Positions 1 to 64,000 of a stretch of 64,000 bases of DNA are shown here, piece by piece. Each line of letters opens with the position of its first letter. Positions within the stretch are counted from its first letter, which is position 1. Where the stretch lies: NCBI RefSeq assembly GCF_000151205.2, contig NC_016051.1, positions 1,674,001 through 1,738,000 of the forward strand, given 5' to 3'. The position numbers and the translations under genes were made by a program. This DNA comes from Thermococcus sp. AM4. Its GTDB lineage: Archaea > Methanobacteriota_B > Thermococci > Thermococcales > Thermococcaceae. The notes under the pieces were generated by a model that worked only from the letters and a program-made list of their open reading frames with translations, was not told the DNA's origin and searched no databases.

Positions 1-275
1 GGCTCGGCCTTGGTTCCGCAGGTGTAGACGTCCAGAGCCGCGTAACCCTTCTCCGGCCAGGTGTGGATGGAGATGTGGCTTTCGGCGACGATGACTACGC
101 CGCTGACGCCGGTCGGTGAGAACTTGAAGAAGTAGCTGGATTTGACCTCCATGTTTCCTACCTTCGCCGCCTCGAGGAATATCTCCCTAATCCTGTCAGC
201 GTTACCGAGGATCTCGGGATCACAGCCAGCGGCCTCAACAACGTAGTGGAACCCGATGGTCTCGATCTCGCTCAT
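1..275 (-). CDS. speH: S-adenosylmethionine decarboxylase proenzyme, 3' part cut by the window
   Basis: Pyruvoyl enzyme that decarboxylates S-adenosylmethionine to supply aminopropyl groups for polyamine synthesis, which is extensive in hyperthermophiles. The visible N-terminal 91 residues contain the short-type SpeH core VAESHISIHTWPE. In this family the chain self-cleaves between Glu and Ser of that motif, and the Ser becomes the pyruvoyl group. The His and Cys of the following YAALDVYTCG segment are family active-site residues. The ATG at 275-273 is preceded by a good ribosome site (GGGGTGAG). The C-terminal end lies beyond base 1. Identification is by motif and is firm. Confidence 0.93.
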   Translation of the reverse strand, partial: MSEIETIGFHYVVEAAGCDPEILGNADRIREIFLEAAKVGNMEVKSSYFFKFSPTGVSGVVIVAESHISIHTWPEKGYAALDVYTCGTKAE

Positions 276-598
276 GGCTCTCACCCCGAGGAGAGGCTAT
301 GACCTTCCCTTTTTAAAGTTAATCCCAAATTGAGGAGTTTTGAGCGGGCTTTTTTGGTTTTAACCGGTTGAGATCTGGCCGGTAATCCATAGAACTGTTA
401 GTTTCTGGCAGTTTTCGAAATTTAATGGAAGTTTCTGGCTAATAGGTGATATTGCCCGCCATCTGGCTCAATTTTGGGTTTGGCCCTCTCTTTCCGGGCC
501 GATTGCAACCACTAATTTTAAAACTGGCTGGCCTTCATTATCCGTAGTGGTTCAGAGAGTGATCACTGCCCTTTGGAAAAGAGCAGTGGGGTGTTGGT
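276..598. promoter_or_regulatory. Divergent intergenic region between speH and secF
   Basis: No gene is seen in this 323-bp stretch. A TATA-like element CTTTAAAAAG (310-319, read on the minus strand) lies about 35 bp before the speH start. On the plus strand TTTTAAAA near 515-522 would place a secF transcript start near 545. The word GTTTCTGGC occurs twice (around 401 and 429) and a short GC palindrome lies near 368-384. Their meaning is unknown. Confidence 0.5.
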
Positions 599-1534
599 AT
601 GGGAACCAAGAAGCAGAAAACTAAGAAGAAACCCTCCGATGAAATACTCGAGACAAAGCGGAAACGGCTCTCCTTCCTCGTGAGGATGGAACCGCGGAAA
701 ATGATCCTTTATCCGCTCGTCGTGTTTTTAGTGGCGGCTTTGATTCTGGTCGTCCACTTCCCGGAGAAGGGCATAGACCTCAAGGGCGGTGTGGTTATAA
801 CCGTCTACCACGTTTCGGCGTCTCCCAACGAGCTCGCGAGCTACGTTAAGGAGAAAACTGGAATAGACGTTAGGGCAGAGGAGTTCAAGGACCCTATAAC
901 CGGCCTGTCTGGAATAAGGCTTTACGCCCCCGCTGGAACCGATCCAGACAAGATCTCGAACGTCATAAAGCTGAAGTACAAAGATGCGGACATAACGCCC
1001 AGGGTCGTTGATCCGACATTCGGAAAGATCGCTCAGAAGCAGGGCATCAAGGCCGTTGCCTACGCCTTCATAGGAATGGCGATAGTCGTCTTCCTGTTCT
1101 TCCGCGATCCCGTTCCGTCAGGCACGATAATCTTCTCGGCCTTCTCGGACATGGTTATCGCTTTGGCCATAATGGGGCTCCTTGGAATAAAGCTCACCAC
1201 CGCCACCATAGCCGCGCTGCTGATGCTCATAGGTTACACCGTCGACAGCAACATCCTCCTGACGACCCGTTTGCTGAGGAGAAAGGAGGACACGATTGAA
1301 GACGCCTACCTGAGCGCGGTCTCGACCGGTTTCACGATGAGCACGACCACGCTGGGTGCCCTCTTCATCCTGTGGCTCGTCTCGACCTCCGAGGTCATCG
1401 ACAGCATAACCACGGTCCTCATCTTCGGCCTCCTCGCCGACTTCATGAACACATGGATCTTCAACGCCGGCGTGCTGAGGTGGTACATAGCCAGTCCCTT
1501 CAAGTTCTCCATAAAGCTCAGGAGGGGTAAATGA
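599..1534 (+). CDS. secF: Protein-export membrane protein SecF
   Basis: Partner of SecD in the SecDF complex, which helps complete Sec-dependent export at the cell membrane. The 311 residues show a basic cytosolic N-terminus, a first membrane span at about 36-53, an external domain opening with GIDLKGGVVITVY, and five further C-terminal spans. The family motif GYTVDSNILLTTRLLRR lies at about 212-228 at the cytosolic side of the membrane. The last codons overlap the secD start by 4 bases, so the two are one operon. Archaeal SecDF lacks the link to SecA that bacteria have. The start is the ATG at 599; upstream bases give only a weak ribosome site. Confidence 0.95.
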   Translation: MGTKKQKTKKKPSDEILETKRKRLSFLVRMEPRKMILYPLVVFLVAALILVVHFPEKGIDLKGGVVITVYHVSASPNELASYVKEKTGIDVRAEEFKDPITGLSGIRLYAPAGTDPDKISNVIKLKYKDADITPRVVDPTFGKIAQKQGIKAVAYAFIGMAIVVFLFFRDPVPSGTIIFSAFSDMVIALAIMGLLGIKLTTATIAALLMLIGYTVDSNILLTTRLLRRKEDTIEDAYLSAVSTGFTMSTTTLGALFILWLVSTSEVIDSITTVLIFGLLADFMNTWIFNAGVLRWYIASPFKFSIKLRRGK

Positions 1535-3117
1535 TGGCCCGCAAAAAAGGTGTTAAAGCCCTGCTCCTCAACTGGAGGGTTCTCCTGCTCATACTGTTCC
1601 TCATCGGCTCGATAGTTTCAATATCAACCAAGGGGCTAACCTACGGTATCGACATAGGCGGTGGAGTTGCCCTCATAGCCGAACCCGAGAAGCCGGTCAG
1701 CAAGGACACCCTCAACGGCATAATAACCTCCCTCCAGAACAGGCTGAACACCTTCGGTGTCAAGGACATCACCATCGAGGCCCAGCACGATCCCGAGACT
1801 GGGCAGAGTTTGATCGTCGTCAAGGTGGCGAACGTCACCCTCGACGAGGCGAAGCAGATAAAGGATCTCATCGAGAGCCAGGGTGTTCTGTACTTTGAGT
1901 TCAACGGCGTTGTCTTCGCAACAGGTGCCGACGTTACGGTCCACTCGAGCGACTACGGCCTTGACCTCCAGCAGTGCCCCACCTGCTGGTACGTCGGCTT
2001 TGAGCTGTCCGGAAAGGCTCAGGAGAGGTTTAAGGAGGTGGCCTCTGGTAAGCTTGGGTGGCCGATTGATATTTACCTCGACCCGCCGGTGAACTCGCTC
2101 CTCGTTGTCTCGCCGAGGGTTTACCAGGAGATGAACTCCCAGGACTTCATGGGAGAGCCTGAACCGGGCACTGGAACTCCGAAACCGCTCGTTGAGAGGC
2201 TTAAAGAGGCGTTTAACATTACGGTAATTGAGTATCAGAACCAGAGTGCTGAGGAGATCGTTGATAACGCCACGGCCTTGGGCAAGGATAAGATCATCCT
2301 CGCCGACGTTCCGGAGAAACTGTACACCGAGGTTAAGGATCTGGTGGTTTCGAGGAACCTGAACCTCAGGGTTTCCTATTACAGCCTTCAGCAGGGTGAG
2401 GACTTGAAGGACTTCGTCAAGAGGATCCTCAACCTCTACGGGCCCTACGTCCTGAGGTTCAACCCGGCCGAGGGCGGCGCAACCAGGCTCAAGCTCAGTG
2501 GAAGCGCGCCCACAAAGGAAGAAGCTTTACAGGAGGCCAAGAAGATATACAGCGTTCTCAGGAGCGGCTCTCTGGCAGTTAAGCTCCACGTGGTCAGCGA
2601 GGAGTACATCTCTCCAACCCTCGGGGCGAGCTTCAAGGAGCAGGCGGCCATAGCGGGAATCGGCGCGCTCATAGCCGTGCTCCTCATAGTCTACTTCCAC
2701 TACAGGCGCTGGAAGATAGCCATTCCCGTTGCAAGCACGAGCCTCTTCGAGGTCACGATAATCCTCGGTATCGCTGCCCTCATCCGCTGGAACCTCGACC
2801 TTCCGAGTATAGCCGGTATCATCGCGGCAATAGGTACTGGAGTTGACCAGCAGATCGTCATCACCGACGAGCTCCTCGGCGGAGCGATGGGAGGGGTAAC
2901 GAGGAGGATGAGCGCCCTCAGGAGGATGGCCAGGGCGTTCTTCGTTATCTTCGCCTCGGCAACGACCACCATAGTGGCAATGAGCTTCCTGTTGGTCTAC
3001 TTCGTCGGAACGCTCAAGGGCTTCGCCTTCACGACAATACTGGGCGTTCTCATAGGAGTCCTCGTTACGAGGCCGGCATACGCCGAAATAGCCAAGTACC
3101 TGCTCTCGCTCGAGTGA
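1531..3117 (+). CDS. secD: Protein-export membrane protein SecD
   Basis: Larger subunit of the archaeal SecDF export accessory complex. The 528 residues comprise one N-terminal span (about 12-30), the conserved TYGIDIGGGV segment just after it, a large external domain, and a C-terminal six-helix RND-like membrane domain containing IGTGVDQQIVITDE. Length and order fit archaeal SecD. The gene overlaps secF by 4 bases and is probably translated by coupling to it. The next gene starts about 40 bp downstream with its own ribosome site. Confidence 0.95.
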   Translation: MMARKKGVKALLLNWRVLLLILFLIGSIVSISTKGLTYGIDIGGGVALIAEPEKPVSKDTLNGIITSLQNRLNTFGVKDITIEAQHDPETGQSLIVVKVANVTLDEAKQIKDLIESQGVLYFEFNGVVFATGADVTVHSSDYGLDLQQCPTCWYVGFELSGKAQERFKEVASGKLGWPIDIYLDPPVNSLLVVSPRVYQEMNSQDFMGEPEPGTGTPKPLVERLKEAFNITVIEYQNQSAEEIVDNATALGKDKIILADVPEKLYTEVKDLVVSRNLNLRVSYYSLQQGEDLKDFVKRILNLYGPYVLRFNPAEGGATRLKLSGSAPTKEEALQEAKKIYSVLRSGSLAVKLHVVSEEYISPTLGASFKEQAAIAGIGALIAVLLIVYFHYRRWKIAIPVASTSLFEVTIILGIAALIRWNLDLPSIAGIIAAIGTGVDQQIVITDELLGGAMGGVTRRMSALRRMARAFFVIFASATTTIVAMSFLLVYFVGTLKGFAFTTILGVLIGVLVTRPAYAEIAKYLLSLE

Positions 3118-3154
3118 CCCTTTCTTTTTCCACGTTTCCCCGGTGGTGATGGTT

Positions 3155-3841
3155 ATGTTCGTTGTGATAATGGGTGCCGGTAGGGTCGGCTATCTGGTTG
3201 CCAAGATGCTTGAGGAAGACGGCCACGACGTTACCGTTATCGAACTCGATCGGAGGAGGGCCCAGGATTTATCCCTCGAGATAAACGGGCTGGTGATAAT
3301 GGGCGATGCCACCGATCCCAAAACCCTTGAGGAGGCCAACATAAAGCAGGCCCACGCCTTCGCGGCCTTAACGGGAAAGGACGACGCCAACATACTCGCC
3401 TGCATACTCGCCAAGAACCTGAATCCAAACATTTACACCGCCTTGAGGATAAGCAACCCCAAGAACAAGAGGATCTTCGAGAGGGTTGAGGACCTCAAGA
3501 AGTACTTCAACTTCATAATCTCGCCGGAGGAAATAGCGGCGGAGTACATCTCGCGCAACATCTCAACCCCGGGCTTTGACAGGGTTCTGTTCCCGAGGGA
3601 GGGGGCCGAGATAGTTCGCTTTGAGATAACCCCCGGGAGCTGGGTCGCTGGGAAGACCGTCAAGGAGCTCAACCTTCCGAAGGACGCGCTCATCGTCGCC
3701 GTCTACGACAAGAAGGGCAACCTCATAATACCCTCCGGTGACACCAGGCTTCCGGAGGAGGGTTCCCTCATAGTCTTCGCCAAAACGGGCGCCCTCGACG
3801 ACGTGAAGGAGCTGTTTGAGAGGGTGGAAAAAAGGGACTAG
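3155..3841 (+). CDS. TrkA-type potassium-transport regulatory protein (RCK domains)
   Basis: Cytosolic NAD-binding regulator of the type that gates Trk/Ktr potassium channels or transporters. The protein has a Rossmann glycine motif GAGRVG at residues 7-12, an acidic residue after the second strand (TVIELD), and a C-terminal TrkA-C-like domain from about residue 140. I chose the ATG at 3155, because GGTGGTGA lies at the right distance before it. Two in-frame GTG codons at 3143 and 3146 are alternatives. No channel subunit is adjacent, so the partner transporter is unknown. It ends convergently with the next gene with a 4-base overlap. Confidence 0.88.
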   Translation: MFVVIMGAGRVGYLVAKMLEEDGHDVTVIELDRRRAQDLSLEINGLVIMGDATDPKTLEEANIKQAHAFAALTGKDDANILACILAKNLNPNIYTALRISNPKNKRIFERVEDLKKYFNFIISPEEIAAEYISRNISTPGFDRVLFPREGAEIVRFEITPGSWVAGKTVKELNLPKDALIVAVYDKKGNLIIPSGDTRLPEEGSLIVFAKTGALDDVKELFERVEKRD

Positions 3842-5175
3842 TTTTCTTCCTTTTTCCTCACCGCCAGCCACGCCAGGGCCTTGGCGGCTCGCTCTGGCGT
3901 TGGAAAGTTCTTTATGGAGTGCTCCTCCAGCAGTTTTACTCCCTCCCTGACAAGCTCGCCGGCCATGAAGTTAACCACAACGGGCTTGTCGCACTTCGCT
4001 TCGATTACGGCTTTGGCTATCTCCTCGCTCGGAATGAAGATCGGCGGGACGCAGATTACCAGGAGGGCATCGACGTTCTCGTCGCGGCAAACTGTCTCAA
4101 TCGTCCGCTTATAGCGCTCGTAGTCCGCGTCCGCTATCAGGTCAATCGGGTTTCTGGTGGAGCACTGCTCCGGAAGGAAGGAGCGGAGCTCTTGAACGGT
4201 CTTTTCGCTCAGCTTTGCAATCTCAAGGCCGAGCCTTTCGAGCTTGTCCGTCGCGAGAACTCCGGGGCCGCCTGAGTTGGTTATCACAGCGACCCTCTTT
4301 CCAGCTTTCGGATACATCTCGAAGGCCTTCGCGGCGTCAAAGAGCTCCTCCATCTCCTCGACCTCTATCGCCCCGGCCTGCTTAAACGCCGCCCGATAGA
4401 TTTCATAGCTTCCAGCCAAGGAACCGGTGTGGCTTGCCGCCGCCTTGGCCCCGCTCGCGCTCTTGCCGGCCTTGAGAACTATAACCGGCTTCCTCTCGCT
4501 CGCGTAGCGGAGAGCTTTGAGGAACCGCCTTCCGTCCTTAACGCCCTCGATGTAGAGGGCTATCGCCTTGGTGTTCTCATCGTCCGCGAAGTACTCCAAA
4601 AAGTCGCTCTCGTTCAGATCGGAGGCGTTTCCATAGGAAACGAAGGCCGAAAAGCCTATTCCCTCGTCGTTGCCCATCGCAAGGGCAGCTCCTCCAAAGG
4701 CCCCGCTCTGGCTGATTAAAGCTAACCCACCGGGCTTTACGCGAACCTCGAAGGAGCCGAAGAATTTCCCGTGGACGCCGAAGATTCCGGCGCAGTTGGG
4801 GCCTATAACGCGGACGCCGTGCTTTTTAGCTCTCTCAACCAGCTCGCGCTCAAGCTCCTCGTTCCCAATCTCCGAGAATCCGGCCGAGATAACGACGGCG
4901 CCCTTGATCAGCGGGCCTATCTCCTCTATGAGCGAGGGCACCAGCCGGGCGGGGATGGCTATTATTGCCGTATCAACTGGCTCTTCGAGCTTTTTTCTGA
5001 TCTCGAACGTTTTCCCTGCCACCTCAACGCTTCCACCCTTCGGGTTCACTGGGACTATCTTCCCCTCAAAGCCCCCCTCCACGATGTTCCTCAGTATTTC
5101 GTAGGCTATGGCCCCTTTTTTAAACGATCCGAAGACGGCAACGCTTCTCGGATAAAAGAAGAAGTCGAGGCTCAT
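3838..5175 (-). CDS. CoA-binding protein, acyl-CoA synthetase (ADP-forming) alpha-subunit type
   Basis: Resembles the alpha subunit of archaeal ADP-forming acetyl/acyl-CoA synthetases, which make ATP while releasing acids from acyl-CoA. The 445 residues open with the CoA-binding fold (YPRSVAVFGSFKKG), continue with succinyl-CoA-ligase-like domains (VIGPNCAGIFG, LISQSGAFGGA), and contain the phosphohistidine motif ASHTGSLAG with His at about 249. No ATP-grasp beta subunit is adjacent, so the substrate and partner cannot be named. The start is the ATG at 5175 after GAGGAGGTGG. It overlaps the stop of the upstream gene by 4 bases, so the two are co-transcribed. A longer in-frame extension upstream lies within that gene and is rejected. 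Confidence 0.85.
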   Translation of the reverse strand: MSLDFFFYPRSVAVFGSFKKGAIAYEILRNIVEGGFEGKIVPVNPKGGSVEVAGKTFEIRKKLEEPVDTAIIAIPARLVPSLIEEIGPLIKGAVVISAGFSEIGNEELERELVERAKKHGVRVIGPNCAGIFGVHGKFFGSFEVRVKPGGLALISQSGAFGGAALAMGNDEGIGFSAFVSYGNASDLNESDFLEYFADDENTKAIALYIEGVKDGRRFLKALRYASERKPVIVLKAGKSASGAKAAASHTGSLAGSYEIYRAAFKQAGAIEVEEMEELFDAAKAFEMYPKAGKRVAVITNSGGPGVLATDKLERLGLEIAKLSEKTVQELRSFLPEQCSTRNPIDLIADADYERYKRTIETVCRDENVDALLVICVPPIFIPSEEIAKAVIEAKCDKPVVVNFMAGELVREGVKLLEEHSIKNFPTPERAAKALAWLAVRKKEEN

Positions 5176-6155
5176 TTTCTCCACCTCCTCAGGGCTATGA
5201 TGACCGTTATCAGACCGCCCAAAACAACGGGAAGTGCAATCCAAAGGCTGGAGGATTCCTCAACGGTTATCTCAACGCTCCCGTTTTTCTCGGACCCTCC
5301 AACAACCTGCGGAAACCTTTCGGACAGGTTTACTTTAGCCTTCCACTCCCTCCGGAAGAGCCCCTCGTGGTACTCCAGCCTGGGCACGAAGTAGCCGTGA
5401 AGCTCCGTGACGTTGCCCCTCCTGGTGTAGGTCACGTTCCTTGCCCCTGGCAGTGATGGAAGGCCTTTTCCGCAGAGGTAGGTTGCGTTGAAGAACACCT
5501 TCCCCTCCTCCGGTGAATAGTGGAGCTCTATCCTCAGGGGTTTGCATGGGGCGGGGCTTACACTTTCCCCCGGGTTCTCCGCGGAGAGTCCGATCATGGG
5601 GAGGTAGTCCGCTCTCTCCCAGATCAGAACGTTCTCGGCCCTGTCAGCGGGGGAGGGAAAAGTGTAGGCGACCGTCCAGTTCTCCGGCAGGACGATGATT
5701 ATCCTTCTGAACAGGAAGGAGTACACCTTTCCTCCCGCCACGAAATCGAGGGGGCCGGAATAGGGACATTCAAGTCCCTGTTTACCCCTTACGAGGAACG
5801 GGACCAGGTAAAAGCTGATCCTCGCGCTCCAGTTGCCTGTAACCTCCACGGGGCCCGATGGGGAAATGTAGACCGTGAAGTTTTCGTACCTCTCTCGGAA
5901 ATCCTCCAGCAGGTTCCGGTAGATGAGATCCTCCACGAGCTTTGTGAAGTCCGTTTCGTTCTTCACCAGTTCGCGGTAGGCTGGATTGATCAGCCTCGCT
6001 GAGATCTCGAAATGGGCACCTCCACTGGGGTCCACCTGGATGAGCATAACCGCGTCGAAGATGTCCTGCCCGCTCTTTCCGCTGACGGGCTGAACCCAGG
6101 CCGTTCCGAGGAGAACCAGTGCCAGGATCAGTGCTGTTTTTCCCTTCGAGCTCAT
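5172..6155 (-). CDS. Unrecognised secreted protein with C-terminal membrane anchor
   Basis: I do not recognise the family. About 327 residues: an N-terminal signal-like segment (basic SSKGK, then a hydrophobic stretch ending near VQPVSG), a long soluble domain rich in N-x-S/T sequons, one C-terminal span (LWIALPVVLGGLITVIIALRR) and a basic tail. The layout is that of a surface protein held at the membrane with its domain outside. An in-frame GTG at 6179 would add eight residues; neither start has a clear ribosome site. A TATA-like CTTTAAGA near 6202-6209 on this strand suggests a very short leader. It is the first gene of a two-gene operon with the CoA-ligase-like gene. Confidence 0.75.
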   Translation of the reverse strand: MSSKGKTALILALVLLGTAWVQPVSGKSGQDIFDAVMLIQVDPSGGAHFEISARLINPAYRELVKNETDFTKLVEDLIYRNLLEDFRERYENFTVYISPSGPVEVTGNWSARISFYLVPFLVRGKQGLECPYSGPLDFVAGGKVYSFLFRRIIIVLPENWTVAYTFPSPADRAENVLIWERADYLPMIGLSAENPGESVSPAPCKPLRIELHYSPEEGKVFFNATYLCGKGLPSLPGARNVTYTRRGNVTELHGYFVPRLEYHEGLFRREWKAKVNLSERFPQVVGGSEKNGSVEITVEESSSLWIALPVVLGGLITVIIALRRWRK

Positions 6156-6179
6156 CGTTGGGCTTTGGACGGGCCCCAC

Positions 6180-6242
6180 AAAAACTTTGCGGGTCGAAAA
6201 TCTTAAAGGGATGGCGGGGTATGCTATTGCTTAGGTGGGGCC
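6180..6242. promoter_or_regulatory. Divergent promoter between a surface-protein gene and nadK
   Basis: The 63-bp gap contains TCTTAAAGGG (about 6200-6209). Read in either direction it is TATA-like and could serve both genes. On the plus side a strong ribosome site (AGGTGGGG) precedes the nadK ATG. Confidence 0.45.
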
Positions 6243-7079
6243 ATGAGGTTTGGTGTCGTTGCCAGAAGGGACAGGGAGGCCGCTCTGAAGCTGGCATACA
6301 GGGTTTACGACTTTCTGAAGGTGAGCGGCTACGAGGTTCTCGTCGACAGGGAAACCTTCGAGAACCTTCCTGAGTTCGACGAGGGCGACGTTGTTCCCCT
6401 CGAGGAGTTCGACGTCGACTTCATAATCGCGATCGGCGGGGACGGTACGATACTGAGGATCGAGCACAAGACGAGGAGGGACTTCCCGATCCTCGGCGTG
6501 AACATGGGTACCTTAGGCTTCCTAACCGAGGTGGAGCCTCACGAGACCTTCTTCGCATTGAGCCGGCTCCTTGAGGGTGAGTACTGGATAGACGAGAGGA
6601 TGAAGCTCAGGACTTACCTGAACGGCGAGAACTCCGTTCCTGATGCCCTCAACGAGGACGCGATCCTCACCGGAGTGCCGGGCAAGATAATCCACCTCAA
6701 GTACTACGTTGACGGGGGACTCGCCGACGAGATAAGGTCCGACGGGCTGATAGTCTCGACACCAACGGGTTCGACCGGCTACGCGCTCTCTGCCGGAGGC
6801 CCGTTCGTTGATCCGAGGCTTGAGCTCTTCGTTATCGCACCCCTCAACCCCATAGCCCTGAGCTCAAGGCCTATGGTCGTGCCCTCCTACAGCGAGATAG
6901 AGATCGTTCCCCTCCCCCCGGAGAGGGAGCTCATTCTGACCGTCGACGGCCAGTTCTACACCAGATTAAGCCCCGACACGGAGATCAAAATAAAGAAATC
7001 GCCGAGAAAAGCGAAGTTCGTCCGCTTCTCCCACGAGATCTATCCGAGGTATCCCTTCCGCCTTAAGAAGAGGTTTTAG
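6243..7079 (+). CDS. nadK: NAD kinase
   Basis: Phosphorylates NAD to NADP using ATP or polyphosphate. The 278 residues carry the kinase signature GGDGT at 65-69, the NED motif after residue 135, and the glycine/threonine-rich [15 protein letters not shown] segment that forms the NAD site. Length matches archaeal enzymes. The ATG at 6243 follows AGGTGGGG with two intervening bases. The gene ends convergently with the next one with a 4-base overlap, so it appears monocistronic. Confidence 0.95.
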
Positions 7080-8083
7080 TCTTCCTTGGGTTTCAGGCCG
7101 AGATGCGTCACGACGATCGTTCCGAGTATCAGCGGGAGCCAGAAGGATATTATCCTGTCGAGTATGCTCGACGTTACCGCCATCTCCCTCGTGACGCCGA
7201 GGGCCACGTAAACTCCCGAGGTTACAGCCTCCGTTATTCCAGCCCCGCCGGGGATCACGCTTATTATTCCCACCGTCGTGGCTATCATCTGAACGGTAAC
7301 GACCGCCAAGAGACCTATTTTGTAGCCGAGGCTGACGAAGACGAAGTAGTTCCTCAGCACGACGAATGCCCAGGTCAGGAATGAGTAGAACGTGGAGAGG
7401 AGGAAAGTTTTCTTGTCCCGGACCACTATCCTGAGCCCTTCGGTGAAGTGGGGGATGTTCGTGTCCACAAGGTTGTGGAACTTCTCCTCGTGCTTTTTGA
7501 TCTTAGATGGGATCAGCCTCGCCAGGAGGTTGAATATCATGTAGAGTATCCTCCTGACCCTGCGTTCGCTCGTTATGATGAGCGTTGCCAGCCCTGTTAG
7601 TCCTACAAGCATGAGGGTCAGCAGGAGTATGACGGCGAAGAGCCCCGTGAAGCCGAGCGAGTAGACGTAGATCGCCGCTATGACGAGCATTATCATGACG
7701 GGGATCAGATCGAGTATCCTGTCGGCGGTAACGGTCGCGAATAGCCTCCCGTAGCTACCGTTGGAGCGCTTCACTAGGTAGTACACCCTGAAGGCCTCGC
7801 CGCCGCCCCTGGCTCCGGGGGTTATGTTGTTGAACAGGACCCCAATGAAGAGCGCCGCTAGAGTATCCCTGAACCGGACCTCTATCCCGAGACCCTTTAT
7901 TATGACGTGCCACCTCAAGGCCCACGTGACTATCCCGGCGAAGTACATGAGAACCGCTACGATGAGGTAGTAAACGTTGGTTCTCCTCAGCACGCGGAGT
8001 ACCCCTTCCGTTCCCGCCCACCACACGAGGGCGACGATGATCACAACGCTCGCTATGAAGGGCAGGGCTTTTCTCCAGTTCAT
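7076..8083 (-). CDS. Lysylphosphatidylglycerol synthase TM-region/flippase-like membrane protein (UPF0104 type)
   Basis: Integral membrane protein of 335 residues with about eight hydrophobic segments. Family marks are the conserved [17 protein letters not shown] segment near residue 95 and [10 protein letters not shown] near residue 275. Relatives include the flippase half of bacterial MprF and many archaeal proteins of unknown substrate, so lipid or glycolipid movement is only a family-level suggestion. The start ATG at 8083 follows AAGGTGTGAGGG, which overlaps the stop of the upstream methyltransferase gene. The two are therefore coupled in one operon. Confidence 0.8.
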
Positions 8084-8086
8084 CCC

Positions 8087-9262
8087 TCACACCTTCCTGA
8101 GCCTTGCTATGAAGAAGCCCTGGGTTAAATGCCTGTTTGGATAAAACCGCTGAACCTTTTCAATTCCCAGCCCCTCGGAGCCTATGAAAACTGCCTGCTC
8201 CTCCAGCTTTAGGCCCTTCTCCAGCATGAACTTCACGTTGGCCTCGTTCTCCTCGTAGCTCAGCGTGCAGGTCGAGTAGACGAGAACCCCACCCGGGCGG
8301 AGGGACTTTATCGCGGCCCAGATGAAGGCCCTCTGGTAGCGGGCCGTCGCGATTATGTCCCTCGGCGTCCTGCTCTCCCAGAGCTTCGGCCTTATTCCCA
8401 GGGCGGTGCACGGGGCGTCGAGGAGTATCTTATCGGCCTGAAGACCGAGCTCCGGCAGCTTCCTCGCGTCCATCCTGATGAGCTTGACGTTCTTGACGCC
8501 GAGCCTTTTCAGTTCCTCTTCCATCTTCCTCAGCCTGTTCCTCGACTTGTCAATCGCGATGATTTCACCCCTGTTCTGGAGGAGCTGCGCTATGTGGCTC
8601 GTCTTTCCGCCGGGAGCGGCCGCCATGTCGATTATTAATTCTTCCTCGCTCGGCTCGAGGACGTGGGCGACCACCATGGACGGCAAGCTCTGGGCGTAGA
8701 AGAGGCCCTCCTTAAAGCTCTCCAGCTCGCTCAAACTGGGAAGTTTGAACTTTGGAGTCGTAACCTCAACGGCCAAACCCCTCGTTGAAACTATCATCTC
8801 CTTGGCGCTCATTTTGGCAATCCCAATCCCGACGAGAAGTCCCCTCGGGTCCCTAATCTCGACTTCGTCGCCGGGCTTTATGCTCCTGTCCGCCTGAAGA
8901 ACGCCGGGAGCGTAGAGGTTCGCCCCCTGGTAGACGCTCTCGCTCGCGAACTTGTTGGCCCTGACGACCTTCAGTCCGGGCTCGTAGTCGTCTGGAAAGT
9001 TGGGGCCTTCTCGCTCGAAGTAGATGCCCTCCTTGAGGTAGGGGCTCCTCTTCGGCTTCAGCCCCTCCCGCCTGAGGATTCGCATCAGCTTCTCCCTGCT
9101 CGTCTTGAGGGTGTTCACTCTGATATAGTACTTTTTGACCGGCGTTCTGAGCGATGCCATTATCCCCTCCGCCTCTTTGCCAAAGAGCTTCCGGTAGTAC
9201 TCTTGAAGCTCCGCCGGAAAGGCCTCAAAGGTCGAAGATTTCCCATTCCTTTCCAACGTCAA
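8087..9262 (-). CDS. NOP2/Sun (RsmB) family RNA cytosine-5 methyltransferase with PUA domain
   Basis: S-adenosylmethionine-dependent enzyme that methylates cytosine C5 in tRNA or rRNA. The chain has an N-terminal RNA-binding part, a PUA domain (about 100-165, VLQADRSIKPGDEVEIRD), and the Rossmann methyltransferase domain with AAAPGGKT, the motif IV cysteine in DAPCTALG, and the catalytic motif VI cysteine in YSTCTLS. The exact target nucleotide cannot be told. The start is uncertain. A TTG at 9262 gives 391 residues and lies within the end of the upstream gene; a second TTG at 9256 is possible. It overlaps the upstream gene by about 38 bases and is followed after 3 bases by the flippase-like gene. 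Confidence 0.85.
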   Translation of the reverse strand: MTLERNGKSSTFEAFPAELQEYYRKLFGKEAEGIMASLRTPVKKYYIRVNTLKTSREKLMRILRREGLKPKRSPYLKEGIYFEREGPNFPDDYEPGLKVVRANKFASESVYQGANLYAPGVLQADRSIKPGDEVEIRDPRGLLVGIGIAKMSAKEMIVSTRGLAVEVTTPKFKLPSLSELESFKEGLFYAQSLPSMVVAHVLEPSEEELIIDMAAAPGGKTSHIAQLLQNRGEIIAIDKSRNRLRKMEEELKRLGVKNVKLIRMDARKLPELGLQADKILLDAPCTALGIRPKLWESRTPRDIIATARYQRAFIWAAIKSLRPGGVLVYSTCTLSYEENEANVKFMLEKGLKLEEQAVFIGSEGLGIEKVQRFYPNRHLTQGFFIARLRKV

Positions 9263-9743
9263 TCAGCCTCTCAAGGCCTTTTTTGAGCGCCTCAACGCTC
9301 CCGAAGTTCGCCTCGAACTGGAAGACCTTCTCCTCGCTACCCTCAATTCTCTCAAGGACTTCCCTCGGCGAGACCCTTCCGTCGCGCCTCCAGTTGTAAA
9401 CGTCGCTCAGGAAGTTCTCGCTCCCGTAGATGAAGCTCCTCGGGAAGAGTTCAAGGAACAGGCTCAAAAAGCCCTCGCTTATCCTCTCCTTTGGAACGGC
9501 AACGACGAAGTAGTAGCTCTCAGGCGTCGCACCTACCTCAATCTGGGGCTTTACCTCGAAGGCCGGGTGCGGATAGTTCATCCGCTCCCACTCGCCGTCG
9601 AGGAATATGTAGGCCCCGAAGACTTCCTCTACATCTTCTACCTTGAAGCCCTTCTCCGGAAGCTCGGCCTTGAGTTCATCGTTGAGCGTGAAGATGTCCT
9701 CCCACAGCCTGTTGAGAAACTCGTGAATTTCCTTAACGTTCAT
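9225..9743 (-). CDS. Conserved archaeal protein of unknown function (possibly DUF3201 type)
   Basis: A soluble acidic protein of 172 residues with an alternating helix and strand pattern and no membrane segment. I recall similar hypothetical proteins in Thermococcales under DUF3201 but cannot verify this. No catalytic motif stands out. It heads an operon with the RNA m5C methyltransferase, whose start lies inside its 3' end, so a link to RNA modification or tRNA handling is possible by context only. The ATG at 9743 follows CCGGTGAGATAG. Confidence 0.75.
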   Translation of the reverse strand: MNVKEIHEFLNRLWEDIFTLNDELKAELPEKGFKVEDVEEVFGAYIFLDGEWERMNYPHPAFEVKPQIEVGATPESYYFVVAVPKERISEGFLSLFLELFPRSFIYGSENFLSDVYNWRRDGRVSPREVLERIEGSEEKVFQFEANFGSVEALKKGLERLIDVGKEWEIFDL

Positions 9744-9789
9744 CTATCTCACCGGAAGAAAAGGGTGAGAAGAGTTTAAAAATTTGAGC

Positions 9790-10704
9790 TCAGACCTCGG
9801 AAAGCGCCCGGTTTATCTCGCCCATGATGTCCGTTTTCACCGTCTGGTTGATCGTCTTGAGCGTCACGTCCTTCGTTCCGGAGAAGCCCGGCACCGAGAT
9901 CTGAATCCTCATGAACACCTCCGCCCTCACGGTGCTCGTTTCGTTGTTCCTCACGTGCATCTCCCAGGCCTTGGGGATGTTCGACACGAGAACATAGGTT
10001 TTGACCGGCAGTTTTACCGTTCCACCTGCGGGAATAACGGTCGTTCTGACGGACTCGCCTTCCCCGATCTTCAGACCGTTCACCCAGACCTTATAGCCCG
10101 TTTTGAGTATCGGTATCGGGTACGGGTTGGGGTTGTACAGGACGAGCTCCGTCACGAAAACCGCCTTGTTGCCCTCTCTGCCCTCGTACCTCACCACGGT
10201 GTCCTTCAGCTCGGGAGTTTTGAGTATCGAGAGTCCCGCCACGCTCTGGCTCGGGGCCTTGAGGTGGATCTTTTCGAGGATTTTTTCGTCTATCTCCCTG
10301 CTAACCTCGATCCTCTTGGAGAAGAAGAGCACCTTCGGCCTGGCCACGATTGTCAGGTTTCCGCGCTCCCCGTTTTCAAAGTACTTCAGGATCGCGTCGA
10401 TGATCTTCTCGTTATCGATTTCAAGGCTGGCCCTGACCTCGGTCCCAAACGGGGAATACCCGAACTCGCCGAGCTTTCCGATTTCCTCCCCCATGAACAG
10501 GAACTTCAGCTCTTCGATGCTGAGCGGGACCAGGAGTGGCCTTTTGAGGGTTACATTAACCTTGATTTCAGTCGTTTTCTCGGAGACCGCCCCCCACGCC
10601 ACCGAGACCTTTGGGGAGGCGCTGTTCAGCGCGTACGCAACGTATCCTCCCCAGATTACGAGGATTATAAAGGCTATTCCAATGACCCTTCCGATCATTC
10701 CCAT
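9790..10704 (-). CDS. LEA14/WHy-domain membrane-anchored protein
   Basis: A 304-residue protein with an N-terminal membrane anchor (about 5-26) and two predicted late-embryogenesis LEA14-like (WHy) beta domains. The second contains the typical ELVLYNPNPYPIPIL segment, and a similar ALNSASPKVSV opening precedes the first. WHy domains are beta sandwiches often placed outside the membrane in archaea; function is unclear (desiccation or stress protection in plants). The start ATG at 10704 follows GGGTGAGAGC. It is monocistronic or leads its own transcript, with a TATA-like TTTATTTTG region upstream. Confidence 0.75.
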   Translation of the reverse strand: MGMIGRVIGIAFIILVIWGGYVAYALNSASPKVSVAWGAVSEKTTEIKVNVTLKRPLLVPLSIEELKFLFMGEEIGKLGEFGYSPFGTEVRASLEIDNEKIIDAILKYFENGERGNLTIVARPKVLFFSKRIEVSREIDEKILEKIHLKAPSQSVAGLSILKTPELKDTVVRYEGREGNKAVFVTELVLYNPNPYPIPILKTGYKVWVNGLKIGEGESVRTTVIPAGGTVKLPVKTYVLVSNIPKAWEMHVRNNETSTVRAEVFMRIQISVPGFSGTKDVTLKTINQTVKTDIMGEINRALSEV

Positions 10705-10755
10705 GCTCTCACCCGTGTTTTATTTTGCGGCATTTTGACTTAAGCTTTTTGAATT

Positions 10756-12219
10756 TTACGTCAATTCCTCGATTATTTTGCGCCAGTTGTCCGGTTTTCT
10801 GAAGTCCTTCTCCGTGTAGAGGCCCTCCTTCTTGAGTATTCCCCTCGCCGCCAGAAGTCCGGTAGCGGCCGCGTTGACGATGTCCCTGCTCAAACCGGCT
10901 CCGTCGCCAGCGGCGAAGATTCCATCGATGCTCGTTTCAAGGTTCTCATCGACCTCGACCTTCATTGCGTAATACTTGATTTCCGGCGCGTAGAGGAGAG
11001 TGTGGTCGCTGGCAACGCCGGGTAGAACTTTATCGAGCTTCTCAAGGCCCTCTATGATGTTGGTAACAACGCGGTGCGGTAAGGCCATCGCGATGTCGCC
11101 GGGCGTTACGTTCTTCAGCGTCGGCTCGACGTCGCTCCTCCTTATCCTTGCCCACGTGCTCCTCCTTCCCCTCCTCAGGTCGCCGAGGCGCTGAATGAGG
11201 GGCTTTCCACCGCCTATCGTTGTTGCCAGTTGAGCTATGCTCTTGCCGTAGGCCGTCGTGTCCTCGACCGGCTCGGTGAGCTCTATCCTGCTCAGGAAGG
11301 CGAAGTTGGTGTTGTTGCTCTTCTTCTCGTGCATCGAGTGGCCGTTTACGCCGACGTAGCCGTCGTAGCGCTCCTCGACGACGAAGCCGTTCGGGTTGGT
11401 GCAGAATGTCCTCACGAAGTCGTCGTAGGTGTCTGTGTAGATGTGGAACTTGGGGTCGTGGTTTATGCTCGTTATGGGCTCCATCACTATCGCGGGAACC
11501 TCGACGCGGACGCCAACGTCAATCGGGCCGTGACGGGCCTTGAGGCCTATTTTCTGAGCCACCTCATGGAACCAGTCCGCTCCACCCCTGCCGGGGGCGA
11601 CGATTATGTAGCGGGCCTTAATCTCGAAGACGTCCTTTCCTCTCCTCACCTTCACCCAGCCCTTCCCGAACTCCAGTGCTTTCGTCCAGAGGAGGAACCT
11701 CACACCTTTGCTCTCGAGGTGCCGCTTGATGTCGTCTATGACATCTGGCGTCCTGTCCGAACCGATGTGCCTCTGGATTATCGGGATGAACTTGACGCCG
11801 GCCTGCGCCGCCCTCTGCTCCCAGTATCTAACCTGCTCCAGGTCGCCCTTGTAGAGGTTCCTCGGTGCCTTGTGCCTCAGAAAAATCTGGTCGACCTCCC
11901 AGACGAGTTGCCAGGCGTAGTTCTCGTCGTTCGTCAGCTCGCTTAAATCGCCTCCGATGTCCGGGCGGAGGTTTATCGTGCCGTCGCTTAATCCGCCGGC
12001 TCCTCCAACACCGCTCATTATGTGGCAGGGCTTGCACTCTATGCAATAACCCAGCTCGAACATGGGGCAGACCCTCTGCTTGACGTCACCGCCTTCGTCG
12101 ATGACGAGAACGCTCAGATCGCTCTTTTCAGCCAGCTCGTAGGCCGCGAAAAGCCCGGCCGGGCCGGCTCCGATAATAACAACGTCGTAGAACCTTCCGT
12201 TCCCATCTTCGGAGACCAT
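10756..12219 (-). CDS. FAD-dependent oxidoreductase with Cys cluster (COG2509-like)
   Basis: Flavoprotein of 487 residues. It has the dinucleotide motif GAGPAG at 17-22, a second glycine-rich site (IIVAPGRGGADW), and the C-terminal FAD closure (IDGIFAAGDGAGLSRDIVNAAATG). Cysteines 51, 59, 62 and 65 in CPMFELGYCIECKPC could bind an iron-sulfur cluster or form a redox site; that is inference. Relatives are annotated only as dehydrogenases with unknown substrate. ATG at 12219 follows GGTAAGGGAAAT. A TATA-like TTTTTAAGG at about 12251-12259 suggests its own promoter at the edge of the accessory island. Confidence 0.8.
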   Translation of the reverse strand: MVSEDGNGRFYDVVIIGAGPAGLFAAYELAEKSDLSVLVIDEGGDVKQRVCPMFELGYCIECKPCHIMSGVGGAGGLSDGTINLRPDIGGDLSELTNDENYAWQLVWEVDQIFLRHKAPRNLYKGDLEQVRYWEQRAAQAGVKFIPIIQRHIGSDRTPDVIDDIKRHLESKGVRFLLWTKALEFGKGWVKVRRGKDVFEIKARYIIVAPGRGGADWFHEVAQKIGLKARHGPIDVGVRVEVPAIVMEPITSINHDPKFHIYTDTYDDFVRTFCTNPNGFVVEERYDGYVGVNGHSMHEKKSNNTNFAFLSRIELTEPVEDTTAYGKSIAQLATTIGGGKPLIQRLGDLRRGRRSTWARIRRSDVEPTLKNVTPGDIAMALPHRVVTNIIEGLEKLDKVLPGVASDHTLLYAPEIKYYAMKVEVDENLETSIDGIFAAGDGAGLSRDIVNAAATGLLAARGILKKEGLYTEKDFRKPDNWRKIIEELT

Positions 12220-12345
12220 ATTTCCCTTACCGAGCTCTATGGCTTCGGCCTTAAAAATCTTTTGGCAAGTTTTTGGTTAATTGTGCGTATATTGGGCGAT
12301 AAAATGTACACAAAAATGGCGAAACAGAGCGGAAAATCATTTGAG
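12220..12345. promoter_or_regulatory. Left boundary of the accessory island
   Basis: Noncoding 126 bp between the 3' end of the membrane-protein array and the FAD oxidoreductase gene. It carries the oxidoreductase promoter. Base composition becomes AT-richer from here to about 27.2 kb. I saw no integrase, tRNA or direct repeat marking this edge. Confidence 0.4.
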
Positions 12346-12939
12346 TTAGGCGTTTAATATCCAGTCTTTCCTCTCCATTGACTCTTCTGGCTGGGCTGAT
12401 TCCCCCGTTATCCTCGGCAGGTCGTGCTTGATCCAGAGGGCGGTTATGATGTAGTGATAGATTAGGGGTGGGATGGATACCGTGGAGGGTTCGGTTTCAA
12501 GGAAGGCTAACGGCGCCAGAACGGCGATGGAGACCTTCCACAAGCGTATGGCTGGTTTTCGAACGTTTTTAGGGAGAAAGATAACGGTAAAATAGAGGGC
12601 TCCCATAGCGAGGGAAATTGAGGGGAACAACCCGAGGCCCGTCACCCAAGAGATACATGCAAAGAAAACTGCCACTGATGTTCCGATGAGGCCGAATAGG
12701 ATTGTATCCTTGGTTGTGATTGTTTCTCCTTTGATTTTCCACTTTGCCAAAAAGAGTTCCACAATAAAAACCGATGTCGGAAATAAAGCCGAAGCCCTGA
12801 CTAGGGTGACAGGAATCAGCTCTCCAAAGATCAAGATGGTGAGGGACCAGTGATAGGATTTCGTCCGCCATAGAAATAGTAACGAGATAACTAAAAAGAA
12901 ATACAGTGAAACCACCAGGAATGTGTTCAAGTCCACCAT
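12346..12939 (-). CDS. Small multi-spanning membrane protein, family A (candidate immunity protein)
   Basis: 197 residues with about six hydrophobic segments. It belongs to what I call family A of this island. The shared pattern is a hydrophobic N-terminus followed by a lysine/arginine segment (WRTKSYHWSLTILIF here), and a C-terminal ALWIKHDLPRIT-like block. The other copies are at 16908, 17497 and 22642. This copy has an extra hydrophilic tail of about 20 residues after PRIT, unlike the others, which end there. The ATG at 12939 follows GAGGGTGAT; the GTG at 12948 is an alternative. It overlaps nothing and is the last gene of the array. Confidence 0.65.
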   Translation of the reverse strand: MVDLNTFLVVSLYFFLVISLLFLWRTKSYHWSLTILIFGELIPVTLVRASALFPTSVFIVELFLAKWKIKGETITTKDTILFGLIGTSVAVFFACISWVTGLGLFPSISLAMGALYFTVIFLPKNVRKPAIRLWKVSIAVLAPLAFLETEPSTVSIPPLIYHYIITALWIKHDLPRITGESAQPEESMERKDWILNA

Positions 12940-12940
12940 G

Positions 12941-13729
12941 TTAATCACCCTCGGCTGGCATGTTTGGTTGAGTTTTCTCTGTTATTCTTTGCGTATCGTG
13001 AGCAGGGAATGCAACGGCTTCATCCTCTTTCCCCTGGTATCTAGCGCTTTTAGAAAATCCAATCAACGCCAGCAAGACGGTCCATGTAAACGGGACAATA
13101 AAGGTCAGGAGTAGGAAGTCCGCATTGCTTTTTGTATCCACGCTGATTTGCATGTTGATGAGCAGGTATATAAAAACGGGAAAGAGGATAGTCCCCTTGC
13201 CACTTTTGGCATTCTTCGATAATTTGACTATTTTAAGAAGGATCGTAAAGACGGTTAGGTATGCTAGTATAATGAGGAATTTTCCGAATGAAGACATCTG
13301 TGAGTCCTTCAAGAGCTTGTACGTGGCCTCAAATGTGGAAAGTGCAGTCAAAATTATCAGAAACAGCCTTTTCCAGGGGGTTAAGTTTGAAATTGCCTCG
13401 GCAAGGCGGCCAGTCCAGTCCACGTCCCTTAGGTCAAGGTACAACGAAAACCACAGTGCAGAGAGAATTAAAACGAACGGTTTAGCCACTATTGGAACCA
13501 CCGTGACCATCCCAACTCCAAATAAGATCAGAAAGAATAGTCCGGCGAGCAGTTCGCCTTCTTTAGTTATGAAATCTATCGCAGAAACCATTAGGAAAAT
13601 ACCCAACGGCAACGTCCACAGGCCGAGAATGTATCTGTTTGGGGTGTTTTCATGGTATAGGATGAGCGTGACTCCAATCTGAAAAAGGAGAAGGGCAGGA
13701 AGGGATTTTCTCAAGCCCGGGCCTTTCAT
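12941..13729 (-). CDS. Multi-spanning membrane protein of the island, family not assigned
   Basis: 262 residues with about eight hydrophobic segments and a hydrophilic C-terminal tail ending PAEGD. It is the longest membrane protein of the array and I could not pair it confidently with another member. The ATG at 13729 follows AAGGGTGA; the GTG at 13738 is an alternative. Its last codons and stop (GAG GGT GAT TAA) form the ribosome site of the downstream family A gene, so translation is coupled. Its upstream gap of about 110 bp holds a TATA-like CTTAAAAAG, so it may start its own transcript. Confidence 0.6.
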   Translation of the reverse strand: MKGPGLRKSLPALLLFQIGVTLILYHENTPNRYILGLWTLPLGIFLMVSAIDFITKEGELLAGLFFLILFGVGMVTVVPIVAKPFVLILSALWFSLYLDLRDVDWTGRLAEAISNLTPWKRLFLIILTALSTFEATYKLLKDSQMSSFGKFLIILAYLTVFTILLKIVKLSKNAKSGKGTILFPVFIYLLINMQISVDTKSNADFLLLTFIVPFTWTVLLALIGFSKSARYQGKEDEAVAFPAHDTQRITEKTQPNMPAEGD

Positions 13730-13846
13730 TGTGTTCACCCTTCCGCGCTTCGTTGATTACACCATCAAATTGTAACCCACGCACTTTTTAAGTGTTTTGA
13801 ATTGCCTTGGGGGTATAAACAAAGAAGAAATGGGTCCTACTTGTCC
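13730..13846 (-). promoter_or_regulatory. Possible internal promoter in the membrane-protein array
   Basis: 117 bp without a gene. CTTAAAAAG (about 13785-13793, minus strand) is TATA-like and about 60 bp before the next start codon. Confidence 0.35.
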
Positions 13847-14239
13847 CTATTGGCCGTTTCGCTTGTTATCTTCCCGCCGGGACGATCTGAGTGCCCTTAT
13901 CACTGTTCTAAAAAGTTTCTCCCACGTGATGCACCTCCATTCGCGTGCGAGTTTGTATCCCATTGTCCACAGGGAGAACACCGTTGCAAACACGATTAAT
14001 CTGAACGGTATGGAGTATGGTCTGGCGAAGATGATGTACGGACCAGATAGAAGAAGGACAAATACCAGACTGAGGGGCGTACTGTTCTCATCCAGGAGCA
14101 ACAGGAGCGTGACGAACAACAATAATAGGCCCAGGAAGAGTATTTCTCCTATACTAAAAGACCCCCTGGACAGGAGAGTCATGAAAATTAAAGTTGAGAT
14201 GGAAAGAAAGATAATAGAGCGCAGGCATTCCCCTCTCAT
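13847..14239 (-). CDS. Small membrane protein, family B
   Basis: 130 residues, about four hydrophobic segments. It resembles the neighbouring 14271-14618 product along its length: both begin with Met-Arg/Lys, Glu-Cys, Arg-Ser (MRGECLRSIIF here) and share a late LW-x-x-GY motif followed by a Cys. The C-terminal tail is basic. The ATG at 14239 follows GGTGAT. The tandem position of two B members points to local duplication. Membrane location is clear from hydrophobicity; an immunity role is inferred from the locus. Confidence 0.6.
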   Translation of the reverse strand: MRGECLRSIIFLSISTLIFMTLLSRGSFSIGEILFLGLLLLFVTLLLLLDENSTPLSLVFVLLLSGPYIIFARPYSIPFRLIVFATVFSLWTMGYKLAREWRCITWEKLFRTVIRALRSSRREDNKRNGQ

Positions 14240-14270
14240 CCTAATCACCATTCATGTTCGGAACCTTGAG

Positions 14271-14618
14271 TTATAGCTTCTTTAGTATGCCTTTGCTTAT
14301 TAAGCACTTCTCTGCACTTTCATAGCCCGTTTTCCAGAGGTATGGGAGGGTGAGGAGTAAGATAAACCCAAACGCTCTTGAATACGCTTTGGGGTGTATC
14401 ATGTGATGTATTATGATGGGACAGAACAAAATGCAAACAATTATCAACCACAGTGCAGTGCCCCATCCTCCAATTAAGCCCAACATTGCAAGAAATACTG
14501 GCGCTAAAGTTAGGAACACTCTACCTTCGAAGTCGAGGGGCAAACTAAAGAAAAAAACTCCCATCATTGCCGTAGAAACTAAAAAGGAGATGAGTGAACG
14601 CCTGCATTCCTTCATCAT
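14271..14618 (-). CDS. Small membrane protein, family B
   Basis: 115 residues, about four hydrophobic segments, paralogous to the next gene downstream (shared starts MMKECRRSLISF versus MRGECLRSIIF, and LWKTGY versus LWTMGY). The ATG at 14618 follows GGGAGGACGTGAGA; the upstream gene's stop lies inside that leader, so translation is coupled. Nothing suggests an enzyme. Confidence 0.6.
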   Translation of the reverse strand: MMKECRRSLISFLVSTAMMGVFFFSLPLDFEGRVFLTLAPVFLAMLGLIGGWGTALWLIIVCILFCPIIIHHMIHPKAYSRAFGFILLLTLPYLWKTGYESAEKCLISKGILKKL

Positions 14619-14620
14619 TC

Positions 14621-15139
14621 TCACGTCCTCCCGGGTTTTTGGTTCTCGTTAATGAACTCGTTGAACTCTTCAAACATGAGGTATCCCCCAGCCACCAGCG
14701 TTACTGCGGCGATAGCCTCGATCCAGTTTGAAGCACGGATTCCCTCGATAAACGGGTTCATGGAAAAGAACCCAAGGAGTAGGATTCCAAAGTACCTCAA
14801 CTTTGAATCCGAGTTCTGGGTTACTGGTCCCTTGCTTAGACCATAGCGAACCAGTAGCACAAAGCCTTGGAGCGCAAGCAGGATCAGCAGTAAAAGACCT
14901 GCTCCAGTTAGCCCGATAATGAGAACACTGACAAATATTACGGCCAAATTGACCACGAGAAGAGTTCTGGCAAAGTTGGAATGATTCATGCCCCTGTGGT
15001 GTAGCATTCCTAGCATAGCAACCCAAACGTAAAGCACTGAAAGACTCACGCTGGCAAGAGTTAGGGCCACTTTTATGCCCGCGGAAGCATAAAGGAGGAA
15101 AAAGGAGACAAGGTACACAACAACACCTGCCCATCTCAT
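14621..15139 (-). CDS. Small membrane protein, family C (divergent)
   Basis: 172 residues with about five hydrophobic segments. The C-terminal third (IEGIRASNWIEAIAA ... GGYLMFEEF) matches the pattern of family C at 15136 and 15751, in which a GGYLI segment and an acidic residue follow a hydrophobic stretch. The ATG at 15139 overlaps the upstream stop (ATGA) and follows AGAGGGA. A longer reading from 15199 lies inside the upstream gene and is rejected. Confidence 0.58.
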   Translation of the reverse strand: MRWAGVVVYLVSFFLLYASAGIKVALTLASVSLSVLYVWVAMLGMLHHRGMNHSNFARTLLVVNLAVIFVSVLIIGLTGAGLLLLILLALQGFVLLVRYGLSKGPVTQNSDSKLRYFGILLLGFFSMNPFIEGIRASNWIEAIAAVTLVAGGYLMFEEFNEFINENQKPGRT

Positions 15140-15717
15140 TGACGGTCCCTCTTTGAGTTTTCTGTGAAAGTCACTTGGTTTTTCTCCCACCCCAAACATT
15201 CTAACGAATTTTCAAACGCCTTATAAATTAGATAGCCACCCAAGAGAGCCGGAAGGAGAAAAACAAAAACCCATACCGGATTGGAAGCCCTTTGGGCTAT
15301 TGAGATGTCCGCTATCCACTGGAAGAACCATAATCCCCGCACCGTTCGTGGTGGATACTGAAGTTTCTTCCCTATCCTCGACAGTTTCCACTTGAAAACC
15401 AAAACTATGGCAGGGAATGTCATGAAAAGCCCGAACACCTCTGTTATGTTCAAAACGGTATCCCAAGCTCCAAAACTCAACCCTAAAATCAGAAGGCTTA
15501 CAGTGAAGATTCCACCGAGAAAGAGAACAACTCTCCTTTGGAATTCGTTAGCTCTCCCCGAACTCCCGAGAGCCATAAGGCTCAACCATGGAACAAGCAC
15601 TGTCAGATTTGCTGAGAGAACGTAAATTCCTCTAAGGGCTCCAAAATGGGAAATAAGGACAGAAGAAATGAAGAGGGAGGCAACTCCATAGAGCATCATG
15701 CTTTCATGTCTTTTCAT
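15136..15717 (-). CDS. Small membrane protein, family C
   Basis: 193 residues, about five hydrophobic segments. It shares with 15751-16296 a YPP motif, an aromatic FQWI segment and LLPALLGGYLI near the C-terminus. ATG at 15717 follows GAGGGGTCA. It is coupled by a 4-base overlap to the next gene. Three adjacent C members suggest tandem duplication followed by divergence, as expected for proteins under selection to recognise changing partners. Confidence 0.62.
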   Translation of the reverse strand: MKRHESMMLYGVASLFISSVLISHFGALRGIYVLSANLTVLVPWLSLMALGSSGRANEFQRRVVLFLGGIFTVSLLILGLSFGAWDTVLNITEVFGLFMTFPAIVLVFKWKLSRIGKKLQYPPRTVRGLWFFQWIADISIAQRASNPVWVFVFLLPALLGGYLIYKAFENSLECLGWEKNQVTFTENSKRDRQ

Positions 15718-15750
15718 AGTTGACCCCTCTATGGTCTCTCTTAGGTGCCC

Positions 15751-16296
15751 TCAAGTTGCCATACTATCACCTGCACGTTTAGCCTCTATGAATCCGAGGA
15801 TTATCAGGTAACCTCCAATTAGGCCTGGTAGTAAGTACAGAAACACTTTTAGCGGCTCGTCAGACTTAACGGCGAGAATGCCTGTATCAATCCACTGAAA
15901 CACCCAGAAGTACTTTGCATCGGTTGGGGGATAACTGAGTTGTTCCCCACTTCTTTCCCTACTCTTCTTTGCACAATACATGGGAGCAATAAAGAGCAGA
16001 TACCATGCCAAAAATGAGACAATTACCCCGGTTACTTTCTCAAAATCATTGTAGACGAGGGCTATTACTCCCAAGGCGACTACTGACGAGAGGAGAGATG
16101 TCAATATGATGAGCTTGATTAGCAGATTTTTCCCTGTGCCTCTGGACCAGAGGGCTATTGTTCCCCACATGGGGATGAACATCACGTTTATTGCGAACAC
16201 GTACAGCCCGCTTTCAGGCCCTCTGACCTTCACCATAATAAGGGAGGACAAAAGGATAAGAAAAAATCCCGAAAGGAGACTTTTAACGAACCCCAC
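15751..16296 (-). CDS. Small membrane protein, family C
   Basis: 181 residues, about five hydrophobic segments. Matches the 15136 product at YPPTDAKYFWVFQWID and LLPGLIGGYLI. A GTG at 16296 after GAGGTGATC is the likely start; those ribosome-site bases include the stop codon of the upstream gene. A GTG at 16305 is an alternative. Confidence 0.6.
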   Translation of the reverse strand: MGFVKSLLSGFFLILLSSLIMVKVRGPESGLYVFAINVMFIPMWGTIALWSRGTGKNLLIKLIILTSLLSSVVALGVIALVYNDFEKVTGVIVSFLAWYLLFIAPMYCAKKSRERSGEQLSYPPTDAKYFWVFQWIDTGILAVKSDEPLKVFLYLLPGLIGGYLIILGFIEAKRAGDSMAT

Positions 16297-16301
16297 TTGG
16301 A

Positions 16302-16859
16302 TCACCTCGAGCAGCTGCCTCGATACTTTTGTTCTCCCAATCCTTCCATCTCTCTAAACGTGCAGTAACAACCCCACAGTATCCCAGTTGAGACCAAGAG
16401 ACCGAGCACCCATGAACCACCGAAATGAACGCTTCCAATGAATGTTATTGCCGCTATTATCACGACAAACAGCTTTATGTATTTAGCTGTGCTTTCTACC
16501 CTTTTCTTATTCATGTCTGGATTCTGGCATATCATGTTAATCTTGGGTGCGATATGCCCCACGAGCATAGCTGGTCCCGCGAACCATAGGAATGCATAGA
16601 GGGCGTACAAAGAATCTTTGAATCCCCAAATGTACCAATCCAAAATGAAAAAGGAGGATACAAACCCCAGAAAGAGTTTACCCAGCTTCCAAAAAACCTC
16701 TCCTTCGGGTGTTGTCCTGTATCTGAAGTAGCACCACCCGAAGAATAGCGCCACTACTGAAGTTGCCGTGAACAAGGAGAGTTTGAGGTCTACACGTATT
16801 CCGAGAAGAATGATAGAAAAAATGAGGACAGAAATTCCGATGTAGTTTTTACTGGTCAT
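16302..16859 (-). CDS. Small membrane protein, family D
   Basis: 185 residues, about six hydrophobic segments. Family D members here are this one and those at 24130 and 24755. Shared marks are an N-terminal GIxVLIF-type segment, FxGW in the second span, a glycine-proline turn before a basic loop (GPAMLVGHIAPK here), KYIKLF, and a C-terminal GILWGCY-type glycine segment. ATG at 16859 follows GGGGGCG. The two other D genes sit directly after an orphan C-terminal module; this copy has none, and would be an orphan immunity gene under the model. Confidence 0.62.
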   Translation of the reverse strand: MTSKNYIGISVLIFSIILLGIRVDLKLSLFTATSVVALFFGWCYFRYRTTPEGEVFWKLGKLFLGFVSSFFILDWYIWGFKDSLYALYAFLWFAGPAMLVGHIAPKINMICQNPDMNKKRVESTAKYIKLFVVIIAAITFIGSVHFGGSWVLGLLVSTGILWGCYCTFREMEGLGEQKYRGSCSR

Positions 16860-16907
16860 CACGACGCCCCCAGCCAGTTTTGATATCCCTAATGAAAGCT
16901 TTGGACT

Positions 16908-17483
16908 TCACGTTATCTTCGGTCCCTCCGTCATTCTCGGTAAGTCACGCTTGAGCCATAGGATAAAGAGCGCCACGTAAACTATTATAAAGGGGAGAAG
17001 TTGGCTTTGAAGGCCGAACACCTCTATCAACGTCCCCATGGAAAGAAGCACGAACGGAATTTTGGCGTAGTAAAACACCCTCCTGCTCTTTCCGTAGCTT
17101 ATAGCAATGAAAACGTAGAGAAGCCAGTAACCCATCAGAAGCGAGAGGGACCAGCCAGCGCCTGCCCGTTTAAATAAAAACACTAGGAACAAAACCATGA
17201 GATAACCCAGAATCACATCGCCAACACTGCTCTCGTCATCTGAAGATTTCCTGAATGGGCGTTCGTACTGTATGTAAAATAGATAAGCTGGAAGAAGTGC
17301 CAGTAATGAGCCGTACACGAGAGTGCCGAGGATGTCTCCAGTGTGATAAAGGAACGAGGCAAAGATTGAGGAGAACACCAAAAGCGAAAGGGCCCTCTGG
17401 TAAAATCTCGCCTTTAACGCCGTTATAACACTAACAAAGAGGAAAGAGTAGAGGATAAGATACGAGATTGCATCGGTTCCCAT
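16908..17483 (-). CDS. Small membrane protein, family A
   Basis: 191 residues, about six hydrophobic segments. Like other A members it ends in a conserved block (FILWLKRDLPRMTEGPKIT here). It is most similar to the 22642 product: both contain a YERP(F/L) loop, a DV(I)xGYL span, and RRxFYxxKxPxVLLS. That is notable because the 22642 gene is the immediate partner of an orphan module. ATG at 17483 follows GAGGTGGGTGTGAG, bases that begin with the stop of the upstream A gene. Confidence 0.62.
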   Translation of the reverse strand: MGTDAISYLILYSFLFVSVITALKARFYQRALSLLVFSSIFASFLYHTGDILGTLVYGSLLALLPAYLFYIQYERPFRKSSDDESSVGDVILGYLMVLFLVFLFKRAGAGWSLSLLMGYWLLYVFIAISYGKSRRVFYYAKIPFVLLSMGTLIEVFGLQSQLLPFIIVYVALFILWLKRDLPRMTEGPKIT

Positions 17484-17496
17484 GCTCACACCCACC

Positions 17497-18075
17497 TCAT
17501 GTTATTCTTGGAGGTTTTGTCATCCGGGGCAACTCAACTTTCAGCCAGAGAGCAGTCATAAAGTAGTGTAACACAATAACGGGTATCACATATATTGAAA
17601 TGTCAAACTGCTCCACCAAAGCAAGGGGAGCAAGCAACGGATAGGGGAGTTTGAGCAGATAGTAGTATTTCCGATACTTTACATCGGGTGTTTTCTTGAA
17701 TTCGAGGTAAAGAAGACACGCCAGATAAATGCTTCCGTATCCTATGAGCGTTGCCACGATGATTCCAGATCTATAAAATAGCACAAATCCCACCAAGGCC
17801 ACTATTAATGTGATCCAGCTATGACTCCCTTTAACATTTTCCTCGCGTGGGCTGTTGTATTCAACGTCAAAAAACGTCGCAGTTACAAAAGTAAAAATCC
17901 CTACCATGAGAGCTGCCAGGAGAGTATCAACATGGTTGATTGATAGCCCTTTCAAAAAAGAAATGAAGATTTCCCCGAAAATCAAAACGGTTAATGGTCT
18001 GTGGAGTGACTTAGTCTTGAATAACGCGCCCATTGATATTAAAAGGAAAATATAACTGGGATAGATCCAATTCAT
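17497..18075 (-). CDS. Small membrane protein, family A
   Basis: 192 residues, about six hydrophobic segments, C-terminal block LWLKVELPRMTKPPRIT. It forms a tandem pair with the 16908 gene and resembles the 12346 product in its N-terminal KTKSLHRPLTVLIFGE segment. ATG at 18075 follows AAAGGTGATAGACT. A 164-bp noncoding gap upstream probably contains its promoter. Confidence 0.62.
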   Translation of the reverse strand: MNWIYPSYIFLLISMGALFKTKSLHRPLTVLIFGEIFISFLKGLSINHVDTLLAALMVGIFTFVTATFFDVEYNSPREENVKGSHSWITLIVALVGFVLFYRSGIIVATLIGYGSIYLACLLYLEFKKTPDVKYRKYYYLLKLPYPLLAPLALVEQFDISIYVIPVIVLHYFMTALWLKVELPRMTKPPRIT

Positions 18076-18239
18076 AGTCTATCACCTTTATGACTTCAGA
18101 GGGGTCATTACAGGGCCCCTCTTGCTTTTTAATTCTCTTCGCGTTGTACTATCCCATTCCCGGAGAGGATATATTTGGATTTTCTGCCGGTCAGATTCTT
18201 TCCCTCATTAGTGTTCCTGCCTTCCAGCATTAGTAAAAC
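18076..18239 (-). promoter_or_regulatory. Intergenic region with probable promoter and small inverted repeat
   Basis: No gene seen. TATA-like AATTAAAAAG lies near 18125-18134 (minus strand). GAGGGG and CCCCTC flank an 11-base loop at about 18095-18118, between that box and the ribosome site, in a position fit for an operator or a leader hairpin. Confidence 0.4.
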
Positions 18240-18626
18240 TTAGGGAGATGTAGCGCCCTGGCACTTATCCCTCACCCACGGGATTGTAATTCCAATTAAC
18301 CCCGCCACAAAGATAAATATCGAGAGGGAAAACTCAACTGACCTATTGGCAAGGGGATAATTCAAGAGTATTCCAAAGATGGAGTACCAGATGAACAGAT
18401 CGAACAGCTGTCTAACCGACCCCTTGGCGCCCGAGGTGTAGTAATAGCCCATTAAATGTAAAACGAGCCAGTAGGTATGCTTGTCAGGCTCTAATCTTCT
18501 TCCTGTGGTGCATATCATCCACACCACCAGCACTCCCAGAGAGACTCCTATTACGGTTCTGATAGCTTGGAAAACCCCAAAATGAATGCTCTGATACAGT
18601 AAAGAGGAAGGATCAAGGTAAACCAC
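18240..18626 (-). pseudogene. Family E membrane protein, 5' end apparently lost
   Basis: 128 codons from a GTG at 18626 that lies inside the 3' end of the upstream gene. From residue 13 on it aligns with the upstream 18551 product: (I)xFGxxxA..., a GVLLV-type span, an arginine-leucine before a hydrophilic loop, KGxxRQL, and a late aromatic span. The missing first span is encoded in another frame, as the last 27 residues of the upstream gene (LWFTLILPLY). This suggests that a frameshift or small deletion fused the start of this gene onto the end of its neighbour. It may still be translated from GTG but would lack span one. Confidence 0.5.
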
Positions 18627-19069
18627 AACTTCGATAGTTTTCCCGGCTGGTTGTCTTTGTCGGATTCATCACATTTCAAACTTTCCCAGTCCACAGCAAA
18701 GTATAACCACATTGTTCCAATCAAAGTTATAGGCATTATGAAACCCCAGAAGTGCAGCTTTGAGGTGCTACTATCAAATAGTGCAAACGGCAATGTGAAG
18801 AGAATCCAAATCCCCCAAAGTTGCCGTGCTATCCCGCGTTTTCCAGAAAGGAACTCGTGAAGACTATCAGCTCCCAGCCCTGCATACGGTTCTTCGTATG
18901 CCCTGCATTTCAATCTATTGAGAATGCCGTACACAAAAATTACTAAGAGCACGCCAGAACAGGTAAGAACTGCGGACTTAAAGGCATCCCTGTATCCGAA
19001 CTCGATTCCTTCCCAGATGAAAATAATGGTTAGAGGAATGAGACCCAAATAGATTGAACGTCTCTTCAT
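18551..19069 (-). CDS. Small membrane protein, family E, with an apparently extended C-terminus
   Basis: 172 residues, about four or five hydrophobic segments. Residues 1-145 match the downstream paralogue. The last 27 residues, beginning KLSKLWFTLILPLY, look like the N-terminal span of that paralogue read through a frame change rather than a native tail. ATG at 19069 follows GGAGGAATTTAG. Function is unknown; it is part of the candidate immunity array. Confidence 0.58.
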   Translation of the reverse strand: MKRRSIYLGLIPLTIIFIWEGIEFGYRDAFKSAVLTCSGVLLVIFVYGILNRLKCRAYEEPYAGLGADSLHEFLSGKRGIARQLWGIWILFTLPFALFDSSTSKLHFWGFIMPITLIGTMWLYFAVDWESLKCDESDKDNQPGKLSKLWFTLILPLYCIRAFILGFSKLSEP

Positions 19070-19151
19070 CTAAATTCCTCCTTCATGTGAGTTCAAGTAT
19101 CAACGGTTTGAACCATCCGTTCCACATGCTTAAAGCTTACAGTCCCTTCAC
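19070..19151 (-). promoter_or_regulatory. Short intergenic gap with TATA-like palindrome
   Basis: 82 bp. GCTTTAAGC near 19129-19138 reads as TATA-like on the minus strand and could start a transcript for the two family E genes. Confidence 0.35.
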
Positions 19152-19670
19152 TTACTTTTCCTTGTCTCCAGCGTTTTTAAACTTCCTGAACTCTGTAGAG
19201 AGGACGTAGATAACGTATATCACAGTTAGAACAACTGCTTGTATTCCGAAAATTATATGGTACCATGCCACGATGGAGAATGGGGGGAGTAGCACTATTA
19301 ATAGTGCCTTTGCTGGGCTCTCCTTTAGTTTTAGATTCTCCGTTAACTCCTTCAGAAGAACGAGCACGCTGTCGATCTTAAGCAACGGCAGGAACAGCCA
19401 TGCCAGCCACAGAATCGTTGCGAGACCACCTAAAAACTCCATCCCTGCTATCACTGCTGCTGTCGACAGCCATAATGGAGCAAAGACCTTTACTTCAAAT
19501 CCAAAACGCTCATCCTCCAACCACGGGAGCATTATAACCAGTGCCGTTAAATACAGGTTCAGCTGAAGCAATGGATAGGCAGTTTTTGAGTAGCTGTCTC
19601 CGGTGGAAAATAAATAAACCAAGGATAGCAGGCCGATAGCGGTTGGAGTGTACCTGAGCAGTCCTTTCAC
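19152..19670 (-). CDS. Small membrane protein coupled to an orphan C-terminal module (candidate immunity)
   Basis: 172 residues, about five hydrophobic segments. It begins with GTG three bases after the stop of the 19674 module, whose last codons GGG GGA TGA act as ribosome site. There is a weak resemblance to family C in the middle (aromatic span, LPWL, long hydrophobic stretch), not enough for assignment. Under the model it is the cognate immunity protein of the adjacent module. Confidence 0.6.
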   Translation of the reverse strand: MKGLLRYTPTAIGLLSLVYLFSTGDSYSKTAYPLLQLNLYLTALVIMLPWLEDERFGFEVKVFAPLWLSTAAVIAGMEFLGGLATILWLAWLFLPLLKIDSVLVLLKELTENLKLKESPAKALLIVLLPPFSIVAWYHIIFGIQAVVLTVIYVIYVLSTEFRKFKNAGDKEK

Positions 19671-19673
19671 ACA

Positions 19674-20315
19674 TCATCCCCCCACGACGTCGTTGTTATC
19701 ATTACCCTTGTCTGGATTCGGTCCAAAGAGCCAGTCATGAAGATCTGCCCCTATAAGGAGAATCGAGAGTATGCCACCGGCTCTTTTTGCCATTTTTGTT
19801 CCGAGTTTTCCGCTTCCTTTTAGGAATATATAAGCTACTGCGGTGTATTTTCCAGCGTCGATGTCATCTTTGATGTCGTTGTAAAAGTTTTTAACTTCAT
19901 TAATAATTCCTCTATCTTTAACCATCACTAAGGTCTCCGAAGTTACATTGTTATCAAAGATGAACCTGACCTTATATGTGTATCCCGCAAACCTGTCCTT
20001 GTATGAACTGAGAAATCTGTCTACGGGGTCCCACGGACGTTCCTCGAAGTAATAGTTAGCAAAGTCGTCATCCAGCCTGAATTCTAGTTTGACTGTCCTA
20101 GAGGGAGTTAGTGTAGGTCCTTTCACCAGATTTACACTCGATAAATCAACATCCCACACCTTTTTTGTCCCAAACCATACCTCTTTTAGTGTTAGTGAAC
20201 TGAGAGTAGTCTTTGGATTCCACGAAGCCACACAGGTAATTTTGTCCCCTGGGAAAACCTCCAACGGACAGTCCAAATTAGGTGATACTATCGAACCCCT
20301 CACTCCCACCTTCAC
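19674..20315 (-). CDS. Orphan C-terminal module O2 of the island's large protein
   Basis: A start-poor coding segment of 213 residues from GTG 20315; the frame stays open upstream to about 20375. Those first codons encode LFIDNTDGKPNGNGEEHW, matching residues 643-660 of the 882-residue protein at 27207-29855. What follows is different in sequence but has the same plan: a beta-rich domain with a Cys pair (LDCP and ITCV), then a hydrophobic glycine-containing region (GSGKLGTKMAKRAGGILSIL), and a tail NDNNDVVGG shared with other modules. It looks like an alternative tip that could be joined to the large protein by recombination in the shared block. Expression on its own is doubtful, although ribosome-site-like bases precede the GTG. 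Confidence 0.6.
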   Translation of the reverse strand: MKVGVRGSIVSPNLDCPLEVFPGDKITCVASWNPKTTLSSLTLKEVWFGTKKVWDVDLSSVNLVKGPTLTPSRTVKLEFRLDDDFANYYFEERPWDPVDRFLSSYKDRFAGYTYKVRFIFDNNVTSETLVMVKDRGIINEVKNFYNDIKDDIDAGKYTAVAYIFLKGSGKLGTKMAKRAGGILSILLIGADLHDWLFGPNPDKGNDNNDVVGG

Positions 20316-20375
20316 CTCGTTCCAGTGTTCTTCTCCGTTGCCGTTGGGCTTGCCGTCCGTGTTGTCGATAAAGAG
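20316..20375 (-). repeat. Homology block copy 2 (60 bp) shared with the large gene
   Basis: About 60 bp nearly identical to 27872-27931 (region encoding LFIDNTDGKPNGNGEEHW). Homology stops abruptly at 20375, where the sequence switches to a truncated membrane-protein gene. This marks a recombination breakpoint. Confidence 0.75.
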
Positions 20376-20847
20376 CCCAAGATAAGCATTCCTGAGTATA
20401 GTATGCTCACAAGTTGTAAATACAGACTACCCAGGTTGATCCCGTCGATTATAATTGCAAACGTTGACGGTAAAAATGTAAACATAAAAGTATGTACCTT
20501 CTTAGTTGGGGCAATCTTGAATCTACTTAGGACGACGCTCCACATTGCCAATGTTTTGTCTGCTAAGAGCCAGGGAATAAACATAATAAGGAGCCACAAG
20601 ATTGGATTTTCAAGACATGCCGCTGCAAAGTTTGTGATAGCAATCCAGTGGGGGATAAAAGTTGTTATTTCAAAAAATTCTCCCAGTCACTGGACCAAAA
20701 CAATATTCCAAAGGCCAAGCTCCAAAATATGAGGGAGAGCAAGGTGTAGTAAAATTGGCTGTTTGTACGTTCTCCCCACCAAAAAGTAAAGATGATTGAA
20801 AAAACAGAAACAATAATCACTGCACCTCTTTTGATTGCATTCCTCAT
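20376..20847 (-). pseudogene. Broken membrane-protein gene, frameshifted and 3'-truncated
   Basis: ATG at 20847 opens a hydrophobic protein that stops at codon 60 just after SDWENF. One extra base in the run of six A (20672-20677 on the plus strand) restores a frame that continues with EITTFIPHWIA and further spans to about 20376. There it breaks at the shared homology block. The original protein was thus a multi-spanning membrane protein of over 150 residues, possibly like the 25967 product (both have a LLADK/MLIDE-type loop before a long span). The ATG overlaps the stop of a short remnant tail. Read as an immunity gene destroyed when module O2 recombined in. Confidence 0.6.
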
Positions 20848-20888
20848 AGATCATCCCCTACCACGTTGTTGTCATTCTCCCATATGGA
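20848..20888 (-). other. Remnant of a module tail between two membrane-protein genes
   Basis: Directly after the stop of the 20889 gene, in the same frame, the DNA encodes WENDNNVVGDDL and a stop. This matches the NDNNDVVGG ends of modules O2 and the large protein. It now supplies the ribosome site of the following broken gene. Best read as a scar of a lost module. Confidence 0.5.
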
Positions 20889-21596
20889 TCACTCATGTGG
20901 TAATGTTTCATCTCTTTTCACAATACTTAATTCAAGTATTATCCAAAGTAGAACCAAATCCAGTAAAAGAAACGACCATCTAGCTCCATCAGCAAAAACC
21001 ATAACAACCAATGCATGATACGCTACTGGAGAAAGGAACGTAATACTAGACATTCTCCCTGCTTTTCTTTCGATTGTTACTGCTTCCTCATCGAAAAGTT
21101 CCTTTAAGAGCCCATATAGAACTCCCCCTGCTCCAACTGCGAAGGAAAGCCAGGCCCAGCCCCCAAATCTCAGCGTTAGCCCAAGCATGAACATTAGTGC
21201 CACTATCATGTTGATAAATACTGTATATTTCCTGTACACTGGGCAAATGAGGATAAAGATGCCACCGTACAGGAGTAGGTAGCCGAGAAGCACTGGCCCA
21301 ACTCCTTTAGACCCTCCAACCAGTGGAGTGAGGGCCAGCAGGGGAGCCAAACTGATGTAGCTAGAGAGTATTTTGAGCTTTAGTATTTCGAACGGATAGG
21401 AACGCTTGAAAAGGAGAGCACTTAAAAGCGACGGCACGAGCAGTGCAAAAAAGATGAAGTAGCCACTAACAATACCATCCCAGTAAATCCGTTCCTGGTA
21501 GTTATCTGAATATATAAAAAAGCCTAACGATGTAACAAACATATATCCTAAAATATAAAAGAGCAGGGAAAAGGTATAGTGATCACGCTCTCCCAT
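20889..21596 (-). CDS. Multi-spanning membrane protein coupled to module O1 (candidate immunity)
   Basis: 235 residues, about seven hydrophobic segments, with an acidic loop (KELFDEEAVTIERKAGR) in the second half. ATG at 21596 lies four bases after the stop of module O1, whose final GGG GGG TGA is the ribosome site. I could not assign it to families A-E. Its position as immediate partner of a module argues for cognate immunity. Confidence 0.62.
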   Translation of the reverse strand: MGERDHYTFSLLFYILGYMFVTSLGFFIYSDNYQERIYWDGIVSGYFIFFALLVPSLLSALLFKRSYPFEILKLKILSSYISLAPLLALTPLVGGSKGVGPVLLGYLLLYGGIFILICPVYRKYTVFINMIVALMFMLGLTLRFGGWAWLSFAVGAGGVLYGLLKELFDEEAVTIERKAGRMSSITFLSPVAYHALVVMVFADGARWSFLLLDLVLLWIILELSIVKRDETLPHE

Positions 21597-21600
21597 TTTC

Positions 21601-22607
21601 TCACCCCCCGGTCACGTCGTTTCCGTCAGACCCATTATCTGGTGTAATCCCTGTCTTGTGTTTGTAACGAAGATACACTTTTTCAATTAAAAGCTTAAAC
21701 CAGTTCAGGGATTCTGAGTCCACCAAAGCCTGTCCTGCAACCCCACTAGCCCCACCACTAAGGGCACCAGCCAGGATGCCCCCTCCACCAAAGTACGCAA
21801 CTGCCATACCAATTGTTGCCCCCGATATTGCTGCGGTTCCATAGATATATATCGTCTGAACAATGGAATTTGCTTCGGTTATTTCCACAATATCACTTGC
21901 TGGTGGTAGGTTTGTGAAGTATACTTTAACTAGATAGGGAGAGTATTCTGGAAGCTTGTAGTTAAAAAATGGATCTCCAAACAATAAAGTGGCTATCCCA
22001 TTTACGGTAAAAGTCAGTGACACATTGTTGACTCCATGAGGGGGCACTGTTATTGAGACTTGGTCAATTGTCGCAGCTACTGTATCTGTGCCATTCCAAA
22101 TGACATTGTTTCCAAATACGACTTTTGTTATTCTTGTGGAAAAGACCTTGTTTCCGGTATTCCAGACTTTTATCTTGCACTGAGTCGGTCTTTCATCATT
22201 TTGTGGCACGCTCTGAGGGCAGTCTAGAGTTGCATATACCGAGCTTATTGGTTTCACTTCTACCTTCACCTTCCTCCATTTTTCTTCTCCGTTGCCGTTG
22301 GGTTTTCCGTCCGTGTTGTCGATGAAGAGTTTAAACGTGTGGTTTGCGACTCCATAGAGGGTGTACGAAAAGCTAAAACTCTTTTCTCCCCTGGCTGGAA
22401 TAGTGTATACCCCACTGCCCCCCATCTTAACTATAACGGCTCCATCCTCATCCTCGATGAATCCACGCACGTCCAGCTTATCAGGCCTGTAATTCCTGAC
22501 CTTCACCGTGAAGTACACTCTCCCACCACCCGTCAACTCCCTGGGAACGCCTCCAACTCAACGGCAAACTGCTGATTGGCTTTTCCAATATTAATTTCCC
22601 GCTTCAT
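21601..22607 (-). pseudogene. Orphan module O1 with its own start, one-base frameshift
   Basis: An ATG at 22607 with ribosome site GAGGAGG opens a frame (MKREINIGKANQQFAVEL...) that hits a stop at about 22536. Adding one base near 22540-22546 turns it into FPRELTGGGRVYFTVKVRNY, matching WPRTLDGGGKVWFTVKVRNY of the large protein. From there to the end (to 21601) the frame is open for 311 codons. Residues equivalent to 576-660 of the large protein are almost identical. Then comes a divergent beta domain with the Cys pair (LDCP, TQCK), a glycine-rich segment (ISGATIGMAVAYFGGGG, ILAGALSGGASG) and the tail NDVTGG. It looks like a short carrier plus tip, now frame-disrupted or awaiting recombination. 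Confidence 0.7.
22270..22530 (-). repeat. Homology block copy 1 (about 240 bp) shared with the large gene
   Basis: Near-identical to about 27870-28130, with only scattered mismatches, while DNA on both sides differs strongly between the two loci. It encodes the last conserved CARDB-like domain. Such an island of identity is what ongoing recombination or gene conversion would leave. Confidence 0.85.
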
Positions 22608-22641
22608 GAGTCCTCCTCATTCTTCTGTTCATTGAGCACAA

Positions 22642-23208
22642 TTAAGTTATCCTTGGAGGCCTCCATATTCTCGGGAGATCGAACTTCAGCCATAGGACGA
22701 AAACAACCAAGTAAGCAATGAGGAAAGGTATTAGTTCCCTTTGAAATCCAAACTCCTCGACTAAGGCACCCCACGATAAGACAACATAGGGAACTTTAAG
22801 GAGATAAAAGGCTCTTCTATTTTCCCTGTGGTCTATTAGTAGCATTAAATGGAACACCCAATAGCTAGCTAGAAGGGAAAGAATCCAACCAGCACCATGA
22901 GACTTAAGAAGCACTAGTATGAAAAATCCTAATAGGTACCCAAATATAACGTCACTAACACTTTCATTCTCTTCACGTTTAGAAAGGGGCCTTTCATATT
23001 CCAAGTAGAACAAATAAGAGAACAATGCAGATAGTGCTAACCACGAAATAACTGCGATATATGTGTTGTTGTATTCACTCCCAGCTATGAATGTTGATGA
23101 AAATACCAAAATTGCCAGTCCTAAATGGCAAGATTTTGTTTTAGCGCTTATAGCCATCACAAAAACAAGAGAAAGATAGAGGAACAACGTTGAAATTTCA
23201 ACAACCAT
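22642..23208 (-). CDS. Small membrane protein, family A, coupled to module O3 (candidate immunity)
   Basis: 188 residues, about six hydrophobic segments, C-terminal block LWLKFDLPRIWRPPRIT. Very like the 16908 product in the YERPLSKRE-type loop and the RRAFYLLKVPYVVLS span. The ATG at 23208 follows AGGTGGTGA, which is also the last codons (Arg-Trp-stop) of module O3. Under the model this is the O3 immunity protein, and the A copies elsewhere are orphan immunities to O3-like tips. Confidence 0.65.
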   Translation of the reverse strand: MVVEISTLFLYLSLVFVMAISAKTKSCHLGLAILVFSSTFIAGSEYNNTYIAVISWLALSALFSYLFYLEYERPLSKREENESVSDVIFGYLLGFFILVLLKSHGAGWILSLLASYWVFHLMLLIDHRENRRAFYLLKVPYVVLSWGALVEEFGFQRELIPFLIAYLVVFVLWLKFDLPRIWRPPRIT

Positions 23209-23214
23209 TTTAAA

Positions 23215-24140
23215 TCACCACCTCTTTGTTATTCCCCTAATGAATCCTTGGGCCATCTTAAGAATCTCCCATGCTGTTTTTGCACGTTTGCCCGCTTTTG
23301 CTGCAATTATCACTTCTTTTAATGATTCCCCACCAGCAATAAATGAAACAATAAATGAACCAATGTCAATAACAACTACACCATACACGGTGTTGCTTGT
23401 CTTCAATATCACATGACTCCTTACGGTGTAATTGTAACTCTTAGGAGCGTTGTTCATGAACTCGACCAAGTGCAACCTCATCGTAACTGGCAAGTCATAG
23501 TAACCGTAAACCCAGTAATTGGCAAGGGCTCTGAAATCACTAATCGAAGCGCTGAACTTTACGTGAAGATAACCGCTCCTGTGAGCAGGAAAAGTCGTCG
23601 TCGACTTATCTGATATAACCGCCCTACTGTGGCTCATTGGGAAATCCACCAAAACACTAGAGTCTTTGAGCTGAACACCAACCTGCTGATTATGAGGATT
23701 AACAAAGCCAATTTTACAATCAACAGTTCCGCCATAGGTAGCGGTAATAGAATTAACTTGCAAAAACAAATCTCCGCATGAAACATTCGTAATCTCTAAG
23801 TAGGGATTACCATTAACATCTACGTACGCTGATGTCATGGTGAGTCCTCCGATTTTCAGGTAGAGAGTGGTGTTCTGGTATAGTGGGCCGATAGCTGTGA
23901 GTATGTGTGCTTTCTTGTGAGCGTAGATTTTTAAGTATCCGTCGCCGGTGATGGTGTAGTTTTGGGTTCTCCATGACTGTCCCCTCGGCCACCATACGTT
24001 TCCGGTGTCATCAAGAGCTCGAACGGCCAGGTTTGAGCGTAGTCGGCTGTATTTTCAACCGTAATGTAGACCATCGTCCAATCGCCCTGATCAATCTCCC
24101 CCGGAACAACCTCAAGCCATGAAACGGCATTAGGATTGGG
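23215..24140 (-). pseudogene. Orphan module O3 with 5' truncation and one-base frameshift
   Basis: The continuous 3' part runs from an ATG at 23838 (207 codons), but coding similarity in style extends upstream. One frame reads AVSWLEVVPGEIDQGDW ... WPFEL, then after a missing base near 24008-24018 a second frame reads DDTGNVWWPRGQSWRTQNY and joins the 23838 frame. The 5' end starts abruptly inside the stop region of the preceding gene with no start codon. The beta domain has a Cys pair (NVSCG, VDCKI). The end is a hydrophobic then basic helix region (GVVVIDIGSFIVSFIAGG, AAKAGKRAKTAWEILKMAQG), with KRW instead of the NDVxGG tail. Its carrier part is of a different type from the large protein here. 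Confidence 0.6.
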
Positions 24141-24657
24141 GAGTGTCTGTCTTTTCCAGTCCCCATAACGTTAGGTAACTGCCGCCCAGTATTCCGATGG
24201 GGATTGCCAGGGTGAGTAACCATGATCTGGTGGAATGATAGATACCAAGGATTAGATCGAATGTGATTATAAAGAGGAAGAGTTTTTGGTATTTGGCGGC
24301 TAGTTTTGCTCCTTTCTTTTTTATTTTGTATCGTGTTTTAAATGCTAAAAACCATCCGAATGCGGCTGGTCCGCTAAGGTATGCAGCCGTATAGATCATT
24401 CCCAATGCGGGTTTGATGCCATGGCGGTGGTAGATGATTATCACGAGTATGATGATTAGGGTTAGGAGTGTTCTGTTTAGTTTTATGAACTTTGTCTCTG
24501 TGGGGTTCTCCGCGTTTTTGAGGAGGCTCCATCCGAGGAAGATGGATAGGATTGCAATTAGTATTTCTAATGCTATTTTTCCGCTCACCAGTACCCCGAG
24601 GGCGGCAAAGGAAAAAATAAGGAGGGAAACTCCGATTCCAAGCTCGCTATTTTTCAT
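24130..24657 (-). CDS. Small membrane protein, family D
   Basis: 175 residues, about six hydrophobic segments: GIGVSLLIF, FLGWSLL, SGPAAFGWFLAFK, KYQKLFLFI and GILGGSYLTL match the other D members at 16302 and 24755. ATG at 24657 follows AGGGTGG. Tandem with the next D gene; under the model one is cognate to module O4 and the other an additional immunity. Confidence 0.64.
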   Translation of the reverse strand: MKNSELGIGVSLLIFSFAALGVLVSGKIALEILIAILSIFLGWSLLKNAENPTETKFIKLNRTLLTLIIILVIIIYHRHGIKPALGMIYTAAYLSGPAAFGWFLAFKTRYKIKKKGAKLAAKYQKLFLFIITFDLILGIYHSTRSWLLTLAIPIGILGGSYLTLWGLEKTDTPQS

Positions 24658-24663
24658 CACGGC

Positions 24664-24754
24664 CACCCTACTCCCTTGTGAAATAGATAACTAGCTTCGA
24701 AATTCGTGAAAAGGCCAACCTTTGTCCAAACTTCAGGCACAACCATTTCCCTTA
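24664..24754 (-). other. Short open stretch between two family D genes, possible remnant
   Basis: A frame starting ATG near 24763 encodes about 33 residues ending FHKGVGWP, and its last bases form the ribosome site of the following gene. It could be a remnant module tail like the two NDNNV scars. There is no other support. Confidence 0.25.
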
Positions 24755-25288
24755 TCATCCCAGCTCTTCCATATCTCCTGCTGTTCTATTAATGTTTTCT
24801 ATTATTTCTGAAAGCAGAAAGTACCCTCCACAGAGCACACATGTTGAATCTACTGTGGCTAAAAACAATAAGTTGGTATCGTGATTAAGGAGAACAATAA
24901 AAAACGAAAACGCCACTGTAATAATCAGCGCTTTGTAGTATCTAAGCGATGTAGAAATCCCTCCGCTATTCCACTTGGAAGCCAAATAACCCATGAGAAA
25001 GCCCGGACTGCTGAGGGAGAGAATCACGTATAACTGGGATATTATAAATCCCTGGCCGTAAACAACGTAACCGACACCAAAAAGGAAACTCTCCACCATA
25101 AAGAAAACCTGCCATACCCTTGAGCTTCTCTGTCTTAATTTGGATAACACAAAGGACCATCCAAGGAACAGGGAGAAAAGAAACTCTGCAATGACTAAAA
25201 AGTACCTAAAACCAATCACTATCCATACAGTAAAAAGAGGAAAGGCAAGAAGGAGAACTCCAAGACTAATCCTTAATCTAGCGTCCAT
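24755..25288 (-). CDS. Small membrane protein, family D, next to module O4 (candidate immunity)
   Basis: 177 residues, about six hydrophobic segments (LGVLLLAF, FLGWSFV, SSPGFLMGYLASK, RYYKALIITV, GGYFLLSEI), aligned with the other D genes. ATG at 25288 is about 27 bases after the stop of module O4, with GGGGGTG as ribosome site. An upstream TTG at 25318 in the same frame is less likely. Confidence 0.64.
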   Translation of the reverse strand: MDARLRISLGVLLLAFPLFTVWIVIGFRYFLVIAEFLFSLFLGWSFVLSKLRQRSSRVWQVFFMVESFLFGVGYVVYGQGFIISQLYVILSLSSPGFLMGYLASKWNSGGISTSLRYYKALIITVAFSFFIVLLNHDTNLLFLATVDSTCVLCGGYFLLSEIIENINRTAGDMEELG

Positions 25289-25314
25289 GGCCAACGCACC
25301 CCCAATATATGTTC

Positions 25315-25963
25315 TCAAGGTATTCCCAATATGTCATGGAGAACGTAACCTCCAACAAAGTTTGTAACGAGTCCAAACACGGCTCCTACAATGGCTCCAG
25401 GCACTGTACCAATGCCTGGTAGGACAGCGTTTCCGATTGCCGCACCTATAATGGCATCTGTGGCCACATTGGCAATCAGGTCCGTGGTTATATCTTCTGC
25501 TACTCTGTCTCCATCAGTGACTATTTTAACTTCTGTGTGTGCTGTGTAACCTAGATACCACTCTTTTCCTTGGGAATCTATGACTGCGGGTTTGTTGTTG
25601 ACATAAACAGTGAAGCTTGCTTGAACTGGAACATTTGCATCATCCAGTTCTCCAAGTTTAATTACTTTACCCAATACACCACTTGAAGCAATGGTATCAT
25701 GGAACTCAAGCTTAATTTCTCCAATGTCTCTTGGTGGTACAGTGTGCGTAATTATAGTCTTAGTGGGCTCGATAGTTAAATCCTTTGTACTCTGTGTTTT
25801 GAGGACACGTGCATCCATAGTCACATTTGTGATGTTCCATTCGACGTCTGTGGGGTTTGTGAAGTATACCTTCGCATTTCATGTCTAAGACTAAGTTGCC
25901 CTTCTCCGCGGATAGCTTCATGTCATGATGTTTGGAAATATAAATGGCACAAGGAATATCCAT
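25315..25963 (-). pseudogene. Orphan module O4 with glycine-rich end, one-base frameshift
   Basis: ATG at 25963 (ribosome site GGAGATGA, three bases after the stop of the gene before) starts MDIPCAIYISKHHDMKLSAE. The frame breaks near 25877-25879: removing one A from the AAA run joins it to AKVYFTNPTDVEWNITNVT and onward to the stop at 25315. The first part is a small LEA14/WHy-like beta domain. The last 45 residues form a strong glycine-zipper-like hydrophobic segment (DAIIGAAIGNAVLPGIG, AIVGAVFGLVTNFVGGY), which resembles pore-forming or bacteriocin membrane segments. There is no tail motif. Length with the base corrected is about 215 residues. The start is genuine-looking, so this one may be a stand-alone short protein rather than a tip. 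Confidence 0.6.
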
Positions 25964-25966
25964 TTC

Positions 25967-26488
25967 TCATCTCCTTTTTACTGTTAGTTTATACCACCAC
26001 CATAGCAGGAGGGAGTACGGAATTACGTAGGGGGACAACGTAAGCAGTCCGATAACTAAAATTTGAATCCCCACTAAAATTTCTGGGGTTTTGTTTCTGG
26101 ATATTTCTGGTGAGATGCGTTTGGAAATGTTCTCGTCTATTAGCATCCATATCACAAAAAGGCCAGTAACTCCGAGGTACTCGTGACCGTTAAGCAAAAG
26201 CAAGAGAACAATGGGCGGTACATAGGAAAGTGAGATAGCACTCGCTAAGTTTAGAGGTTTATATGGAAACAATCTATGCCAAAGAGCGAATCCCGATGCC
26301 ATAGCCCACAATAGTATGGACATGTAAGCTACTCGAATATCTGTTTGGTTTCCATACTTGATGGCTGCTATAAAGGATATCCACGCTATTGCCCCAAAGC
26401 CAATTCCCCTGATGCCCTCTATAATAGTGCCAATCCCCACTACGGCCAATACAAATAAAAGGAGGAAAAGATCAATAAACTCCATCAT
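25967..26488 (-). CDS. Small membrane protein after a module-tail remnant (candidate immunity)
   Basis: 173 residues, about six hydrophobic segments, with a short charged loop IDENISKRISPEISRNK in the middle. Not assignable to A-E, possibly related to the broken 20376-20847 gene. ATG at 26488 follows GTGGGGGTATGA, which is the 3' end of a remnant module tail. It probably once followed a module now lost. Confidence 0.6.
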   Translation of the reverse strand: MMEFIDLFLLLFVLAVVGIGTIIEGIRGIGFGAIAWISFIAAIKYGNQTDIRVAYMSILLWAMASGFALWHRLFPYKPLNLASAISLSYVPPIVLLLLLNGHEYLGVTGLFVIWMLIDENISKRISPEISRNKTPEILVGIQILVIGLLTLSPYVIPYSLLLWWWYKLTVKRR

Positions 26489-26495
26489 TTTTCAT

Positions 26496-26608
26496 ACCCC
26501 CACTACTACATTGTTATCATTTTCTCGTGGGAAATGATTGTCGCCTTTCACGGTCTCCTCCAATATCCATTGAAGGTCGCTTTCATGTTTTGTCTCCTCG
26601 GGAATAGT
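26496..26608 (-). other. Remnant of a module C-terminal tail
   Basis: After the stop of the 26609 gene, and in the same frame, about 37 codons read IPEETKHESDLQWILEE and then HFPRENDNNVVVGV-stop. The end matches the NDNNDVVGG tail of O2. No start codon or beta domain is left. It is most simply a scar of a displaced module. Confidence 0.5.
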
Positions 26609-44840: not shown

Positions 44841-45682
44841 TTACAGCCCTTTCTGACGAAAGCGCTGGCGGAAAATTGGGTGCTTTTTTTTAAATTCGGC
44901 AGTTGTGACGGAGTTTCTTTTTGACTTGCTCTTTCAAGAGTGTTTCACTCCTCAAACGGCGTCCTTCGGACGCCAAAACTAAGTTGAAACTAATACTCAA
45001 GGCATCTTTGAAGTTAAACTCGTTTTAAACTCGCGTCTTAATTAATGCACGACTGACCTCTTGCTCCTTATTGAGAAGAAGGGCATTCTTTTGGTCAAGC
45101 TTTGTTAAAGCTTGTTCGCCTGCGCGATGTCGAGCTTTGCTCGACGCAAGGGACGATAGTCCCGCAGAGTTTGACCAAAGTTCGTGATTCCCTTTTGAAT
45201 TGCTGTTCGTTGAGTGGATTTCTTCTTGAGTTACTCCTCTTGAAGGGATGAATTCCTTTGAAAGCGCCTTTTATAAGAGGTTCAAGCCTTTTAGCGCTCC
45301 TTCGGAGCGCGGTTCAAGTAGAACCCGCGCGTAAAAAGCCTTAACTTACTGAATTCAAACTTTAAATGGCGGGCTTGATTTTGAAATCCCATTGCAAGAA
45401 GCCCTAAAAAGAAATCACGATCTTTGATGAAACTTTACGAAGACAAAGTTTCTTGGTCAGGCTTTTTCCCAAAAGCTTGCTTGTGAGTGTTTCACTTGAG
45501 AAGGCGTCCTTTGGGCGCCGATATGAGATTGAAACTATCTTACAAGAGCTTGTTTAATACTCGCATCGAACTCTCCAAATTCGAGAGTGCACGACTAACT
45601 TTTTGCTCATTTGCAGGAGGGGCGTTCATTTCGCCAGCCTTTCCCAAAGGCTGTTGCAAAGTTTCGTCAGAAAAGGTTTCTA
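44841..45682. other. Palindrome-rich noncoding region between two convergent tRNA genes
   Basis: 842 bp without a credible gene. It holds many perfect hairpins with 3-base loops: GGCGTCC/TTC/GGACGCC (44958-44974), GTCGAGC/TTT/GCTCGAC (45129-45145), GCGCTCC/TTC/GGAGCGC (45294-45310), AGCCTTT/CCC/AAAGGCT (45636-45652) and GGCGTCC/TTT/GGGCGCC (45503-45519, one wobble pair). Others are GGGAC/GATA/GTCCC (45150-45163), GGTTC/GAACC (45311-45325) and GAAACTTT/AAAGTTTC (45429-45452). TTTGGTCAA (45090-45098) pairs with TTGACCAAA (45171-45179) around three of the hairpins, giving a four-way junction. Blocks 44934-45070 and 45484-45610 look like two diverged copies (shared GTGTTTCACT, a GGCGTCC hairpin, GCACGACT and TTGCTC). 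Confidence 0.6.
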
Positions 45683-45760
45683 TGGTGGACCGGGCGGGAT
45701 TTGAACCCGCGGCCTCCGCCTTGCGAGGGCGGCGCTCGTACCAGGCTGAGCTACCGGCCC
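45683..45760 (-). tRNA. tRNA-Ala (anticodon CGC)
   Basis: Acceptor GGGCCGG pairs with CCGGTCC, including the alanine identity pair G3:U70. Anticodon arm CCGCC-CTCGCAA-GGCGG with anticodon CGC. Discriminator A and encoded CCA. No intron. Apparent protein readings through this gene are artefacts. Confidence 0.95.
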
Positions 45761-45899
45761 ACTCCCGGTTATAGTGGGCGAGGGTTGACTTTAAAAAGTT
45801 TTGGTCTGGGCGCCGGGAACGTTGGACAGTTTTGAGTTTAATTTCCACTGGAAGAGAAGACCTTTTAACTTTTCCATGCCAACCAAATCGGGTGGTCGA

Positions 45900-47186
45900 A
45901 TGGACGCGAGGGATTTTCACAGGGGCAACTTCATCGGCAACGGGAAGATTGAGGTAATCCCGAAGGTCCCGCTAACGAGGGAAACCCTTCCCCTGGCATA
46001 TACCCCCGGCGTCGCCGAGGTCTCGCGAGAGATAGCCGAGGAGCCCGGGAAAGCCTTTGAATACACCAACAGGGGCAACACGGTGGCCGTTGTAAGCGAC
46101 GGAACGAGGGTTCTGGGCCTTGGCGACATCGGGCCCCTCGGCGCTCTCCCGGTTATGGAGGGCAAGGCCCTGCTCTTCAAGGCCTTCGGTGGCGTTGACG
46201 CGTTCCCGCTCGTTTTAGCAGAGAAGGACCCCGAAAGGTTCGTAGAGGTCGTTAAAGCTGTCTCCCCCTCCTTCGGCGGGGTAAACCTTGAGGACATAGC
46301 CTCACCGAAGTGCTTCTACATCCTCGACAGGCTGAGGAAGGAACTCGAGGTTCCGGTCTTCCACGACGACCAGCAGGGAACTGCGAGTGTCGTTTTAGCA
46401 GGTTTAATCAACGCGCTCAAAATTGTTGGCAAGAAGCTTAACGAGATAGGCGTTGCGCTCTTTGGGGCTGGAGCGGCCGGCTTCGCGACGTTCAGGCTCC
46501 TCATTAAGGCGGGAGTTAAACCGGAAAACGTCCGGGTCGTCGAGCTCGTGAACGGGGAGCCGAGGATTCTGACGCCGGATTTGCCCCTTGAGGAGCTGTT
46601 TCCATACAGGGGCGAACTCCTCGCGAGGACCAACGGCGAGGGGATTGAGGGAGGCCCGGCAGAGGCGCTTGAAGGTGCGGACGTTCTAATCTCATTCACG
46701 AGGCCGGGGCCGGGCGTCATAAAGCCCGAGTGGATAAGGAACATGGCCGACGACGCGATAGTCTTTCCCCTCGCAAATCCTGTTCCGGAGATTCTTCCGG
46801 AGGAGGCCAAAAAGGCCGGCGCGAGGATTGTGGCAACGGGGAGGAGCGACTACCCGAACCAGATTAACAACCTCCTCGGCTTTCCGGCGATTTTTAGGGG
46901 AGCGCTCGACGTCAGGGCTAGGACGATAACGGACGGTATGATAATAGAGGCCTCAAAGGCCATGGCCTCGGTCATAGAGCCGAGCGAGGAGGAGATAATC
47001 CCATCACCCTTCCACCCCGACGTTCACCCGGCGGTGGCGAAAGCCGTCGCGGAGGAAGCCATGAAGGAAGGCGTCGCGAGGGTTCGCGTTAACCCGGATG
47101 AGGTCGCCGAAAGGGTCAGGGGGTGGAGGGAATTCTACTCCCGGTTCGTAGTCCCCATGAACGAGGAGCGGAGGGCCTACCGGTAG
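45900..47186 (+). CDS. Malic enzyme (malate oxidoreductase, decarboxylating)
   Basis: Converts malate to pyruvate and CO2 with NAD(P). 428 residues, short prokaryotic type: N-terminal [12 protein letters not shown] with the catalytic Tyr, the Lys region [17 protein letters not shown], metal ligands in [10 protein letters not shown], and NAD(P)-site [13 protein letters not shown]. The C-terminal third is typical. ATG at 45900 follows GGTGGTCGA. It converges with the fumarase genes with a 10-base overlap. Enzymes for malate and fumarate thus lie side by side, consistent with a partial reductive or anaplerotic C4 route. Confidence 0.93.
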
Positions 47187-47692
47187 AGCGAGTTTCCGTG
47201 CGCGTCTATGGCCACAATCAGGGGGAAGTCCTCCACCTCGAGAATCCATAGCGCCTCAGGTATTCCAAGGTCGAGCCAGTGGACGGCTTTAACGCGCTTT
47301 ATGCTTTTGGCGGCGAGAGAGCCAGCCCCTCCGGTGAAGGCGAAGTAAACCGCTCTGCCCCTGAACGGCTCAGCGCTCATTCCTCCCTTCCCTATTATCC
47401 CCCTGACGCCTAGGCCAAGAACCCCGTCGAGGTAGCGGTTCATTCTCGCGCTCGTGGTAGGCCCTGCCGAGACTATCTCGTAGCCCTCCCCGGTTTCCCT
47501 CACGACGGGCCCGCAGTGGTAGATTACGGCTCCTTCCGGGTTGAACGGCAGTTCATCCCTCGGCAGGCTCAGAATCCGCCTGTGGGCCGAGTCCCTTGCG
47601 GTAACAATTTCTCCCGACAGGTAAACGACGTTCCCCGCCTTCAATTTAAGGACGTCCTCCATGCTCAGCGGGGTTTTCAGCTTCACTGCCAC
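47177..47692 (-). CDS. Class I fumarate hydratase, beta subunit
   Basis: Smaller subunit of the two-subunit, [4Fe-4S] class I fumarase. 171 residues. Marks: [37 protein letters not shown], and the KGGMS segment. ATG at 47692 overlaps the 3' end of the alpha gene by 10 bases; the two subunits are therefore made together. Interconverts fumarate and malate. Archaeal and some bacterial enzymes have the two parts split, as here. Confidence 0.93.
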
Positions 47693-48534
47693 ACCTCAAC
47701 CCTCCCGTCGGGCTTTACCCTCAGAAACGCCCGCCTGTTCGCCCAGCACTGGACGACTAAACCGACGGGAAAGCTCGCCGGGTGCCTATGGGCGACCTCT
47801 ACCTTCACGTCCAGGGCGGTCGTTTTCCCACCCATTCCCATCGGGCCGATTCCGAGGGCGTTGATTTCCTCTAAAAGCTCCCCCTCGATTTCCGCAATCC
47901 TCTCCTCGGGGTTCCTCTCTCCGACCCTCCGGAGGAGGGCCTTCTTCGCCAGCAGGAGGGAGTAATCGGCGCCACCTCCGACACCTATGCCCAGAACAAC
48001 CGGTGGACAGGGCCTTCCACCGCAGGCCTTGACCCTCTCGACCACGAAGCGCTTAACTCCTTCCCAGCCCTCGCCCGTCGTGAGCATCGCCAAAGCCGAG
48101 CAGTTCTCGCTCCCGCCGCCCTTCGGCAGAACTGTCATCTCGATTTCATCGCCCCCGGTAAGCTCCCAGTGGATTATCGGGACGCCCCTGCCCGTGTTGT
48201 CGCCCGAGTTCTTTCCCGTGAGAACGTCCACCGCGTTGGGCCTGAGCGGGACCTCCTTCGTGGCGAGCCTCGTGGCTTCCCCTATCGCCCCCTCGATTTC
48301 CCCCAGAAACGGGCTGTCCAGGCCGGCTTTCACGAAGAAGGTGAGCGTCCCAGTGTCCTGGCAGACGGGTATGGTCTCGGTTCTGCCAATCTCTATCGCC
48401 CTCAATATGTTCTCAAGGTTGAAGCGCGCCACATCGTTTTCCTCGCGCTCGTAAGCTTCTCTTAGAGCGGAAACGACGTCATCTGGAATCCTCGTCACTG
48501 CGAGCCTTATCGCCTCGACGATTGCCTCTATCAA
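47683..48534 (-). CDS. Class I fumarate hydratase, alpha subunit
   Basis: Larger subunit holding the iron-sulfur cluster. 283 residues. Marks: VCQDTGT with Cys58, the [13 protein letters not shown] segment with Cys145, and [11 protein letters not shown] with Cys171/Cys176. Three of these Cys would hold the [4Fe-4S] cluster. The start is a TTG at 48534 after GGTGGGTGCTTA; no ATG fits. Together with the beta subunit it forms fumarase; the neighbouring malic enzyme uses its product malate. Confidence 0.92.
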
Positions 48535-48549
48535 TAAGCACCCACCTGT

Positions 48550-49842
48550 CTAAGGCTGGGTGTGGGAGTTAAAAAGATTGACGCGGAGATTTAAAAGCCA
48601 CCTCCAGAGGGGAACGGCGTTGACCCTCAGTCCGTCCCGCGTTATCTCTTCCGAGTAGTCCCACGTCACGAGCGTCCCTCTCTTCACGCCGAAGAGTTCC
48701 ATAACTCTGAATAGGTTTTCCAGCTCCCTCTTTGCTATCTCTCCTTCCTCCGAGGTGTAGGTGACCTGAATCAGCTCAACACTTCCGTTCTCTTTGGCGA
48801 CGAAGTCCACTTCGCCCTTGGCGTCCCTATGGTAGTAGAGCTCAAGTCCCGGCCTCCAGTAATGTTTGAGCCTCAGGAGTTCGAGGAAGACGACGTTCTC
48901 CATGAGTCTGCCGATGTTCTCGGAAACCTTCGGCAGGACGGCGTTGAGCATTCCCGTGTCGATTGCATAGACCTTTTTATCGCCTCTAACGACTTCCTTC
49001 GGCTTGAAGGAGAACTTAGGAAGCTCGAATATCAGGTAGGCCGATTGGAGGTACTCGACGTAGTTCTTGACCGTCTCGACGTTGCCGATTCCAAGGACGT
49101 TCTTTGTCTTGCTGTAGGTAAACCTGCCCGCGAAGTTCGAGAAGAGATAGAACGCGACCTCCTTCAGCTCGCGGACGTTTCTAACGCCGTAGCGGACTAT
49201 AACGTCCCTCGTGATTATGTCATTGTAAAGGTTCACGAGGTACTCCCTGCCGAAGCGCAGCGCCTCCGGAAATCCCCCGCGCTCGATGTACTCCGTTAGG
49301 GCTCTCTTTACCCTTGCCTCGTCCCTCGTGGTTCTAACCTCCGGCTTAATTCCCCTGTAAGCTAAGAACTCCCTGAACGAAAACGGGAGGAGGGTGTAGC
49401 TCAGGTATCGGCCGGTCAGGTAGGTTGAGAACTCCCGCGAGAGGAGGCGGGCGTTGCTCCCCGTAACGACGGTGAGATAGCTCTCCCTCAGAACCGAGAC
49501 CATTCGCTCCCAGCCTTCAACTTCCTGAACCTCGTCGAGGACTATGTAGTCGAACTCGCCGAGGAGCTCGTAGCCGGCTTTGAGTAACTCCTTGTAGTCC
49601 CCCACGCCAAATCCCGCCATTGCAGGGTCCTCGAAGTTTACGTAGAGTGGCTTGCCCGGCAGGGTTGCCGAAAGAACGGACTTTCCGGAGCGTCTCGGCC
49701 CCGTTATTATGTGGGCCGTTGGGCTGAAGTTTTTCACTATCTTCTCTTTTAGCTCCCTCTCGACGATGTTCTCCCTTTCGAGCTTCTCGCGGAGGGTCTC
49801 CCACTGGTCCGCCAAAACCCTCTTGAGTTCCTCTGCCTTCAT
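48550..49842 (-). CDS. AAA+ ATPase with DUF4143 domain
   Basis: 430 residues. Walker A GPRRSGKS at 48-55, Walker B VLDE at 101-104 followed by VQEVEGWE, sensor VVTGSNARLL, and LTGRYLSYTLLPFSFREFLAYRG typical of the ATPase/DUF4143 family. The C-terminal part contains a PD-(D/E)xK-like segment (YYHRDAKGEVDFVAKENG), usual for the family. These proteins are abundant in archaea and of unclear function; some are thought to be mobile or defence-related. ATG at 49842. The upstream repeats at 49870-49965 are probably regulatory. Confidence 0.88.
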   Translation of the reverse strand: MKAEELKRVLADQWETLREKLERENIVERELKEKIVKNFSPTAHIITGPRRSGKSVLSATLPGKPLYVNFEDPAMAGFGVGDYKELLKAGYELLGEFDYIVLDEVQEVEGWERMVSVLRESYLTVVTGSNARLLSREFSTYLTGRYLSYTLLPFSFREFLAYRGIKPEVRTTRDEARVKRALTEYIERGGFPEALRFGREYLVNLYNDIITRDVIVRYGVRNVRELKEVAFYLFSNFAGRFTYSKTKNVLGIGNVETVKNYVEYLQSAYLIFELPKFSFKPKEVVRGDKKVYAIDTGMLNAVLPKVSENIGRLMENVVFLELLRLKHYWRPGLELYYHRDAKGEVDFVAKENGSVELIQVTYTSEEGEIAKRELENLFRVMELFGVKRGTLVTWDYSEEITRDGLRVNAVPLWRWLLNLRVNLFNSHTQP

Positions 49843-49869
49843 GGTCTAAACTGGTGCGAACTTCCTATA

Positions 49870-49965
49870 AAGTTTACCATCATACCGGTAAACTTTTCCC
49901 CAAAACTCTATCACTATACTGGTAAACATTCCGCCAGAACTATCACACTATACAGGTAGTTTCCG
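49870..49965. repeat. Three degenerate direct repeats with 34-bp period upstream of the ATPase gene
   Basis: The core (T)ATACxGGTAAAC occurs at about 49882-49893, 49916-49927 and 49950-49961 (third copy ATACAGGTAGTT). The GGTA of each starts at 49887, 49921 and 49955, exactly 34 bp apart. Copy 1 also forms an inverted repeat GTTTACC...GGTAAAC. The sequence between cores is also partly alike (TTTTCCCCAAAACTCTATCA and ATTCCGCCAGAACTATCACA). Binding sites of a regulator with a regular helical phase are the simplest reading. Confidence 0.7.
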
Positions 49966-50022
49966 CTCCCAAGAACCTGCTTCAGCGGGCGTCAGAATTG
50001 GGAAGTAAGAAGGGAAAGGGCC

Positions 50023-50937
50023 TCAGCCCCTGAGAATCTCGACTATCTGCTCCGCGACCTGGACTCCAGCGCGCATCTGGGCCTCCTCGGTGGAAGCTCC
50101 GATGTGGGGCGTTAGGACCACGTTGTCGAGCTTTGTGAGCGGGTGGTCCTTCGGAAGCGGCTCCTCTTCAAAGACGTCGAGGCCCGCTCCGTAAATCCAG
50201 CCCTCCTGAAGGGCCTTGACGAGGGCGTTGGTATCAACAACGGGGCCACGGGCGGCGTTTATGAGTATCGCGGTCTTCTTCATGAGCTTGAGTCTCTCCT
50301 CGTTTATGAGGTGGTGCGTTGCGTCTATGAGCGGGACGTGGAGCGTTACGACGTCGCTCTCCCTGAGGAGCTCCTCGAGCTCGACGAACTTTCCGCCGAC
50401 CTCCTTGGCGCGCTCCTCGTTCGGCTTGGGGTCGTAGAGGAGGACGTTCATTCCAAAAGCGTTCGCTATCTTCGCCACCTGGTAGCCAATCCTTCCGAAG
50501 CCGATTATGCCCATCGTCTTGCCCTCAAGCTCGATTCCAAGGCACTGCTTCTTGGCCCAGACGCCTTCCCTCATCTTCCTGTCGGCGAAGGCTATCTTCC
50601 TTGCAACTGCAAAGAGCAGGCCAAAGACAAGCTCGGCAACGCTCCTTGAGCTCGCTCCGGGGCTGTTGACGACCTTAATACCTCTCTCCTTCGCGGCCTC
50701 GAGGTCTATGTTGTCCAGGCCGACGCCGGCCCTTCCGATGACCTTGAGCTTGGGAGCGGCCTCGATGACCTTTCTCGTCACCTTGGGCTTGCTCCTAACG
50801 ATAATCGCGTCAACATCGCGGACGAGCTCTATCAGCCTCTCCTCGTCAGGATACTCCTCGTAGAGGATCTCAAAACCCGCTTTCCTCAAAACCTCCAGGG
50901 CTTTCTCGTGCAGTGGCGCCGCAACGAGAACCTTCAT
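50023..50937 (-). CDS. serA: D-3-phosphoglycerate dehydrogenase
   Basis: First step of serine synthesis from 3-phosphoglycerate, NAD-dependent. 304 residues, the short form without the C-terminal ACT domain, so feedback by serine through ACT is absent. Marks: GFGRIG at 146-151 followed by Asp169 of the NAD site, INAARGPVVDT with the catalytic Arg, Glu in FEEEPLP, and the proton-acceptor His in LTPHIGAST. ATG at 50937 follows AGGAGGGGGTGA, which includes the end of the PhoU-like gene. Other D-2-hydroxyacid dehydrogenases look similar, so the substrate is likely but not certain. Confidence 0.88.
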   Translation of the reverse strand: MKVLVAAPLHEKALEVLRKAGFEILYEEYPDEERLIELVRDVDAIIVRSKPKVTRKVIEAAPKLKVIGRAGVGLDNIDLEAAKERGIKVVNSPGASSRSVAELVFGLLFAVARKIAFADRKMREGVWAKKQCLGIELEGKTMGIIGFGRIGYQVAKIANAFGMNVLLYDPKPNEERAKEVGGKFVELEELLRESDVVTLHVPLIDATHHLINEERLKLMKKTAILINAARGPVVDTNALVKALQEGWIYGAGLDVFEEEPLPKDHPLTKLDNVVLTPHIGASTEEAQMRAGVQVAEQIVEILRG

Positions 50938-50941
50938 GCTT

Positions 50942-51595
50942 TCACCCCCTCCTCTTTACCGACATGAGCAGGACCTGATCGGACGCATCCTCGGCGCGAT
51001 CGGCTATGTCTCCGATCTTCGTGAGGATCTGGTTCCAGATTATCTTCGCGTACGTGGTTATCTCCTCGCTCTCGAACACGTGCTTCTTGAGGTTGTACTC
51101 GATCTCGTCTGCCTTCTCCTCCGCGTCCTCAACCTGTTTCGCCAGCTCCATCGCCCGATCGACGTCCGTGTTGAGGGCCTTAACGGCTTCCATGAGCTTT
51201 TCGTAGGTGTCTATGCCCGAGTCAACGAGGGCCAGAAACTCACCCGAGAGCTCGCCTGGAATCCGGGGCTTGGCCAGGATTATCGTGTGGGCCGCGCTCT
51301 CGGCAGCATCGGCGACCTGATCGACGAGTTCGCTCAGCCTGACGTAGTCTCCCCTGTTGGCCGGCAGGAATGCTCCTTCGTAGAGCATCATCTCTATGCT
51401 TCTCCTGAGCCTGTCAGCCTTGGTTTCAAGCTCGCTTACCTCCCTCTCGAACTTCTCGGCGTCCTCGATCTTGCCCCCGAGGTAGCTCTCCACGAGCGCC
51501 CTAAATGCCTTCAGCGTTTCATGGACGACCTCGAGGTGGTCGTTCAATGCCTTGAAGACGTCGTTCTCCTTCCCACCGAAGATCGCCATCTTCAT
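50942..51595 (-). CDS. PhoU-like protein of the TIGR00153/DUF47 family
   Basis: 217 residues, almost entirely helical, with a pair of E-x3-E/D-x2-D-type metal-binding-like motifs (ETKADRLRR and [11 protein letters not shown]). The family resembles PhoU and often accompanies phosphate permeases of the PiT type, but no such permease is adjacent. Its start ATG overlaps the panE stop by 4 bases (GGG GGA TGA), and it is followed by serA. Regulation of phosphate uptake is a family guess. Confidence 0.82.
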
Positions 51596-52521
51596 CCCCC
51601 GAAGATATTACGGAGGTTGGGTTTATCTATCTTGCCCTCCTTCGCCTTGATGAGTGCCCACAGGAGTTCGTTCCTCGGGGCTTCGAGGCCGACGGAGTGA
51701 GCGTACTCAACGATTTTACCGTGAATGTAGTCCACCTCAGTTTTTCTTCCGCGCATTATGTCCTGGAGCGTCGAGTTGTAGTTCTCCTTTGTTCTCTCTA
51801 TAGTGTCCCAGAGCAGTTCGAGGGGGTGAACCTCAAACTCGATGCCGAGCTGCTGGGCAACCATACAACCCTCCCGCGCTATCTCTATCGAGATTCCCTC
51901 CAGCTCGGGAATTTCTCTTAAGACACCGTTCTTGACTTCCAAAACGGTTCCAAGCCCGTTTATGACGGAATTAACTATCGCCTTCGCCCACTTCCAGCCG
52001 ATTGCGTTTTCAGTAACGCTCGTCTCTATTCCGGCCCCGTTGAAGACCCTCGCAACTTCCTCGACGAACTCCGCCGTTCCCGTCGGATACTTCCCGATGA
52101 CGGTTATCCCTTTTCCCGTCCACCTGACGACGCCCCACTCCACGAGCATCGCGCCGTTGGTGGTTATTCCCCCGATTACGTTGGGTGTAATCTTCAAGGC
52201 TAACTCCTCGTTTCCGAGACCGTTCTGGACGCTCAGAACCCACGTCTCCGGCCCTATGCAGTTCCTCGCGCACTTCAGTGCGGTCTTCGTTGAGTAGGAC
52301 TTCGTGGTAAGGAGGAGCAGGTCCGGTGGCTCGTCCGGCGCGTACAGCGAGGCCTTCGGCTTGACCTTGAATTCTTCTATCCCAGTAACCTTCAGTCCGT
52401 TCTCGTTTACGGCTTTAACCTGCTCCTCCCGCCCTATGAGCAGGACATCGTTTCCGGCCCTTGCCAGAAGCGCGCCAAGGAGTGAACCTATGCTTCCAGC
52501 TCCGAGCACGTAAATCCTCAT
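51592..52521 (-). CDS. panE: 2-Dehydropantoate 2-reductase (ketopantoate reductase)
   Basis: NAD(P)H-dependent step to pantoate in CoA synthesis. 309 residues: N-terminal [17 protein letters not shown] dinucleotide motif, catalytic Lys in [14 protein letters not shown], Glu in the later helix region and Ser/Asn of [15 protein letters not shown]. Thermococcal PanE uses NADH and is feedback-inhibited by CoA, according to published work on the order; not visible here. ATG at 52521 follows GAGGTGAGAGG, which overlaps the upstream stop. Confidence 0.93.
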
Positions 52522-52525
52522 CCTC

Positions 52526-53080
52526 TCACCTCAGGAGCTTCCGCAGGTGGTTGAGCGAGTAGAGGAGCAGAAGCGTTCCTGCCCCTATGAAAATGTCGGG
52601 GTTCATGTCGCTGGTTCCGCTGAGCGCTATTCCTACGAAAAACGCCGAAGCCGTGACGAGAGCCCCTCCCGAGATCGGTCTGTTGCTCGATACGAGCCCG
52701 ATCGCCGTTAGGATCCCCACGACCCTGAAGGCTGTCTCGGGCGAGATCGCGGAGATGTAGGCAACAACACCCGCTATGACCACGTTTAGAACCCTCTCCC
52801 AGAACTTCACGGGCTGTTTCTCCATCCTCAGGGGGGTTTCTAAAAGGGCCACTCCCATGACGACGATCGCAATGTAGTCCTGGGTCAGGAGCCACTCAAG
52901 AAAGGCCAGCGCAAAGAGTGCGGAAGCCGCAAATGGAAGGCTTTTTCGCTTTATTCCTGGAATGAGAAGGAGAGCATAGGGCGTGAGGTACTTCATCGCC
53001 CCGGGTGGAACGCGTTGAACGAGGTACGCGGCGAGCACAACACCGAGGACAAAGGGGATGAGCTCGTTCCTCTTCCTCAT
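52526..53080 (-). CDS. Unrecognised integral membrane protein
   Basis: 184 residues with about six or seven hydrophobic segments. No motif known to me. The stop (AGG TGA) forms the ribosome site for panE, so it is the first gene of a four-gene operon with panE, the PhoU-like gene and serA. It could be a transporter or a phosphate/CoA-linked membrane factor, without evidence. ATG at 53080 follows GGTGGGAGA. Confidence 0.68.
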
Positions 53081-53127
53081 TCTCCCACCGGAAGCCTTTA
53101 ATGCACCTGTCTTTAAACCCTTTGCGT

Positions 53128-53829
53128 ATGATAAGCCTAGTTCTCGTCGAACCTGAGGGACCGGCGAACATAGGCATGATTGCCAGGACGATGAAGAACT
53201 TCGGCTTCTCCCGGTTAGTCCTCGTGAACCCGAACCTGACAGAGGAGAGCTACGCTTATGCCGTCCACGCTACCGACGTCCTCGAGAGAGCGGTCATAGT
53301 GGATACCTTTGACGAAGCATTGGGGCTATTCGATTTGACCGTCGGAACCACCGGAAAGCCGGGAAAGAGGTTCATACCCTACCGCGCACCGCTCTACCCC
53401 TGGGAGCTGAGGGAAACCCTGAATGGCTACACCGGCGAGGTTGGCCTCTTCTTCGGCAGAGAGAGCATAGGGCTTAAGAACGATGAGCTTGAGAGGCTCG
53501 ACCTAATCGTCACGATTCCGACGAGCGACGCTTACCCGGTCATGAACTTAGCTCAGGCGGTCGCGGTTATACTCTACGAGCTCTCGAAGGCTAAACCGGA
53601 ACCTTCGGTCGAAGCCTTAAAACCTGCGACGAGAGATGAAAAAGAGGCGCTCGTTAGGGTGTGGGCCGAGCTTTTAAACGTTCTCAACTATCCAAAGGAT
53701 GAGGAGAGGCGAGCTGTCTTCGTCAAGGTCTTCAGGAAGGCAGTCGGCAAGGCCTTCCTCTACGGCCGGGAGGTTCACACCCTCATAGGCCCGCTGAGAA
53801 GGGCCGTTAAGAGGCTGGAGGAATGCTGA
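53128..53829 (+). CDS. SPOUT RNA 2'-O-methyltransferase, TrmJ type
   Basis: 233 residues. SpoU/TrmH-family marks in order: VEPEGPANIGMIARTMKNFGF at the start with the catalytic Arg/Asn region, LFFGRESIGLKNDEL, and VTIPTSDAYPVMNLAQAVAVILYEL with the knotted SAM site. A C-terminal extension of about 70 residues is TrmJ-like. TrmJ methylates the ribose of tRNA nucleotide 32; the archaeal enzyme mostly C32. ATG at 53128, with TATA-like CTTTAATG about 30 bases before, gives a short leader. A reading from 53101 is less likely. Followed directly by ogt. Confidence 0.88.
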   Translation: MISLVLVEPEGPANIGMIARTMKNFGFSRLVLVNPNLTEESYAYAVHATDVLERAVIVDTFDEALGLFDLTVGTTGKPGKRFIPYRAPLYPWELRETLNGYTGEVGLFFGRESIGLKNDELERLDLIVTIPTSDAYPVMNLAQAVAVILYELSKAKPEPSVEALKPATRDEKEALVRVWAELLNVLNYPKDEERRAVFVKVFRKAVGKAFLYGREVHTLIGPLRRAVKRLEEC

Positions 53830-54354
53830 ATGCTCGCGGTGGAGAGGTTTAGGGTCAACGGCCGGGACGTCTGGATTGGGGTAATCTTTCACGGCAGGAT
53901 TCAGGGAATCAGCTTCGCCTTCACGAGGGGTGAGCTCTTGGAGAGAATCAGAAACCTCGCCGGGTTCCTGCGGAGGAGAAACGTTGCCGTTTCCCTCGAC
54001 GTCCAGCCGAGCACCTACACCGAGCTCGTTTATCGTGTTATGGTTGGGGAACTTGACAACGAGAAAGCCCTTTCCGAGCTCTCCTTCGAGGGCGTAACGC
54101 CCTTTGAGAGGCATGTTTACGAATGGCTCACGAAAAACGTTAAAAGAGGCACCGTTATAACCTACGGTAGCCTTGCGAAAGCCCTTGAAACGTCGCCGAG
54201 AGCCATCGGCGGGACGATGAAGAGGAACCCTTACCCGATAATCGTCCCCTGTCATCGGGTGGTGGCGAGCGACGGCATCGGCTACTACAGCTCCGGGATT
54301 GAAGAAAAGAAGTTCCTGCTCGAACTTGAGGGGGTGAAAGAATGGACAAGCTGA
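53830..54354 (+). CDS. ogt: Methylated-DNA--protein-cysteine methyltransferase
   Basis: Repairs O6-methylguanine by moving the methyl group to its own Cys141 in PCHRV (suicidal reaction). 174 residues: variable N-terminal domain, helix-turn-helix with the Arg finger near SPRAIGGTMKRNP, and the active-site loop IIVPCHRVVASDG. The ATG at 53830 directly follows the stop of the TrmJ-like gene, and the 3' end overlaps the TPR gene by 13 bases, so all three form an operon. Confidence 0.95.
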   Translation: MLAVERFRVNGRDVWIGVIFHGRIQGISFAFTRGELLERIRNLAGFLRRRNVAVSLDVQPSTYTELVYRVMVGELDNEKALSELSFEGVTPFERHVYEWLTKNVKRGTVITYGSLAKALETSPRAIGGTMKRNPYPIIVPCHRVVASDGIGYYSSGIEEKKFLLELEGVKEWTS

Positions 54355-55361
54355 AGGCCTATATAATAGGTTTCCTCGTTGCTATCCTCGCGGTGGCCGG
54401 GTTCATAGTCTACAAATGGGGCTTCTGGAAGCTGGTGCAGGTAATCCTTGCGATAGGCTTCGTCGGGTTCACGCTCGCACTGCTGTTCTTCACGGCGCTG
54501 ACACTCTACGCCGAGAGCTGGAAGTACGGGGCAGTTCTGGCGGTTCTGACGGCGATAGCGGGCTACGGCTCCTACCTCGTGCTCACCTGGCAGAACCTCA
54601 AAATCGTCGAGGGAATCATAGCGTTCTTCATCCTGCTCTTTGCCTTCGGAATCTGGTACATAAGCGAGCCAGATTTGAGCATAGCCGACCGCTTCCGCTC
54701 GGCTGAAAAGCTTGAGAAGATGGGACGCTACAAGCAGGCCGCGAGGAAGTACGAGAAGACCGGAAACTACGAGAAGGCCGCTGAGATGTACCTCAAGCTC
54801 GGCTGGCTTGAGAGCGCCGCCTGGGCCTACGAGAAGGCCGGGAAGTACGAGAAGGCCGCCGAGCTCTACGAAAAGCTCTACGAGAAGGAGAAGGACACCT
54901 ACTACCTGAAGGAGGCCCACGAGTACTGGAAGAAGGCTGGAAACATGGAGAGGGCCGCCAAGGCGCTTGAAAAGTACGCCGAGGAGGAACCCTGGTTCTG
55001 GGAGGATGTTGCGAAGCTCTACGAGGAGCTCGGAAACGAAGAGAAGGCCAGGGAAGCCTGGGAGAAGGCCCTTGAGTACTACACCAAGGAGGCACAGGAG
55101 GAAGGAGTTTTCTGGGAGGACGTCGGCAACATAGCGAGGAAGCTCGGCAGAGAGGAGCTGGCCCGCGAGGCCTACCAGAAGTTCCTCGAGTACTGCCTCA
55201 AGGAAGCTGAGAAGGACCCGATGTGGTGGAAGCACGTTGCTGAAGCTTACGAGTATCTCGGCGAGACTGAGAAGGCAGAAGAGGCGCGGAAGAAGTACGA
55301 GGAGTATCGGCAGAAAATCCTCAAGGCCAACGAAGAAACTTCTCACTTCCCAGGGAATTAA
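54342..55361 (+). CDS. Membrane protein with TPR-like repeats
   Basis: 339 residues. Four membrane segments in the first 115 residues, then TPR/SEL1-like helical repeats to about 330 (repeated pattern KYEKAAELYEKLYE, NYEKAAEMYLKLGW), very rich in Glu, Lys and Tyr. The repeat part is likely cytosolic and a scaffold for protein partners. No specific role known. ATG at 54342 overlaps ogt. Antisense readings here are artefacts of the low-complexity repeats. Confidence 0.82.
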   Translation: MDKLKAYIIGFLVAILAVAGFIVYKWGFWKLVQVILAIGFVGFTLALLFFTALTLYAESWKYGAVLAVLTAIAGYGSYLVLTWQNLKIVEGIIAFFILLFAFGIWYISEPDLSIADRFRSAEKLEKMGRYKQAARKYEKTGNYEKAAEMYLKLGWLESAAWAYEKAGKYEKAAELYEKLYEKEKDTYYLKEAHEYWKKAGNMERAAKALEKYAEEEPWFWEDVAKLYEELGNEEKAREAWEKALEYYTKEAQEEGVFWEDVGNIARKLGREELAREAYQKFLEYCLKEAEKDPMWWKHVAEAYEYLGETEKAEEARKKYEEYRQKILKANEETSHFPGN

Positions 55362-55403
55362 CCTTTTAAGCTCTCCCTCCCTACCTTTTCTTCGGGGATT
55401 GCC

Positions 55404-55865
55404 TTGGACGAGGAAAAGCCGAAGCTGAACGTTATCAAGCTGTCAAAGATGCCGATAAGGCTCGCGATGGAGGAGAAGTTCCTTCGCCTGAGCCCGGACG
55501 ACAGGGTTGAGGACCTAATCAAGGGCCTCGAGCACAGAACCTGCGCCGTCGTAACCGACGAGTCCGGAAAACTGCTTGGCTTCATATCCGTTGACGAGAT
55601 AATAAACCTCCTCCTTCCTCCTTCTGACTACGTTCTCGTTGGCCTCGATGCCCTCAGGGAGGCCCACTTCGACTGGGACAGGCCGGTAAAGGAGATAATG
55701 AACCCCCGGCCGATAACGCTCTCCCCTGACGATACGCTCGGCTACGCTTTAAGCATGATGATGGAAACCGGCGTGAGACAGTTCCCGGTTGTCGAGAAGA
55801 AGAAGGTCGTTGGAACCTTCTCGGCTCAGAGCGTTATACGCTTGCTCAGGGTCTTCGCACGGTGA
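55404..55865 (+). CDS. CBS-domain protein paired with a CPA2 antiporter (second pair)
   Basis: 153 residues with two CBS motifs, clearly paralogous to the 29946 product (both have LxGFxxxxDIxxxxxPP and VEDIM/VKEIM-RPIT). It lacks the long basic N-terminus of that copy. Start TTG 55404 after GGGGATTGCC. The stop codon overlaps the ribosome site of the antiporter gene (GGTGAGG). Likely an adenine-nucleotide-responsive partner of the antiporter. Confidence 0.82.
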   Translation: MDEEKPKLNVIKLSKMPIRLAMEEKFLRLSPDDRVEDLIKGLEHRTCAVVTDESGKLLGFISVDEIINLLLPPSDYVLVGLDALREAHFDWDRPVKEIMNPRPITLSPDDTLGYALSMMMETGVRQFPVVEKKKVVGTFSAQSVIRLLRVFAR

Positions 55866-55871
55866 GGGAAG

Positions 55872-57002
55872 TTGATTGAGCTAATCCTCTACCTCGCGCT
55901 CATGCTTTTAACGGCGGAAACCTTCGGCTGGCTGTTCGCGAGGATTGGACAGCCTGTAGTTCTTGGTCAGATAATCGGCGGAATTCTCCTCGGGTTAGCC
56001 TTCCCGCCGACGGAGGAAGTGAAGGACATCTCTATGATAGGTGTCCTGATGCTTCTCTTCCTGGCGGGCCTTGAGAGTAGCGTTGAAGAGCTCAAGAGCG
56101 CCGGCAAGAGCGGATTTTCGGTTGCCCTCGTCGGTGTTGTTGTCGCCTTCGCGATGGGCTTTGGTATCGCTTACCCCTTCAAGGGCTTCGACCAGGCCCT
56201 CCTCTACGGCGCGCTGACGACTCCAACGAGCGTCAGCTTAACCGTCAGGGTTCTGATGGAGATGGACCGGCTGAAGAGCCGTGAGGGAACCACAATCCTC
56301 ACCGCGGCGATAGTCGACGACATACTCGGCATAATCGTCCTGACGGTCGTCATATCGTCCCTCGTCTCCGGGGGCGTCAGCATCGTCAGTCTCGCTGAAA
56401 TCCTCGCCAAGGTTGGCATCTTCATAGCCCTGATGGTCTTCGCGATGCCGAGGGTTCTCGACTACGCCCTCAGGAAGGTCGTGAGGATAGGCTTCGCAGA
56501 TTCGACGGTTACCCTCTCGATGGCCGCCCTCTTCGCTTTCGCCTACCTTGCAGAGCACATGAACCTCGCCTCTATCTTGGGAGCCTACCTGCTCGGCCTC
56601 GCGCTGAGCGAAACCGAGTTCAGGAAGCCGATTTTCGAGCACTCGAGGATAATAGCGCATTCGGTCTTCGTTCCGCTGTTCTTCGTCGACGTGGGCATGA
56701 ACATACCGGTTAAAGACCTCAAGAGTGCTGGGCTCTTTGCCATTCTCTTCAGCCTCGTGGCGATAGTGAGCAAGGTAATCGGCTGTGGAATCGGGGCGCT
56801 AATCGGCGGTATGAGCCCGAGGGAAGCCCTGCGCGTCGGCGTTGGAATGATTCCGAGAATGGGTGTCGAGCTCGCGATGCTGGCGATAGCGATGAAGGCC
56901 GGCATAGTTGGGAGCGATGCTTACCTCGTGATAGTCTTGATGATATTCCTGAGCACCCTCGTTACCCCACCGCTCCTCAAGCTTGCTTTCAGGGAGGGTT
57001 AA
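55872..57002 (+). CDS. CPA2-family cation/proton antiporter (second copy)
   Basis: 376 residues, about twelve membrane segments, similar throughout to the 30501 product: QPVVLGQIIGGILLG, LFLAGLESS, TSVSLTVRVLMEMDRLKS, AAIVDDILGIIVL with the Asp pair, and GMIPRMGVEL. In LFLAGLESS the Asp of the other copy (LFLAGLETD) is Ser. Start TTG at 55872 after GGTGAGG. Two TTG starts in a row suggest moderate translation. Probably Na+(K+)/H+ exchange. Confidence 0.88.
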   Translation: MIELILYLALMLLTAETFGWLFARIGQPVVLGQIIGGILLGLAFPPTEEVKDISMIGVLMLLFLAGLESSVEELKSAGKSGFSVALVGVVVAFAMGFGIAYPFKGFDQALLYGALTTPTSVSLTVRVLMEMDRLKSREGTTILTAAIVDDILGIIVLTVVISSLVSGGVSIVSLAEILAKVGIFIALMVFAMPRVLDYALRKVVRIGFADSTVTLSMAALFAFAYLAEHMNLASILGAYLLGLALSETEFRKPIFEHSRIIAHSVFVPLFFVDVGMNIPVKDLKSAGLFAILFSLVAIVSKVIGCGIGALIGGMSPREALRVGVGMIPRMGVELAMLAIAMKAGIVGSDAYLVIVLMIFLSTLVTPPLLKLAFREG

Positions 57003-57181
57003 AACACATCCCCCGACTCCTCGAGCTCCTTCAGTTCCTCCTCGATTTCCCTCTCTTTCCGTTCGGCGTAGCGCTTGAGGTAGTCCGCGAGAACGTAGAG
57101 CGCCACTCCTCCAAGGGCCGTGAGAAGAAACGCCGCCGCAAGGGTTCTGAGGGTTACGTTATCTCCGGACGGCAGGGGCAT
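56999..57181 (-). CDS. Small single-span membrane protein
   Basis: 60 residues: one membrane segment ([21 protein letters not shown]) and a highly charged C-terminal helix ([17 protein letters not shown]). ATG at 57181 follows CCGGTGGTGACG. A longer reading to 57412 is antisense to the NAC gene and rejected. Overlaps the antiporter's stop by 4 bases. No function known. Confidence 0.62.
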
Positions 57182-57269
57182 CGTCACCACCGGAGACCTT
57201 TCGAAGAAGGCCGTTAAAATCTTCCGCCAACCTTTTAAGAGTCCGGGCGAACCTTGGGCGGTGGTTGAG

Positions 57270-57608
57270 ATGATGGGAATGAACCCAAGGCAGATGAAGA
57301 AGCTCATGAAGCAGCTCGGCATAAAGATGGAGGAGATGGAAGGCGTTAAGGAGGTCGTTCTTAAGCTTGAGAGCAAAGAAATCGTCCTTAAGGACCCCGT
57401 CGTTACTGTCATGGTCGTCCAGGGAGAGAAAACCTACCAGATTGTCCCCGGGAGCGAGGAGGTAAGAGAAGTCCTCGAGATTCCCGAGGAAGACGTTCAG
57501 CTCGTCATGGAGCAGGCCGGCGTTGACAGGGAAACCGCGCTCAAAGCGCTGAAAGAAACGAAAGGGGACATAGCGGAGGCTATACTAAAGCTGACCGAGG
57601 GGTCCTGA
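57270..57608 (+). CDS. nac: Archaeal nascent polypeptide-associated complex protein (NAC alpha)
   Basis: 112 residues: N-terminal [17 protein letters not shown], the NAC domain (about 15-70), and a C-terminal UBA domain (about 72-112, [20 protein letters not shown]). Archaeal NAC is a homodimer that binds ribosomes and emerging chains. ATG at 57270 (another at 57273) follows GGTGGTTGAG. The 3' end overlaps the convergent HEAT gene by 24 bases. Confidence 0.94.
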
Positions 57609-59120
57609 CTCCTTCCTCTTGAGTTTTATGAGGTCGTCGATGAGGTCTATCAGCGAGGCGATTATGTTGTCGTACTTCCCACCCTCGTCCCCGTAGATCT
57701 CCTTCAGGACGTTCTCAAGCTGGGTGAGCCCTTCGTAGTCGAAATCCATAAGTCTTTGGGCTTCTCTGGCCATAAAGCGCAGTGTTACACCCCTCGTTTC
57801 CTTCCTCCTGAGGAGGTCGGAGAGGATCGCGATCATCGCCGCCTCGAACTCCGGTGTGGGGAGGCGATGCTGGAGGGTGTATATGAGCTCTAGCGCCCCC
57901 TCTATGTCAGCTTCCCTGCTCGACTTCAACAGAACGTCGAGAAGGGATGTGAAGAACTGTGCGGTTCCTGGATAGAGGGAGTATATGTCGGCCATCGTTT
58001 CCGCGGCCGTTTTCCTTGCCCAGGGGTTCCTGCTCTTCAGGAATTCCGCCAGGACGGGAAGCACGGAGTAGGCGTCAGTGGGCGTTAGCTGGGAGGTGAC
58101 CTTTGAGAGCACCCAGAGCGCGTCCATTCTCCGCATAGGATCCTCGGAGTGCAGCATCTCCAGGATCATGGACATGACTATCGGGTCTATCTTCGCCAGC
58201 TCGGCAACGATATCGGTTTTGCCCGCATCTAAGAGTCTCTCAACGTCGTCCGGCCCGTATTCGCTTATCTCAAGCTTTCTCTTGAGCTCCTCCCTCGTTA
58301 TGACTTCCTCTTCTTCTCCCGTTATTTTCTCCAGCTTCTCCAGGATCAGGCTGGCCTTTGAGGCTAGGCGGACGTCGTTGCTCAGCTCCCGGATCTTCTT
58401 CATGGCCTTTATCTTGTTCCTCTTGGTCAGCATCTCCGCCCGGGAGAGCATTCTGTCGAGTGCCAGAAGGGCTCTCTCCTGGATATAGGGATCAACGTGG
58501 TCCAGGAGATCCGCCATGTTGTCGAATATCTCGTTGAATATCTTCGTGTCCTCGGTTCTTGCTGCCATCTCGGCAAGGGCCGCTATGGCGGCGCTCTGAA
58601 CTTGCCGGTCTTTGGAGGAACCGATGAGGGAAAAGAGCCATCTGATGAGTTTTCTTGCAAGTCTCAACGCCTTTGCACCGGCTTTTCCGAGGCCTTCGGA
58701 GGCGTATTCGCTGAGCAGAGGGGCGCCTCTCTTGATGATGTCCATGAGGGCGTCAGTGACCAGTTCGTACTGATCCTCGTCAAGTTCCTCCCTCTCGAGG
58801 AGGAGGTTGAGAACCTCGATGGCCTTGAGGGAAACCCTCTCGTCCTTGTCCCTGGCGAGCTCCACTATATCCGATATTACCTCGGATACCTTCCTCCGAT
58901 CCAGCGTGTTCCTCTTGATCATCTCCTTGATAACCTGCAGTGCGTTCGTCCTCACGATGGGGTTCCTATCTCTGAAGAGTTCCTTAACAATCTGGAACGC
59001 TTTGTCATAATTCTCGGCAAGAGCCACAACTTCCTTTATGTTCCAGGAGAGAAGATCCTCCCTAACGCCACTTTTTTCGATTATTACTTCCTCCTTTGGC
59101 ATTGGGGCCCCCGAATTCAT
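57585..59120 (-). CDS. HEAT-repeat protein
   Basis: 511 residues, almost all helical, with repeated HEAT/armadillo units ([53 protein letters not shown]). No catalytic motif. HEAT proteins are scaffolds or binding platforms; in archaea some relate to iron-sulfur enzymes, motility or ribosome work. ATG at 59120 or the internal ATG at 59102 are possible starts; neither has a strong ribosome site. The gene is alone on its strand. Confidence 0.82.
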
Positions 59121-59154
59121 TCTACGGCCTTTTATGATTTAAGCTTTCGGATTG

Positions 59155-59856
59155 TTACATTATTCCTCTCAACTCCTCCCCCGTGAAGACCGGGCCGTCT
59201 CTGCACACCAGGTATTTCCCGAGGTTGCAGGAACCGCAGACGCCGATTCCGCACTTCATGTAGCGCTCCGCCGAGACCTGGACGTTTTCGTAGTCCATGG
59301 CCTTTAGAACTGCTTTTAGCATCGGCTCCGGACCGCAGGCGTAAACGCCATTGAACTCGTCCTTTCTCTCCGCTAAGACGTCCGTCGGGAAGCCCTTTCT
59401 GCCGGCCGAGCCGTCGTCTGTGGTAATTACAACCTCGTCCACGTAGTCCTCAATGTCGAGTAGCGCTAACTCGTCCTTCGAGCGGGCGCCGTAGATTAGG
59501 GTTATCTCCTTGAAGTCCTTCCCCCAGGCCCTCGCCAGCGCGTAGAGCGGTGGGATTCCGATTCCCCCGGCGACGAGCGCTGCTCTTTCCCACTTCCTTT
59601 CGAAGCCCCGCCCGTAGGGCCCGCGAACCCAGAGCCTCTCGCCTTCGCTTAGCTCGAAGAGCTTTGAGGTGAAGGGCCCGACGCGTTTAACCAGGAGCAG
59701 GTCCTTCCACGCCAGACTGAAGGGCTTCTCCCCGACTCCTGGAAGCCAGACCATCACGAACTGCCCCGGCGTGAAGTCAAACCCCTTCGATAGCCTGAAG
59801 GCCCTAACGTCCTTCGCAACCTCCCAGGTTTCCCTCAGTTCAACCACGCTGTACAT
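59155..59856 (-). CDS. pyrK: Dihydroorotate dehydrogenase electron-transfer subunit
   Basis: 233 residues: FAD-binding ferredoxin-reductase-like domain (FTPGQFVMVWLPG, GPYGRGF), NAD domain (AALVAGGIGIPPL, YACGPEPML), and a [2Fe-2S] site with Cys202, 207, 210 and 218 (KCGIGVCGSC). It passes electrons from the PyrD subunit to NAD. PyrD is not in this window. ATG at 59856 overlaps the pyrC 3' end by 17 bases, so the two are a pyrimidine operon. Confidence 0.92.
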   Translation of the reverse strand: MYSVVELRETWEVAKDVRAFRLSKGFDFTPGQFVMVWLPGVGEKPFSLAWKDLLLVKRVGPFTSKLFELSEGERLWVRGPYGRGFERKWERAALVAGGIGIPPLYALARAWGKDFKEITLIYGARSKDELALLDIEDYVDEVVITTDDGSAGRKGFPTDVLAERKDEFNGVYACGPEPMLKAVLKAMDYENVQVSAERYMKCGIGVCGSCNLGKYLVCRDGPVFTGEELRGIM

Positions 59857-61063
59857 CCAGACGAACCCCCTCCGGCTTTCCTACGATTTCATCTTCCTCC
59901 ATAACGACCCTTCCGCGGAGAATCGTCATCACGACCTTTCCCTTCAGCTTTCTCCCCTCCCAGGGGCTCCACTTGGCCTTGGTGTAGAACTCCTCCGGTC
60001 TGACCGTCCACTCCCGCCTAAGGTCAACGACCGTAAAGGTCGCATCATTTCCGACGGCGAAGTCCCTGCCCCTGATTCCGAAGACCTTAACCGGGTTGTC
60101 GTGCATCTTCTCAACTATGTCAAAGATATCCACAATCCCCCGGTTCACTGCGTCGAGGAGGAGCCCAACCTCCGTCTCAAGCCCCGGAATCCCCGCCGCT
60201 CCCCTTTCCTTGTCCTCGAGCGTGTGTGGTGCGTGGTCGCTCGCTATTATCGGAATCCGCGAGAAGTTCTCCCAGAGCGCTTTAACGTGTTCTTCGCTCC
60301 TCAGAGGGGGGTAGACCTTGAGGAGCGGGTTCCTCTCGTAGTCCCTCCTCGTCAGGAACAGGTGGTGGGGAGTAACTTCAAAACTCACCCAGGGGAGGTT
60401 TTTCCGGAGTATGGCTTCAATTCCCCCTTTCGTTGAGACGTGGCAGATGTTCAGAGGTTTTTTAAGTTTTTCAGCGCTTTCAAGGGCCCGCTTTACGGCC
60501 ACTTCTTCGACCTCCGGTGGTCTCTCGGGTTTCTCCTGGATTAGCTCAGCATCTTCCGCGTGGACGCTCAAAACGCCGGGTGAACAGGCATAGTCCTCAT
60601 CAAAGTCCTCTGAGTAGATTCCGCCTGTTGAGGCCCCCATAAAGGCCTTGTAGAAGTCGGCTCTGATCCTTTTGGCTTCATCGCAGTTGCTCCGTATCAG
60701 AAAGCCGATGGCGTAGTCGGCGTAGGCCTTTTTCTGGAAGAGCTCGAGGCGCTTCTCAAAGGTTCTGGAGTCCATAACTGGTGGCTTCGTGTTGGGCATG
60801 TCAAAAACAGCGGTGATTCCGCCATGAAGGGCCGCTTTTGTCCCGCTCTCGACCGTTTCCTTGTTCTTCTGCTCGAAGTCCCTGAGGTGGACGTGGGTGT
60901 CTATTAAGCCTGGCAGAATGAGGTATCGGGAAAGATCTATGGTCTTTTCTCCCTGGATTTCGTGGGTGTAAATGGCTGATATCCGGCTTTCGTCGATTCC
61001 TATGCTCCCTTTCACGACTTTTCCGTTCAGCGTGAACTTCCCGACCAAAACGAGCTCGTACAT
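59840..61063 (-). CDS. pyrC: Dihydroorotase
   Basis: Third step of pyrimidine synthesis. 407 residues: metal-binding HVHLRDF with His57 and His59, later TAALHGGITAVFDMPNT, HVSTKGGIE, and IASDHAPHT with the catalytic Asp. Metal-bridging Lys may be replaced, as is usual for some type I enzymes. ATG at 61063. TATA-like TTTTTAAC near 61093-61100 on this strand fits a short leader. Feeds PyrK/PyrD. Confidence 0.93.
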   Translation of the reverse strand: MYELVLVGKFTLNGKVVKGSIGIDESRISAIYTHEIQGEKTIDLSRYLILPGLIDTHVHLRDFEQKNKETVESGTKAALHGGITAVFDMPNTKPPVMDSRTFEKRLELFQKKAYADYAIGFLIRSNCDEAKRIRADFYKAFMGASTGGIYSEDFDEDYACSPGVLSVHAEDAELIQEKPERPPEVEEVAVKRALESAEKLKKPLNICHVSTKGGIEAILRKNLPWVSFEVTPHHLFLTRRDYERNPLLKVYPPLRSEEHVKALWENFSRIPIIASDHAPHTLEDKERGAAGIPGLETEVGLLLDAVNRGIVDIFDIVEKMHDNPVKVFGIRGRDFAVGNDATFTVVDLRREWTVRPEEFYTKAKWSPWEGRKLKGKVVMTILRGRVVMEEDEIVGKPEGVRLDVQRG

Positions 61064-61279
61064 TGAAGCCCGCGTTGAGTTGGTTTCGGTTCGTTAAAAA
61101 CCTTTGCGGTTATATCGACCGTTAGCTTTCTCCTTTTCGTCAATTGACGCCCTGAGGCTTTATCCCTTCCGGTGATAGCCTTCTGAGTATCGTAATACTT
61201 AAGGGATCAGATGTATAAACTAATGCTGCCATGGCCTAGAGAAGGCAGACTTGCCAAAACTGAAAGGAGGCAGTGGAAT
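61064..61279. promoter_or_regulatory. Divergent promoter region with a 12-bp palindrome
   Basis: No gene in 216 bp. A perfect palindrome CGTCAATTGACG lies at 61138-61149. On the plus strand ATACTTAAGG (61194-61203) is TATA-like, with a start near 61225. The ribosome site AAAGGAGG lies before 61280. The palindrome is about 50 bp upstream of that box and could be a regulator site for the transporter gene or pyrC. Confidence 0.5.
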
Positions 61280-63763
61280 ATGAACAGGAAGGTTTTCAGT
61301 TTGTTTATAATAGGATTGATGGTGTTTAGTGTTTTCTTCGTGCGCCCGGCTGCAGCCTACACCGACGACGACTACATCAAATTCGCCCTCCAGGCGTTCC
61401 AGACCAAGTACTACAAAACCGCCGAGGATCTCGACGGGATCCTCGACATGACCCTTGACAACTCAACCCACCTCACCACGTACTTCACGTACAAGTTCAA
61501 CAACAAGACCTTTGAGGTTACCAACGCTGACCAGTTCTGGGACCTCGCCAAGATCAACATGGGTCTCGGTATCTTCGAGAGCCCGCGTGTCTTCCTCGTC
61601 GAGACCTGGACCTTCTTCCCGGCCAACAAGAAGAGGATCGAAGACATCGTCGCCGACCCGAACGTCGGTCTCGGAACCCGCTGGAGCCCGATGACTGCCA
61701 AGACCCCCGACGGAAAGCTCAAGATCGCCCAGTTCGCCTCGACCGGTGCGATGTTCATGAGTGCCTTCAACCCGGTCGGCGGTCTCACCGACGTTTACAG
61801 CGTTAGGGTCTCAACCCTCATCACCGACTACGGTGGTGCAACGAACTTCGACGGTGTTTACGCTCCCTACAGGTGCACCTGGAAGATCGACAAGACCGGA
61901 GGAAAGGTTCCGGACGATGCGGTCATCTACAACCAGACCCAGGGCTGGATAGCCGCCAACAAGGGCAAGGACTACAGGGTTAAGGTCACCTACACCTGTG
62001 ACGTTGGCGAGTGGCACAACGGCGTTAAGGGCAGCATCGACGACATAAAGAACTACATCGCCTTCCTCTACACCTGGGCCTACCAGGACTACAAGGGCGA
62101 CCCGTACTACGACCCGGCCATGTCCGGAACCGCTCAGGGTCTTAAGCAGATCCTCGGTTTCGAGTTCACCGACAACGGTTACACCGTCTACGGTAACTAC
62201 ATCCACCCGCTCGCCGACGACCAGATCGCGAGCTTCTACATGTTCTACCCGAGCATGCCTTGGGAGATGTACTGGGCTATGGGCGAGCTCGTCGCCAACG
62301 CCAAGAAGTACGGCATTGACAAGACATACTCCTTCAGCAGCAGCGGTGAGGGAATCCTCTGGCTCGACCTCCTCACCAAGGCTCACGACGACGACCTGAA
62401 GACCGTCATGGAGGCCATCGTTAACGGTAACGCCAAGGACACCTTCCCGGGCATCGACTGGAACGCCGCCAAGGACAGGCTCCAGGCGGATCTCGACTTC
62501 TACGCCAAGTACCACCACATGTTCATAAGCAACGGTCCGTACGTCCTCGTTGAGTACAACCCGGGAGCCCTCTACCTCAAGCTCGAGAAGTTCACCGGCG
62601 AGAGGAAGGTTCTCGGTGACACCCTCCCGAAGAACCCGGTTCCGGATGAGATCGAGTACGTCGGTGTCCAGAACCAGCAGACGACAATCCTCGAGATAGC
62701 CAAGGGAACCTACGACATCGGTATGTTCGCCTTCCCGGCGGGCGTTTACAAGGGCCTCGGTGAGGACGTTCTCAACAACCTCAAGCTCTTCAAGAGTGCC
62801 AGCTCCTACAACGAGCTGACCATCAACGACTGGCACGACAGGGACAAGGACGCCCCGATCGTTACCGTCGGTGACAACGTCTACTTCAACCCGTTCGCCG
62901 TCAGGGAGGTCCGCTACGCTCTGAACTGGCTCGTCAGCAGGGACTACATCGTTCAGAACATCTACCAGGGTAGTGGTGCCCCGATGCTTGGCTGTATCAG
63001 GCCGAGCCACCCGGCCAACAAGTACTTCGAGCCCGTCTACAAGGCCCTTGGTATGAGTACCAGCGGCAACGAGAACTACGCCATGTACCTCTTCAACGAG
63101 GGTATGAAGAAGGCCCAGCAGGAGGTCGCCAAGTACGGCTACGAGCTCGTCAGGAAGCCGGACGGCTACTGGTACTTCGGCAAGAAGGGCGAGGAGCTCA
63201 AGCCCGTCACCATTAAGTTCATCATCCGTATCGAGGACGAGAGGAAGGACATAGGTCTTTACGTCGCCAGGCTCATCGAGAACAAGTTCGGCTTCAAGGT
63301 TGACAAGCTCCTCTGGGACAGGAAGAAGGCCGGTTACGTCGTCTTCGCCCAGGACCCGGCCACCTACAAGTGGAACCTCTACACCGGCGGTTGGGGTACC
63401 AGCGGTCTGCCGAGCCAGTGGGTTGACGGTTACATGGCGTTCTTCTACACCAACTGGGGAGGCTGGACTCCGAACGGCGAGGGACCGGACCACGGTCACA
63501 AGAACACCGTAACTGTCAGGCAGTTCCTCGTCTTCGTCGGCAAGCTCCACGCTCCGCAGACTACGACCTCCTCATCCGAGAGCACTACCACGACATCCAG
63601 CGGTGGCGAGACCACCAGTAGCGTGACCACCTCAAGCACCACCGCCCAGAGCACAACCACTCCAACCAGCACCACAACTTCCAAGAAGAAGACCGTAATC
63701 TGCGGTCCAGCGGCCCTCATAGGCCTTGCAATAGTACCGCTCCTCCTCAGGAGGAGGAAGTGA
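61280..63763 (+). CDS. ABC-transporter solute-binding protein (peptide type) with CGP-CTERM anchor
   Basis: 827 residues. Signal peptide (NRKVFSLFIIGLMVFSVFFV ... AAA), then a family-5 type binding domain (lobes around VREVRYALNWLVSRDYIVQNIY), a Ser/Thr-rich linker of about 45 residues (TTTTSSGGETTSS), and the C-terminal anchor VICGPAALIGLAIVPLLLRRRK, which is the CGP-CTERM sorting-type end of Thermococcales. Between the GGWTPNGEG segment and the linker it seems shorter than usual for the family, with the unusual run HGHKNTVTVRQFLVFVGKL. Some C-lobe residues may therefore be missing. Codon use is strongly C/G-ending, as in highly expressed genes. ATG at 61280 follows AAAGGAGG. A permease gene follows, with its own promoter. 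Confidence 0.88.
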   Translation: MNRKVFSLFIIGLMVFSVFFVRPAAAYTDDDYIKFALQAFQTKYYKTAEDLDGILDMTLDNSTHLTTYFTYKFNNKTFEVTNADQFWDLAKINMGLGIFESPRVFLVETWTFFPANKKRIEDIVADPNVGLGTRWSPMTAKTPDGKLKIAQFASTGAMFMSAFNPVGGLTDVYSVRVSTLITDYGGATNFDGVYAPYRCTWKIDKTGGKVPDDAVIYNQTQGWIAANKGKDYRVKVTYTCDVGEWHNGVKGSIDDIKNYIAFLYTWAYQDYKGDPYYDPAMSGTAQGLKQILGFEFTDNGYTVYGNYIHPLADDQIASFYMFYPSMPWEMYWAMGELVANAKKYGIDKTYSFSSSGEGILWLDLLTKAHDDDLKTVMEAIVNGNAKDTFPGIDWNAAKDRLQADLDFYAKYHHMFISNGPYVLVEYNPGALYLKLEKFTGERKVLGDTLPKNPVPDEIEYVGVQNQQTTILEIAKGTYDIGMFAFPAGVYKGLGEDVLNNLKLFKSASSYNELTINDWHDRDKDAPIVTVGDNVYFNPFAVREVRYALNWLVSRDYIVQNIYQGSGAPMLGCIRPSHPANKYFEPVYKALGMSTSGNENYAMYLFNEGMKKAQQEVAKYGYELVRKPDGYWYFGKKGEELKPVTIKFIIRIEDERKDIGLYVARLIENKFGFKVDKLLWDRKKAGYVVFAQDPATYKWNLYTGGWGTSGLPSQWVDGYMAFFYTNWGGWTPNGEGPDHGHKNTVTVRQFLVFVGKLHAPQTTTSSSESTTTTSSGGETTSSVTTSSTTAQSTTTPTSTTTSKKKTVICGPAALIGLAIVPLLLRRRK

Positions 63764-63924
63764 TTCCCCTTCCCCTCTTTTTGTTTCTCCTCTGATGTGG
63801 TCTCAATTGCTATTCCCTGACCATTCTGGTGCAAATGTTCATTTGTGTTCAGTAAGGTATTTAAGGTTAGTTTGTTTTACTGCTTTGAAAAAGCCGATCC
63901 GCTCTAGAGCCGGAGGTGGACTTA
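63764..63924 (+). promoter_or_regulatory. T-rich terminator, palindrome and promoter for the permease gene
   Basis: A T-rich stretch follows the solute-binding gene's stop (63772-63790, a likely terminator). The 14-bp palindrome CAAATGTTCATTTG is at 63832-63845. TATTTAAG (63858-63865) is the TATA box. GGAGGTGG lies just before the start at 63925. The palindrome sits right upstream of the TATA box, in the usual place for an activator site. Confidence 0.5.
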
Positions 63925-64000
63925 ATGGGATACGGCAAGTACTTGGTGTTTAGAATAATAAACGCCCTGATAATTTTGATTATTGCAACGTTCATTATGT
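63925..64000 (+). CDS. ABC-transporter permease (DppB type), 5' part only
   Basis: The first 25 residues MGYGKYLVFRIINALIILII fit the N-terminal span of peptide-type ABC permeases. ATG at 63925 follows GGAGGTGGACTTA. The rest lies beyond the window. Adjacent to the peptide-type solute-binding gene, so it is the permease of the same importer. Confidence 0.75.
   Translation, partial: MGYGKYLVFRIINALIILIIATFIM

What the first reader, a model, noticed from the sequence alone, without database searches (positions are those of the whole stretch)
12346..25288. At least five paralogous families of small membrane proteins in one array
By eye: A (12346, 16908, 17497, 22642; C-terminal LPRxxxxPxIT), B (13847, 14271), C (14621, 15136, 15751; GGYL), D (16302, 24130, 24755; FxGW and glycine-proline turn) and E (18240, 18551). 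Members are scattered and tandem. A member of A and of D sits next to a module, while other copies have none. That is the pattern of orphan immunity genes collected against rivals' toxins.
Basis: partly seen in the sequence, partly recalled or inferred. Interest (0 to 1): 0.75.

Follow-up and report, generated by a model that had tools for sequence, protein, structure and literature searches.

The report
Orphan immunity array in VARTIG island
In a heat-loving archaeon, a run of small membrane-protein genes looks like a collected set of antidotes to rivals' toxins, because relatives of nearly every gene sit directly behind one particular toxin-like module in other species.

Summary
The array is real and is a VARTIG island of a Thermococcus, a hypervariable Ig-domain gene module published in 2021 with function unknown. 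It is almost certainly one of that paper's two founding islands: 25 genes, matching its locus-tag range. The gene directly behind each variable C-terminal tail (median gap 6 bp) belongs to a membrane family specific to that tail: 182 of 387 within-cluster pairs match, against at most 29 in 5,000 shuffles, with much weaker linkage at the +2 and +3 genes. Tails and partner families co-diverge. All window families except B occur directly behind a tail elsewhere. Window copies mostly resemble genes of other species more than each other, and sampled orphans are under purifying selection. A dead tail remnant lies before an intact cognate gene. The large effector gene lost its export N-terminus through a 528-bp deletion, and no intact N-terminus exists in this genome, so the island looks immunity-only. 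DNA repeats about 650 bp before the stop codon suggest how tails are swapped. Tails are glycine-rich and moderately hydrophobic, and partners are polytopic, so I infer membrane-acting toxins. Toxicity itself is untested.

The parts
27207..29879 (-). Large VARTIG effector gene (Ig-like repeats, glycine-zipper tail ending DNNSVNGG), 5'-truncated: start, signal peptide and about 150 codons deleted at the 29879/29880 junction
26609..27202 (-). F72, putative cognate immunity (polytopic) of the large protein's tail
26522..26587 (-). Remnant of a decayed tail of the type that pairs with F01
25967..26488 (-). F01, putative immunity retained behind the decayed tail
25315..25818 (-). Orphan C-terminal module, Gly-zipper tail type T04
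24755..25288 (-). Family D (F60), directly behind the T04 module; six-helix membrane model
24130..24666 (-). Family D (F60), second copy
23215..23838 (-). Orphan C-terminal module, tail type T16
22642..23208 (-). Family A (F04), directly behind the T16 module; 99% identical to a copy in the nearest relative (L033)
21601..22536 (-). Orphan C-terminal module; starts with DNA 94.7% identical to the large gene
22269..22512 (-). Recombination-anchor repeat, partner of 27868-28112
27868..28112 (-). Recombination-anchor repeat inside the large gene, ending 661 nt before its stop
20306..20375 (-). Partial third copy of the anchor repeat (87%) just upstream of module 19674
20889..21596 (-). F61, putative cognate immunity of module 21601
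19674..20309 (-). Orphan C-terminal module ending DNNDVVGG
19152..19670 (-). F16, putative cognate immunity of module 19674
18551..19069 (-). Family E (F03) orphan; cognate tails of type T03 in other species
18240..18626 (-). Family E (F03) orphan, divergent subfamily
17497..18075 (-). Family A (F04) orphan
16908..17483 (-). Family A (F04) orphan
16302..16859 (-). Family D (F60) orphan
15751..16296 (-). Family C (F07) orphan; 93% identical to a copy that sits directly behind a T04 tail in L033
15136..15717 (-). Family C (F07) orphan
14621..15139 (-). F18 orphan, same superfamily as C and D; cognate tails of T04 subtype elsewhere
14271..14618 (-). Family B (F49) orphan; no intact tail partner found
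13847..14239 (-). Family B (F49) orphan; no intact tail partner found
12941..13729 (-). F25 orphan; cognate tails of type T07 in other species
12346..12939 (-). Family A (F04) orphan, most divergent copy, last gene of the island

Best explanation
This is a VARTIG island working like a polymorphic toxin locus. A large secreted Ig-domain protein carries an exchangeable C-terminal tail that is a membrane-acting toxin, and the gene directly behind each tail encodes a polytopic membrane immunity protein specific for it. Recombination through near-identical Ig-coding DNA upstream of the tail swaps tails. Old tails are displaced, decay or vanish, while their immunity genes stay in a growing 3' array that protects against neighbours still using those tails. 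In this genome the effector has lost its export N-terminus, so the window now appears to be an immunity-only island. Shown: tail-family pairing, co-divergence, orphans with cognate tails in other species, dead tails before intact partners, purifying selection on sampled genes, anchor repeats, the 5' deletion. Inferred: toxicity, membrane action, protection, delivery.
For: Next-gene family is tail-specific: 182/387 matching pairs versus at most 29 in 5,000 shuffles, no family in more than one of the 21 tail clusters; +2 gene 18/186 (shuffle maximum 15), +3 gene 5/64. Tail and partner co-diverge in 6 groups (rho 0.43-0.84, P 0.0002-0.03), more strongly than the upstream Ig does in the groups where both could be measured, though only slightly so in the T01 core group. 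All window families but B follow a tail elsewhere. 40/54 decayed tails precede a cognate gene versus at most 9 in shuffles, one in the window at 26522-26587. 128 of 285 family members are orphans. Orphans are mostly closer to other species' genes than to each other, with dN/dS 0.15-0.41 for seven window orphans tested. Families stay in VARTIG islands. Repeats join large gene and modules in 20 of 36 loci, ending about 650 nt before the stop. Partner families are polytopic and tails more hydrophobic and Gly-rich than the Ig region; confident six-helix model of 24755. No intact effector N-terminus in the genome.
Against: No tail passes a curated toxin-domain cut-off; glycine-zipper and class II bacteriocin hits are sub-threshold and partly compositional. 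Only about 27% of tails reach the strict hydrophobicity cut-off. Structure prediction of a tail failed (pLDDT 30). Family B has no intact tail partner. Same-cluster pairs partly share ancestry, so shuffles overstate independence. No experiment exists.
Confidence: 0.72

Rival explanations
1. The membrane protein is not an antidote but a dedicated partner of its tail, for example a membrane anchor, export partner or surface receptor in an adhesion or self-recognition system (the MHC-like or complement-like hypotheses of the VARTIG paper).
For: It would also give tail-specific pairing and co-divergence; Ig-like and CARDB domains are common in adhesins (PMC8416519).
Against: Nearly half of all partner genes have no tail beside them; dead tails sit before intact partners; this genome keeps the array with no exportable large protein. 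A tail's partner should be useless without the tail.
Confidence: 0.17
2. The array is a recombination graveyard: leftovers of module exchange with no present function.
For: Several modules and large genes are broken; gene content varies strongly between islands.
Against: The membrane-protein ORFs in the window are open and the sampled window orphans show dN/dS of 0.15-0.41 against relatives; a similar gene order F03-F03-F60-F07-F07-F18-F04 is kept in another genome (L101).
Confidence: 0.07
3. Immunity array as proposed, but the tails act inside the cell or on the envelope by an enzymatic or receptor-binding mechanism rather than by damaging the membrane.
For: Many tails are only moderately hydrophobic; no pore-forming domain is recognised.
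Against: Partner families are predicted polytopic membrane proteins, one artefact aside; cytoplasmic toxins usually have soluble antidotes (general knowledge). No nuclease or other enzyme signature was found here or in PMC8416519.
Confidence: 0.2

Closest known systems
VARTIG islands of Thermococcales (Makarova et al. 2021, PMC8416519)
   Same: Same system and very likely the same locus: two islands in Thermococcus sp. AM4, tags RS07620-RS07720 (21 genes) and RS09285-RS09405 (25 genes); the window has 25 ORFs and the genome a second island. Large Ig protein, small Ig modules, membrane proteins, DNNxxxGG end.
   Different: The paper left function open among three hypotheses, noted pairing as a trend with two examples, saw no toxin and no recombination within loci. 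Here pairing is quantified, orphans are matched to cognate tails, decayed tails and intra-locus repeats are found, and a membrane-toxin reading is proposed.
Vibrio cholerae T6SS orphan immunity arrays (PMC5361080)
   Same: Orphans in a 3' array, closer to other strains' genes than to each other, homologous upstream anchor, displaced effector remnants.
   Different: No T6SS here; the carrier is a secreted Ig protein with a signal peptide; the array sits in an archaeon.
CDI ionophore toxins with polymorphic CdiI (PMC11630599)
   Same: Exchangeable C-terminal membrane-acting toxins with highly divergent, specific cognate immunity proteins.
   Different: No CdiA/CdiB; tails are short, of some 20 types, and ionophore activity is untested.
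Staphylococcus TspA/TsaI and EsxX (PMC9484751, PMC12744356)
   Same: Membrane-depolarising toxins (EsxX with a glycine zipper) and strings of non-identical immunity genes.
   Different: T7SS delivery in firmicutes; no sequence relation looked for or seen.

Membership tests
VARTIG | Large multi-Ig (arCOG07710-like) protein at the 5' end of the operon | tested here: met
   CARDB above the Pfam cut-off and relatives in about half of Thermococcaceae genomes; arCOG assignment itself not run
[quoted passage not shown]
   21601, 19674 and 23215 by profile; 25315 matches C-termini of large proteins elsewhere
VARTIG | C-terminal D[ND]NxxxG[GD] motif on many members | tested here: met
   DNNSVNGG (27207), DNNDVVGG (19674), GNDVTGG variant (21601)
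VARTIG | Signal peptide on the large protein | tested here: not met
   Deleted in this copy by a 528-bp deletion; present as a hydrophobic N-terminus in relatives. The paper itself predicts it for only 19 of 30 members, so this is a lesion of this copy, not a failure of membership
VARTIG | Restricted to Thermococcales | tested here: met
   C/D superfamily: 16 of 115 genomes of the phylum, all Thermococcaceae
Polymorphic toxin system | Variable C-terminal domains on a conserved carrier, with orphan C-terminal cassettes | tested here: met
Polymorphic toxin system | Dedicated immunity gene directly behind each C-terminal domain | tested here: met
   Genetic pairing only; protection untested
Polymorphic toxin system | Recognisable toxin domain | tested here: inconclusive
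   Only sub-threshold Gly-zipper and bacteriocin IIc hits
Polymorphic toxin system | Toxic activity and specific neutralisation | not testable with these tools
   Needs expression experiments

The most novel reading that the evidence does not exclude
VARTIG is an archaeal polymorphic toxin system whose roughly 20 tail types all act on membranes and are neutralised by as many distinct polytopic immunity families. Thermococcus strains keep immunity-only islands as a memory of past and neighbouring toxins after losing the weapon.
Probability: 0.55. Interest if true: 0.8.

Novelty: already known. Interest (0 to 1): 0.6.

Why it matters
The function of VARTIG has been open since 2021 among three very different ideas. 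Specific tail-partner pairs, orphans with identified cognates and dead effectors with living partners turn the question into a direct bench test, and favour inter-archaeal warfare over adhesion or complement-like immunity. It would give archaea a membrane-toxin arms race comparable to bacterial CDI and T6SS arrays. The system and very likely this locus are already described, hence the novelty label; the functional evidence is what is new.

Tried and rejected
AlphaFold model of a T04 tail module with three sequences: mean pLDDT 30, not used. Pfam, NCBIfam and PADLOC gave no curated-level name for any membrane protein; PADLOC hits to LeoB (25315) and a desaturase model (10756) are judged compositional or generic. 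Transporter or local tandem-duplication explanations were rejected on context and identity. Programmed frameshifting in the large gene, suggested by breaks near one spot in three genomes, was rejected: the lesions differ in kind and place. No Rfam family or tRNA lies in the island.

Full report
What is there. The window lies in a closed 2,086,428-base genome. From 30.0 kb down to 12.3 kb, all on the minus strand, runs one operon-like island: a large Ig-domain gene (27207-29879), four small modules that resemble the C-termini of such proteins (25315, 23215, 21601, 19674), and 19 small membrane-protein genes, plus one doubtful 95-aa ORF at 20312. This is a VARTIG island as described by Makarova et al. 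2021 (PMC8416519). That paper's founding case is Thermococcus sp. AM4 with two islands of 21 and 25 locus tags. The window island holds 25 ORFs and a second island lies at 1.39-1.41 Mb of the same genome.

The observation.

Testing the immunity idea. VARTIG genes were found in 49 of 94 Thermococcaceae genomes (51 with an N-terminal profile). I fetched 69 island stretches, called genes with a codon model of my own, clustered the proteins and clustered the last 90 residues (last 10 masked) of 181 VARTIG C-termini. The next gene lies within 150 bp in 122 of 166 non-redundant cases, at a median distance of 6 bp. In the 21 tail clusters with at least two pairs (109 pairs), 182 of 387 within-cluster pairs share the next-gene family, against a shuffled mean of 12 and maximum of 29. 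None of these families appears in two of the 21 clusters; three families (F04, F11, F22) also follow one further unclustered tail each. Where a tail cluster has several families (for example F07, F18 and F60 behind T04 tails) the tails look like distinct subtypes by eye. The link fades at the second gene (18/186; shuffle mean 4.5, maximum 15) and third (5/64), so it is a two-gene unit and not block inheritance. Within six groups, tail distance and partner distance correlate. In five of them the upstream Ig region could be compared, and it correlates more weakly with the partner, though it is nearly as strong in the T01 core group.

Decoding the array. Seen from other genomes, the window orphans are partners of known tails: E with T03; C, 14621 and D with T04; F25 with T07; A with T16; F01 with a T01 subtype. 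For E, C, 14621, F25 and F01 no intact cognate tail is in the window. B (F49) has no intact partner; in L083 and L050 it lies just behind a decayed T07-type tail, which hints at its cognate. The best relative of most window genes lies in another genome (90-99% for three genes against L033, 57-79% for most others, 33-49% for 12346, the two B genes, 12941 and 25967), while the best copy inside the window is at most 45% identical. For 25967 the best relative is in the second island of the same genome, and 16302 and 24130 had no outside match in the set. This is collection, not local duplication. Seven window orphans compared with their nearest relatives show dN/dS of 0.15-0.41. These are pairwise estimates, some against partners that are not orphans.

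Dead weapons, living antidotes. Decayed or uncalled tail remnants have a cognate next gene in 40 of 54 cases (shuffle maximum 9); some of these may be frameshifted or mis-called rather than dead. One is in the window: 26522-26587 preserves ...LQWILEETVKGDNHFPRENDNNVV directly before the intact F01 gene. The large gene itself has lost its start, signal peptide and about 150 codons by a clean 528-bp deletion at 29879/29880 relative to L033, whose own copy carries an in-frame stop near its start. An N-terminal profile finds no intact copy anywhere in the window's genome. The window species therefore seems to hold immunity arrays without an exportable VARTIG effector.

How tails are exchanged. The VARTIG paper reported no sign of recombination inside loci. 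Here a 245-bp stretch of the large gene is 94.7% identical to the start of module 21601, and a third partial copy precedes module 19674. Such repeats of at least 50 bp and 80% identity join the large gene and a downstream module in 20 of 36 loci, and they end a median of 655 and 646 nt before the two stops. As a control, 10 of 46 modules have their best match in their own locus's large gene, against about 1 expected; the other 36 match another locus best, so exchange between genomes is also indicated. These are plausible anchors for tail swapping, as in the displacement model for V. cholerae arrays (PMC5361080).

Why membrane toxins. The families directly behind tails are predicted polytopic (one weak exception judged an artefact), and tails are more hydrophobic and Gly-rich than the Ig region before them (simple hydropathy). 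Some show sub-threshold glycine-zipper or bacteriocin IIc similarity. A confident AlphaFold model of 24755 is a six-helix bundle with no PDB match. This would explain why the earlier search for nuclease toxins found none. It is inference.

Context check. Families A, B, C/D and E were searched in 94 genomes, C/D also in the wider phylum. Nearly all hits lie in fetched VARTIG islands. The exceptions were inspected: a contig with the order tail-F129-F03-F03-F60-F07-F07-F18-F04, close to the window's; a lone intact A gene in one genome and a decayed one in another, at a site bordered by gene families that also flank VARTIG islands; and contig ends. One hit genome (G053, 53% complete) has no detected VARTIG.

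Verdict. The locus is known; the function was not.

Noticed in passing
G000:C1:1388000-1406500 (L032): Second VARTIG island of the same genome, with its own long orphan array (F46 F08 F19 F08 F85 F01 F01 F08 F10 F05 F01 F08) and large genes that also lack the conserved N-terminus.
   Followed up: partly
window 29879-29880: Clean 528-bp deletion relative to L033 removing start and signal peptide of the large gene; L033's copy has an in-frame TAG instead, so the two orthologous effectors carry different lesions.
   Followed up: yes
window 20600-20892: Probable decayed tail-immunity pair: a DNNVVGD remnant right behind 20889 followed by a broken hydrophobic reading frame that may include the 95-aa ORF at 20312.
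   Followed up: partly
L060, L069: Large VARTIG genes broken near the same conserved stretch (ALEKWKW), one by a nonsense change and one by a lengthened A run.
   Followed up: partly
L104:11536-12297 (G057:C50) and G049:C4:16783-17172 (L105): A lone family A gene, and a decayed one in another genome, in the same gene neighbourhood, bordered by families that also flank VARTIG islands elsewhere; no module is beside them.
   Followed up: partly
window 31682-32758: ORF that looks like an IS605-type TnpB, close to the island's upstream edge; seen by eye, no Pfam scan run (PADLOC gave nothing).
   Followed up: no

Follow-up and report, generated by a model that had tools for sequence, protein, structure and literature searches.

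Thermococcus chromosomes have a reputation for rapid rearrangement. Yet few insertion sequences or repeats are said to occur in these genomes (PMC2718504). In a culture of Thermococcus nautili an inversion was described between two tRNA-Gly genes, which took place via a 176-bp identical segment, and the in vitro crossover was in the 3' half of the tRNA and the conserved stretch behind it (Cossu et al., 2017; PMC5495485). One sequencing error in the 176-bp segment was corrected by the authors, and Thermococcus inversion endpoints were mapped to tRNA pairs, one case being without recombination in vitro (PMC5495485). The segment, which consists mostly of the repeat unit described below, is treated in the passages considered here as a conserved sequence after paralogous tRNA genes and not as a genus-wide repeat (PMC5495485).

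Short palindromic repeats located between genes are a known kind of element, while siting at RNA 3' ends, a period of ~31 bp and a link to inversions are new in the family reported here. No description of this family was found under Thermococcus palindromic, MITE or REP repeats in the literature covered, which is incomplete. With bacterial REP/BIME and similar repeats the family shares that it is short, noncoding, palindromic, present in many copies and often clustered between genes. However, a REP element is a single palindrome of a few tens of nucleotides, whereas the present unit is ~290 bp long, contains several hairpins and the ~31-bp period and is anchored at RNA 3' ends, and most carriers of the units are without a RAYT-type Y1 transposase. 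To our knowledge, neither an internal period of ~31 bp nor anchoring at RNA 3' ends is among the features of REP elements. MITEs resemble the units in being gene-less, multicopy and short, with inverted terminal repeats (here the covarying ends) and recent copies at several loci; they differ in that for the present units neither an autonomous parent (Y1, plasmids and phages were checked) nor a target duplication was found, and in that the units lie almost exclusively behind tRNA and sRNA genes. An archaeal histone dimer corresponds to about 30 bp of DNA, and archaeal histone-positioning DNA is resembled by the units in their period near 30 bp and in the near-helical alternation of AT and GC. 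The present units differ from such DNA in being palindromic, dispersed and subject to rapid turnover, and they are known in this respect from the periodicity of their sequence.

The window analysed here, a stretch of 64,000 nucleotides from Thermococcus sp. AM4 (contig NC_016051.1, positions 1,674,001 to 1,738,000), contains at positions 44841-45682 an interval which is a three-unit array of a Thermococcus-wide, short, gene-less, palindromic DNA repeat family. The interval is flanked by two complete and convergent tRNA genes assigned by ARAGORN and Rfam, namely tRNA-Val(TAC) at 44764-44840 (+ strand), whose CCA end anchors the array, and tRNA-Ala(CGC) at 45683-45760 (- strand), which anchors its other end. 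It is AT-rich (41-46% GC vs. ~56%) and, as a preliminary description of this DNA had maintained, gene-less, being devoid of a long ORF that would account for the structure. The array opens 3 nt past the CCA of tRNA-Val with a left end hairpin of "type 2" (CAGCCCTTTC-TGAC-GAAAGCGCTGGCGGAA; 44844-44873, + strand), an end which lies directly behind 23 of the 161 tRNA flanks examined. Palindromic unit 1 spans 44848-45114 (nhmmer with an iterated unit model, E 2e-31) and carries the perfect inverted repeat GGCGTCC-TTC-GGACGCC as its central hairpin (44958-44974). Unit 2 at 45162-45452 was detected with an E-value of 6e-48 by nhmmer and of 4.6e-49 in the whole-genome model search, its central hairpin being the perfect inverted repeat GCGCTCC-TTC-GGAGCGC (45294-45310). 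Partial unit 3 (45467-45665; nhmmer, E 3e-17) includes a type 2 end hairpin facing tRNA-Ala (CAGCCTTTCCCAAAGGCTG, a perfect inverted repeat at 45635-45653), and comparison of tRNA flanks identified a type 1 end in degenerate form (45656-45680, - strand; GAAACCTTTTCTGACGAAACTTTGC when read on the strand of tRNA-Ala) 2 nt past the CCA of this tRNA. No strand is assigned to the units, their central hairpins, the linker between units 1 and 2 or the end hairpin facing tRNA-Ala.

The linker at 45090-45179, supported by folding, exact stems and recurrence of its cassette, is composed of the end hairpin of unit 1 and the conserved cassette CGCCTGCGCGAYGT(hairpin)ACGCA.GGGACGAYAGTCCCG, which opens unit 2. 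It is the four-way junction of the preliminary description, whose 9-bp stem (TTTGGTCAA/TTGACCAAA; 45090-45098 with 45171-45179) and three perfect hairpins (45099-45111, 45129-45145 and 45150-45163) were confirmed to the exact position; in its best fold the outer stem is longer and a fourth small hairpin, TCGC-CTGC-GCGA, is added. The junction is not an isolated RNA and not the functional centre; it joins units 1 and 2 of the array and represents one of several (about four) alternative ends of units. Further perfect hairpins do lie outside of the junction, but those with 3-nt loops number five at arm lengths of 5 or more and not six, and they are accompanied by other perfect hairpins with loops of 4-8 nt. 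The hairpin density had been judged to exceed chance, and it does so: within 44841-45682 eight perfect hairpins reach an arm length of at least 6, against a mean of 1.9 and a maximum of 6 in 500 dinucleotide shuffles, and six with arms of 7 or more, against a mean of 0.58 and a maximum of 3 in 500 shuffles. A CRISPR array, i.e., identical direct repeats with unique spacers, was sought within the interval and not found. An integrated tRNA-targeted element of the pTN3/TKV type would bring an integrase gene and, at its far end, a duplicated 3' half of the tRNA; it was considered and rejected, since the interval is gene-less and lies between two complete tRNAs.

Of the explanations offered in the preliminary description, that of a family of palindromic elements is correct, since the same units recur across nearly every Thermococcus genome. 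Blast with the 842-bp interval matched 24 of 41 genomes, all of them within Thermococcus. A unit of ~290 bp was derived by iterated profiles from sub-alignments showing repeated self-complementary modules, and the search of other Thermococcus genomes that had been proposed gave matches to its consensus in 58 of the 61 genomes of the genus. Among 94 Thermococcaceae genomes 75 match, three sister genera weakly, while the genera g9 and g12 gave no match and the Pyrococcus-like genus is without arrays. Blast with the unit consensus proved insensitive in the AM4 genome and a sequence-model search was used instead; applied to whole genomes, it located ~14 arrays in the AM4 genome (G000), 20 in G010, which we take to be T. 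kodakarensis, and 17 sites in G012, presumably Thermococcus sp. 4557.

From one end to the other, a unit consists of an end hairpin, of which several types exist, a left arm, a central GC hairpin, a mirrored right arm and again an end hairpin. The central loop measures 3 nt in 111 of 125 units, with TTC and GAA being equally frequent, and the ends of a unit covary over a distance of 250 nt (e.g., GTGATTC..GAATCAC vs. GTAGCTC..GAGCTAC). The junction cassette recurs as an alternative unit end in ~20 arrays from at least 10 genomes, and its stem occurs in compensated variants (GTCGAGC/GCTCGAC, GTTGAAGC/GCTTCAAC, GTTGGAGC/GCTCCAAC and GTCGGGC/GCCCGAC). The symmetry of the consensus arises partly by construction, because the profiles take both strands of near-palindromes; covariation and the self-matches of single loci are independent of this imposed symmetry. 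Column-pair covariation on a MAFFT alignment of first units was too noisy because the end types differ.

Folding of the 90-nt junction as RNA resulted in z-scores of -6.4 (+ strand) and -5.2 (- strand) relative to dinucleotide shuffles, and folding as DNA in -5.6 (+) and -5.0 (-), with 0 of 200 dinucleotide shuffles being as good in either case. The strong RNA folding scores, the covarying stems, the tight spacing behind the CCA and the occurrence of hairpins followed by T-runs near the tRNA speak for a structured RNA, in which the four-way junction would be the core and which would be produced either as a folded 3' trailer by tRNA read-through or as an independent ncRNA. We regard such an RNA, which the preliminary description had also put forward, as improbable. 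Both strands fold almost equally well, the central loops are of 3 nt and strand-symmetric, convergent RNA genes often run into an array from either side, and a search of the interval with Rfam at a permissive threshold returned tRNA matches only and no other family. Moreover, G-U mismatches at paired sites of the tRNA-sense strand are not in excess of A-C mismatches (3:4; 35:25, p 0.25; 67:74, p 0.61; comparisons of limited power), which argues against a folded transcript, as this should favour G-U. The strand-symmetric covariation lends no support to a folded transcript, and 3-nt loops together with strand symmetry agree alike with hairpins in DNA, with inverted sites for a protein and with hairpin-templated correction.

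The position of the arrays is set by the 3' ends of RNA genes. In G010, 16 of 43 tRNAs are followed by a unit at a distance of no more than 60 nt, and in AM4 the same holds for 11 of 47 tRNAs, a total that includes one tRNA pair twice owing to overlapping stretches; in neither genome does a unit lie upstream of a tRNA. In G045, from the Pyrococcus-like genus without arrays, a unit follows none of 25 tRNAs. In most cases 2-3 nt separate the CCA from the end hairpin. About 50 of 51 array loci in G000, G010 and G012 abut the 3' end of a tRNA, a C/D-box sRNA or an RNA-like gene, a tally for which RNA-like elements and a tRNA remnant were judged by eye, and none lies upstream of such a gene. Those arrays which were initially unassigned adjoin intron-containing tRNA-Ser, tRNA 3' halves or a tRNA remnant; the arrays L134 and L229 are located between two convergent C/D-box sRNAs, and L130, L224 and L218 behind two unannotated RNA-like elements. 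Among 34 scored arrays, 16 lie between convergent features and one between divergent features. The suggested link to a recombination system where tRNA genes converge is thereby modified: recombination is supported by the data given below, but convergence is not needed, and any stable RNA gene can provide the anchor with its 3' end.

Three loci deserve mention for their surroundings. At L133:2239-2503 the array begins ~8 nt past the stop codon of a protein gene, this being the sole locus of the ~51 without an RNA-like neighbour. A degenerate tRNA remnant is found near the array at L131:2380-2480, as if the RNA gene had decayed after arrival of the array. The array between tRNA-Asp and tRNA-Lys (end of L033 and start of L034; G000:2085793-2086428 and 1-433) spans the start of the circular record.

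Comparison of copies within and between genomes reveals how the units behave over time. In the AM4 genome one unit occurs with 92-98% identity behind tRNA-Gly(ccc), tRNA-Gly(tcc), tRNA-Ile and tRNA-Trp, its identity being sharply bounded at the tRNA side and fading just past the far hairpin, and therefore units spread between RNA genes. For 46 of the 50 units in G010 the best match is another locus of the same genome, a number to be taken as indicative as other genomes were partly sampled. The dph5-tRNA-Val site carries an array in 26 of 28 readable orthologues and the end types differ among them; the unit content turns over while the site remains occupied. Its far partner varies and is tRNA-Ala(cgc), tRNA-Arg(ccg), tRNA-Arg(tcg), tRNA-Gly/Phe or no tRNA, and in G014, presumably T. 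gammatolerans, the orthologue of the array is a shorter mosaic. The gene adjacent to L070 faces tRNA-Gly and an array in the AM4 genome, whereas in its three closest relatives it faces tRNA-Leu(tag) with an array, tRNA-Leu(gag) with an array and an empty tRNA-Gly, respectively; most relatives have no tRNA beside it. Given these varying partners of tRNA and array at the L070 and dph5 sites, arrays coincide with rearrangement junctions.

The arms of the units have a period of ~31 bp: at lag 31 the identity is 0.302, compared with 0.255 for shuffled sequences (z 15), and echoes follow at 61-62. The autocorrelation of weak and strong bases within units peaks at 11, 20, 30, 41, 50 and 61. These two properties, the occupancy of the dph5-tRNA-Val site in nearly all species and the predominance of convergent over divergent surroundings argue for a chromosome-architecture or insulator element of the host, in which the ~31-bp period and an AT/GC alternation near the helical repeat would phase archaeasomes or TrmBL2 filaments, and which would isolate strongly transcribed RNA genes, block convergent read-through or stall SMC. 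We consider this possible, though doubtful. More than half of the tRNAs are without an array, a tRNA with an array in one species can have an empty orthologue in another, and Pyrococcus-like genomes have no arrays although TrmBL2 exceeds the other TrmB-family proteins of Thermococcales in conservation (PMC4158304). The ~31-bp period leaves room for a possible role in chromatin, and an array such as that at the dph5-tRNA-Val site, present in 26 of 28 species, may be retained for a function.

Evidence that the units take part in recombination comes from G058, which we take to be T. nautili. Its two tRNA-Gly loci are identical, save one base, over 176 positions starting just past the anticodon mismatch, and these positions are made up of 41 bp of tRNA, a spacer of 2 nt and 133 bp of the repeat unit. 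The genome contains the primer site from the published study, and the 176 positions match the crossover segment given in that study, including the corrected error (Cossu et al., 2017; PMC5495485). As 133 of the 176 bp belong to the repeat unit, the repeat formed most of the substrate that recombined in vivo. For the arrays as a cause of rearrangement rather than a mere marker, it is solely this published inversion that carries the causal part.

In the reading that we favour, and regard as rather probable, the units are non-autonomous palindromic elements which are spread by recombination, anchored at the 3' ends of RNA genes, maintained at the DNA level and suppliers of rearrangement substrates. 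Family, anatomy, anchoring, copying between loci, turnover and one case of recombination are the observations from which it is built. Recombination, gene conversion or template switching would spread the units, with the 3' half that tRNAs share and the recurring hairpins as probable anchors, and the units would persist where insertion is harmless, that is, behind a completed RNA. In spreading, they would supply many dispersed chromosomal substrates for inversions, with host repair or integrases of low specificity, e.g., Int-pTN3, as the probable agents, and the perfect hairpins may be kept via palindrome correction at the DNA level or via a constraint by DNA structure or protein, and not by an RNA fold. 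The spacing of 2-3 nt is more precise than simple insertion tolerance predicts and counts against this reading, as does the occupancy of one site in nearly all species. Neither a mobilising enzyme nor an autonomous relative was found when Y1 transposase was searched in 94 genomes and plasmid and phage records were inspected, and no record of the plasmid and phage collections matches the unit. At the loci compared, no target-site duplication was recognised and there was no clean pair of empty and occupied sites, so that transposition and gene conversion are not separated. A Y1/HUH transposase was rejected as a partner, RAYT-type Y1 (PF01797) having 0 matches in G000 and being present in 25 of 94 genomes overall. 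A dif site near an array was sought with a pattern based on the dif of P. abyssi; each genome yielded a single weak candidate, no better than the reversed control.

That the units are ordinary MITEs or REP-type relics of a known transposon which targets RNA-gene 3' ends appears very improbable to us. They are short, gene-less, palindromic and multicopy with inverted hairpin ends, and near-identical copies exist at different loci, as would be the case for such relics; however, no parent element was found, the AM4 genome contains no Y1/RAYT gene, a target-site duplication was not recognised, and the ~31-bp internal period and RNA 3'-end anchoring are not known from REP elements. A bolder proposal, which we deem unlikely, is a transposase-less palindromic element whose copies a mechanism reading RNA-gene ends would place specifically at the mature 3' end of stable RNA genes, both tRNA and C/D sRNA, and which would serve as the dispersed rearrangement substrate of the genus and possibly as a phased-chromatin insulator.

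With a quarter to a third or more of the tRNA genes followed by it, the repeat family would provide the substrate that has been missing for rearrangement, an idea that can be tested in T. kodakarensis with its 20 arrays. Moreover, the units offer work on archaeal chromatin a natural collection of sequences with this ~31-bp period, and the family exemplifies a repeat anchored at RNA-gene ends.

Other conserved sequences are found in the immediate flanks of arrays and tRNAs. A second repeat, CAACGAAAGACAAGGGGGCTCCGCCCCCTTATCTCTCTGTACTCTCAAACCCCCGGAGTGGGG..., directly follows the tRNA and lies between the CCA and the palindromic unit at L036:1090-1200, at L034 by tRNA-Lys and at L138/L139 by tRNA-Arg(ccg). 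The 3' flank of tRNA-Gln(ctg) (L012, L038, L099 and L140) carries the conserved sequence TTCAACTGGGCTCCAGA.GAACTTCGAACCCC.., which is distinct from the palindromic unit. A conserved RNA-like element, CTGCCCGACGAGTATGGGGTTGCGATGACGTCGGGACCCCCAGGGGGGCGACA..., with a TATA-like box upstream and no match in Rfam, adjoins arrays at the far end of L003/L041 and at L218:~1230-1310. Finally, a conserved short element, ATTTAAAAGGCTTTCGAACC.TTCCACCC..TTTTTGGGTTG...TTTTTTTGCAAAG, adjoins the arrays of L018, L042, L130 and L224 and resembles a small transcript with a putative promoter and terminator of its own.
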